Shown here piece after piece: positions 1-37,363 of a stretch of 37,363 bases of DNA. The translations under genes were made by a program, and so were the position numbers. Source of the stretch: a virus; the IMG/VR virus record IMGVR_UViG_3300032282_003236, positions 1 through 37,363 of that record, one strand, 5' to 3'. The stretch's first letter is position 1, and each line of letters begins with the position of its first letter. Under the pieces are notes generated by a model. That model made no database searches. It was not told the origin of the DNA and saw only the letters and a list, made by a program, of their open reading frames with translations.

Positions 1-12
1 AGACAATTAAAC
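1..12. repeat. 12-bp terminal direct repeat, left copy
   Basis: AGACAATTAAAC at the left end is identical to the last 12 bases of the window. It could be a circular-contig overlap or filled-in cohesive ends. It is not the tRNA-type attachment core seen near the integrase. Confidence 0.85.
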
Positions 13-44
13 CCTGTTACCCACACCCCAAAAAAAGATTCCCT

Positions 45-62
45 AATGAGACGCGTCTCATT
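45..62. repeat. 18-bp perfect palindrome
   Basis: AATGAGACG is followed directly by its reverse complement CGTCTCATT with no spacer. It is a candidate dimeric-protein binding site or part of a cos/origin structure. It lies next to the iteron-like clusters. Confidence 0.8.
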
Positions 63-338
63 TACTCAGTGCCGCATCAGCCGTCACTGTGGAACACTTA
101 CCATTAAAGCGTGGAACGTCTTTGTGACGGATGTTACTGAGAGAATTCCAGTTTAGCACAAAACTCTCTCTATATAGGAAAGCGTGCTTGCATTATAGAG
201 TTGCCTACAATTTAGCCGTCACGCCGTCACAATCACGTTCCACGCCCGCACCACAGGAGTTCCACGGTGACGGCGTGACGCGTCACGAGCGTTGATTTAC
301 ACCATACAAGCAGATTTTCTGAGTCGCAATCGCGGCGA

Positions 339-1943
339 CTAAGTGGATGGAGGGCTGATCATCCAACCCTTCCAAGTGCGTGTGTCTCCTTTAGAGATGC
401 GCACATCGCAGAACTGATCATCTGCGAACAAGCGACCGAGCAGTGTGCTGCACTTGTTGTGTTGGAATAGTTTCTTTGCCATTGTCGCGACGTTGCACCA
501 GTGGCCACCTTCTCCTGTCAATAAAAGCTGAAGCGTCTCAGCCTTCCCATGCCACACCTTGGGCCTCACCATTGAGCCATTAACCCACACCTGCGGCACA
601 GGCTTATCTCCCACCAAATCCCACAGCTTAACGCCGCCTTCAGGCATGTCGTCGAGCATATCCTCGCCAGTGCGTTCACCACCTTTGAAAATCGCCGAGT
701 CGATCATACTCATCAAAGCGGCCGCCGGTGAGTCATCAAACAACTCATCTTTGATGCACGGTGCGTGATACTCACGAAAGCCGAAGCGCGTGGCATTGCT
801 GCCGTCGCCGTAGGTCTTCAGTTCTTCCGGCACCTGCCACTCGTTTATCAACCAATGCAAATAACATGGCAACTCACGCTCCATGACATCCCGAAACTCG
901 CGCTGGTTCTCAATCGTGTTTGTCGTGATGATCGGCAGCGGCCTTGCTGCGCAGTGCAACACCAGCACCTTGTCGCCAAAGTCACTGGTGATCATCGGCA
1001 GCGACCGCAGCTTGTCTGGATCATCGTTGACCGAGATCGTCAGGCGCCAGAACGGCGACACGCTACAAGGCTCGGTGCGCATCAAACGCATCCGTTGCGC
1101 TGGATTCGCCACCACCTGCTTGATCTTCTCCGCGAGTGAGGTGCGATCCACCGTCCGCTGCGATGGCGTCGGGATCTCTGACAGCATCAGGTGTTCCGCC
1201 GAAAACACATCCCCGTTGAATTCATCGGCTTCAAACAAGAACTTCGCCGGATCGGCGTAGCGTCCCGGCCCACCAAGCAGCGGCGTGATGATCTGCTCTT
1301 GGATGCGATTCTTACCACAGCCTCGCGGCCCAGCCAAAATCATCGCGTGACCAGCCCGCCAGTGTCCAGGCTCACCGCGTCGAATCGCCTCCGCCGCCAC
1401 CTTGCACCACGAGTGAAACCACGGCGTCTGATCCACGCCACCGATCTCACGCCGGTCGAGCTGTCCGTGAATCAGTTGCTTCACATTCTCCCACGTCCCC
1501 TCGGTAGGCTGGAGCATCTTCGGCGCATTCTTCACCAGCACACGCTCCCCCGAGTCGAGGGTATAAATCTGCGATTGATATCCCGGTAGCGATGGCAGCA
1601 CCTCATCGAGCGACCGTTGCTTCCGCACATGCAGCAGCACCCGCTTCGCCTCACTCAGCATCTCATTCTCCCGCGCCTTGATCGCGATCATCCGCCCTGG
1701 TAGCCCACGCATGCAATCTATCGTCGCCTGCCCCGGCCACCGCTGCCAGCGCAGATCATCGCCTTGCATGATGAAGTTGTCACCATCACCGCTTTTCCAG
1801 TAGATGCGCATTTCTTGCGCCACGGCATCAGGATCAAACGCCTGCGGAGCCGCAGCACCACCCGCCTCGAAGTTCGCCGGAGCATCGGGTGCTGCCTTCG
1901 TCACTTTCCCGCGTCGCGGATTCGCTGTTTTGTCTTTCGCCAT
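339..1943 (-). CDS. SF3-type replicative helicase (P4-alpha / DUF5906-like), 534 aa
   Basis: This is a likely phage replication helicase acting with the separate primase encoded just upstream. A P-loop GPRGCGKN is at about residues 205-212 after a hydrophobic beta strand (MILA). A hydrophobic strand ending in acidic residues (HLMLSEIP, about 251-258) is a plausible Walker B. A polar stretch near SVND (about 305) may be the SF3 motif C. The P-loop has Asn where Ser or Thr normally follows Lys. The ATG start has a good Shine-Dalgarno (AAGGAG, 4 nt upstream), within a leader CAACCAAC-TTTAAGGAG that resembles the leader of the gene starting at 3619. It is the last gene of the early operon and is followed by the iteron-like region 1-338. 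The helicase call is based on motifs and context. Confidence 0.75.
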   Translation of the reverse strand: MAKDKTANPRRGKVTKAAPDAPANFEAGGAAAPQAFDPDAVAQEMRIYWKSGDGDNFIMQGDDLRWQRWPGQATIDCMRGLPGRMIAIKARENEMLSEAKRVLLHVRKQRSLDEVLPSLPGYQSQIYTLDSGERVLVKNAPKMLQPTEGTWENVKQLIHGQLDRREIGGVDQTPWFHSWCKVAAEAIRRGEPGHWRAGHAMILAGPRGCGKNRIQEQIITPLLGGPGRYADPAKFLFEADEFNGDVFSAEHLMLSEIPTPSQRTVDRTSLAEKIKQVVANPAQRMRLMRTEPCSVSPFWRLTISVNDDPDKLRSLPMITSDFGDKVLVLHCAARPLPIITTNTIENQREFRDVMERELPCYLHWLINEWQVPEELKTYGDGSNATRFGFREYHAPCIKDELFDDSPAAALMSMIDSAIFKGGERTGEDMLDDMPEGGVKLWDLVGDKPVPQVWVNGSMVRPKVWHGKAETLQLLLTGEGGHWCNVATMAKKLFQHNKCSTLLGRLFADDQFCDVRISKGDTRTWKGWMISPPST

Positions 1944-1947
1944 GTCT

Positions 1948-1953
1948 CTCCTT
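1948..1953 (-). promoter_or_regulatory. Shine-Dalgarno of the helicase gene
   Basis: AAGGAG lies 4 nt before the ATG at 1943. It shows that canonical SD sites are used in the early region, in contrast to the late genes. Confidence 0.6.
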
Positions 1954-1964
1954 AAAGTTGGTTG

Positions 1965-3227
1965 TTAGAAGTCCCATTGCCTGAATGCCTGCCTCACGTC
2001 ATCACTGCTCAGCACCTCGTCGCTGCACTTCGCCAGATCGTTCAAATCCTTCACCGCCGAGCCATCGGGCAGCATCAGCCCCGGTGTGGTCACCTTCACC
2101 GCCGCCGCCTTGATGTCGCCTCGTCCCCATGCTTGAAGGTTAGCCGTGTCATACACCGGCCCCACGCAAAACGTCTCCACCGCCGCCCCTGCCGCGACGA
2201 GTTGCGCACTCCATCGCGCTGCCGCCTCCATACCTGGAACGCGACGCTTGCTCGCGTTCTCGTCATCCTTCAGCGCGTCGGCATCCACCATGATCCGCAC
2301 CCGCTTCCCCGCAAAATTCGGCAGCACCGACTCCCGCATCCTGTTCCCCGCGCCCAGCATGCACACCACCGACACACGCGAGAGCATCCGGTGCCGATTG
2401 AGAAAATGATACGCTGCGATCATGTCCGGCCCCCCCTCCACCAGCATCACAGCAGGCCGCGTTTCGAGATCATGCGCACCGAGCGGCCAGTTCTTCCCCG
2501 CCGTGCTCCAGGTCTTGATCGCTCCTCGATGTGTCTCGTAGGGTAGATTATCCAGTCGGCGAAACTCCGCCACATGCCGCTTGTCGTCGATGGCACACCA
2601 GCTCGGGAACGTCGCCGCCGCCACGCATGAGTTGTTGTCTAGTTCACAGCCATTTTTCCCATGCCTCTCGCAGCGCGGCATCCACACACCACTGCGTCGA
2701 GGATACAGCGGCCACATCGAAAACGCCATACGCCGGTAACTCCGCGCACACAGCATCACCGCATCCACATCGAGTCCGCGCTTCTCGGCGACCATCGCCC
2801 ACTCAGGGTCGCGTAGGTGACGCAGTGGCGGCAGATCAGGCGGCACATCTTCCGTCACAAGCCGATTTTCCAACACCGGAGCCGCTGGAGCCACCGGACG
2901 CGACCAGGTCACCTCCGCCCCCATCGCCACGCCAGCCATCCGCGCCATATCGGTCAAAGCCTGCTTAAAATCGCAACCCTTAAGTTGCTGCCAGAACGCA
3001 AATATGTCACCATCCCACCCGCATCCATAGCAGTGAAACCGATGTTCAAATCCCTTCTTGCCGCCGATATTGAACGACGGCGACTTCTCCGCATGAAAGG
3101 GGCAGGGAGCCGCGAATAATCCGGCTCCCACCTTCCGAATCCCCGCCACCGCACACCACTCTGCCACCCGTAGTGCATCCACTCGCCCCATGACTTCGAG
3201 TTTAAGATGTGAAAAATCAAAACTCAT
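1965..3227 (-). CDS. DnaG-like phage primase, CHC2 zinc finger plus TOPRIM, 420 aa
   Basis: This primase synthesises RNA primers for phage DNA replication. The N-terminal CHC2 zinc finger is visible: C42, H45, C66 and C69 in CPFH...CYGC, with the typical KSPSF between them. A TOPRIM core follows, with the acidic strand VMLVEGGPDM (E264, D268) and a DxD pair, VDAD (D315, D317). A second Cys/His cluster (C186, H189, C194, C201) sits between the domains. The ATG start overlaps the stop of the preceding gene as ATGA (3224-3227), so translation is coupled. The SF3-like helicase follows 22 bp downstream. Primase and helicase are thus split into two proteins, unlike P4 alpha, where they are fused. 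Confidence 0.88.
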   Translation of the reverse strand: MSFDFSHLKLEVMGRVDALRVAEWCAVAGIRKVGAGLFAAPCPFHAEKSPSFNIGGKKGFEHRFHCYGCGWDGDIFAFWQQLKGCDFKQALTDMARMAGVAMGAEVTWSRPVAPAAPVLENRLVTEDVPPDLPPLRHLRDPEWAMVAEKRGLDVDAVMLCARSYRRMAFSMWPLYPRRSGVWMPRCERHGKNGCELDNNSCVAAATFPSWCAIDDKRHVAEFRRLDNLPYETHRGAIKTWSTAGKNWPLGAHDLETRPAVMLVEGGPDMIAAYHFLNRHRMLSRVSVVCMLGAGNRMRESVLPNFAGKRVRIMVDADALKDDENASKRRVPGMEAAARWSAQLVAAGAAVETFCVGPVYDTANLQAWGRGDIKAAAVKVTTPGLMLPDGSAVKDLNDLAKCSDEVLSSDDVRQAFRQWDF

Positions 3228-3619
3228 GCAGCCCTCCTCATCACAGTCTCAAACGGCGGGTTCTGCTCAACCAGTTCGACGCGGGCATTGAACCACCACG
3301 TTTCTCCCACGGTCGGGTCGAAGCTCCGGATCAGGTAGCGTTCCGGGTATGGCCATTCGCCCTCGATTGCGATTAGTTCACCGAGGGCGCTGTGCAGCCC
3401 CAGCCGGTGACGAGCGAGCCCAAGCAAATGCGTGGATTCCACCACCGTATCGCCGATTTGGATCTGCGGGCGTGGATAGGATTGGAGCATTGCAAGTCGG
3501 GCGAGCCACCAGACATGGCGGGAAGCGGGTTCCGTTTTCGCCTCTGAAGAAGCAGAACCAGCAGGTGCAGCGCAACGGGCAGGATCGCCCGTAGTTGGAG
3601 GTTTGATTTCTTCGTCCAT
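3224..3619 (-). CDS. Conserved early protein of unknown function, 131 aa
   Basis: I do not recognise a family. The protein has a polar, Ala/Pro/Ser-rich N-terminus of about 35 residues. A folded-looking part follows, with aromatic patches (HVWWLARL, GETWWFNARVELVEQNPPFE). No transmembrane segment or metal motif is obvious. The ATG has an AAAGGA Shine-Dalgarno 8 nt upstream, and the stop overlaps the primase start (ATGA), which suggests a role in the replication operon. It lies directly downstream of the truncated end of the integron-cassette insertion, and its leader (CAACCAACATTCAAAGGA) resembles that of the helicase gene, so the native phage leader appears to resume here. Confidence 0.6.
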   Translation of the reverse strand: MDEEIKPPTTGDPARCAAPAGSASSEAKTEPASRHVWWLARLAMLQSYPRPQIQIGDTVVESTHLLGLARHRLGLHSALGELIAIEGEWPYPERYLIRSFDPTVGETWWFNARVELVEQNPPFETVMRRAA

Positions 3620-3634
3620 ATTTTTAGTCCTTTG

Positions 3635-3681
3635 AATGTTGGTTGCGGTCAGCCTGCCCGTTGCTGACCTGATCGTTAGGC
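3635..3681 (-). other. Truncated integron attC site (a)
   Basis: In the minus sense, R'' GCCTAAC (3681-3675) overlaps the TAA stop of the cassette gene. It is followed by a hairpin with GGTCAGC pairing to GCTGACC. The expected R' (GTTRRRY) is missing and the leader of the gene at 3619 begins instead. This marks the 3' end of the inserted array. Confidence 0.55.
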
Positions 3682-3891
3682 GTCATCCCAGTCGCCATGT
3701 TCCAGAGCCTTGATTGCTTCGCGGATCGACTCCATTTGGGAGGCGTTCCACCCTTCCATGTATTCAGTTCGTTTCTCATACGGTTTGTCTCCACCGACCA
3801 CCGACTTCGGATAGATGCCCACGTCGGTCGCGGCATCCAGAGCGGCGCGCAGACGGCGGATGCGACACCACGGCCAATGCCGCCTAACCAC
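3676..3891 (-). CDS. Integron cassette gene 2, small acidic-tailed protein, about 71 aa
   Basis: I do not recognise a named family. The C-terminal half (GGDKPYEKRTEYMEGWNASQ, then an amphipathic helix ending in DWDDA) looks like small phage or mobile-element proteins with a YMxGWNA motif. The stop TAA lies inside the attC core GCCTAAC, a common arrangement in gene cassettes. The proposed start is a GTG at 3891, at the junction of the upstream attC. The frame also stays open back to an ATG at 3942 inside that attC, so the start is uncertain. The cassette runs from the G of GTTAGGC near 3888 to GCCTAAC near 3675, and these end cores are exact complements. Confidence 0.5.
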   Translation of the reverse strand: MVRRHWPWCRIRRLRAALDAATDVGIYPKSVVGGDKPYEKRTEYMEGWNASQMESIREAIKALEHGDWDDA

Positions 3892-3975
3892 GCGCTTCAG
3901 CGAACCCGGCCATCGCATCACTGTTGCAATCCAAGCTTTCATGTGGGCCGGGTCGCTGAGCTTGATTCGTTAGCC
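3882..3975 (-). other. Integron attC site (b), complete
   Basis: In the minus sense, R'' is GGCTAAC (3975-3969). L'' is CAGCGACCCGGCC and L' is GGCCGGGTTCGCTG, which pair with a single unpaired base in L'. R' is GTTAGGC (3888-3882). A single-stranded hairpin with an extrahelical base is the defining structure of attC sites folded for integron integrase. The site separates cassette 1 (upstream) from cassette 2. Confidence 0.8.
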
Positions 3976-4277
3976 CGAGGAATTTCCAGCTTGTAGCGGA
4001 CGCTTCCTTGACGCGCCTCGCTCACATGTTCCTCCCCAAGCAGTTCCGAATTGGCGTAAAACACCCACTCAATCATGTCCCTCAGGTGGACGATACGGAT
4101 TACATTAGGCTCTCCACTGAGCGCGGAGATGGCCTGAACCAAGAAGTGTTCATCGTCGGCTTTTCCGTAGACGAATACCGTGTTCTTGATTTTTCCTTCT
4201 TCATTTCGGATCACTGCCCACAACCCGACAAGGTTGCTCATTGTGCCGTTAGCGTTTATCTTTTTCACTGTTTTCAT
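3939..4277 (-). CDS. Integron cassette gene 1, hypothetical, 112 aa
   Basis: I do not recognise a family. The protein is a compact soluble alpha/beta type, with strands such as LVGLWAVIRN and KNTVFVYGK, then helices around DDEHFLVQAIS and RDMIEWVFY. There is no signal peptide or membrane segment. An ATG at 4277 lies 29 nt after the cassette's 5' core (GTTAGCC at 4306-4300), the usual distance in gene cassettes. A TTG at 4295 is an alternative. The gene ends inside attC (b). The cassette's 5' core GTTAGCC and 3' core GGCTAAC are exact complements, as expected for a cassette that once circularised. Base composition is more AT-rich than in the flanking phage genes. Confidence 0.6.
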   Translation of the reverse strand: MKTVKKINANGTMSNLVGLWAVIRNEEGKIKNTVFVYGKADDEHFLVQAISALSGEPNVIRIVHLRDMIEWVFYANSELLGEEHVSEARQGSVRYKLEIPRANESSSATRPT

Positions 4278-4299
4278 GGTCGTCTGATAATTCAAAGAG

Positions 4300-4346
4300 G
4301 GCTAACAAGACGGTGATCCCAACGGAGACCCGCCGTGTTGTTAAGT
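4300..4346 (-). other. Integron attC-like site (c), short
   Basis: In the minus sense, R'' is ACTTAAC (4346-4340), a perfect RYYYAAC. Short arms follow (ACGGCGG against ACCGT), then R' GTTAGCC (4306-4300). At 47 bp it is shorter than usual, and its arms pair less well than those of sites (b) and (e). It is the upstream edge of cassette 1. Confidence 0.5.
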
Positions 4347-4414
4347 TTAGGGTTGTTTGTGGGTTTGGTTTGCATTCAGGTTTCGCCCTCGGTCTCCGTG
4401 GGATACCTCCCCGT

Positions 4415-4945
4415 TCACGCACCCACCTCAGCATACAGCTTCACCAGCGGTTCCAGCGTCTCGCGCACGCTCTGCTTCACACTCGCAGGCCAGCGGCTCA
4501 TCGGCTCGCGTTCCTGCCATTCGCGGATGAAGCCGAGCGTCCGCTGGCACGCATTCGTCAGCAGCAGCAGTTCATTGCTCTCCCGGCGTTGTGGCACACC
4601 GCGCTCCGCCGCCGCATCCTCACCCGGCAGTGCCAGGGCAAACGTGAGCTGGCTCGCATCATCCAGCAACGCGCACTTGCGTTGCGCTTGCAGGCTCCGC
4701 AGCGCAAAGCGCACCACATCCTCGCGGATCGTTGCGTCCAGTTTGCGCAGCTTGTTCCAGAATTCCTCATCGGTGCGCACATGCGCGTGCTTCTTCCAGC
4801 CTGCGATGTGCTGCCCCATCGCCGCACCCTTGCGCGCCACTTCACAAACATTCTCCCGCAGTAGGTCCAGCCCCTCGGCCACCTCCGCATGCAGTTCACG
4901 AATCTCGGCCTCTTCAGCCATCATAACTTCGACTTGATCACTCAT
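4415..4945 (-). CDS. Early phage protein of unknown function, 176 aa
   Basis: I do not recognise a family. The sequence is strongly helical. An N-terminal acidic helix (AEEAEIRELHAEVAEGLDLL) is followed by KKHAHVRTDEEFWNKLRKL and further helices up to SVRETLEPLVKLYAEVGA. No catalytic or metal motif is visible. The ATG follows the stop of the upstream HTH gene by 2 nt, so the two are probably cotranscribed. Downstream lies the integron-cassette insertion (site c begins about 70 bp after the stop). A role in early replication or control is only suggested by position. Confidence 0.6.
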   Translation of the reverse strand: MSDQVEVMMAEEAEIRELHAEVAEGLDLLRENVCEVARKGAAMGQHIAGWKKHAHVRTDEEFWNKLRKLDATIREDVVRFALRSLQAQRKCALLDDASQLTFALALPGEDAAAERGVPQRRESNELLLLTNACQRTLGFIREWQEREPMSRWPASVKQSVRETLEPLVKLYAEVGA

Positions 4946-4947
4946 AA

Positions 4948-5484
4948 TTAGCGTTTCTTGGGTTCGTTGTTCGTCTCACAGAATTTCTCGCGTGCCTTCC
5001 GGCTGGCCTTGGCCGATTCCTCACCACGCATCCAGCGTGAAGGCTCCAAGTCATTTTGGCGGCAGTAATTCCACGCCGCATTCGACAGGCTCGCTCGGGT
5101 CACCCCCATGCGCCGCGCCATTGCCGCCATCGGCAGTTCCATCGTGATGCCGAGGTCGAGCGCATACGCCATCCCCATCACTTTCACGGCACACGGCGCA
5201 GGCACCAGGGCAAACGCGAACACCTTTTGCAGGAACTGCAAAATACGCCGTTCCCGCTCACTCATGCGCTCCCGCGCCTTCGCCGTGATCTCGGCCACCA
5301 CGATTTGTGCCTCCTCTTTCGTCAGCTTCGCCAGCGACTTCCACAGCAGTTCCTCCCGCAGCTTCGCATCGAGTTCCGCATCCGGTGTCACCACCGCCCG
5401 CTGAAACATCGGGATCGACCCCGCATGCATCCCCGACAGCGCCGCCGTCATCTCATCGCCCGTATGATTCGATTCATGTCTCAT
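4948..5484 (-). CDS. HTH DNA-binding protein, 178 aa
   Basis: The C-terminal third contains a likely helix-turn-helix: MAAMARRMGVTRASLSNAAW (about residues 119-138). Helix one is followed by the turn residues MGVT and a recognition helix. The upstream region has long charged helices (KLTKEEAQIVVAEITAKARE, then MSERERRILQFLQKVFAF), perhaps for oligomerisation. The tail is basic. The start is ATG at 5484, 2 nt after the previous stop; an internal Met at residue 12 is possible. It could be a transcription factor or an origin-binding protein of the replication operon. No specific family is recognised. Confidence 0.6.
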   Translation of the reverse strand: MRHESNHTGDEMTAALSGMHAGSIPMFQRAVVTPDAELDAKLREELLWKSLAKLTKEEAQIVVAEITAKARERMSERERRILQFLQKVFAFALVPAPCAVKVMGMAYALDLGITMELPMAAMARRMGVTRASLSNAAWNYCRQNDLEPSRWMRGEESAKASRKAREKFCETNNEPKKR

Positions 5485-5486
5485 GG

Positions 5487-6068
5487 TCAGTCCTGGAGTT
5501 GCGCCACCAGCCGGGCGAGTTCGGCGCGTGTCACTTCACACCCAGCCCGAAAAAGCACCGTGTGACGGCGTTGATTCACCTCATAGGGCATGTCCTGCTG
5601 GGTGATCGACGGCACCACCTTGCGCTGGCCTTCGATCCATGCGCGCTGCTCGTGGATCGGGCGGATGTAGTTGCGCGCAAACACCTGCTTCACCTGCTCC
5701 CGCGTCATGTGCTGCACTTGCACCTTGATCATGTCCGTCGTGCCGCCCGTTTGCAGCAGCACATCCACCGGCTCCAGCATCAGCCGCTCCTGCTCACTCA
5801 TTGGCAGCCGCTCCAGATGGCGGGCAGCGGGATAGTCCGACAGCAACAACTGCGGATTCACCTGCTTGCGCCCGATCTTCTCCAACGTCGCCAGCACATC
5901 CAGCGGCATCTCCAGATGGTGATTGATTTCCTCCAGCGACAGCCCCTCATCGTCGATCACCTCGACAATGATCTCTCCCGCCTTCACCCAGGCTTGCACC
6001 CCTTGATGAAACAGGTCTTTGATTTGGTTCAGTTTGCTCTGTGTATTTGTAACGGTCAGTGTTTTCAT
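5487..6068 (-). CDS. Conserved early phage protein, 193 aa
   Basis: I do not recognise a family. The protein looks soluble and helical. It has a segment SLEEINHHLEMPLDVLATLEKIGRKQVNP that could be a DNA-binding helical repeat, then a charged middle and a C-terminus RRHTVLFRAGCEVTRAELAR. The ATG overlaps the previous gene's stop (ATGA, 6065-6068), so it is translationally coupled. With the HTH gene downstream it forms a likely early-control or replication-accessory module. Confidence 0.55.
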   Translation of the reverse strand: MKTLTVTNTQSKLNQIKDLFHQGVQAWVKAGEIIVEVIDDEGLSLEEINHHLEMPLDVLATLEKIGRKQVNPQLLLSDYPAARHLERLPMSEQERLMLEPVDVLLQTGGTTDMIKVQVQHMTREQVKQVFARNYIRPIHEQRAWIEGQRKVVPSITQQDMPYEVNQRRHTVLFRAGCEVTRAELARLVAQLQD

Positions 6069-6406
6069 GCAGCTATCTTGTTGGTTTGTGTTTTGGTTTT
6101 CAGTTCACCCACCGCAGCCGAAGCCGCAGCGAGTTGAAAAATCTTGCGGGCGTGAGCACGGCGGCGGAATTTATCCTGTGCTTTGATGTTGTGTTCCTTG
6201 TTCCGTTCTGGATGCGCAGATCTCCATGCTCTAATGATCAAAAAACGCATGGGATCACGAGATCTGCGTTCCGCTGAGCGGGCGTTTAAACGGGCACGAT
6301 TTTTGAGATAACGCGCTTTAAAAGCAGCCTTGTTTTGAAGATAGTATTCACGTCGCCGCTCCCGTTGCTCCGGCGTCAGTTCCTTCTTCACAGCATCCAC
6401 CCCCAT
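6065..6406 (-). CDS. Small very basic protein, possible nucleic-acid binder, 113 aa
   Basis: Arg and Lys make up a large part of the first 90 residues (for example QRERRREYYLQNKAAFKARY). The helical YYLxNKxxFKARYLKNRARLNAR repeat resembles the basic arm that precedes HNH nuclease domains in some phage proteins, but no HNH residues follow. The start lies inside the preceding gene (19-nt overlap) and the stop overlaps the next start as ATGA. Function unknown. Confidence 0.5.
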   Translation of the reverse strand: MGVDAVKKELTPEQRERRREYYLQNKAAFKARYLKNRARLNARSAERRSRDPMRFLIIRAWRSAHPERNKEHNIKAQDKFRRRAHARKIFQLAAASAAVGELKTKTQTNKIAA

Positions 6407-6681
6407 TTGTGTTGAAGTTTCCCCACCTGCCGCGCACTCTCCGCCTCGGCCTCTGTGATGATGCGCTCACACGCTAGCCTCCCCACACTCGCCGCCATAC
6501 GCTCAAGGCCCAGCGTCATCTTGTCCGCCGGACTCACATCCGGCATCAGGATCAACGCATCGCAGTGGCCAATGATCTTCTGCCAGTCCGCCATCTTCTC
6601 CCGTGCCAGCAGAATCGCCCGCACCGGTGCCAGCTTAATCTCCCGCGTCGCAGGCGCGTGTTCCCACAAAGCCGCACTCAT
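6388..6681 (-). CDS. Small phage protein of unknown function, 97 aa
   Basis: No recognised family. The protein is mainly helical with several Met and Ala residues (VRAILLAREKMADWQKIIG, PDVSPADKMTLGLERMAASV). The ATG overlaps the preceding stop (ATGA, 6678-6681). It sits in a tightly coupled run of five early genes between 7391 and 4948. Confidence 0.5.
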   Translation of the reverse strand: MSAALWEHAPATREIKLAPVRAILLAREKMADWQKIIGHCDALILMPDVSPADKMTLGLERMAASVGRLACERIITEAEAESARQVGKLQHKWGWML

Positions 6682-7391
6682 ACCTCCACCTCCTTCATGC
6701 GGCGGCGTGAGTCTGCTTTGATCTTCGCCATCACTTCACCGCATGCCTTGCATCGAGTTTTGTGCCACTTCACAGGCAAAGGCACACGGCAGTCCACACA
6801 CACACCCGCTTCACGCAGTCGGCGGGATCGCTCACGGCCATAGGCCGAATTGAATTTCCCATTGATCCGCACCGGCGGCATTCCAGTCAGGTCGATCTCC
6901 ACTGCTTCAGGCTTGCGCTTCTGCACCTTACCCGCCGAAAAACTCGGCAGTCTCAGTGCCTCACTCACGGCATGCATACCCAGTCGTCTTCCCGTCATCC
7001 GCAGCGTCCCCACACGCCCACGGGCCAGACGGATCATCCACCCCCATCCCACCTCAATCCGGCCACGCGTCCCATCCGTCACCAGCGCACACAGCCCCGC
7101 CACTTGCGGGCTGCGCAACTCACGCAACAACCGATCCGCCGCGTCGCACTTCCCCGCCATCTCCTGCGGATGCTCCGCCCACCATCCCGCCGCGCACGTC
7201 AGTGCCAGGTCATCCGCCAGCGTATTCAGCACCGCAGCTGCCAGCAGCCACTTGCCATCACTTGCACAAATATCCGCCGCCGAGATACTCACCCTCTCCA
7301 TCACTGGCTTCAAAAACTCATGATGCCGACCATTCGCCATCCGTCCGCCCTGCCAGCAGTCGCCATCCATTCGCTGTGTCCGATCACTCAT
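6678..7391 (-). CDS. Protein with C-terminal zinc ribbon, 237 aa
   Basis: The last 50 residues contain two Cys pairs (CVDC and CKAC, 15 residues apart) in a basic context, a typical zinc ribbon for nucleic-acid binding. A highly basic tail follows. The N-terminal 150 residues are helical with Trp-rich patches (AAGWWAEHPQEMAGK, RIEVGWGWMIRLARGRVG) and no motif I can name. The ATG overlaps the preceding stop (ATGA, 7388-7391). It may be a transcription or replication accessory factor. Confidence 0.55.
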   Translation of the reverse strand: MSDRTQRMDGDCWQGGRMANGRHHEFLKPVMERVSISAADICASDGKWLLAAAVLNTLADDLALTCAAGWWAEHPQEMAGKCDAADRLLRELRSPQVAGLCALVTDGTRGRIEVGWGWMIRLARGRVGTLRMTGRRLGMHAVSEALRLPSFSAGKVQKRKPEAVEIDLTGMPPVRINGKFNSAYGRERSRRLREAGVCVDCRVPLPVKWHKTRCKACGEVMAKIKADSRRRMKEVEV

Positions 7392-7726
7392 GATTTAGTT
7401 CCTCCTAGGTTAAAAGTTTCTCCCATCTCCGAAGGGAGCGCGGACACTCCTGTCCGCTCCGTCTCAGCCTCCGGCCTCGATATCGACTCCCGCAGAGCCT
7501 CCATTGCCTCACGGAATCGCTGGATCGCCACCGGCACCGTCAGCACCACAGGCATCTCCACCATCCCGCCTTGAAACGGCTGTTCCTCAAACTCAAACAC
7601 CCGCACCTGCGTCCGCCGTGTCCCATCTTGAATGTCCACCACGTAGCCATGCTTCGCCGGTTGTAGAATCTCCACCGATGGGAGCGCGGGCACTCCTACC
7701 CGCCTCAGTTCGTTAAGCGCACTCAC
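7388..7726 (-). CDS. Small protein with two in-frame palindromic repeat insertions, 112 aa
   Basis: The central part (residues about 18-88) looks like a normal beta-rich domain (AKHGYVVDIQDGTRRTQVRVFEFEEQ) with a helix after it. On each side the reading frame crosses a copy of the 24-bp palindrome found elsewhere in the window. Both copies yield almost the same peptide (GVPALPS at about 11-17, GVSALPS at about 93-99). The start is GTG at 7726, overlapping the stop of an 18-codon peptide (GTGA), and the stop overlaps the next gene. No family recognised; the repeats are probably tolerated in flexible termini. Confidence 0.6.
   Translation of the reverse strand: MSALNELRRVGVPALPSVEILQPAKHGYVVDIQDGTRRTQVRVFEFEEQPFQGGMVEMPVVLTVPVAIQRFREAMEALRESISRPEAETERTGVSALPSEMGETFNLGGTKS
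7434..7457 (+). repeat. 24-bp palindromic repeat, copy 1 (coding)
   Basis: GGGAGC is followed by the hairpin GCGGACA-CTCC-TGTCCGC with one shared boundary base. It lies in frame near the 3' end of the 112-aa gene. Confidence 0.85.
7680..7703 (+). repeat. 24-bp palindromic repeat, copy 2 (coding)
   Basis: This is the same unit with GCGGGCA...TACCCGC arms and one mismatch. It lies in frame near the 5' end of the same gene. Confidence 0.8.
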
Positions 7727-7779
7727 GCCGCCTCCTTTCGCAGCTCCGCCTTCAGCTCCTTCGTTTGTTGGGTTGTCAT
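7723..7779 (-). CDS. 18-codon leader peptide coupled to the next gene
   Basis: This short frame begins MTTQQTKELK and ends with Lys/Arg/Glu-rich residues. It is supported by a strong Shine-Dalgarno (AAGGAG at 7786-7791, 6 nt before the ATG) and by its TGA overlapping the GTG start of the 112-aa gene. An upstream in-frame ATG at 7794 would give 23 codons, but the SD would then lie inside the gene. It may mainly drive coupled translation of its neighbour. Confidence 0.5.
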   Translation of the reverse strand: MTTQQTKELKAELRKEAA

Positions 7780-7841
7780 GATCATCTCCTTCATGTGTTG
7801 TGTTTTTTCTCCCGTCCCCGGCTCACACCGGTTCGAAATTC

Positions 7842-8036
7842 TCAGGCAGCCATCACCGGCGGTGCGAGCAACTGACTGCGCAGAATCGGCAGACCGCGCT
7901 CAAGGCTTAGTCGGATCGTGTTTTGCAGGCTCAGTCCCAAGTCTGCGGCCGTTCTGCGCACCTCCGTATTGAGGTCATCCGTCAGTTGCAGCAGCACCTT
8001 GGTCGTGGGTCTCTCGTCGTTGCTCTCTTGGCTCAT
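7842..8036 (-). CDS. Ribbon-helix-helix-like small protein, 64 aa
   Basis: The pattern of a beta strand (TKVLLQLTDDL) followed by two helices (NTEVRRTAADLGLSLQNTIRLSLERGLPIL) fits an Arc/CopG-type ribbon-helix-helix DNA-binding fold. The ATG at 8036 has an A-rich leader. It lies near the divergent RHH gene at 8343, and the two may form a regulatory pair. It could repress its own promoter in the 8255-8342 gap, but the operator assignment is inference. Confidence 0.55.
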   Translation of the reverse strand: MSQESNDERPTTKVLLQLTDDLNTEVRRTAADLGLSLQNTIRLSLERGLPILRSQLLAPPVMAA

Positions 8037-8050
8037 ATTTTTTTGAATGG

Positions 8051-8254
8051 TTAAGCGGACTTCTTCAGTTCACGGCGAGCAGCAGCGAAGGCAGCACGCT
8101 CGGTGTCGTAGTTTTTCAGGAACAGCACATCGCCTTCAGAATGCGTGCCGGTCATGCATAGGACGCGGCAGCGGAAAGCAGTGTCGCCATACCCGTCGGT
8201 GATTTGGTTCACGGTTGCTTTGTAGTTGCCTGCGATGATCTCGTTGTTGCTCAT
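8051..8254 (-). CDS. Small unknown protein, 67 aa, first gene of the leftward operon
   Basis: The protein is beta-rich (NYKATVNQI, TAFRCRVLCMTG, EGDVLFLKNY) with a C-terminal helix rich in Ala/Arg/Lys. No family recognised. The ATG is only 9 bp from the palindromic operator candidate at 8264-8280, so this gene is the first target of whatever binds there. The RHH gene follows after 14 bp. Confidence 0.5.
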   Translation of the reverse strand: MSNNEIIAGNYKATVNQITDGYGDTAFRCRVLCMTGTHSEGDVLFLKNYDTERAAFAAARRELKKSA

Positions 8255-8263
8255 GGGGCGACA

Positions 8264-8280
8264 ATATACGAAACGTATAT
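8264..8280. promoter_or_regulatory. Operator candidate, 7-bp inverted repeat
   Basis: ATATACG-AAA-CGTATAT lies between divergent genes starting at 8254 (-) and 8343 (+). A leftward -35-like TTGACT (8283-8288) lies just upstream and the palindrome would cover the following promoter spacer. RHH dimers typically bind such inverted repeats. The link to a specific regulator is inferred. Confidence 0.5.
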
Positions 8281-8342
8281 GTAGTCAATGTAAAAATATA
8301 CATTTCTTATTTAATCCCTCATTTTGTGAGCGATGGTGGCTC

Positions 8343-8777
8343 ATGAAAACCAAGCCCATCCCCATCGCACTCCCTCACGACTTGCTTCAGCAGGTCGATG
8401 AAGTGCAGCAGCTCACCGGGATGAGTAAAGCCGACATCATGCGGCTCTGCATGCGCATCGGTCTCGTCGATCTCCGCGCTGCCGAGCACGACATTCCAGG
8501 CATCGTAAAACAGATCGCTGACGATAAAGGCATCAGCTTCACCCATTTCGTGAACGAAAAACAACCAACCCCCACGCTAGAAAAAAATAATGCATGTGCA
8601 GTAAATGTCCCTTCAAAATCGCCTTCCCTTGCTTCGCCTGCGGTGAAAACTTCGACTGCCAACATTGTCCCGCTGCCGATGCCGCCCATGCTCAAAACAG
8701 TCATTCACGACAGCCTCAAGGTCGCCGAATCACCCACCCCCTGCGTCGCCACAAAGCGCAAACGCAAAGTCGGCTAA
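8343..8777 (+). CDS. Ribbon-helix-helix transcriptional regulator, 144 aa
   Basis: This is one of only two convincing genes on the plus strand. The N-terminus holds a CopG/Arc-like RHH: strand IPIALPHDLLQQ, helix DEVQQLTG, turn MSKA, helix DIMRLCMRIGLVDLRAAE (about residues 6-45). A disordered Ser/Pro/Thr-rich tail follows, ending in a basic cluster KRKRK. The start at 8343 is preferred over an upstream frame because the RHH begins there. It is divergent from the leftward early operon, with a palindromic operator candidate between them, so it is a candidate lysogeny or early-gene repressor. No CI/Cro-type HTH repressor is evident elsewhere. Confidence 0.65.
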   Translation: MKTKPIPIALPHDLLQQVDEVQQLTGMSKADIMRLCMRIGLVDLRAAEHDIPGIVKQIADDKGISFTHFVNEKQPTPTLEKNNACAVNVPSKSPSLASPAVKTSTANIVPLPMPPMLKTVIHDSLKVAESPTPCVATKRKRKVG

Positions 8778-8810
8778 GACTAACCAACATCATCGACGCG
8801 CGCCATTTGT

Positions 8811-8859
8811 TTGCCTCTTGCCTCTTGCCTCTTGCCTCTTGCCTCTTGCCTCTTGCCTC
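8811..8859 (+). repeat. Heptad tandem array, 7 exact copies of TTGCCTC
   Basis: Seven perfect 7-bp units lie between convergent genes. They belong to the same degenerate heptad family (TTGCCNN / NNGGCAA) as ten other arrays in the window. Confidence 0.95.
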
Positions 8860-8946
8860 TTGCGCAGTGCTAAATAACCATTGAGTCAACACTTTTCCGG
8901 CTCATCTATCCGTTACCTTCGTTCTCTCCTGTGAAGTTACAGCGAT

Positions 8947-9138
8947 TCAATCGCCCTGGTAGCCAGCGGCGCCGTCGAGTTTCTCGAAGCACCAGGCAGC
9001 GAGAGTCTGCTGTTTTTTGTTCGCGGCCTTCACATAGGCGGCCTTGCGTTTGCCTGAAACGCGAAACTGCATTTGCGAAGACGCTTTTTTGTTCTCCGGC
9101 AGCAGCGGCCGTCCGACAGGATTTGGTTTTTCACTCAT
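8947..9138 (-). CDS. RHH-like or basic DNA-binding protein, 63 aa
   Basis: The N-terminus is basic and Pro-rich (VGRPLLPENKK). Then come a predicted strand (QMQFRVSG) and two helices (KRKAAYVKAANKK, TLAAWCFEKLDGAA). This order is compatible with a ribbon-helix-helix fold as in plasmid or phage antitoxin-like repressors. The ATG overlaps the preceding stop (ATGA, 9135-9138). It is the last gene of a three-gene operon starting at 10192. Confidence 0.5.
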   Translation of the reverse strand: MSEKPNPVGRPLLPENKKASSQMQFRVSGKRKAAYVKAANKKQQTLAAWCFEKLDGAAGYQGD

Positions 9139-9467
9139 GACTTGGTGGTTTGGAGATTGATCCACTTGGCTCGAATCGAGGCATCATTGATCTGTCCAGT
9201 TTCGGTGAGCCACTTCAAATACTCAGCGGCTTTCAATGTGACGAGCTTCACGAGATGACCGTCGCCGCGAAGCGCGGCGGCAACGGCATCCGTGATGCGA
9301 CGTTGCTGCGCTGCGGTGGCATCCGGCCCATCCTCGGGGCGGAGCTGGCGGAGATCCGCATCGCTCGCGTAGATGCTGAGACCGATAATCTGTGGCGTCC
9401 CATACTGATCGCGCATGCGACGTGCCTGCGCGAGGGCGAGTGCGATGATTTGTTGCTCGCGATTCAT
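9135..9467 (-). CDS. Small phage protein of unknown function, 110 aa
   Basis: No family recognised. An N-terminal helix (REQQIIALALAQARRMRDQYG) is followed by a strand (PQIIGLSIYASD) and Ala/Arg-rich helices. The start overlaps the previous stop (ATGA, 9464-9467) and the stop overlaps the next gene, so it is cotranslated with the RHH-like protein. Confidence 0.5.
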   Translation of the reverse strand: MNREQQIIALALAQARRMRDQYGTPQIIGLSIYASDADLRQLRPEDGPDATAAQQRRITDAVAAALRGDGHLVKLVTLKAAEYLKWLTETGQINDASIRAKWINLQTTKS

Positions 9468-10192
9468 GAGAGTTCGATCTGGTTCCAGGTGAGGCCGGAT
9501 TTGTTTTTGAGTTCGACGGCGCGGCCCGCGAAGGGATGCATGGCGCCATCGGCGAGCGCGATGAACTCGCGAATTTCCTCATTCGTCAACTCGGATTCTT
9601 CGAGCTTCACGGCATTGACCTTGATCGGGCCACGAGGCGAGGCAGAGGAAGGCACGATGCGGAAAGCTGCACGACGGGCGATCTCATAGGGCTGCATCGA
9701 CTCAGCGCCAGCGAGGATGGCTGCCTTCGCTTCCGTCAAAGTCATCGAGGCCGAAGTGCGTTTCGCACCGAAGATGATCGTCTGTTCGTCGCCGACCTTA
9801 TCGGTGTAGGCATTGATCAAATCCTTCGTCACCACTTCGGCGGCAAGCCACTTGGCGCGCGCCTTTTTCATGTCGCGTATTTCTTTCGCAGCGGCCTTTT
9901 CTTCGCGGGCGCGGCGCTTCGCATTTTCATCGGCATGGATCGCGGCGATCACTTTGGCGGAGGCCTTCGCCGCTTCGGGAGAGATCACCTTCGACCAGGA
10001 AAAGTAACCGCCACTGCGACGGCTGCCGACTTCGTCTTTATGGCTCGATGGGATTAAAGCCCAAAGCTCCGCTGCGATCTTGTTGTTCAGGTTGAAATCG
10101 AAGCTTTCGCGAGCGAAGCCAAGTCCTTTAAGCGGCGACTTGGGGGCTGGTAGATTCTTGATCTTCTTGGCGGTGGCAGGATGGATGTTCAT
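9464..10192 (-). CDS. Unknown protein with basic coiled-coil middle, 242 aa
   Basis: The N-terminal 75 residues look folded (FDFNLNNKIAAELWALIPSS, GGYFSWSKV). Residues about 80-125 form a charged helix (ENAKRRAREEKAAAKEIRDM) likely to be a coiled coil or nucleic-acid-binding arm. The C-terminal part has alternating strands and helices, including a segment SELTNEEIREFIALAD. No catalytic motif is visible. It is first in its operon, with a candidate promoter about 65-90 bp upstream of the ATG. Confidence 0.5.
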   Translation of the reverse strand: MNIHPATAKKIKNLPAPKSPLKGLGFARESFDFNLNNKIAAELWALIPSSHKDEVGSRRSGGYFSWSKVISPEAAKASAKVIAAIHADENAKRRAREEKAAAKEIRDMKKARAKWLAAEVVTKDLINAYTDKVGDEQTIIFGAKRTSASMTLTEAKAAILAGAESMQPYEIARRAAFRIVPSSASPRGPIKVNAVKLEESELTNEEIREFIALADGAMHPFAGRAVELKNKSGLTWNQIELS

Positions 10193-10256
10193 GATCTTGT
10201 ATTCTTTGATGAGGTTCCGGGTGCCGCCCGGTCGGGTTCGTGTTGCGAACGAGGTG

Positions 10257-10284
10257 ATCTTAATAGCGGTCTAATTAATGTCAA
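10257..10284 (-). promoter_or_regulatory. Candidate sigma70-type promoter for the 10192-8947 operon
   Basis: In the minus sense there is a perfect -35 TTGACA (10284-10279), a 16-nt spacer, and TAAGAT (10262-10257), which matches four of six bases of the -10 consensus. It lies in the 157-bp gap between genes. The gap is AT-richer than its surroundings. Confidence 0.4.
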
Positions 10285-10349
10285 TACATCAATTAAATCT
10301 TTTTTTCAGTCTCCCTTTCCTCCGTTATCTCCTGTGAAAATTTCCGGCA

Positions 10350-10616
10350 TCACTCCCCGATCACCGGCTCCACATCAGGCTCGATCACCCTGACACGATT
10401 CTTGTGTAGAAAACGTGTTAGCTTCTTTGCTAAGCTCGCCACGATCACCTCGGGCAGCAGCCACTCCCATTCATGCAGAAATTCATGAATCAGTATCTCC
10501 AAATGCGGCCTTCCTTTCAGGCGTTCATCTATCTCAATGGTGCCCGCCCCATCCGCCTGCCCTAATGCACGGTGACGCCCAAGCTTCCGTCGTATCACCG
10601 TGATCGTCCGGCTCAT
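10350..10616 (-). CDS. Small HExxH metalloprotease-like protein, 88 aa
   Basis: A zinc-binding HExxH motif is clear (LIHEFLHEWEW, residues about 43-53), preceded by an acidic strand (GAGTIEIDERL). The size and layout match short phage proteins with a minimal zincin-like core. A third zinc ligand is not obvious, so activity is uncertain. The ATG overlaps the previous stop (ATGA, 10613-10616). It could act on a host protein or be a structural remnant. Confidence 0.6.
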   Translation of the reverse strand: MSRTITVIRRKLGRHRALGQADGAGTIEIDERLKGRPHLEILIHEFLHEWEWLLPEVIVASLAKKLTRFLHKNRVRVIEPDVEPVIGE

Positions 10617-10966
10617 CTCTGCACCCCCTCGGCACTTTTGCCTTGTGCCTCTTGCCTTGTGCCTTCTTCCCCTTCCGGCTCAAACCCCGCAATCTGAGCC
10701 CCGCACTTCGCATAGCCAATAATATCCACAAAGTTATCCCTTTTGGGCCGATGCACTGACCGCGCAATCTTCAGCACGATCATCATCATCGCCGCATCCA
10801 GTGCGGTGATTGGCGCATGCTTCACCGGCCTAGCATCAAGATACCAATTCCACCCACTCGCGATTCGCTCATGATTCGCCGTCGCCGTGCCATAATCCCG
10901 CCGCCGCTCGCCACTCGTCGCCTCGTCCGCTTCATCCAGCACTGAGAGGTGAGGGTGAAGTTTCAT
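10613..10966 (-). CDS. DUF6378-like phage protein with repeat-derived tail, 117 aa
   Basis: The core (residues about 18-95) matches the pattern I recall for the small phage family DUF6378: RRRDYGTATANHERIA, an aromatic WNWYL, then AMMMIVLKIARS and RDNFVDIIGYAKC. The function of the family is not known to me. The last 18 residues (GEEGTRQEAQGKSAEGVQR region) are encoded by a heptad repeat array, so the repeat appears to have replaced or extended the original C-terminus. The start overlaps the metallophosphoesterase stop (ATGA). Confidence 0.65.
   Translation of the reverse strand: MKLHPHLSVLDEADEATSGERRRDYGTATANHERIASGWNWYLDARPVKHAPITALDAAMMMIVLKIARSVHRPKRDNFVDIIGYAKCGAQIAGFEPEGEEGTRQEAQGKSAEGVQR
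10635..10668 (+). repeat. Heptad array within a coding C-terminus
   Basis: Units TTTTGCC, TTGTGCC, TCTTGCC, TTGTGCC read inside the 3' end of the DUF6378-like gene. The sense strand here carries the GGCA orientation, opposite to most arrays in the late region. Confidence 0.85.
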
Positions 10967-12015
10967 GCGCAGAAAATGGGTAAGTGCTGCGCCACCATCC
11001 GCCGCTTCACATCCAGCAGCGCAAACGCCTGGAGCGGTTCCTGAAACGGGAAACCATGCGACCGCGCATACTCATCCCACCCCTTCAGCGATCCATTCAA
11101 GATCGTGCGCGGATTCGGCAGCATGTAGGTGTGGTAGTGGCACATCAGGTTAAAGTCCGCCTGCAAGGTGCGGTCCATCTTCGACTCCCATTTATTGAGA
11201 GGAATCGTCAGCCCACCGATGCCGTCATTGTATTTCACCTGGTGCCCGTGAAACACCCGCAGCAGCCAATCCTTCACAATTTCAAACTCATGCACATCCG
11301 CACGTGGCACCTCGACCACGATCTTGCTCGATGCCTTGAACCGATCCGCCAGCGTCCAGTAAATAAACGATTCGAGTGAGGTCTCGTAATCATTCTTAAA
11401 CTGCATTTTTTTCGTCGTTCGGCCGTGATTCCCACGCATACACACCACCCGCAGTCGCTTGATCGTCTTCTCACCTGCCAGTTCATCCAACGCCGAGGCC
11501 AGCAGCCGCTGTGCAAAATGCGCTTCCTCCACCGGTCCCATCGCATTTGTTTGCTCCAGCTCGGGGTGCAGATACCCCGTGATGAAATCCCCACCTAGAT
11601 ACAGCACCATCTCCGGCACCGCATACGACTTCGCCAGATGCCGGTGAATGCGAATCGTGCTCGCCACACACGCCGCCGCCCGCTTCTCCGCGATCTCCGG
11701 CGAATACGCATTCCGCCCATCGACCAGCCGTTTATCCACCTTCTCCGCCACATGCCAGTCACTCCACGTCACCAGCGACACCCCCTGATCCTGCGCCCCA
11801 CCACGCACATCACGCACAAACGGCGCAGACACAAACGGAGCGCGCACCGACGCCAGTTGGTCAAAACGCTTTTGGAGCGCCTGCAACTCCCCCTGCATCA
11901 CCGTCACCCGCCGCCGCGCCTCATCCCGTTCACCCCGCATTCCCCTCAGCGAGGCCTCGAATGCAAGCCGCTGCACTTCCTCCGGCGTCGCGATTTTCGT
12001 CTTGCGCAAGCTCAT
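10963..12015 (-). CDS. Calcineurin-like metallophosphoesterase, 350 aa
   Basis: Metal-binding motifs occur in family order: D-x-H in WSDWHVAE (D86, H88), GGD in LYLGGDFITG (D143), GNH in MRGNHGR (N196, H197), then HGH (H256, H258) and CHYH (H293, H295). This fits binuclear phosphoesterases or nucleases of the SbcD/Mre11-like superfamily. A charged coiled coil of about 55 residues precedes the domain. The start ATG at 12015 overlaps the upstream stop (ATGA), although the frame stays open further upstream. It may be a DNA or RNA processing enzyme of the early region; the substrate is unknown. Confidence 0.8.
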   Translation of the reverse strand: MSLRKTKIATPEEVQRLAFEASLRGMRGERDEARRRVTVMQGELQALQKRFDQLASVRAPFVSAPFVRDVRGGAQDQGVSLVTWSDWHVAEKVDKRLVDGRNAYSPEIAEKRAAACVASTIRIHRHLAKSYAVPEMVLYLGGDFITGYLHPELEQTNAMGPVEEAHFAQRLLASALDELAGEKTIKRLRVVCMRGNHGRTTKKMQFKNDYETSLESFIYWTLADRFKASSKIVVEVPRADVHEFEIVKDWLLRVFHGHQVKYNDGIGGLTIPLNKWESKMDRTLQADFNLMCHYHTYMLPNPRTILNGSLKGWDEYARSHGFPFQEPLQAFALLDVKRRMVAQHLPIFCA

Positions 12016-12263
12016 GACTTCACCCCCACATGCGCCGGATTCACAAGCACTCCACGCATCAAAACCCCACGCACACCAGAACGCAACGCATAGCACTTCA
12101 TCTTCTTCGCTGCTTGCATGATAGACTCCTTCGCCACCCCAAATTCATCCGCCACATCCGTCACGACATAGCACTGCCCCGGCTTTAATTTCTTTGTCAG
12201 AGTTAGAACTCGCTGCTTCAGCGAACTCGCATCACCCGAACACGTAACCGGTTTCAAGGCCAT
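12012..12263 (-). CDS. Small winged-helix/HTH DNA-binding protein, 83 aa
   Basis: The segment YVVTDVADEFGVAKESIMQAAKKMKC (residues about 32-57) has the spacing of a helix-turn-helix, with DVADEFGV as helix one and turn, and KESIMQAAKKM as the recognition helix. A short beta hairpin (YALRSGVRGVLMRGVLV) after it could be a wing. The gene heads an operon with the metallophosphoesterase. An ATTGACA box lies 16 nt before the ATG, and there is no Shine-Dalgarno. It may be a regulator. Confidence 0.6.
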   Translation of the reverse strand: MALKPVTCSGDASSLKQRVLTLTKKLKPGQCYVVTDVADEFGVAKESIMQAAKKMKCYALRSGVRGVLMRGVLVNPAHVGVKS

Positions 12264-12279
12264 AATACAGACCCACCGA

Positions 12280-12286
12280 TGTCAAT
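12280..12286 (-). promoter_or_regulatory. TTTGACA-like box before the 12263 start
   Basis: ATTGACA lies 16 nt before the ATG. It is the only member of this motif group outside the late region, and the first base differs. Confidence 0.4.
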
Positions 12287-12304
12287 GCCTAACCACTAAA
12301 AAAA

Positions 12305-12328
12305 GGGAGCGCGGACACTCCTGTCCGC
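12305..12328 (+). repeat. 24-bp palindromic repeat, copy 3
   Basis: Identical in sequence to copy 1. It is intergenic, between the 58-aa membrane protein gene and the HTH gene. Confidence 0.9.
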
Positions 12329-12336
12329 TTCTTCAA

Positions 12337-12513
12337 TCAATCCCGCTGCGATCGCTGCCACTGCTCCCATCGCTCCATAATCTTCCGCATCCGTTCAAGG
12401 TGCCGCACGATGCAATAAACGAAGTAGGGCATCAAAACTGCCAACACCGCCAGAGCGATCAACACAATCGCCCAAAACATCATAAAAACGCCGCCCCATG
12501 CTTGAAAATCCAT
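12337..12513 (-). CDS. Single-pass membrane protein, 58 aa
   Basis: A strongly hydrophobic segment (MMFWAIVLIALAVLAVLMPY, residues about 11-30) is followed by a basic, Trp- and Gln-containing cytoplasmic-looking helix (RHLERMRKIMERWEQW). The chosen ATG at 12513 starts just before the membrane helix; the frame is open to 12585 with further Met codons, so the start is uncertain. It lies alone between the HTH gene and attP. Possible roles include superinfection exclusion or control of lysis, but nothing in the sequence decides this. Confidence 0.5.
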   Translation of the reverse strand: MDFQAWGGVFMMFWAIVLIALAVLAVLMPYFVYCIVRHLERMRKIMERWEQWQRSQRD

Positions 12514-12637
12514 CCCCCAAACAACACCACCTTTCATCAATCGCCAACCAAATAAATCACCCATTAGCATACCCCACTCAAGCATACCCCATCACAAATC
12601 ACACACCCTCAACACCCCACACCCACAGCCCTCCTAC

Positions 12638-12682
<45 letters not shown>

Positions 12683-12749
12683 TAGTTACCCTTGGAAGGA
12701 GGGCTGTTGATGTTGCTATTTGTGCTATTTCTGCGTGAATTAGCATACT

Positions 12750-13784
12750 TTGAAAAGCATACCTGCCGGACTCTATCAGCAGAAGGGGAAGCAGACGTGG
12801 TGGCTGCGATGGACTCCTGTGTCGGGTGGGAAGCAGGAGCGGGTGTCTTTGGGGACGCGGGATTTGAGCGAGGCAATAAAGGAATCGGAGCTGGTGAGGA
12901 GGCGGGAGGGGCCGCGATTGCGGGATGAGGCGCAGACATGCGCGGCGGAAATCGAGCGATACCTTGCGGCGAAACGGAAGGATGGGCTGGCGGATTCGAC
13001 GTTGAAGTCGCGGCGCTATGTGCTGCGAGAGTTTGCGCGTGAGACCGAGGCGGCGATGCCGAGGCACATCGGCGCGGCGGCGGTGCGGCGATGGTTCGAG
13101 GAGAGGCTGAAGCGGCATGCGCATACGGCGGTCAGCTACTTAAACCAGGTGCGGTGGTGGTTCGGGTGGATGGTCGAGCAGGGGATAGTGGCGCGAGATC
13201 CAACGAGCGGGATTAAAGTGCCGAAGCTGAAGATGCGGCAGCGAAAGGTTTTTCTGATGCCAGCCGATGCGCGGCGGGTGCTCGATGAGTGTGCTGATGC
13301 GGGACTGAAGTTCGCGATTTTCTGCGCGTTGCACGCTGGGCTGCGCAAGCTGGAGATCATCGAGGCGCGGCCGGAATGGTTTGATCTGGATGAGGGGCTG
13401 ATTCACATCCAGGCGACGGCGACGTTTCAGCCGAAGGATAGGGATAACCGCACGGTGCCGATGACGGCGGAGCTGCGGGAATGGTTGCGTGATATCTATG
13501 GATTGCATCAGCCGTTTATGCTGGCACCGACGGTGAAGCATGGGAAATACCGATATCGCTACGACTTCAGGAAAGCATTTGATGCACTTGTGAAGCGGTG
13601 CGGACTGGCGGTGACGTTTCACGATCTCCGCCGGACGTTTGCGTCGTTGCTGGTGTCGCGGGGGGTGTCGCTCTACAAGGTTGCGAAATGGCTCGGGGAC
13701 GAACTGGTGACGGTGCAGACGCATTATGGGCACCTGATCCCACAGGATGACGAGATTAACGCGAGCTGGCGGGCGGATCGATAA
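12750..13784 (+). CDS. int: Tyrosine-recombinase integrase, 344 aa
   Basis: Catalyses site-specific integration at a tRNA-Pro gene. An N-terminal arm-binding domain (GLYQQKGKQTWWLRWTPVSG, residues about 7-40) precedes a core-binding SAM-like domain (about 60-155) and the catalytic domain. Catalytic residues are visible: R199 (HAGLRKLE), K229 (beta hairpin), H291 and R294 (HDLRRTF), H325 and the nucleophile Y326 (THYGHL). The start is TTG at 12750, because an in-frame stop lies 9 nt upstream and the arm domain begins here. There is no clear Shine-Dalgarno. The adjacent tRNA 3' segment supports its role. It is not evidently an integron integrase. Confidence 0.92.
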   Translation: MKSIPAGLYQQKGKQTWWLRWTPVSGGKQERVSLGTRDLSEAIKESELVRRREGPRLRDEAQTCAAEIERYLAAKRKDGLADSTLKSRRYVLREFARETEAAMPRHIGAAAVRRWFEERLKRHAHTAVSYLNQVRWWFGWMVEQGIVARDPTSGIKVPKLKMRQRKVFLMPADARRVLDECADAGLKFAIFCALHAGLRKLEIIEARPEWFDLDEGLIHIQATATFQPKDRDNRTVPMTAELREWLRDIYGLHQPFMLAPTVKHGKYRYRYDFRKAFDALVKRCGLAVTFHDLRRTFASLLVSRGVSLYKVAKWLGDELVTVQTHYGHLIPQDDEINASWRADR

Positions 13785-13965
13785 GATACTCGCATTCAAA
13801 AGCGAGGATCAAAGGCGGTTCAATTAAGGCTACATGCCGCCCACTAAGTCGTGGCGCTGTCCGCCGTAAGCATTCTTCGCAGCCTTGTCTCCAGCCATTG
13901 ATGGCATCACCGACGCCATCACAACGTGCCACATCGTGCGGGAGATTGGAATGGGTTGCTCTCAT
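13756..13965 (-). CDS. Small protein downstream of the endolysin, 69 aa
   Basis: No family recognised. The N-terminal two thirds looks coding (DAINGWRQGCEECLRRTAPRL), with a Cys pair CxxC. The ATG overlaps the endolysin stop (ATGA, 13962-13965), which supports it as the last gene of the lysis operon. Its 3' end overlaps the convergent integrase gene by 29 nt, so the true end or function is uncertain. Confidence 0.45.
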   Translation of the reverse strand: MRATHSNLPHDVARCDGVGDAINGWRQGCEECLRRTAPRLSGRHVALIEPPLILAFECEYLIDPPASSR

Positions 13966-14435
13966 GCGAAAAAATCGCGCCCGCTATCTTTGCGGCGGCG
14001 GAGTTCAGTGAGCATCAGTTTCTCAGTCATGCCAGTGGCCCACCCTGGACGAAACTGATAATGTGGCTCATCAGCGAATGATTTCCAATCGCCACCCCAC
14101 TCGAAGCCAAGGGTTTTAGCGAGCGGGGCGACTTGGCGATAGAGTGGCGAGTCGTCGAGGTATTGACCCTCCTTCCAGATGCCAATATCGAACGCGATGC
14201 CGAAGTTGTGGTTGCTGTAACCGGCGGGCGCATTGGTGACTTTTTTGCCGGGAGTAATGCGCCCTTTGGCGTAGAGCGCATTTTGCTCGTTGTAGGTGCG
14301 AAGTCCTGAAATAAGCTTAACCGTGATCCCCGCTTTTGCGGCGGCATTCACAAAGTCGCGAGCGAGATCATGCAAGCGAGGATGCAGCGTGGCGATAATG
14401 CCTTCACTGCGGGGATCTGCGAGAGTGGCACTCAT
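13962..14435 (-). CDS. Endolysin, M15-family peptidase, 157 aa
   Basis: Cleaves peptide cross-links of peptidoglycan at the end of infection. The zinc-ligand motifs of D,D-carboxypeptidase / L-Ala-D-Glu endopeptidases are present: SNHNFGIAFD (H76, D83) and DEPHYQ (H125), with the upstream SGLRTYNEQNALYAKGR that shapes the active site. Length is typical of single-domain phage enzymes. It has no signal peptide, so it needs a holin, and candidates lie upstream. The ATG overlaps the stop of a 25-codon membrane peptide (ATGA). Confidence 0.9.
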   Translation of the reverse strand: MSATLADPRSEGIIATLHPRLHDLARDFVNAAAKAGITVKLISGLRTYNEQNALYAKGRITPGKKVTNAPAGYSNHNFGIAFDIGIWKEGQYLDDSPLYRQVAPLAKTLGFEWGGDWKSFADEPHYQFRPGWATGMTEKLMLTELRRRKDSGRDFFA

Positions 14436-14509
14436 GCGCGAAAGGTGGCGCAGGCGATAAACATGCTCAACGCGAAGACCGCAAAGAGAATGCCGAGGGC
14501 GAGGGCCAT
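14432..14509 (-). CDS. 25-aa membrane micropeptide coupled to the endolysin
   Basis: This very short frame starts MALALGILFAVFALSM and ends in a short basic tail; nearly all of it is hydrophobic, enough for one membrane helix. Its TGA overlaps the endolysin start as ATGA, matching the coupling used throughout the operon. It may be a pinholin-like, antiholin or lipoprotein-like peptide (a Cys follows FIA near the end). No database family can be assigned. Confidence 0.5.
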   Translation of the reverse strand: MALALGILFAVFALSMFIACATFRA

Positions 14510-14525
14510 GGTTTTATTTAATGAA

Positions 14526-14549
14526 GCGGGCAGGAGTGCCCGCGCTCCC
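14526..14549 (-). repeat. 24-bp palindromic repeat, copy 4
   Basis: Inverted relative to copies 1-3. GCGGGCA and TGCCCGC form the stem. It lies between the holin stop and the micropeptide start. Confidence 0.9.
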
Positions 14550-14557
14550 TTGTTCAA

Positions 14558-14743
14558 TTACTTGATGCCTGCCTGCTCGCTGGTGACGCTGTTGTCGCGG
14601 GCAGCGAGGCCGATGAGGAGGGCACCGAGAGAAAGCATGGCATCACCGACCCATGACCAGGTGGGAGGCACCATGCCTTTGACGGGGAGGGCAGCAGCGG
14701 AGATGATGCCGCCGAGAGTGGTTTTCCAAGATTTCTTTTTCAT
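14558..14743 (-). CDS. Holin-like protein, 61 aa
   Basis: The arrangement [20 protein letters not shown], a Trp-containing spacer, then a second hydrophobic helix ([16 protein letters not shown]) and a polar tail NSVTSEQAG is characteristic of small two-segment phage holin-like proteins found next to endolysins. A longer frame begins at a TTG at 14797 overlapping the upstream stop, but the ATG at 14743 matches the usual N-terminus. It is expected to insert in the inner membrane and release the M15 endopeptidase encoded just downstream. Confidence 0.65.
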
Positions 14744-14793
14744 GAGATTGCGGAATGTGCGATTGCGGATGAGAGGAAAATAATTGGGTGGCT

Positions 14794-14976
14794 TCAAGGC
14801 TGCACGTTGACGGGGTTTTTCGCGGCGGCATTGAGACGTGATGTGCCAGCGCGGACAGCGAGGCGGGTGCCATAGACGATGCCTTCTTCGATCATAGGCT
14901 CATTAGCGATGACGAATGAGGTGAGAGCGGAGCAACTGGTGAGCATGCAGCATGCGAGGATCAACGCGGTTTTCAT
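14794..14976 (-). CDS. Small lipoprotein, o-spanin candidate, 60 aa
   Basis: A lipoprotein signal peptide is visible: Met-Lys-Thr, a hydrophobic stretch, then the lipobox LTSC with Cys15 as the likely lipidated residue. The mature part is 46 residues. Small lipoproteins encoded beside an inner-membrane coiled coil in a lysis operon are usually outer-membrane spanin subunits. The partner candidate is the 103-aa protein immediately upstream. The assignment rests on topology and context. Confidence 0.6.
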
Positions 14977-14998
14977 GAACAGGCAGTGGTGTCAATGC

Positions 14999-15310
14999 TC
15001 ACGGCTTAGTGATGATCTTTTCGATTTTCGTTACGCTCTCGCGGATGTATTGCAGGTCACGGTTTTGGAGGGCGGTGTCCTGACGGAGTGTGTTGAGCAA
15101 TTCAGATTGACCGTGCAACTGCCCACGTAGATCACCCCGATCGGCAATGCTAGAGCGGTCAGCGTCTTGAAGATTGGCAATCTTGGCTTCTTGCAGTGCC
15201 ACCCATGCGCCCACCGCAAAGGCGACGCTGAGAAGTCCGACGATGCCACCGATCAGCCATTTGATCGTTTGGCGCATGCTTTCAATGGCGCTGGATTCGT
15301 CGTGACTCAT
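14999..15310 (-). CDS. Membrane-anchored coiled coil, i-spanin or XhlA-like, 103 aa
   Basis: A short cytoplasmic N-terminus is followed by one membrane helix (WLIGGIVGLLSVAFAVGAWV, residues about 18-37) and then a periplasmic-looking coiled coil to the end (QEAKIANLQDADRSS through SVTKIEKII). This is the topology of i-spanins and of XhlA-type lysis proteins. The ATG at 15310 is chosen because the upstream part of the open frame is a Pro/Lys-rich shadow and the previous gene ends at 15315. Confidence 0.6.
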   Translation of the reverse strand: MSHDESSAIESMRQTIKWLIGGIVGLLSVAFAVGAWVALQEAKIANLQDADRSSIADRGDLRGQLHGQSELLNTLRQDTALQNRDLQYIRESVTKIEKIITKP

Positions 15311-15314
15311 GGCG

Positions 15315-15779
15315 TTATTTATCAAGGGCGGCTTCGGCTTCTTGGCGGGCTTTGATGGCGGCGGCTTCGGCGGCTTTGGCAGCTTCCAGCTTGAGTTCAG
15401 CATCAGACTTCCCAGCCTGTTCGATCAATGCGCGTAAGAGCTGTGCACGCGGGCCGTCGCCGGTTTTCATTTCTTCGGTGAGCTGGGTTTGGAGAACGGT
15501 ATCGATGCGCTGCTTGAGTTCAGCGAGTTCAGTTTTTGCGGCGTCGCGCTCGGTGGTGAGGGTGGCGACTTTCGTTTTGAAGTCGGCACTGGCGGTGGTG
15601 AGTGAGGCGAGGTGCGCGGCGGTCAATTCGTCGCGTTGCGCGATGAGGAGGGCTTGAATGGCGGGCCAGTGAGCAGCGTCGGTGGTTTGGAGATCGGCGG
15701 CGAGTTGGGCGCTGGTTTGAGCGAGGCCGGAGGCAAGAGGCAAAAGGCAAAAGGCAAAAGAGATGAATAGAGTTTTCAT
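15315..15779 (-). CDS. Secreted coiled-coil protein with repeat-derived signal peptide, 154 aa
   Basis: Residues 1-21 form a Sec-type signal peptide (positively charged MKT, hydrophobic core, cleavage after a small residue near GLA-Q). The core is written by four or five consecutive heptad units (TTTTGCC-type), which translate as FAFCLLPLAS. The mature protein is an alanine- and glutamate-rich helix or coiled coil (residues about 25-154). It follows the fibre gene by 3 bp and precedes the spanin-like genes, so it is probably exported and may act in lysis or at the cell envelope. No family recognised. Confidence 0.6.
   Translation of the reverse strand: MKTLFISFAFCLLPLASGLAQTSAQLAADLQTTDAAHWPAIQALLIAQRDELTAAHLASLTTASADFKTKVATLTTERDAAKTELAELKQRIDTVLQTQLTEEMKTGDGPRAQLLRALIEQAGKSDAELKLEAAKAAEAAAIKARQEAEAALDK
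15730..15762 (+). repeat. Heptad array encoding a signal-peptide core
   Basis: AGGCAAG and AGGCAAA units are read in frame on the minus strand as part of the 154-aa gene's signal peptide. Confidence 0.85.
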
Positions 15780-15782
15780 GAG

Positions 15783-17738
15783 TTAAAAATGCGTGGCTTT
15801 CAGGACGAGAGTGGACGTTTCGAGCACGGAGCCAATGGCGGTGATGGTGTAGCCCGTTCCGGCACTCACGGTGACGGTGTAGCCAGTGCCGATGGTGCCA
15901 GCGGAGGTCGAGACCATGATACTCACATGCGTGTTGGCGGTGGTGTCGGTGTCGGAGATCGTGGCGGTGCCTGCGACGAGGGTGCAGGTGGCGCGTTTGA
16001 TCTGCGTGAAGGCTGTGCCGTTTGATCCCATCGTGATACCCCCCGTGGCTGAGACGGTGACGCGTGCCGTTGGTGCCCCTGTGGTGGCGCTAGTGGCGAT
16101 GATGACCGAACCACCTGCCACGCTACCCGTGCCACCGCTGAGAGTGAGACTGGCACCTGTGCCGGTTGTTACATCGTGTGCTTTGATGCGTTGGTTGGTT
16201 GCCGTGGTGGCGTGGTCAGCGCCTAGTTGCAGCGTCGCTGCCGCGTCGCGGCCAAGAATCAAATCATTTGTGCCGTAATAATTGCTATCCGCAGACCACC
16301 CAATCCAGAAACTATTGCGTAGACGGATTCCAGAATAGGTATCCTGCATTGAGAGGCCACTGCTCGTCGTGGTAAAGCCATCCGTTGCAAACCAACGACC
16401 CCCTTGTTCATAGGAGCGGAGCGTGCCGCCGACGCTGTCATAGACCGCCCAATTGATGCCGTTGTAAGTGTAAACGCTCATGGCACCCGTGGAGCCGACG
16501 ATTTTGCAGGTGGTGACTCCTGCCACCTTGCCGTCAAAGAAATTACCAGTAAACCCCGTTGCTTCATTCGCTCCGAACACCGTGCCAGCGTTCGCCCCAC
16601 TGCTCCATGTGGTGGCTGCTGTTGCACCCGTGGGTTGGTGGAAGATGTGAGGGAATGTCGTCGTCGCCGATCCACCGACATTGAGTGCACCCGTTAAATA
16701 AAGCGGTGGTGTGGAGTTAGCACCTGCGACGGAGATCGTCTGCGCGGCGGAAAAGGTATTCGCTGTGCTCACATAGGCGGGATCGTCATCGCTGACGATG
16801 GTGTTGAGTTGTGCCTTCGTTAGGCTGATGCCAGTCGGGGAGCCGGAGGCATTGGTGAGCACGATGGCGCTCGGGGTGCCGAGGGCAGGAGTGGTGAGTG
16901 TGGGGCTGCTGAACGTGCCGCCGGTGATCGTTTTGCCGGTGAAGGTGAGCGCGCTCGGCAGCGAGAGCGTCGGTGTCGTGGTGCCAGTGACGGTGATTTC
17001 ATTCGCTGTGCCGGTGATGCTGGTAACGCCGCCGGTGACGGTGGCCCAGGTGTTATCCCCGCGAAGATACGTGGAGCTGTTGGCCGTGCCACTGCCGAGT
17101 CGAGCCGTGGGGACGGTGCCGCTGGTGAGGTTCGACGCATTGAGTGGGTCGGTGGCAAGTTTGCTATTGGCAATGCTGCCAGCGAGCATCGTGCTGGTGA
17201 CGGTGCCGACATCGCCAGTGGTGATAAGTGTGCCAGTTACATTAGGTAACGTCCACGTGCGTGTATTGGTGAGATCAGGAATGGTGAGCTGTCCGAGGTC
17301 GCCTTCGGTATCGCGAAAACAAACGGCGGTGGATGATAGACCTGTGTTTGGGTTGTTTTGTGGACTAGTATAGATGACGAGGTCATTGGCCTGCAAACCA
17401 CCTGAACTGTTGAACACCGGTAATTTGCCCGAATCGGCGGTGCCAAAGCCACCGGCGGAGGTGTTGGAAGTGGATACCTTGGCATTGAGCGCGGTTTGCA
17501 GATCCGTCTGCGAACTCAGTGTTCCGGTGATGCTACCCCATGCACCACCTGTGAGGGTGATCGCAGCGGGAACGCCAGCGGTTTGGCCGAGGACTTGACC
17601 GTTGGAGAGAGTCACGCCGTAGCTGGTGAAGCCGGTGGAGGTGCGTTTGCGGAGTTCGTATTGGCCGATGGTCTGGCCCAAGACACGGAGAGTGGGAGAC
17701 AGGGAGACGAGGAGAAGAATGAGAAGAAGGCGAATCAT
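15783..17738 (-). CDS. Tail fibre-like protein with signal peptide, 651 aa
   Basis: The protein is Thr/Ser/Gly-rich with repeated short beta-like units typical of trimeric phage fibres (SNGQVLGQTAGVPAAITLTG, DLTNTRTWTLPNVTGTLITT, STYLRGDNTWATVTGGV). It begins, unusually, with a clear Sec signal peptide (MIRLLLILLLVSLSP..., residues 1-21). The ATG at 17738 overlaps the upstream stop (ATGA), which fixes the start although the frame is open further upstream. As the last large gene of the tail module it probably binds the host. A cytoplasmically assembled fibre should not need export, so either the signal is not cleaved or the protein is also displayed on the host. Confidence 0.7.
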   Translation of the reverse strand: MIRLLLILLLVSLSPTLRVLGQTIGQYELRKRTSTGFTSYGVTLSNGQVLGQTAGVPAAITLTGGAWGSITGTLSSQTDLQTALNAKVSTSNTSAGGFGTADSGKLPVFNSSGGLQANDLVIYTSPQNNPNTGLSSTAVCFRDTEGDLGQLTIPDLTNTRTWTLPNVTGTLITTGDVGTVTSTMLAGSIANSKLATDPLNASNLTSGTVPTARLGSGTANSSTYLRGDNTWATVTGGVTSITGTANEITVTGTTTPTLSLPSALTFTGKTITGGTFSSPTLTTPALGTPSAIVLTNASGSPTGISLTKAQLNTIVSDDDPAYVSTANTFSAAQTISVAGANSTPPLYLTGALNVGGSATTTFPHIFHQPTGATAATTWSSGANAGTVFGANEATGFTGNFFDGKVAGVTTCKIVGSTGAMSVYTYNGINWAVYDSVGGTLRSYEQGGRWFATDGFTTTSSGLSMQDTYSGIRLRNSFWIGWSADSNYYGTNDLILGRDAAATLQLGADHATTATNQRIKAHDVTTGTGASLTLSGGTGSVAGGSVIIATSATTGAPTARVTVSATGGITMGSNGTAFTQIKRATCTLVAGTATISDTDTTANTHVSIMVSTSAGTIGTGYTVTVSAGTGYTITAIGSVLETSTLVLKATHF

Positions 17739-18271
17739 GAGGATGGAGGCTCGCCGGTGTTGAGTCCGAGGTGATAGACGGTGCCGTCGGAAGTCACGAA
17801 GCGCATGTAGCCGAGGGCGGTGATGGTGGTGGCGAATTGGAGGAAGTCGGGGGCGGCGTCGGCGGTGCGGAGCCATGAGTTTGTGATAACCACGGGGATC
17901 TGCACACGCTCGATGGTGGTGGCTATTGTCCATTCAATGTCGAGGACGGCTTCGCAGGTTTCAGCGTCACCGATGAGGGTGCGCAGGGCGGCGGAATCCA
18001 CACTCGTCCACTCAAATTCGTAATAGGTGGCACCCGTTGCCGTAGCGGCACTCAGGAGCGCGAGCACGGATCCGGAGGGCGTCAGCTTGTCTTTAAGCGC
18101 GACGCGAAACGTGGCACCAGAGAGCAGTGCGGGAGATGCACCGGTGGCAAAGAAATATGTCGTCAGCTTCAGGTGCGTTTGCAGCACGACAGGCACACTT
18201 GGCGGCACGCTACCAGAAAGGGTGCTCGTGGCTTTTTTAACGCTTGTGTTGACGTAGATTGTGGCTTCCAC
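17735..18271 (-). CDS. Tail-tip / baseplate protein, 178 aa
   Basis: No named family is certain. It has beta-rich sequence with a pattern (VALKDKLTPSGSVLALL, AVLDIEWTIATTIERVQIPV) resembling upper-baseplate or fibre-connector proteins of siphophages that compute a polymer strain-like beta sandwich. The start is GTG at 18271, supported by a TTTGACA box 13 nt upstream rather than an SD. The stop overlaps the fibre gene. It lies between small tail proteins and the fibre, so a tail-tip role is inferred. Confidence 0.5.
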   Translation of the reverse strand: MEATIYVNTSVKKATSTLSGSVPPSVPVVLQTHLKLTTYFFATGASPALLSGATFRVALKDKLTPSGSVLALLSAATATGATYYEFEWTSVDSAALRTLIGDAETCEAVLDIEWTIATTIERVQIPVVITNSWLRTADAAPDFLQFATTITALGYMRFVTSDGTVYHLGLNTGEPPSS

Positions 18272-18284
18272 GCGGAAGCGCGAA

Positions 18285-18291
18285 TGTCAAA
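18285..18291 (-). promoter_or_regulatory. TTTGACA box before the 18271 start
   Basis: TTTGACA lies 13 nt before the GTG. The start codon is in an imperfect inverted repeat (CGCGCTT..CCGCGTGG). Confidence 0.5.
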
Positions 18292-18721
18292 CGGGGCTAT
18301 CAAAGTATTCGGCAATGACGCTTAGGCTTTGATTCGTGACACCGCTTGCCACTCGCAGGGTGTAAGTCGTCGTGGTGGTCACGGTCACGGTGTCCATGCG
18401 GGTCGTGGTGGTGTAGGTGTCCAGGTCGAGGAGCTGAATCGTCAGTGTCCACTGCATCGGCATTTTATCGCAGAGATTCGTCAGTGTTAAAGTCTGATAG
18501 TCTTCATAGGGGCCTCCGTGGCTTGCGTCATACTTCTGAGCACCCATGCCGTAACCACGAATCGACCACGGCTGAAAGCCAAACACTTGATTGGTGCCGC
18601 CAATATCTCCCACCTGAAAAACGCCTTTGTCGTCGGTAATGGTGCCTCCACCATCGGGGTAATCAGTGTAAAGAACACTGAGATACACATTCGGCAGCGT
18701 TTGTTCTTCGATGAACATCAT
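18287..18721 (-). CDS. Small tail protein of unknown function, 144 aa
   Basis: No family recognised. Beta-rich, with many Thr and Tyr residues (LDLDTYTTTTRMDTVTVTTT) and a C-terminal sheet. The ATG overlaps the preceding stop (ATGA, 18718-18721). Position between the tail genes and the fibre indicates a tail-tip component. Confidence 0.5.
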   Translation of the reverse strand: MMFIEEQTLPNVYLSVLYTDYPDGGGTITDDKGVFQVGDIGGTNQVFGFQPWSIRGYGMGAQKYDASHGGPYEDYQTLTLTNLCDKMPMQWTLTIQLLDLDTYTTTTRMDTVTVTTTTTYTLRVASGVTNQSLSVIAEYFDSPV

Positions 18722-19293
18722 GCTTGCCCCCAGAATGTCAGGAAATCGCCCGTGGCATTGTATCCACGAATGGCGACCTCCATGCTTGTTTTGATGTCCT
18801 GCGTGAGTTTTTTTCCGTTATAGAACGAAGCGACTTGACGACACAATACGGTCGAGGTGTTAGCAGGCACACTGCCAGCCGATTTCATGATGGCGGTGGT
18901 GATGGACGCGATCCCCACCACATAGCCAGAGGCGGTGGTGCTTTTGGTGATCGTGACTTCGAGGTAGGCATAAACCGTGCCGATGGTGGACACGGCGACC
19001 TTTCCCGTTGGTAAAGCATCGGTGCCATTGGTCACCGGCACACCATTGACCGTGCCACCTTTCACGATGGCTGGAATGTCCGCTAGTATCTGACCGGGAA
19101 AGGTGAAGGGAGGCGATGCTTTACCGCCCGCTGCTACCGACTCAGCGTCTAAATAAAAACCGTCCGCTGTCTCATGCACCTTGACCGTGGGCGAATTGCG
19201 CGGCGTGCGTTTCTTCAGCGCACGGCTGATGGCGGCGATGTGCTCGGCTTTGATCGTGTCGCCGACACGCGGCATAGGCAGCGTGTCGATCAT
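18718..19293 (-). CDS. Tail-associated protein of unknown function, 191 aa
   Basis: No family recognised. It starts with a helix (DTIKAEHIAAISRALKKRTP) of the kind that precedes fibre-like domains. Beta-rich sequence with many Thr and Val residues follows (GKVAVSTIGTVYAYLEVTIT). Coupled on both sides by ATGA. Probably a structural tail or receptor-interaction protein. Confidence 0.5.
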   Translation of the reverse strand: MIDTLPMPRVGDTIKAEHIAAISRALKKRTPRNSPTVKVHETADGFYLDAESVAAGGKASPPFTFPGQILADIPAIVKGGTVNGVPVTNGTDALPTGKVAVSTIGTVYAYLEVTITKSTTASGYVVGIASITTAIMKSAGSVPANTSTVLCRQVASFYNGKKLTQDIKTSMEVAIRGYNATGDFLTFWGQA

Positions 19294-20054
19294 CGTGCGT
19301 AAAGTGTTTTATTCCAATCTTCACCACGGATGGAGGACTTGTAAGTTGCCGTCAGGGATTCGGCGAAGTCTTCGTAGCCGGTGCCGGTGAAACCGGCAAG
19401 AATCCAGTTGCCATCAATGTCAGGGCAGGGGCCAGGAGGCTCAATAATGAAGCCGGGAAGCAGGACATTCGACCATGTTGCATTGAAGGTGGTTTTGCGC
19501 CAGATCAGCGCAGGCGCTTCATACGAGACCGTTCCAGCCTTGATCAACGCTGACATTTCTAGCGTCTTCGGGTCTAAAGACAGTGATTGACTAAGATCAA
19601 AACCCTCAGCATCAATCACACCTTCTTGAATCATCCTACCGAGTATATTTCGATCTGCATCAGTGATGCTATTGAACCGGTAATGACGCAGGATGCTCAC
19701 CGCTTCTGTGGTGGCATCGAGATCATAACGAGCGGGGGGTGTCTGTGAAAAGGAATACGGCGGGAGGGCAGGGGCACCATCGCCAGCCGGTGTGTCTACG
19801 GTGGCATTGGTGCCGACGTAGTTGTAACTCACGGTAGCGACCCCCCCTTCCTCCGAGGTGATGCCATAGGACTCAAGGGCGGTGATGTGCCCCATGATTT
19901 GAAGCACCGTGCCGATGGGCGGATGCCGCGTGGGATCGAGCGCGACCGCCGTGGCCATGGACTTCGGCAGCGTGTAGGTGACGCCGGTGCGGGTGACCTG
20001 CACTTCCGCTCCGGGAATGATCGTTTCAATGACGCCGAGCTTCGTGGAGGCCAT
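19290..20054 (-). CDS. Tail protein downstream of the tape measure, 254 aa
   Basis: No named family is certain. Mainly beta sequence with a Pro-rich centre. In siphophages the gene after the tape measure usually encodes a distal tail or minor tail protein, which is the best guess. The ATG overlaps the tape-measure stop by one base (TGATG), and the stop overlaps the next gene (ATGA). Confidence 0.5.
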   Translation of the reverse strand: MASTKLGVIETIIPGAEVQVTRTGVTYTLPKSMATAVALDPTRHPPIGTVLQIMGHITALESYGITSEEGGVATVSYNYVGTNATVDTPAGDGAPALPPYSFSQTPPARYDLDATTEAVSILRHYRFNSITDADRNILGRMIQEGVIDAEGFDLSQSLSLDPKTLEMSALIKAGTVSYEAPALIWRKTTFNATWSNVLLPGFIIEPPGPCPDIDGNWILAGFTGTGYEDFAESLTATYKSSIRGEDWNKTLYAR

Positions 20055-21205
20055 CAGTTATAAATGGGGGTGGATTTGAATTTGCTGACGATCTTCTCGA
20101 TGCTGCCGAGGTATTTGTTGGAATCGCCGAGGGCATCGGCTTGCCGTTTGAGCAGGTTGGTTTGCTTCGTCATCTCGGCGATTTGCTTGGAGGCATTCTG
20201 CACAAGCGGATTCACACTGCGGCCGCGACCGGTGGAGATGTCAGCATCACCACGCAGCGGAGAAAAGGCAGCGCGCGCGAGGGAGGTGGTGTTGGCGGAT
20301 GACTTGCTGGCTTCGTCGTTGAGCTTGGCAGCGAGCGCGGATTTGAAGGGAGCGGCATTGGAGCCGAGGAAGGATGAGACCCCACCGAGTGCGCGGTCAA
20401 ACATGCTCTGCGATTGCGGTTGTGGCTTTCCAGCTTCCGATATCGCAGTGGCATTGGCAGTTAATTGATCACGCGCAAAACGAGGGATCGCGAGAGTGTT
20501 AATCTTAGCGATTTCACGGGCCAGTTTGAGTTCACGCTCTTTTTCGTCAGCTAATTCTTTTTCGCCAGCAGCCCGCAGTTTCGCAATGGATGCCTCTTGA
20601 TCAGAAAGTGAAAGAATTTGGTTTAACAATTCAACTCGTTTCGTGCCAAGAGCATTCAACTGTTCACCCGCTAGACTCATTCGCTCTTCAACTGATGGCC
20701 CACCAAAAACATCCGCGATATTAGCACCAAAAGAAAAAGCACCATTTAGATTGCCAAGTTCAGACGTCCAACCCTGGACGCGTTCGTCCAATTTACTCAT
20801 GCCAGCCAACATTTCAGGGATGGTTCCGGCACTAATCAGTTTCAACTCTGCATCAAACGCAGCAGCAGAAATCTTGGCATCATCAAAAGCCTTTCGCGCA
20901 TCTTCACCCATGGTGTAAAATGCCCCACCTATCGCAATCACACCGCCTGCAATCGCACCGCCCGCACCAAAGGCAGAGAGCAATTGTGACCCCTGTTGAG
21001 CGAAAACGATGCTGGCTTTGGTGCCGGATTGAAGCTGAACGGCGATGTCTTGAAACTGCATGGCGGCACCGCCTAGATTCCGCGTAAAGGAATTACCCGC
21101 TTTGTTTACTTGCGCACCGGCGCGGTTCATTTTCTCAGGCAACGATGCCACCGCCGCGTCGAAGCCAGCGGTAGAAGCATCAATCTCGACGACTGCTTTA
21201 GCCAT
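20054..21205 (-). CDS. Tail tape measure protein, 383 aa
   Basis: Determines tail length and helps DNA passage. It has the diagnostic motif of lambda-like tape measures at about residues 50-98: [20 protein letters not shown], then GSQLLSAFG and a glycine-rich hydrophobic segment ([16 protein letters not shown]). Helical, Ala/Lys/Glu-rich sequence follows ([20 protein letters not shown]). At 383 aa it is short; the usual rule of about 0.15 nm per residue would give a tail near 57 nm. The start is ATG at 21205 with a TTTGACA box 13 nt upstream and no SD. It follows the chaperone pair. Confidence 0.88.
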
Positions 21206-21218
21206 GATGGGGTGGGTT

Positions 21219-21225
21219 TGTCAAA
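21219..21225 (-). promoter_or_regulatory. TTTGACA box before the tape-measure start
   Basis: TTTGACA lies 13 nt before the ATG at 21205, directly after a long heptad array. Confidence 0.5.
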
Positions 21226-21240
21226 GGTGGGGGAGAAGCC

Positions 21241-21360
21241 AGGAGGCAGAAGGCACAAGGCAGAAGGCAGGAGGCACAAGGCAAAAGAGGGAAGGCAGAA
21301 GGCAGGAGGCAAGAGGCAGGAGGCAGGAGTCTGAGCTTTTGCCTTTTGCCTTTCGCCTTT
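21241..21360 (+). repeat. Long heptad array with inverted end
   Basis: About fifteen degenerate units (AGGCAGA, AGGCACA, AGGCAGG and similar) are followed by a few in the opposite orientation (TTTTGCC, TTTCGCC), so the transcript can fold into a hairpin. It fills the whole gap between the chaperone gene and the tape-measure box. Confidence 0.9.
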
Positions 21361-21367
21361 CCCTCCC

Positions 21368-21562
21368 TCACAGTTCCCATTCATCGAGATCGCCACGGAA
21401 GGCGGAGAGGTGGGCATCGAGGGTGGCTTGTGTGACGGGAGTGCGTCCGGTGAGTTTGTAGGTGCGCACGCCTTGCTTGCGCAGTTCGGCATGCAGGAAT
21501 CGCAGGAGAAGTTTCAAGGGCCACTGCCAGCCGACGACGTGGGGATCATGCCCATGGCTCAC
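21368..21562 (-). CDS. Tail assembly chaperone, T-like frame, 64 aa
   Basis: This frame may be read alone from the GTG at 21562 (GTGA overlap with the upstream stop) or, more likely, as the extension of the upstream frame after a -1 frameshift. The frame stays open from the slippery site at 21616 to the stop at 21368, adding 82 residues, including the sensible segment [20 protein letters not shown]. This copies the lambda G/GT arrangement, where G is followed by T before the tape measure. Confidence 0.6.
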
Positions 21563-21915
21563 ACCGAGCCAGACGAGGGTGGTGTTGAAGTCGGGCTCGT
21601 CGGAGTCGTCATTTCCAAAGGGCGGCCCTCCGTTTCAGTCTCGACGAAGGCGTCGTTGACGGCGCGAAGCTCGGCGGTCATCACTTTGAAGAGGGTGGGG
21701 AGTTCTTGCGGTGGCAGGGCGTAGCCATGCGCCGTGCAGGCGGCTTTGAACTGCACGTCGTCCATGCGCTCCAGGGCGTCGATGCTGGTGGTGTGGACGA
21801 AGTGCCAGAGCACGGCGGCGCGGAGACGATCTGCACCGGTGGCGATGTCGCAAGCGATGCCTGGGCAGTCGTGTTGCAGCAGTATCGCGTAAGAATTGGC
21901 GGAGAGGGAGCGCAT
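21559..21915 (-). CDS. Tail assembly chaperone, G-like, 118 aa
   Basis: A helical protein (SANSYAILLQHDCPGIACDI, RLRAAVLWHFVHTTSIDALE, MDDVQFKAACTAHG) located directly upstream of the tape measure gene, where siphophages encode G/GT chaperones. The ATG at 21915 is preferred over an upstream TTG at 21933. Near its 3' end a C_CCT_TTG heptamer lies in the correct phase for -1 slippage, giving a 182-aa G-T fusion. Sequence identity to known chaperones is not evident to me, so the call rests on position and frameshift logic. Confidence 0.55.
   Translation of the reverse strand: MRSLSANSYAILLQHDCPGIACDIATGADRLRAAVLWHFVHTTSIDALERMDDVQFKAACTAHGYALPPQELPTLFKVMTAELRAVNDAFVETETEGRPLEMTTPTSPTSTPPSSGSV
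21616..21622 (-). promoter_or_regulatory. Candidate -1 programmed frameshift site
   Basis: The minus-strand heptamer C_CCT_TTG has the X_XXY_YYZ form and is in phase with the upstream frame (codons CGC CCT TTG). Slipping -1 leads into the open frame ending at 21368. Confidence 0.55.
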
Positions 21916-21924
21916 GGAGTTAGA

Positions 21925-21950
21925 AGAAGGCAAGAGGCAGGAGGCAAAAG
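21925..21950 (+). repeat. Heptad array before the chaperone gene
   Basis: Units AGGCAAG, AGGCAGG, AGGCAAA lie between the 88-aa gene stop and the chaperone ATG. Confidence 0.8.
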
Positions 21951-21957
21951 ACTGGAG

Positions 21958-22224
21958 TTAGATACTGTAATCGGAAGTGATGGCAGATTGGCGGAAGGTT
22001 TCGGCGAATTCGAGGAGCTTTAGCCCCCACTGGCGGCATTGATGACCACCAAGGTGGATGGTGCGGCGGTCATGGCGTGAGAGTGGGAGGGTGAGGTCGA
22101 GATGCGAGTTGCCGTGGTAATGCGCCGCGGTGAATTGGTGATCATGCAGATCCTGATCGGTGATGATGGTGAAGCAGTCATCGCGGCGGGTGTGCATGGT
22201 GAAGGCAGGAGGCAGGAGGCACAA
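21958..22224 (-). CDS. Short duplicated-N-terminus protein (copy A), 88 aa
   Basis: The first 45 residues (starting MHTRRDDCFTI, containing HDHQFTAAHYHGNSHLD) are nearly identical to the start of the 184-aa protein at 24564. The C-terminal 43 residues differ (HLGGHQCRQWGLKLLEFAET). Many His residues suggest a metal-binding or capsid/tail structural piece, but no family is known to me. It closes the 2.37-kb interval between the two repeats. It may be the resident phage gene or a truncated copy. Confidence 0.55.
   Translation of the reverse strand: MCLLPPAFTMHTRRDDCFTIITDQDLHDHQFTAAHYHGNSHLDLTLPLSRHDRRTIHLGGHQCRQWGLKLLEFAETFRQSAITSDYSI
22063..22198. repeat. 136-bp direct repeat, copy A
   Basis: Matches 24430-24565 in the same orientation with 3 mismatches. 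It covers the 5' coding part of the 88-aa gene. Confidence 0.95.
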
Positions 22225-22234
22225 GGCACAAGGC
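22202..22234 (+). repeat. Heptad array before the 88-aa gene
   Basis: Units AGGCAGG, AGGCAGG, AGGCACA, AGGCACA, AGGCCGG lie between the cargo genes and copy A. Confidence 0.85.
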
Positions 22235-22248
22235 CGGAGTTGGTTTAA

Positions 22249-22959
22249 TTAACTGTTAGGCGATTTCACGCATCGCACGATTGCCGCCGCAGGGTAAAAA
22301 TCAAACGTGTCGGAATCTGGCATCTTGGGGTGACTCACAGCAAACTGGAACCCCCGCAACCTGTCGCAAATAGCGAGGAATCGCGGAATGCTCCGGCAAC
22401 GGTCGAAGTGGTATTCAAAAACCAGCTTGCGAATGCCGATGAAATCGCAGGCTTCTAAAATCTCAATTTCACTGCCCTCTATATCCAGCTTGACCGCGTT
22501 CACACGGTCAAGCAGCGGTTGAATTGATAGCACTTGAACGGAGATGCTAGACCGTCCGCGAATGATCGCGAGCGTGTGCCGGTATTTGTTCTTATCGCCG
22601 TTGCAGACGAAGAGGGCGGCTTCGCCGCCCGCCACGGCAACGGCGGCTTCGATGACTTCCACGCTGCGACCGCTCACGTTCTGCTTGAGCATGGCGACGT
22701 TTTCGGGGTGAGGCTCAAGCGCTAAAACCCTTGCCCCCTTCGACGCCGCGAGCAGTGAGAAAGAGCCGATATTTGCGCCCGCATCCAGCCACACGTCCTC
22801 CGGCTCGATTGTAATTCCGCCTCGGTCATAGACGTGAGTCTTGATGACTTCGACCGCCGCCGTTTTGTCCGTCGTATCTGGCCGGATTTTCAGCGTCAGG
22901 CCGTTGATGGTGAGTGGCTCAGTGTGCATTTGCTCTTGTGCGGTTTCTTGCGGTTTCAT
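22249..22959 (-). CDS. FkbM-family SAM-dependent methyltransferase, 236 aa
   Basis: Transfers a methyl group from S-adenosylmethionine, in this family usually to a sugar or other small hydroxylated acceptor. FkbM motifs are clear: motif I VWLDAGANIGSFS (56-68), ALEPHPENV (about 80-88), the acidic VKLDIEGSEIEIL (about 155-167) and a later KLVFEYHFD. The ATG at 22959 overlaps the upstream oxygenase by 41 nt; an alternative Met 10 codons later is possible. The gene runs into the cassette core GCCTAAC just before its stop. It probably modifies a virion or cell-surface glycan along with the neighbouring oxygenase; the substrate is not determined. Confidence 0.85.
   Translation of the reverse strand: MKPQETAQEQMHTEPLTINGLTLKIRPDTTDKTAAVEVIKTHVYDRGGITIEPEDVWLDAGANIGSFSLLAASKGARVLALEPHPENVAMLKQNVSGRSVEVIEAAVAVAGGEAALFVCNGDKNKYRHTLAIIRGRSSISVQVLSIQPLLDRVNAVKLDIEGSEIEILEACDFIGIRKLVFEYHFDRCRSIPRFLAICDRLRGFQFAVSHPKMPDSDTFDFYPAAAIVRCVKSPNS
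22255..22261 (-). other. Integron cassette 3' core, truncated attC (d)
   Basis: GCCTAAC at the end of the methyltransferase gene exactly complements GTTAGGC at 23940-23934, the start of the same cassette. No paired L arms follow, so the rest of this attC is missing. Confidence 0.5.
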
Positions 22960-23707
22960 TTTGCTGCGCTCGCTCCAACTCTTCTTGCGGCGGCAGGCAT
23001 TTCCAAATCTGTTTCATGGTGTAAAAGACAACGGTGATTCGATGCCCCTTTTCATCAAGTTTGAACGGCGTGACGCCGTGAAGGAATCGCTGACCATCGA
23101 AAAAAAGTAATGACGAATCGGCCAAGCGTATCCCAGCGTTGATTTCTGGCAGAACAAGGTCGCCGCCCTCGCACCCGCGCTTGAATGTCAGCATGGCACT
23201 CCAACGGCCAGGCACATTGCCTGCATCGAAATGATAGGGAAGTTGGTTGTTGAAGTTGATGATTCCGCTGGTGTAGCAGCCAAACTGATAAGCAGGATGT
23301 AATGTCTTGGCATCCTCTGCTTGCATCTTAGCGAGCAGCGGATTTTCCTTCAATTGCTCATTGAAGATTTGCTCAGCGAATTTCAGCAGCGCGGAATGTA
23401 ATTCGGGATCATCGCGTTCGATTGTTGCCCACGAACAAAAATCAGCGCGTTGCATTGGTCGTCTCGGCAATGTTCCGAAGACGCGGCTTCGGGATTGCAT
23501 CCCATTTGCGCGAACATTTTTTGAGAACTTCAACCGCAAAAGCGGCTCTCTTAAATGTTCGCAATCTGGAGCCGCCACGTATGCCACATCCTTGATTCCA
23601 TCCACGGTCACTGATTGCCCGAGTGAGACCCATTGGGCGGCGTCGCTTTCTTGCGCGAGCCGATGCCTGAATTTAGTGGGGCTGATTTTACGTTTTACGA
23701 GATTCAT
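22919..23707 (-). CDS. 2-oxoglutarate/Fe(II) oxygenase-like protein, 262 aa
   Basis: The double-stranded beta-helix iron triad is visible: H159 and D161 in PYHFDAGNVPG and H210 in FFDGQRFLHG. R223 (GHRITVVFYT) can bind 2-oxoglutarate. Upstream residues are helical and downstream sequence is a charged tail, typical of hydroxylases of this superfamily. The substrate cannot be read; hydroxylation of a glycan, lipid or protein side chain fits with the FkbM neighbour. The ATG at 23707 overlaps the preceding small frame by 20 nt. The gene lies in the third integron-type cassette. Confidence 0.75.
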   Translation of the reverse strand: MNLVKRKISPTKFRHRLAQESDAAQWVSLGQSVTVDGIKDVAYVAAPDCEHLREPLLRLKFSKNVRANGMQSRSRVFGTLPRRPMQRADFCSWATIERDDPELHSALLKFAEQIFNEQLKENPLLAKMQAEDAKTLHPAYQFGCYTSGIINFNNQLPYHFDAGNVPGRWSAMLTFKRGCEGGDLVLPEINAGIRLADSSLLFFDGQRFLHGVTPFKLDEKGHRITVVFYTMKQIWKCLPPQEELERAQQNETARNRTRANAH

Positions 23708-24005
23708 AGGACTCCAGCAGTTTAATCAAAGTGGATGGGTGGGAGGTTGTTGTTTCAGTTTGGGCAACGGCATCAAGTCTTGCGATGATCGCTGACAATT
23801 CCGCGCGGCGGAAAACAAAAACAAGCTGCCCGATTTCAGACCTGTGCAACGAGTCCTTTCGAGCCGTGCTTGATCTGGTTTCATCGAGTGCCGTGGCTTC
23901 AACGTCTGCGGCAAAATGGTCGTGGAACAAATCGCCTAACAAAGCGCTGCATGGAACGCCGCTGGCCATCTCTGGTGAATCGGGAGCGTGTGAGGCGGCG
24001 TCCAT
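23688..24005 (-). CDS. Small cassette-encoded frame, coding status uncertain, up to 105 aa
   Basis: The first 22 or so codons lie within attC (e), so the listed start is probably wrong. Within the cassette a TTG after the GTTAGGC core could start a protein of about 80 residues. The C-terminal half has a plausible helix (ELSAIIARLDAVAQTETTTS, STLIKLLESYE), and the frame ends inside the oxygenase start (20-nt overlap). It may be a leader or a small partner of the oxygenase, or an unread frame. Confidence 0.35.
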   Translation of the reverse strand: MDAASHAPDSPEMASGVPCSALLGDLFHDHFAADVEATALDETRSSTARKDSLHRSEIGQLVFVFRRAELSAIIARLDAVAQTETTTSHPSTLIKLLESYESRKT

Positions 24006-24022
24006 GATCTTATTCGTTACCC
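23934..24022 (-). other. Integron attC site (e), complete
   Basis: In the minus sense, R'' is GGGTAAC (24022-24016). L'' CATGGACGCCGC pairs with L' GCGGCGTTCCATG, leaving one unpaired base. R' is GTTAGGC (23940-23934). The arm lengths, imperfect R'' and single extrahelical base fit an attC hairpin. The R'' overlaps the end of the 184-aa gene, and R' starts the oxygenase/methyltransferase cassette. Confidence 0.75.
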
Positions 24023-24564
24023 GACGGTTTTAGAATGTAGTCGCGGGAGTGTGGGGTGGGGTGGTCGGGGTCATCGGGCGGCGGGGGTGTGGCGGGGGGG
24101 ATGCCGTTGGCGAGGAGGAGGGGGTTGAGGTGTTCGAGGAGCCAGAGGACGAGGTATTTGGTGGTGTCGCGCCAGTCGTTGGGGCCGAATTTTTGGGCGT
24201 TGTGAATCCACTCGTCGGTGCTTTGATCGTATTTTTCGGCGGTGAGTTCGGCGGCGAATTCGGCGGGGTAGTCGGTGGGGAGCCAGAGACGCCAGCCGGG
24301 GGCACGAGTGAGCTTGTCATTAAGCTCATGCTGCAGCGGATGATCTTTGAACCAGCGGACATTGAGCTTGCCGAGGTCGCAGATGTCTTCGACGTAGCGG
24401 AGCATTCGCCCGCGTGCGGTGTTCTGGGAGCGGCGGTCGTGGCGTGAGAGTGGGAGGGTGAAGTCGAGATGCGAGTTGCCGTGGTAATGCGCCGCGGTGA
24501 ATTGGTGATCATGCAGATCCTGATCGGTCATGATGGTGAAGCAGTCATCGCGGCGGGTGTGCAT
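24010..24564 (-). CDS. Phage or cassette protein with duplicated N-terminus (copy B), 184 aa
   Basis: Residues 1-45 match the N-terminus of the 88-aa protein at 22224, at both DNA and protein level. The rest is distinct, with aromatic-rich segments (PGWRLWLPTDYPAEFAAELT, DTTKYLVLWLLEHLNPLLLA) and a Pro/Asp-rich tail. Its stop lies in the first core of attC (e). No family recognised. It may be a tail-chaperone-region protein, and the duplication suggests recombination. Confidence 0.55.
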   Translation of the reverse strand: MHTRRDDCFTIMTDQDLHDHQFTAAHYHGNSHLDFTLPLSRHDRRSQNTARGRMLRYVEDICDLGKLNVRWFKDHPLQHELNDKLTRAPGWRLWLPTDYPAEFAAELTAEKYDQSTDEWIHNAQKFGPNDWRDTTKYLVLWLLEHLNPLLLANGIPPATPPPPDDPDHPTPHSRDYILKPSGNE

Positions 24565-24565
24565 G
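24430..24565. repeat. 136-bp direct repeat, copy B
   Basis: Matches 22063-22198 with 3 mismatches, 2367 bp away. Together they enclose the methyltransferase/oxygenase cassette. Confidence 0.95.
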
Positions 24566-24578
24566 CGGGCGGAGCAGG

Positions 24579-24608
24579 GAAAAGGCAGAAGGCAAAAGGC
24601 AAAAGGCG
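24579..24608 (+). repeat. Heptad array before the 184-aa gene
   Basis: Units AAGGCAG, AAGGCAA, AAGGCAA, AAGGCGA upstream of copy B. Confidence 0.85.
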
Positions 24609-24659
24609 AACGTCCGATGCACCGAGCAACGACCTAGCCGTTGTCGGTGATCTCTTGGT

Positions 24660-25079
24660 TCACCGCTTCAGCGTCTTCAAAATGTGCTCGGTGGCTTTCT
24701 TGGAATCGTGCGGGCCGATGAGGCCGAGCTTGCCGCCGCGACCACGGATGACTTGCATGGGCATGTTTTGCTTGATGTGGTCGATGCAGCTCACCATGTT
24801 CATGAACGCGCACTTGATGTAGGCGAGGGGGTGCTCGGGATTGGCTTCATGCCACTGCGGGTCGTTCCAAGCGGCGATCATCTCGTTGGTCTTGTATTTG
24901 CCGCAGATGCTTTCGCGTTCAAGATACCACGTTTGTTTCGGGGTGCCGTCGCGGGTTTCGCCGATGTAGATTTGGGGGCCTTCGGCAGGCTGAATGCCGA
25001 GAGTGACGAGGGCAGCAAAAAGCCGCGTGTCGTTCAGGGAGTGAGGACGGGCGGCATGAGTGAGGTTTTCTTGGGACAT
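24660..25079 (-). CDS. Tail-region protein of unknown function, 139 aa
   Basis: No family recognised. Soluble, helical, with GETRDGTPKQTWYLERESIC and a basic tail IGPHDSKKATEHILKTLKR. It lies after the putative tail tube gene, so it may be part of the tail assembly chaperone set. The ATG at 25079 has no clear Shine-Dalgarno. It does not overlap its neighbours. Confidence 0.5.
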   Translation of the reverse strand: MSQENLTHAARPHSLNDTRLFAALVTLGIQPAEGPQIYIGETRDGTPKQTWYLERESICGKYKTNEMIAAWNDPQWHEANPEHPLAYIKCAFMNMVSCIDHIKQNMPMQVIRGRGGKLGLIGPHDSKKATEHILKTLKR

Positions 25080-25163
25080 ATCTTCGGATTAAAAGTTGCC
25101 GCCGTTAGTGCGGGTGCCGGGAGAGAGATCGGCACCCGCACGGGGCGGGGAGAAAGCTGCGGA

Positions 25164-25550
25164 TTAGGCAGCGAAGTCAAAGAACGGAGATGACCAGAAC
25201 GTGAGTGAGAAGGTCTGCTCGGCTTCGTTGCTGGAGGTCTGCGTGGCACCGGTAAGGATAATGTCACCAAAACCGGCGCTGGCGGAGGAACGATAAAAGT
25301 CGGTGGTGGTTTGCGAGAGTGTGAAGGCGGCTGCCATGCGCGTCGAGAAGGCCGAGGTCGAAGGCACGAGGGCTTCGAGGGTGATCTCGCGCTGGTCACC
25401 ATATAGAACGATGCCTCCTTTTTCACCGGCTTCGTTGACGATGACTTTTTTTTCCGTCGAATACGCATCGGTGACGGTGCGAAGGATCATGCCGCTTTGA
25501 ACGGTGATGCCGAAAACGGGTTTGGAGGTGCCGAGGATTGTCGCTGCCAT
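25164..25550 (-). CDS. Tail tube-like protein, 128 aa
   Basis: Beta-rich, with the segment VIVNEAGEKGGIVLYGDQRE and a C-terminal beta hairpin (TFSLTFWSSPFFDF), fitting a small siphophage tail-tube fold. It lies between a tail-terminator candidate and the chaperone region, as tail tube genes do. A TTTGACA box lies 16 nt before the ATG. No sequence motif proves the assignment. Confidence 0.5.
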   Translation of the reverse strand: MAATILGTSKPVFGITVQSGMILRTVTDAYSTEKKVIVNEAGEKGGIVLYGDQREITLEALVPSTSAFSTRMAAAFTLSQTTTDFYRSSASAGFGDIILTGATQTSSNEAEQTFSLTFWSSPFFDFAA

Positions 25551-25566
25551 AATAGTGTGGTGGGGG

Positions 25567-25573
25567 TGTCAAA
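25567..25573 (-). promoter_or_regulatory. TTTGACA box before the 25550 start
   Basis: TTTGACA lies 16 nt before the ATG, directly after a heptad array. Confidence 0.5.
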
Positions 25574-25580
25574 GGTGAAG

Positions 25581-25620
25581 AAGGGCACAAGGCAGGAGGC
25601 ACAAGGCAGGAGGCAAAAGC
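25581..25620 (+). repeat. Heptad array between tail genes
   Basis: Units GGCACAA, GGCAGGA, GGCACAA, GGCAGGA, GGCAAAA fill the space between the 147-aa gene stop and the TTTGACA box. Confidence 0.9.
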
Positions 25621-25628
25621 CGGAGATT

Positions 25629-26072
25629 TTAAGCACCGGCGGCGATGAGGGTGAAGCGCATCTCGGTGGCGCGGGTGCCGTCGTCGGCGGTTTCGCTGAG
25701 CTGGGCGGAGTGCCACTGGTAGAGGAGGACAGAGAGGTCGTCGGTGGCATCGAGCGCGGCCTGCACGACGGCGATGTCATGCAGCCAGGAGAGGATGGTG
25801 CCAGCGTTGGTCTTGTGCTGCTCGGCGGTTTGGTTGCCATCCTGTGTGATGTAGTGGATGGACATGTCGCAATCCATCCAGCCTGGCAGCGCGATCATGC
25901 GCGGCGTGGTGCCAGTGCATTCAACGACGAGGCGTGGGGTTTCGAGATTGGCGGCGGATTGATGCGCCGAGATCACCTGCAAACCGGTGAGTCCCATACT
26001 GGTGAGGATGCTGGATAGGTAAGCAATGAAGGCGGCTTCGAGCTTGTGGGGAAGTGGGGTGTAGTCGGGCAT
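25629..26072 (-). CDS. Tail terminator/completion-like protein, 147 aa
   Basis: The order of elements fits small tail-completion proteins (gpU-type): an N-terminal helix (PHKLEAAFIAYLSSILTS), then strands such as LVVECTG, CDMSIHYITQDGNQ and a C-terminal strand MRFTLIAAGA. It sits between the HK97 gp10-like gene and the tail tube candidate, as in siphophage gene order. No SD. A heptad array ends 8 nt before the ATG. Confidence 0.5.
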   Translation of the reverse strand: MPDYTPLPHKLEAAFIAYLSSILTSMGLTGLQVISAHQSAANLETPRLVVECTGTTPRMIALPGWMDCDMSIHYITQDGNQTAEQHKTNAGTILSWLHDIAVVQAALDATDDLSVLLYQWHSAQLSETADDGTRATEMRFTLIAAGA

Positions 26073-26080
26073 AAAGAAGA

Positions 26081-26110
26081 GGGCAAAAGGCAGGAGGCAG
26101 GAGGCAAAAG
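26081..26110 (+). repeat. Heptad array before the 26072 start
   Basis: Units GGCAAAA, GGCAGGA, GGCAGGA, GGCAAAA extend from the upstream stop to near the ATG. Confidence 0.85.
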
Positions 26111-26905
26111 CTAGGAAGTGACGCCGCGCTGTTTGAGCTTGGCAATGATTTGATGCTTGATGCTGTTCGCGATGCGGGCGGAGCGTTTGCGGGAATCGAG
26201 CGCGAACTCGACGCGGCGGTTCATGTCGGCCTCGGTGGCATAACCGACGGTGTTTTCTGTGCGCATGTGCCAGTGATCGTCTTTGATGGTGACTTGCACC
26301 GAGCCGGTGGCGTGGCGTTTCATGATGGCAGGCATGCGCACCTTGAACTCGCGGGCGGCAGCGGCCCAGCCTCCGGCGAGGATGCCGGATTTCTGATAAA
26401 GCGTTTCAGCAAAAGCCATGAGTGCGTCTTTGCGCACCACCCAACGCATGTTGTCGGGGATATTGCGCACCCGTCCGCGCTGCCAATGATTCGCATGCTG
26501 GGCGGAGAATCCCGCTTGATCGAGCGAGGGGTGGAATAATTCAAGCGTCACCCACACTTCGCGGGTGCCGTCGTTATAAAGGTGGATGTGATTTCCCCCG
26601 CGCATGGCTTGCTTGTTGGCGTGGTCGATGACGCCATCCGACAAGGGCCGGAAGATTTTGAGGAGATCGCGGTAGATTTTGATCTTGTGCCGTTTCACGG
26701 CCGCATCACCAGCACCACCGGCAGACAAGGGAGCACCAGCACTGCCAGGCGGAGTGATGGCGATGACATCACGCACGAAACCCTTCACGTCGTTGCGCAG
26801 GGTGGTGTCGAGAATTTGTTTTTTCTCGACGGCGGAGAAGCGGGCGAACTCGGCTTTCAACTGCGCCGCATTGATTTTGATGCGAGGCGAGATGATCGTG
26901 GCCAT
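26111..26905 (-). CDS. HK97 gp10-like neck / tail-connector protein, 264 aa
   Basis: Helical N-terminus (NAAQLKAEFARFSAVEKKQI) with RNDVKGFVRDVIAITPPGSAG, a pattern of gp10-like or Z-like tail-completion proteins in which a helical segment is followed by TPPGSAG. A beta-rich middle and a basic helical C-terminus follow. Gene order (after the head-tail connector, before the tail terminator) fits. The previous gene ends 3 bp away. Confidence 0.6.
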   Translation of the reverse strand: MATIISPRIKINAAQLKAEFARFSAVEKKQILDTTLRNDVKGFVRDVIAITPPGSAGAPLSAGGAGDAAVKRHKIKIYRDLLKIFRPLSDGVIDHANKQAMRGGNHIHLYNDGTREVWVTLELFHPSLDQAGFSAQHANHWQRGRVRNIPDNMRWVVRKDALMAFAETLYQKSGILAGGWAAAAREFKVRMPAIMKRHATGSVQVTIKDDHWHMRTENTVGYATEADMNRRVEFALDSRKRSARIANSIKHQIIAKLKQRGVTS

Positions 26906-26908
26906 GGA

Positions 26909-27535
26909 TTATCCTTTGATATCCAGCGCGAGCGCGAGATGCGCGATGGCGGGGATGACGGCGGTGACGGTGGCGGCATCCGTGCAGGCGATGCTGATTC
27001 GAATATCGAGCATGTCCCCTGCCGTGAGACCGGCGGAGGTGAGGTCGAAGTTCTTTGCGGCGAAGGAGGTGCTGTTGATCGTCGTGGCTGATGTGGTGAC
27101 GAGATCGGAGCCGCTGGCGAGAGTGGTCTTGGCGCAGAGATAGACTTCAAAGTCCACGGTGCAGCTCGTGTCGGCGACGGTGGTGACCATGCCGGACGTG
27201 GCGACGATGCGCACGGATTCACCGGCGACGTATTCGGGTGGGAGGGTGAAGGTGAAACGGGAGCGGCGAGTGGTGGCACCGGCGGCTTTGAGATCCCCAG
27301 CGGAGATGTAGGGGTTATTCGTGCCCCATGTGCCGCCAGTGGAAAGGCCGAGGTCGTCACTGGCGGCGGTGCTGATGCCGGTTTGAAACGCGTCCCAGAT
27401 GCGGAGATTCGAGAACGGGATGCCGTAAATGGCGAAGTTGTCCTGGATCAATTCGGAGCGTGGACGGGAATTGAAGGAGCCGTCCACCTGAAGGTTGCCG
27501 GAGATACTAACGGATTCTGCGAAACGGGTGGCCAT
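26909..27535 (-). CDS. Virion-associated beta-rich protein, 208 aa
   Basis: The N-terminus (ESVSISGNLQVDGSF) resembles the start of fibre or decoration proteins. The rest is a beta-sandwich-like sequence with alternating Thr and Val (RSRFTFTLPPEYVAGESVRI, SCTVDFEVYLCAKTTL). It may be a head decoration or small fibre protein; no family is certain. A TTTGACA box lies 16 nt before the ATG. It is followed closely by the gp10-like gene. Confidence 0.5.
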   Translation of the reverse strand: MATRFAESVSISGNLQVDGSFNSRPRSELIQDNFAIYGIPFSNLRIWDAFQTGISTAASDDLGLSTGGTWGTNNPYISAGDLKAAGATTRRSRFTFTLPPEYVAGESVRIVATSGMVTTVADTSCTVDFEVYLCAKTTLASGSDLVTTSATTINSTSFAAKNFDLTSAGLTAGDMLDIRISIACTDAATVTAVIPAIAHLALALDIKG

Positions 27536-27551
27536 ATAAAAGGGGACGGTT

Positions 27552-27558
27552 TGTCAAA
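27552..27558 (-). promoter_or_regulatory. TTTGACA box before the 27535 start
   Basis: TTTGACA lies 16 nt before the ATG; the preceding bases CCACC match those at the tape-measure box. Confidence 0.5.
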
Positions 27559-27578
27559 GGTGGAGCTGGGAGAGAAGG

Positions 27579-27648
27579 GAAAAGGCATTAGGCAACAGGC
27601 AACAGCCCGACTTTGAACTTGTGCCTTTTGCCTCCTGCCTTTTGCCTA
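27579..27648. repeat. Heptad array in both orientations, hairpin-forming
   Basis: AGGCATT, AGGCAAC, AGGCAAC are followed after about 22 bp by GTGCCTT, TTGCCTC, CTGCCTT, TTGCCTA in the opposite orientation. The two halves can pair into a long imperfect hairpin. Confidence 0.8.
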
Positions 27649-27649
27649 T

Positions 27650-28003
27650 TTAGGAAACGGCTTCGGCAGCAGAGAGTTGCCAGCGGGTTTTATGGGGATC
27701 GTGCTCGACACCGTCATCGGTGAGACGGTAGCTTTTGCCGAGGTGTGTGACGTCGAGGCGCTTGTTGGTGCCGCGAGTGGCATCGACGAGCACGGATTCC
27801 GCGATGCGGGAATAGGCAAGGTAGATGGTGATCATGCGAGACTGCTTGAAGCCGCCTTTGGCATCTTGAACCATGCCACGCTCGGCCATGACGGCGACGT
27901 TGTTGTAGGTGGTGCCGTCGATGACGACGGAGCCGGGATACTGCGCGGTGAGGGAGTCCAGCGTGCGCAGTTCGGCGGCTTTGATGGCGTTGACCAGGCT
28001 CAT
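27650..28003 (-). CDS. Head-tail connector candidate, 117 aa
   Basis: Helical N-terminus (SLVNAIKAAELRTLDSLTAQ) and then beta-rich segments (SVVIDGTTYNNVAVMAERGM, RMITIYLAYSRIAESV, YRLTDDGVEHD), the overall layout of small head-tail joining proteins. It starts at ATG 28003, overlapping the stop of the 36-codon frame upstream (ATGA). The frame is open further upstream, but only as a repeat-derived shadow. The gene order (after the capsid and cargo, before gp10-like) supports the connector role. Confidence 0.55.
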   Translation of the reverse strand: MSLVNAIKAAELRTLDSLTAQYPGSVVIDGTTYNNVAVMAERGMVQDAKGGFKQSRMITIYLAYSRIAESVLVDATRGTNKRLDVTHLGKSYRLTDDGVEHDPHKTRWQLSAAEAVS

Positions 28004-28110
28004 CGGTGCGTGGAGTGTGCAGCCTCCCACTCGGCGCGTTCGATGTCGCCATACTCGGGGGGACAGGTGGGAGGCACAAGGCAGGAGGCACAAGGCAATA
28101 AGTCAGACAT
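28000..28110 (-). CDS. Short frame carrying an in-frame heptad array, 36 aa
   Basis: The frame starts [12 protein letters not shown] (written partly by the heptad array at 28070-28097) and continues CPPEYGDIERAEWEAAHST, which looks like a real protein end. Its TGA overlaps the connector ATG (ATGA). This coupling is the main support. The heptad array appears to have inserted into the 5' end of an older gene. Function unknown. Confidence 0.45.
   Translation of the reverse strand: MSDLLPCASCLVPPTCPPEYGDIERAEWEAAHSTHR
28070..28097 (+). repeat. Heptad array within the 36-aa frame
   Basis: Units GAGGCAC, AAGGCAG, GAGGCAC, AAGGCAA, read in frame on the minus strand. Confidence 0.8.
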
Positions 28111-28215
28111 GCCAGAGCGGCACAGTCAAAACAAAGGGCCGCCCCCCAACCAAAAGAGCGCGACCCCATGCCTATGAACACACGATGAAACAAACAACTG
28201 ACGCGGTGGCGTGAA

Positions 28216-28222
28216 TGTCAAA
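28216..28222 (-). promoter_or_regulatory. Orphan TTTGACA box
   Basis: TTTGACA is followed by a CACGC..CCGCGTC sequence very like that at the 34866 start, but the expected GTG is GTC, so no gene starts there now. Confidence 0.35.
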
Positions 28223-28242
28223 GATGCCTGAGATGATGGCCC

Positions 28243-28269
28243 ACGGAATGCACGGAATGCACGGAACCG
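28243..28269 (+). repeat. Short 9-bp tandem repeat
   Basis: ACGGAATGC occurs twice, followed by a partial third copy. It lies in the otherwise empty stretch between the 36-aa frame and the glycosyltransferase genes, where only this repeat and the orphan box are seen. Confidence 0.7.
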
Positions 28270-28295
28270 GAATTTTTCAGGATTAACCGGAGGTT

Positions 28296-28892
28296 TTATG
28301 AGCCTGGAGCAGTTTTGCCGGTGGCGAGGGTTTGCGCGGAGTTGAAGCAGTAGGTGTGCAGGATTGCGGGAATGTGGTGCTCGGTTTTGGCGAAGGGGCG
28401 GATCTGGCGGAGCCATGCGAGGTCTTCACCGTCCATGATGTCGGGGAAGATGCCGCGCTGGGCGATGGTGCGTTTCCATGCGCAGACTTGCCAGGCATTG
28501 CGATGAGTGACAGCGACGCCGGGTTTCCAGACTTCATCTTCTGCGCCGAGGTGCATGATGACCTTGTTGCAGTGGTCGTTGACGTGGACTTGCTGCTCGA
28601 AGGTGATGACATCGGCACCGGATTCAATACCGGCCAAAAGGGCGGGGACGTAGTCTTGCGCGATCCAGTCGTCGTCATCGACGAAGGCGACGTAGTCACC
28701 GAGCGCGGCATCGAGCAGGGCCTGCCGCTTGAGGCCGACGGAGCGGGTGCGGTTGTCGAGGAGGATGAGGTGCTCGACGGTGCCGGGTGGGCATTGGTCG
28801 ATCTGCGATTTGAGTTCATCGCGGAGAATGCGCACTTTGTCGGCGCGTTCCCAGCAGGCAGGGGTGAGGATGGAGAGAAGGGGGCGGCTCAT
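28296..28892 (-). CDS. Family-2 glycosyltransferase, 198 aa
   Basis: The GT-A fold is recognised from the N-terminal strand PLLSILTPACWERADK, the segment HLILLDNRTRSVGLKRQALL, and the acidic nucleotide-sugar/metal motif FVDDDDW (about residues 90-96), with a later acidic DGEDLAW that may supply the catalytic base. Small size, with no membrane segment. The ATG at 28892 overlaps the stop of the larger glycosyltransferase (ATGA), which fixes the start. The pair probably modifies a virion or cell-surface glycan; the acceptor is unknown. Confidence 0.8.
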   Translation of the reverse strand: MSRPLLSILTPACWERADKVRILRDELKSQIDQCPPGTVEHLILLDNRTRSVGLKRQALLDAALGDYVAFVDDDDWIAQDYVPALLAGIESGADVITFEQQVHVNDHCNKVIMHLGAEDEVWKPGVAVTHRNAWQVCAWKRTIAQRGIFPDIMDGEDLAWLRQIRPFAKTEHHIPAILHTYCFNSAQTLATGKTAPGS

Positions 28893-30589
28893 GGTGTCAT
28901 TTGATCGGGATCGAGTCCGGTGAGTTCGGTGAAGATGGCTTTGCCTTCGGCCATGCGTTCGGCGGAATTGTGCTTCGCGTAGGTTTCGTCCCATCCTTCG
29001 CCGCCTTTGAAGTAGGGGTGATCGTGCTCGATGACGATGTGGCGCGCATCAATGACGATGCCGTCATTATAGGCCATAATGGAGTGATAGTTGTCGCTAT
29101 AAACGGACTTAAAGCGCGGATGCAGGAAATGGGCTTGCTGCTTGTAGCGCGCTCGCGTGATGATGCAGAGGCAGAGCAGGTCGTCGGTGCGGTGGCCATC
29201 GCTGACATGCAGCGCGGCGGGTTGGCCGATCTTACCCGCGAAAGCTTCGAGGATGAGCGTGTCCCAGTGCATCGGTGGAATGAAATCGTCGTTGAGCTGG
29301 ACGAGGATCTGACCGGCGCTAGCTTGTGCGGCAGCGTTCCATGCGCCGACGCTGGCACCACTGCCGTCCATCGGCACGACATGCCGATAAAGGCTTAACG
29401 CATTGCTGGCTTCGTCATCGGGATCGAAGGCGAAGATGTGCTCGATTGCGTCGGGATTATCGGCACGATTGAACCACAGCAGTCGCGCCTTGGCAGCGAG
29501 GGCAGGACGCCCGCGCGTGGCATGCAGCAGGCTGATCTTGGCACCGTGGGCTTTGAAGTGGTTCAATTCCAATGCATCGGCTTTGTGGTGCTGATTGTTG
29601 GCGCGGTGCGCCATGGCGTGCAGGTTCACGCCACACCATCCGTAGTATTTAGCACGGGCATTCCAGAGATAGCCAACAGGTGGAGGCAGTGCCATCATGG
29701 CCGTTGTCCATGCGAGCATGGCCTCGGGACGGTTCAAGCCAATCTCTGCCAGTGCGAGTTCGCCATAGGCTTCGCGGCGTTCAGGGCAGACTCCAACGGC
29801 TTGCAAGAGCATTTGCGCACGGTTCGCCGGTGAGTCGTTGAGCTGCGAAAGCGCGATGAGCAGTTCATAATGCTCCGGCGGGCCGAGATCGGGCGGCGGT
29901 GAACGCAGGAGACCGGTGGCGATCTGGATGGCTTCACCGATGCGACCGAGAGCGCGGAGCGACTGAAACAAATGGAAGGTGTGGCCGGTGGTGCGCGTGG
30001 CGGGGTCAATGCTTTCAAGGATGCGGGCGTTACGCTCGTCATTGGCAGCGCGCCCGCGTTTGAGATCGGGCATGTGCTCGATGACGGCAGGGACGCGCAT
30101 GATGTGCGTCTTTTCCTCATCGGAGAAATCAAGCGTTTCGTGGATGGGATAAATCCAACGGGCATGGCCTTTGCGCACGATGCGCTCGCGATACACACAC
30201 AAGCCATCCTCAGGCACGTTGTAAAGCGCGGCGATGGCGACGGTGTCGCGATGCGCGGTGGCGAGGGCCTGCTTGAGTTGCTTGATGCTGCGCGGCGAGA
30301 TGGTGTCGTCCGTGTCTGCCCACATGACCCACGCATGCGAGGCGAGGGAGAAGGCGAGATTGCGAGCAGCAGCGAAGTCATCCACATGCGGCCAATCGTG
30401 CGCGGGATCGTTGTGATACACGGCGACATGGCAGCCATGCGCACGGGCAATGTCGAGCGTGCCATCGCTGGCTTGATTCCCGATGGCCTGGACGACAACG
30501 ATCTCGTCAACGAGTGGCTTGAAGGAGGCGAGAAAGCGCGGCAGGTAGTGCGCAACGTTGCCAGCGATGATGCAGAGGGAGATTTTCAT
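28889..30589 (-). CDS. Large glycosyltransferase, two GT2-like domains around helical repeats, 566 aa
   Basis: The N-terminal domain (residues 1-130) has a GT2 signature: strand KISLCIIAGNVAHYLPRFLA, the segment VDEIVVVQAIGNQASDGTLD, and DxD in WADTDDTISP (92-95). Residues about 190-320 contain TPR-like helices. A second GT-like domain follows (KISLLHATRGRPALAAKARL, GQILVQLNDDFIPPMHWDTL). This layout is found in glycosyltransferases of capsule, O-antigen or phage surface modification. The ATG at 30589 overlaps the stop of a small gene by one base. It follows strong terminators after the capsid gene, so the locus may have its own promoter. Confidence 0.8.
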   Translation of the reverse strand: MKISLCIIAGNVAHYLPRFLASFKPLVDEIVVVQAIGNQASDGTLDIARAHGCHVAVYHNDPAHDWPHVDDFAAARNLAFSLASHAWVMWADTDDTISPRSIKQLKQALATAHRDTVAIAALYNVPEDGLCVYRERIVRKGHARWIYPIHETLDFSDEEKTHIMRVPAVIEHMPDLKRGRAANDERNARILESIDPATRTTGHTFHLFQSLRALGRIGEAIQIATGLLRSPPPDLGPPEHYELLIALSQLNDSPANRAQMLLQAVGVCPERREAYGELALAEIGLNRPEAMLAWTTAMMALPPPVGYLWNARAKYYGWCGVNLHAMAHRANNQHHKADALELNHFKAHGAKISLLHATRGRPALAAKARLLWFNRADNPDAIEHIFAFDPDDEASNALSLYRHVVPMDGSGASVGAWNAAAQASAGQILVQLNDDFIPPMHWDTLILEAFAGKIGQPAALHVSDGHRTDDLLCLCIITRARYKQQAHFLHPRFKSVYSDNYHSIMAYNDGIVIDARHIVIEHDHPYFKGGEGWDETYAKHNSAERMAEGKAIFTELTGLDPDQMTP

Positions 30590-30822
30590 TATTCTTCATC
30601 CTCCTTTGCATTGTCTAAATACTCCTGATAAACCAATTCCGCATCTAGCACTGCACGATAAGCAGCAGATCGTTCCTCAACGTTTTTGCCAGTGTGCCCT
30701 CGCAATGGAGTCCAGCATGCATCCAGATTCCGATCACCTCCTGCATCAATGCAAGGTAGCGTGTAGTGCCCCGATGCCAAAAGACCGGATACAATTATCA
30801 TTATTGCGTGTTCTTTTTCCAT
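30589..30822 (-). CDS. Small unknown protein upstream of the glycosyltransferases, 77 aa
   Basis: No family recognised. A hydrophobic N-terminal stretch (IMIIVSGLLASGHYTLP) precedes a polar part with CIDAGGDRNLDACW and a helix rich in Ala, Glu and Tyr. The TAA stop overlaps the next ATG (TAATG). It lies right after the capsid terminators and could be the first gene of the cargo operon. Confidence 0.5.
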   Translation of the reverse strand: MEKEHAIMIIVSGLLASGHYTLPCIDAGGDRNLDACWTPLRGHTGKNVEERSAAYRAVLDAELVYQEYLDNAKEDEE

Positions 30823-30830
30823 AAGTGTAT

Positions 30831-30868
30831 AAATAAAAAACCCGCGCCGGTGGTGCTCCGAACGCGGG
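30831..30868 (-). terminator. Rho-independent terminator after the capsid gene
   Basis: In the minus sense, CCCGCG...CGCGGG (stem arms 30868-30863 and 30846-30841, loop about 16 nt) is followed by TTTTTTATTT. It is the second of two hairpins and carries a T-rich tail. Confidence 0.8.
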
Positions 30869-30887
30869 CGGGATTGCTCCCAAAATG

Positions 30888-30920
30888 AACCGGACAGCGA
30901 GCACCATTCGCTGTCCGGTT
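30888..30920. terminator. Perfect 13-bp hairpin directly after the capsid stop
   Basis: AACCGGACAGCGA pairs with TCGCTGTCCGGTT across a 7-nt loop, 17 bp downstream of the capsid stop. It lacks a long T tract in the minus sense. It may act with the next hairpin or protect the capsid mRNA's 3' end. Confidence 0.7.
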
Positions 30921-30936
30921 TTGATGAGGGGTGCGA

Positions 30937-31818
30937 TTACGGCACCGTGGCGAGTTTGAGACCGGGGGTGAGACCCGCAGCGTAGCCGAAGAGACATTCG
31001 ACCGAGGCGTGCGTCTTGCCGGTGGTGCCGTCGTAGTAGCGGCGGTAGCCCATGGAGATGCCGGAGGCGGGATCGGTGAGCATTTCAAGGCCCTGATAGA
31101 CACCGTCAGGCACATCCTGCGACACGTTGCGCATGGCGACGGCGATGGCGTCGGCATGGCAAGCGAAGCTGTTGAGGCTGATGCTGTTGAGCGGGATGAC
31201 GTTGGACTCGTAGATGCTCATGCCGAGCAGTTTCGGAATCTTGCCGTCTTGGATCGCGCTGGCGGAGCCGTAGGCGTAAGCCTGATTGATGGTGCTGTCA
31301 CCAAGGAGCGCATCATACGCATCCACGGAGAGGATGAGGCTGATGTTGTCCATGTTGACGTTGTCGGCAGCGAGTGCCTTGCGCATGGCGCGGGCCTGCG
31401 TTTTGCTCCAGTTGGCAGCGGCAGTGGTGACCGTGGCAGCGGTGAAGTTTGTCGTGGTGATGATGCTCCAGATGTCCTGAAGGACGATCTTGGCGAGTGC
31501 CTTGCCCTGCTGGGCTGCGAAGTTTTCAATCTTCGCAGCGGAGCTGTTGAGCTGCTGCACATCGGTAAGGTCGATGGTCTGAATGCGATGTTGATTCAGA
31601 TTGACGGTGATGGTGTTCACCGTGCCGCCAGTGCCGATGTAGGACTGGTTAAAGGTGGTGGCCGTCACCGCATCAATGCGGGGGACGTAAACGACATTGC
31701 CTTTTGCGGCAGCAGCACCAGAGAAGTCGCGAGAGAACGCCTTCAGGGGTGCGAGATTCGCGATGAAGGCGTTCAGCACTTCCTGCGCGTAGATGGCATC
31801 ATTGAAATTGAGAGTCAT
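30937..31818 (-). CDS. Major capsid protein, 293 aa
   Basis: The gene's place (after portal and protease, before strong terminators) and size fit an HK97-fold capsid protein. The protein has an N-terminal helix (DAIYAQEVLNAFIANLAPLK), a segment KGNVVYVPRIDAVTATTF, long helices (AAQQGKALAKIVLQDIWSII) and a C-terminal region with GYRRYYDGTTGKTHASVECL. A P22-like subgroup is possible. The ATG at 31818 lies 21 bp after the protease stop and has a CU-rich leader without an SD. Confidence 0.75.
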   Translation of the reverse strand: MTLNFNDAIYAQEVLNAFIANLAPLKAFSRDFSGAAAAKGNVVYVPRIDAVTATTFNQSYIGTGGTVNTITVNLNQHRIQTIDLTDVQQLNSSAAKIENFAAQQGKALAKIVLQDIWSIITTTNFTAATVTTAAANWSKTQARAMRKALAADNVNMDNISLILSVDAYDALLGDSTINQAYAYGSASAIQDGKIPKLLGMSIYESNVIPLNSISLNSFACHADAIAVAMRNVSQDVPDGVYQGLEMLTDPASGISMGYRRYYDGTTGKTHASVECLFGYAAGLTPGLKLATVP

Positions 31819-31839
31819 GAGAGTGAGAGAGAAGAAGGA

Positions 31840-32958
31840 TTAAGCGGCCTTAAGTTTGGCCTTGTTTTTAATGTAGAAGTCACGCTTGGCAGCGGGATCG
31901 GTGATGGCGTTGAACTGCGCGACGATGTCGGCACCGGCGTCATCGGACGGTGACGGGAGCGCGGCGACGGCTTCAGGCTTGAGGCCATGAGCGGCGGCGA
32001 TCTCGGCGGCAGCTTGGCCGGTGGACTTGGCAGCGGCTTCGAGTTGCGTCACTTGGGCGACGAGTGCATCGAACTGCGTAGCCTTGGCCTCGGCGGCGGT
32101 GAGCTTGGCATTCAGGGCTGCGACTTCACCATCGCGTGAAGCGAGGGCGGCGCGAGCGGATGCTAGCTCGGTCTTCAGCGCAGCATCGCCACTGACAGCG
32201 GCGAGGATGCGGTCGAAGAATCCTTTCGCTTCAGGAGCCAGAGGCTCAACGGAGGCGGAAGGAATGATTTCTGTCGGCTGATCTTCGACAACCGGAGCGG
32301 CAGGCTCGACGGGTGCGGGTTCAACGACGGGCGGGGAGATCGGTTCGATCTCTTCGGCGGGAGTGATGGCGGCGGAGGGCATGTTGATGAACTTGCGGGT
32401 GTCAAAGGCAGCGGCGGCGAGGGCGACGGCGTCGCTGTTGTTGTCCACAAAACCGCGAGCGAGGGCGTCGGCACCGTCCATCCATGTTTCAGCATCCATA
32501 AGGGCGATGATCTCGTCACGCGGCATACCGGTGCGGGATTCGTAGGCGTTAACGATGCCATCGCGGAGCTTATCCAGCAGCGCGGCGAGATCCCGCATGT
32601 CGGCGGCTTCACCGATGGCGACACCCATAGGATTGTGGATCATCAGGTAGGCATTGCGCGGCATCGTGATCGTGCTGCCAGCCATGGCGATGACAGAGGC
32701 CATGGATGCTGCGAGACCTTCGATCTTCACATTCACCGGCGCGGTGCGCGCCTTCAGCGCATTGTAAATGGCCCAGCCATCGAACACTTCACCACCAGGG
32801 GAATGAATCGAAAGATTGAGTGGGAGATTCTGCGGCTGTGACTTCAGCGTGGTGAGGAAATCCTTGGCAGAGATGCCCCACGCGCCGATCTCGTCGTGAA
32901 TGGAGACCTCAATGGCGGCGGCGGTGTTGGTGATGGAAAACCAAGTTTTGCGGGACAT
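31840..32958 (-). CDS. ClpP-like (S14) prohead protease fused to scaffold-like domain, 372 aa
   Basis: The catalytic triad of ClpP-type proteases is visible: S85 in GLAASMAS, H108 in LMIHNPMG, and D155 in DAETWMDG. A SPGGEV substrate-strand loop lies at 53-58. After a Pro/Glu-rich linker (about 190-235), a coiled coil (SARAALASRDGEVAALNAKL, about 265-300) and a short C-terminal domain act as an internal scaffold in similar phages. It processes itself and other head proteins during prohead maturation. A TTTGACA box lies 13 nt upstream of the ATG, within a palindrome TGCCACGCGTGGCA. Confidence 0.88.
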   Translation of the reverse strand: MSRKTWFSITNTAAAIEVSIHDEIGAWGISAKDFLTTLKSQPQNLPLNLSIHSPGGEVFDGWAIYNALKARTAPVNVKIEGLAASMASVIAMAGSTITMPRNAYLMIHNPMGVAIGEAADMRDLAALLDKLRDGIVNAYESRTGMPRDEIIALMDAETWMDGADALARGFVDNNSDAVALAAAAFDTRKFINMPSAAITPAEEIEPISPPVVEPAPVEPAAPVVEDQPTEIIPSASVEPLAPEAKGFFDRILAAVSGDAALKTELASARAALASRDGEVAALNAKLTAAEAKATQFDALVAQVTQLEAAAKSTGQAAAEIAAAHGLKPEAVAALPSPSDDAGADIVAQFNAITDPAAKRDFYIKNKAKLKAA

Positions 32959-32971
32959 GCCACGCGTGGCA

Positions 32972-32978
32972 TGTCAAA
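32972..32978 (-). promoter_or_regulatory. TTTGACA box before the protease start
   Basis: TTTGACA is 13 nt before the ATG; the spacer contains the inverted repeat CCACGCGTGG. Confidence 0.5.
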
Positions 32979-32986
32979 GAGAAGAA

Positions 32987-33010
32987 GCGGACAGGAGTGT
33001 CCGCGCTCCC
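32987..33010 (-). repeat. 24-bp palindromic repeat, copy 5
   Basis: Same unit as copies 1-4, in the inverted orientation (GCGGACA...TGTCCGC then GCTCCC). Between portal and protease genes. Confidence 0.9.
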
Positions 33011-33016
33011 TTCTAA

Positions 33017-34579
33017 TTATTCCGGCAGGGGCTCGGGGCTCGGTGGAGCAACGGCGGCGTTGTTGCGGGTCGTGTTCCAATCGGGCATGAGGTCGGAGAG
33101 TCCGCCACTCAAGCCTTTTTCAGCGGCAACGCGGGAGGCGTGGGCGATGATTTCGCCTTGGAGCTCGATTTGATCTTCCCAATCGCGGCCAGCTTCGGCA
33201 TACAGATCGGCATGCGTGATGGCACCGACTTTGAGGGCGTTGATTTTGCCGGAGAGTTCGCGGCCGCGATCAATGGTGAGGTCAGCACAAGGAATGGCGA
33301 TGTGATTCCACCATTCATCGTCATCAGGGAAGGTCAGGGCACCGCGTGCCATGTCGGTGCCCATGACCCAGAAATAGTGCGACTGGACGGTGGCGAGAAG
33401 ATTGATCAGTTCGATCTCGATCCAGCGTTGCAGCATAGCCATGTGAAAGCGCACCTCGGGCCCACCGGCACCGAGCATACTAAAGACAACGGTGGGCGAG
33501 AGACCGAGTCCGAGGGAGATTTTGGAAAGGAGTGTCTTGTTGAACTCGCGTTCATTCGGGCCGGGATTGTCCGCCTGGATGACGCCGTAGTCTTCGCCTT
33601 CATCGAGTGAGGCGATACCGGTGCGTTCAGTGACGGACTCGACGGAGACGAGTGTTTGCTGCGAGGTTTGCGTGCCATCGGCAGCGGTGGCGGTGATGGT
33701 GGGGCCCGCAGTGGTGACGGGTGCGGTGTAAACACCAAGACCGTTCGGGCCGCCGAACTTGGCGGACTGGCGTTTCTTATAGAGACCGATGAACTGGCGG
33801 CGTTTGATGCCGAGTTTGCTGTCGAGGTCGATCTCGGCGATGTCGTGGAGATCATTCACCGCATGGGTGAAGCGCGGCATCGGACGCAGTTCGCAGGGGT
33901 CTTGGAAGTCGCCGTAGTAGAGCGCATCGCTGGCTTTGATGACGGTGCTTTTGGTGTCGTCTTTGGCATCGACGAGATTGTAGCCGGTGTGGGTAAAGAG
34001 GTTGTCGTGATAGACACCGTCACGGAGGTTGTCAGCTTTTTTGTTGCCATCATCCACCTGATGCGAGCCATACATGAGGATCTGACCGGCACCACTGGCG
34101 GCGTAGGTCAGGACGGTGAGGATGTCGCCATCGCGAATGCTGCCACGCGAGAGCGCGAGCTGCCAGCGCGGGTGATTGAACTTTCCGGTGCGATCAAAAA
34201 CGGCGGGATTTTTGATGCGGTTCTTCCAGTGCTTCTCTGCGAGTTTATTCCATGCTTTATCTTTGGTGGCAGGCTGGATGGTGTAATAACCGATCAAGTT
34301 CGCGAGGCCATGCACGAGGAATTTAGCGTAGCCATCGTTGATGGCAAGCCAGCGGCATTTGCGCAGGACGGTCTTGCGAGCAGAACCGGTGAGCACCTTG
34401 CTGGGATCGAGCGGGGCATAGTCCATCGTGCCGCGATTCGGTGTGAATCGGGCGGCTTCGACGCCGGAGTAATTCAGGAAATCGCGCACGCCTTGAGCCG
34501 GACGAGCGGCAGGAAAGGAGGGCAGCGCAGCTTGAACCGCAGCGATTTTGGCGCGATGACGGGAACGGTGCGAACTCAT
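33017..34579 (-). CDS. Portal protein, lambda gpB family, 520 aa
   Basis: Forms the dodecameric ring through which DNA enters the head. The sequence follows the lambda-type portal: FLNYSGVEAARFTPNRGTMD near the N-terminus, KTVLRKCRWLAINDGYAKFL, GSIRDGDILTVLTY, LFTHTGYNLVDAKDD, and later PDDDEWWNHIAIPCADLTID. Length is typical. The ATG overlaps the preceding stop (ATGA, 34576-34579). It pairs with the lambda gpA-type terminase. Confidence 0.9.
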   Translation of the reverse strand: MSSHRSRHRAKIAAVQAALPSFPAARPAQGVRDFLNYSGVEAARFTPNRGTMDYAPLDPSKVLTGSARKTVLRKCRWLAINDGYAKFLVHGLANLIGYYTIQPATKDKAWNKLAEKHWKNRIKNPAVFDRTGKFNHPRWQLALSRGSIRDGDILTVLTYAASGAGQILMYGSHQVDDGNKKADNLRDGVYHDNLFTHTGYNLVDAKDDTKSTVIKASDALYYGDFQDPCELRPMPRFTHAVNDLHDIAEIDLDSKLGIKRRQFIGLYKKRQSAKFGGPNGLGVYTAPVTTAGPTITATAADGTQTSQQTLVSVESVTERTGIASLDEGEDYGVIQADNPGPNEREFNKTLLSKISLGLGLSPTVVFSMLGAGGPEVRFHMAMLQRWIEIELINLLATVQSHYFWVMGTDMARGALTFPDDDEWWNHIAIPCADLTIDRGRELSGKINALKVGAITHADLYAEAGRDWEDQIELQGEIIAHASRVAAEKGLSGGLSDLMPDWNTTRNNAAVAPPSPEPLPE

Positions 34580-34866
34580 GTCGAGGTGATGCGGGTGCTG
34601 AAGTCGAGTTTGGTGCCAGCGGCAGGCATGGCAGAACCACCGTCGATGGTGTTGAGTGCGGCTTTACACTGCGTCATGAACTGCACGCGCTCCTGCGGCT
34701 GAATGGTCAGCGTGAAGGTGGAGCTGGAGCCTTTGAAGGAGGTGCCGGTGACGATGACGGCATCCTGCACATTGCCGACATGCGCTTCCAGCACCGCTTT
34801 CCATGCGGCCTCAATGGCGGCACGAGACCAGAACTTGATGAGCGATTCAACGACGATGTCAGCCAC
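34576..34866 (-). CDS. Small protein between terminase and portal, gpW-like candidate, 96 aa
   Basis: An N-terminal helical part (ESLIKFWSRAAIEAAWKAVL) and a beta-rich centre (AVIVTGTSFKGSSSTFTLTI) followed by QERVQFMTQCKAALNTID. The position equals that of gpW, the head-joining protein, in lambda, but similarity to gpW is not evident. GTG start with a TTTGACA box 13 nt upstream. The stop overlaps the portal start (ATGA). Confidence 0.5.
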   Translation of the reverse strand: MADIVVESLIKFWSRAAIEAAWKAVLEAHVGNVQDAVIVTGTSFKGSSSTFTLTIQPQERVQFMTQCKAALNTIDGGSAMPAAGTKLDFSTRITST

Positions 34867-34879
34867 GCGGGAGCGTGGG

Positions 34880-34886
34880 TGTCAAA
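34880..34886 (-). promoter_or_regulatory. TTTGACA box before the 34866 start
   Basis: TTTGACA is 13 nt before the GTG. The spacer holds CCACGC, and the start lies in the complementary GCGTGG. Confidence 0.5.
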
Positions 34887-34927
34887 GTGTGTGATGTTAA
34901 TCTGCGACTGAAGTTGTGGATTCACTG

Positions 34928-36646
34928 TTAGCCACCAATCCCATATAGCGAACGGCGGACTTCGCGGATGATGCGGTGTCCTTTGGTGCAGTCGCCGAAG
35001 TGGTCGTTGGCGACGGGTTTGAAGAACTTGACGGTGCGGGAGGCTGTTTGTTTGGAGCGCAGCTCCTGACCGCAGTGGCCTTCAATGAAGTCGTGGCCGG
35101 TGTTGGCTGGCATCCACCAAAGCGGGGCGATGCGGCGGCTGATGCCGTCGAGATAGACGCCCATTTTATGAAAGAAATCGACATAGGTGTAAAGGACGAG
35201 CGAGGGCCAGCTTGGAATTTTGGTTGCATCGACGGGTTTGCCGAACTCGGCGGCGGAGCCTTTGATGGGCCAGAGGCGTCCACCACTGGCGGCACACAAA
35301 CGATAAACGCGCTCGGTGGCATAACCGGAGTCAATGACGCCGATGGTGACGCGGGCTTTTTTCTCGCTGCCGAGGATGGGATACTCACGAGCGAGGATGG
35401 GCAGCACATCCTCAACGGTGTGGACGGTGCCGTATTCGATGACGTAGGAACTGAGATCGGCAGCGGTGGCCTCGATGCTCCAGTGCGTCTCGCGCTCGCC
35501 GACATCGGCCGAGAAAGTGACATCGACGGGCATCACGGGACAGGTGCCGAGCATGTAGCTATTTTCACCCAGAGCGCGGCATGCCATGACTTTTTCCTGA
35601 CCGACGGTGAACTCTTCGTGTGACCATGGGAGTCCGAGATATTGATTGTAGAAATCCTGTTTGCCACCGGGTGTATCTTTCTTGCGGAGCCAGAGCGCGG
35701 CGAGATCGCCGAAACTCAAGAAGGGCGAGAGCAGCGAGGGAAGGTGGATGCCTTTGTCGGTGGGTGATGCGTGGTCATTGGTGGCGACGGCTTCACCCAT
35801 GCGCACCATTTCATTCCGCGCACTGGCATCGTAGCGACAGCCATTGACCAAACAGACGCCGAAGGTGTCACGGCGCACGGCTTCGATGTCCCACTTGCCA
35901 ATGAGGTCGCGGTGATGCTTTGGCCATTGCACAGACTTGAAGAAGTCGAGCACTTGCCACTCTCGACACACGGGGCACTGCACATTCCACATGTGTTGCG
36001 TGGATTGAAGCCAGTTTTGCCAGATGGGGCCGGATTCGTCGGTGCAGGTGGAGCCGCGCACGATTTTATCGACGCCGCGATAGGAAAGCGTGCGGGCTTC
36101 GGCGATGCCGAGAAAACCATCGGGCCATTTATCGACCTCATCATTCATGAGGTAGCGGATGGGGCGCGATGCGAGATTGTTTTCGGACTGCGCACCCGAG
36201 AGCTTCACCGTCATGGAGACGAAGGCTTGCTCTAGTTTCTTAATGGCATCGCGACTGCGAGGCATGAGCGATTTGATGCGCGGGCAGTCGTTAAGACGCG
36301 GGAGCCATTCGCGCTCACTCCACGATTGTGCATTGTCGGTGGTGCTGGTAAGGAACAGCGCGGGGCCGGGATCTTCGGAGATGGCCCACATCAAAGCATT
36401 GGCGAGAAAGGTAGTGAAGCCGATTTGGGCTCCCTTGGGTGCGGAGATGGTGCGGACTTCGGGATCACCAAACCAACGATGGCAAGGGACGAGGTAGCTG
36501 GTGTAGCTGGGATCATAGAGACCAGGGCGATTGGTAAATCGCTCAGACATCCACACTTCGCGCTGCACGAAGTCGAGAATATCGCGCTTCACTCGCGGTT
36601 CCCACAGTGCTGCGAGTGCCGACTGCATGCTATCGGTGGCGGTCAT
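34928..36646 (-). CDS. terL: Terminase large subunit, lambda gpA family, 572 aa
   Basis: Motor and nuclease for DNA packaging. A P-loop-like motif (PKGAQIGFT, about 70-78) and Walker B (YLMNDEVD, about 165-172) form the ATPase. A zinc-ribbon-like set C224, C227, C265, C270 follows. The nuclease part has DVGERE (D381) and VIDSGYATE (D439). It has the features and length of gpA terminases, which usually cut at cos sites. The ATG overlaps the small-subunit stop (ATGA, 36643-36646). The stop TAA falls in GGCTAAC, which resembles an integron core but has no hairpin. Confidence 0.92.
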   Translation of the reverse strand: MTATDSMQSALAALWEPRVKRDILDFVQREVWMSERFTNRPGLYDPSYTSYLVPCHRWFGDPEVRTISAPKGAQIGFTTFLANALMWAISEDPGPALFLTSTTDNAQSWSEREWLPRLNDCPRIKSLMPRSRDAIKKLEQAFVSMTVKLSGAQSENNLASRPIRYLMNDEVDKWPDGFLGIAEARTLSYRGVDKIVRGSTCTDESGPIWQNWLQSTQHMWNVQCPVCREWQVLDFFKSVQWPKHHRDLIGKWDIEAVRRDTFGVCLVNGCRYDASARNEMVRMGEAVATNDHASPTDKGIHLPSLLSPFLSFGDLAALWLRKKDTPGGKQDFYNQYLGLPWSHEEFTVGQEKVMACRALGENSYMLGTCPVMPVDVTFSADVGERETHWSIEATAADLSSYVIEYGTVHTVEDVLPILAREYPILGSEKKARVTIGVIDSGYATERVYRLCAASGGRLWPIKGSAAEFGKPVDATKIPSWPSLVLYTYVDFFHKMGVYLDGISRRIAPLWWMPANTGHDFIEGHCGQELRSKQTASRTVKFFKPVANDHFGDCTKGHRIIREVRRSLYGIGG

Positions 36647-37266
36647 GCGGCGAGATCAATGTCCTTCGCGGCATTAAGCACCGCATTCATCTCGGCCTCG
36701 ATGGCGGGGCGGAGCGTATCGCGTAGGTCATCGGGCACGAGGGCCATCAGACGACGTGGCACGGCTTCGAGCATCATCTTTACTTTTGCAACGTAGGCAA
36801 AGATGACGGTGCGCGGCATCAGGTCGCCGAGCTTCGCGAGGATGTCGGGATTGTCCTGGGAGAGCTTGCGGAGGCCATCGCGTTTTGCATCGAGGATGCG
36901 GTGGAGTAGCGCGGCAGCATCAAAGTCGGCCGCTTTTTCCAGCCATGCGGCACGAATCGCGAGGCGGCGACACTCAGCCTTCGTCCGCAGAATCTCAGCC
37001 TCGATACCTTCACCGAATCCATCGTCGGGCATTTTCTCGACGGGTGTTGATTCGTCATCGAGCCATGCAGGGCCAGCAGAGCGCGGTGTGGTCTCGTCGA
37101 TGTTTTGTGCAAAGCCGTGTTTCTTCGACCATTCCAACTTCCATTGGAGCCAGCGAGGATCATTCTTCTCGCGCCATGTGCGCACCGATCTCGCCGACAC
37201 ACCATGCGCGTCGGCGCACTCATTGAGGCACCGTGCCTCATGCTCCTTGCGCGTCATTCCTGCCAC
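36643..37266 (-). CDS. terS: Terminase small subunit, Nu1-like, 207 aa
   Basis: DNA-recognition subunit for packaging. It has an N-terminal helix-turn-helix (CLNECADAHGVSARSVRTWR, about 13-32), a central linker, and a C-terminal helical oligomerisation part (EAEILRTKAECRRLAIRAAW, DILAKLGDLMPRTVIFAYVA). The start is GTG at 37266 with a TTTGACT box 14 nt upstream; an internal ATG three codons later is possible. On a circular map its upstream region runs into the iteron-like region 1-338. Confidence 0.8.
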   Translation of the reverse strand: MAGMTRKEHEARCLNECADAHGVSARSVRTWREKNDPRWLQWKLEWSKKHGFAQNIDETTPRSAGPAWLDDESTPVEKMPDDGFGEGIEAEILRTKAECRRLAIRAAWLEKAADFDAAALLHRILDAKRDGLRKLSQDNPDILAKLGDLMPRTVIFAYVAKVKMMLEAVPRRLMALVPDDLRDTLRPAIEAEMNAVLNAAKDIDLAA

Positions 37267-37280
37267 AGCGGAAGCGTGGA

Positions 37281-37287
37281 AGTCAAA
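37281..37287 (-). promoter_or_regulatory. TTTGACT box before the terS start
   Basis: TTTGACT lies 14 nt before the GTG; the spacer and start contain CCACGC..CCGCTGTGG. The last base differs from the other boxes. Confidence 0.45.
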
Positions 37288-37351
37288 CGGAAGTCATAAG
37301 CAAAAACCGCTTCCATAGCTGCACCGACGCACTTCGCACAGACATGCTTGG

Positions 37352-37363
37352 AGACAATTAAAC
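37352..37363. repeat. 12-bp terminal direct repeat, right copy
   Basis: AGACAATTAAAC at the right end equals positions 1-12. The 85 bp between the terS start and this copy hold only the TTTGACT box. Confidence 0.85.

Follow-up and report, generated by a model that had tools for sequence, protein, structure and literature searches.

Integrons are familiar as platforms with which bacteria capture genes. They are also found in phages, from which Qi et al. 2023 (PMC9892861) report integrons and CALINs, some of the phage attC sites being active with IntI1, and the insertion of cassettes at non-classical sites is known in bacterial genomes (cited in PMC12901181 and PMC11023631). The DNA analysed in this work (hereafter, the window) is a 37.4-kb IMG/VR record, possibly incomplete, of a tailed phage, and a preliminary description had proposed that integron cassettes are inserted in its replication operon with their genes along the operon direction. 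The results support that proposal and add two features absent from the description: the cassette genes run against the polarity of their attC sites, and there is a second insert at 22.3-24.0 kb.

The stretch from about 3552 to 4420 of the window is a real integron cassette array (Table 1). Its extent had been given as 3635-4346, which is too short, the outer cores being GCAGAAC at 3552 and GTTCACG at 4413, whilst the complementary inner cores are where they had been placed (GTTAGGC 3675 with GCCTAAC 3882, and GTTAGCC 3969 with GGCTAAC 4300). The RYYYAAC/GTTRRRY form ascribed to these cores holds as to complementarity and fails as a strict consensus, GTTAGCC and GGCTAAC being one base off each; a strict-consensus attC search missed site (b) because GTTAGCC breaks GTTRRRY. 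Exact attC pattern scans gave matches at about the frequency of chance (by our own estimate), so match counts were not used as evidence and only some loci were taken from them. The sites were scored with a covariance model (R1) trained on 10 attC sites adjoining integron integrases, of which Verrucomicrobial genomes supplied eight, the viral contig G009 two and the window none; 94% of the pairs in its alignment are standard and its covariation exceeds that of shuffles. With filters off and both strands of the whole window scanned, every R1 attC match is on the + strand, the top − strand score being 13.3 bits (E 0.12), and the attC matches anticipated for 3600-4400 were obtained for (a), (b) and (c), at 26.3 to 69.9 bits. 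The expected folding of the bottom strand was seen for (b) and (a) and failed for (c), which, like (d) of the second insert, folds no better than shuffles; therefore the case for (c) is made by its R1 score and its complementary cores, and that for (d) by its R1 score and the empty site described below.

Site (b) is identical at 84 of 95 positions to an attC of the cellular integron L155, which adjoins an intact Verrucomicrobial intI and has forward cassettes. Its asymmetric arms (left GCGCTKCAGCGAAC, right GTCGCTGAGCTT) set the polarity to the window's + strand, and the opposite polarity, guessed at one stage from gene direction, was rejected on the match to L155. Two bases of its L'' arm, T and A, are unpaired, and its cellular relatives likewise have two, not the single one of the preliminary description. 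That all these sites are chance or native phage hairpins, such as terminators, has next to no chance of being right and was rejected: the poor folds of (c) and (d) would suit it, but not the R1 scores, the near identity of (b) to a cellular attC, the empty sites, or the absence of any R1 match (E up to 0.5) from the insert-free relatives L112, L113, L114, L162 and L165. An Rfam scan of the window found nothing, and neither did a DNA search of it against named phages. As in CALINs, the attC sites have complementary R and L boxes with extrahelical bases, at least two of them lie within 4 kb with no integrase nearby (three in 0.9 kb), and insertion is precise to the crossover; the window holds no intI and attI with the array, as a complete integron would.

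Table 1. Features of the two inserts and their surroundings in the window (strand of genes, polarity of cassettes and attC sites).
Feature	Coordinates	Strand or polarity	Details
Phage DNA primase, next in operon	1965..3227	-	PF01807, phrog_6444
Possible further cassette	3260..3675	+	GTTCTGC at 3260 exactly complements R'' of attC (a)
attC (a)	3552..3681	+	R1 26.3 bits, E 4.6e-5; bottom-strand fold z -2.2; R'' GCAGAAC 3552, within start of next phage ORF (3224-3619); R' GTTAGGC 3675
Cassette i	3676..3969	+	crossover to crossover; copy in phage L015/G013
ORF P0001, hypothetical, 88 aa, cassette i	3676..3942	-	start within attC (b), stop at cassette 5' boundary
attC (b)	3882..3975	+	R1 69.9 bits, E 2.4e-16; fold z -3.6; R'' GCCTAAC, R' GTTAGCC
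ORF P0002, hypothetical, 112 aa, cassette ii	3939..4277	-	stop within attC (b)
Cassette ii	3970..4413	+	cores GTTAGCC 3969 / GGCTAAC 4300
attC (c)	4300..4420	+	R1 match 4301-4420, 29.6 bits, E 6.5e-6; R'' GGCTAAC 4300, R' GTTCACG 4413; adjoins TGA stop of upstream phage gene 4415-4945
FkbM-type methyltransferase, cassette X	22249..22959	-	PF05050, E 7.9e-11
Cassette X	22256..24016	+	no insert at this site in L162 or L165; another cassette at the same base in L163
2-oxoglutarate/Fe oxygenase-like protein, cassette X	22919..23707	-	PF12851, E 1.6e-7 (just under curated cut-off); phrog_6059, E 5e-40
Small hypothetical ORF, 105 aa, cassette X	23688..24005	-	start within attC (d)
attC (d) of cassette X	23934..24022	+	R'' GCCTAAC, R' GTTACCC; R1 29.8 bits, E 6.1e-6
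Large terminase C-terminal fragment, from another phage group	24010..24564	-	full-length homologues in L162-L166
Short attC-like site	24605..24664	+	R1 15.8 bits, E 0.025; fold z -3.0

The insertion itself can be followed by comparison with other phages. The copy of cassette i in L015 (IMGVR_UViG_3300027736_000008) has 6 differences in 294 bp, identity stops at G^TT on each side, and beyond it unrelated sequence follows, with another gene as neighbour; all four differences that fall in P0001 but not in the attC loop at the ORF start are synonymous. The cassette genes are absent from L111, L113 and L114, which cover the slot and have helicase and primase in common with the window, and no relative carries them as native genes, in agreement with the insertion first proposed. 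P0002 has a coding score of 22.2, as opposed to 4.1 for the best ORF on the opposite strand, with no relatives in 388 Verrucomicrobiota genomes, phages, plasmids and GTDB contigs; the flanking proteins of 131 and 176 aa have none in IMG/VR. To judge from its terminal core, 3260-3675 is possibly a further cassette holding most of ORF 3224-3619, the alternative being a chance 7-mer. Relatives of the phage helicase occur in 23 of the 388 Verrucomicrobiota genomes, the best match reaching 38% identity, which makes this phylum a plausible host and no more.

The second insert, cassette X, lies at the 3′ end of the terminase of another phage group, a fragment of which the window carries within a mosaic segment absent from its relative L006. 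Its flanks join at the crossover as GTTGGTTTAATTAACTG^TTACCCGACGG; L162 has the same site without insert (GTTGGTATAATTAACTG^TTGGACGACGG), L165 is likewise empty, and the cassette found at this very base in L163 encodes a DNA methyltransferase-like protein. Both the FkbM gene of the window and the cassette gene of L163 end on phage-derived N-S-stop codons past the junction. The empty site is G^TT, which would suit a non-classical G^WT site (attG), but it resembles an attI, having TTAACTG^TTAGGC in common with the attI of L155, and the likeness suggests that the terminase 3′ end may work as one. The short attC-like site at 24605 falls at the stop codon of a conserved tail gene (24660-25079) and is 81% identical by BLAST to an attC of L164. 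As for the same terminase end in other phages, L164 has an attC or attC-like site at 5414-5473 and L166 a weak attC-like one at 3079-3144 (14.4 bits, E 0.12), with no gene before the next phage gene in either. A direct duplication of 181 bp, 90% identical, flanks the terminase fragment and cassette X (22060-22234 and 24427-24607), and short repeats of the AGGCAAAAGGC type occur at 21926-21950, 22201-22225, 24573-24610 and elsewhere in the window.

In both regions, 3.6-4.4 kb and 22.3-24.0 kb, the junction between cassette and phage DNA falls at the attC crossover G^TT. Junctions of this kind are the product expected from recombination by an integron integrase. The window lineage could, in principle, have received its cassettes by ordinary recombination with an integron-bearing phage and no integrase action of its own, an explanation that we hold to be improbable. 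The near-identical cassette i of L015 would fit it, and the mosaic character of the second segment, with its foreign terminase fragment and its duplication, indicates that this segment probably moved as a block. However, cassette i lies between unrelated flanks, and homologous or illegitimate exchange would hardly be expected to stop at G^TT at both of its ends.

An ORF running along the attC direction is usual for a cassette, though not an absolute requirement. All three cassettes of the window are reversed in this respect. To see how general this is, polarity was taken from R1, and a composition score trained on those phage proteins that have homologues decided the coding strand. Of the 41 cassettes in ten Verrucomicrobial arrays, 35 were forward, one was reverse and 5 were ambiguous, whereas nine phage or viral sources, the window's three cassettes included, gave 0 forward, 34 reverse and 2 ambiguous. 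Fisher's test gives p 6e-19, and still 3e-17 when shared arrays are discounted and the viral count falls to 28; almost all of the cellular sample comes from Verrucomicrobiota. The composition-based scoring, which used wider segments, was chosen after the outcome of an earlier count was known and is thus not blind. That count, by ORF length alone, gave 10 forward, 9 reverse and 12 ambiguous in viral arrays, and was undecided because short ORFs span the attC borders and got cut. All viral cassette genes with Pfam matches (C5 methylases, RNA ligase, PAPS-reductase-like and FkbM) are reversed. Universal reversal in phages was rejected, since the ORFs of two published ones, TJE1 and Rctr41k, are forward.

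As for the enzyme, the window record encodes no integron integrase, only a generic phage integrase far under the cut-off. Its relative L114 (contig G007) carries a 170-aa truncated integron integrase directly upstream of the primase, the middle of which, and hence the first catalytic arginine, is missing. Used as query in a similarity search, this protein brought up full-length IntI on 16 other viral contigs, all above the curated cut-off. One of them, G425, is a distant relative of the window phage, and its GpA terminase and portal identify it as a tailed phage; its IntI lies between a ParB-like gene and the primase, retains the catalytic residues, and reaches 47% with its best match among plasmids and 43% with that among named phages. 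Two attC sites, at 4344 and 4671, are directed away from this intI, and an attI is presumed from position. Portal and tape-measure genes are also present in G429. In a tree with 58 cellular integrases, the 16 viral IntI group together as one long-stemmed clade (support 100/100) to which none of the cellular ones belongs; the viral contigs are metagenomic and were retrieved by similarity to one truncated member, a sampling that favours a single clade, so that closure of the clade is not proven. Reversal, in turn, is not confined to this clade, since the reversed set includes G009, whose IntI is outside it, and G014, with no IntI match. In Virus Rctr41k (L283, KX853513.1), the gene annotated as xerD (4680-5678) matches integron integrases, with 39% identity to the G425 IntI, and is followed by two attC-like sites (6641-6767 and 8415-8545).

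The preliminary description had attributed the capture to a host integrase, and this does not stand as worded: the operon slot holds a full IntI in G425 and a truncated one in G007. Given that related phages encode IntI, in one case adjoining the primase, a host enzyme is not the sole option, and the phage-encoded one is at least as likely to have captured the cassettes. It could still be that a Verrucomicrobial integrase captured them during infection at non-classical phage sites, the IntI of the relatives being irrelevant. This version we regard as rather unlikely, although it agrees with the lack of IntI in the window, with the IntI carried by 109 of the 388 sampled Verrucomicrobiota genomes, with the host-type appearance of attC (b), and with the attG insertion of cassettes already published for bacterial genomes (Loot 2024). 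The content of the operon slot speaks against it, and so does gene direction, the sampled host cassettes being forward and those of the window reversed.

We favour the following mechanism, in which an IntI, either of the relatives' phage clade or of the host, would act on the folded bottom strand of the attC of a circular cassette and join it to phage DNA at a GTT site, be it another attC, an attI-like or a non-classical site. Where phage intI is present, it has the usual geometry, divergent from the array; reversed ORFs would therefore place array, intI and replication genes in one operon of a single direction, with no need for a cassette promoter, expression presumably coming from operon read-through. 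The cargo is swapped among phages at the primase slot and after the terminase gene of the other phage group, and, with DNA methylases and an RNA ligase among the viral cassette genes, it probably helps against host defences. As a whole, this explanation (insertion by phage-clade or host IntI, ORFs reversed to suit the operon, cargo exchanged) seems to us likely. The IntI of related phages, together with the reversed cassettes, suggests a phage group with a cassette-swapping system of its own. Going further, a group of tailed phages might possess its own integron, with an IntI clade of its own seated in the replication operon, reversed-ORF cassettes that form a distinct pool and need no cassette promoter, and an attI-like site after the terminase, swapping counter-defence and DNA-modification genes during infection; we see the chances of this wider reading as evenly balanced.

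If phages own an integron lineage whose cassettes are fitted to a one-direction operon, cassette exchange is also viral, and gene direction may divide the cassettes into two pools. Phage cassettes have been published already (2023, PMC9892861), whilst the IntI clade, the reversed cassettes and the reused site appear to be new; neither a phage IntI clade nor reversed cassettes are described in the open-access literature searched, and the accessible text of PMC9892861 has no analysis of ORF direction relative to attC polarity. The phage CALINs in that text resemble the window in consisting of attC arrays, most of them lacking an integrase, in occurring in tailed phages and in having methyltransferase cargo; they are scattered cases with a typical forward array (TJE1), in contrast to the IntI clade, common operon slot and reversed ORFs found here. 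Another difference from them is that one site occurs here as empty and as two differently filled alleles, a natural experiment in itself. Insertion at attG, as cited by later papers from Loot et al. 2024, similarly joins a cassette to a GTT site that is neither an attC nor the integron's own attI, but in a bacterial chromosome, whereas the site after the terminase is in phage DNA, is reused by different cassettes and reads TTAACTG^TT, as the attI of L155. The chromosomal integrons of Verrucomicrobia (e.g., L155, in genome G032) share with the phages a near-identical attC type and an intI divergent from the array, and differ from them in their IntI, about 45-50% identical to that of the phages, and in the direction of their cassette genes.
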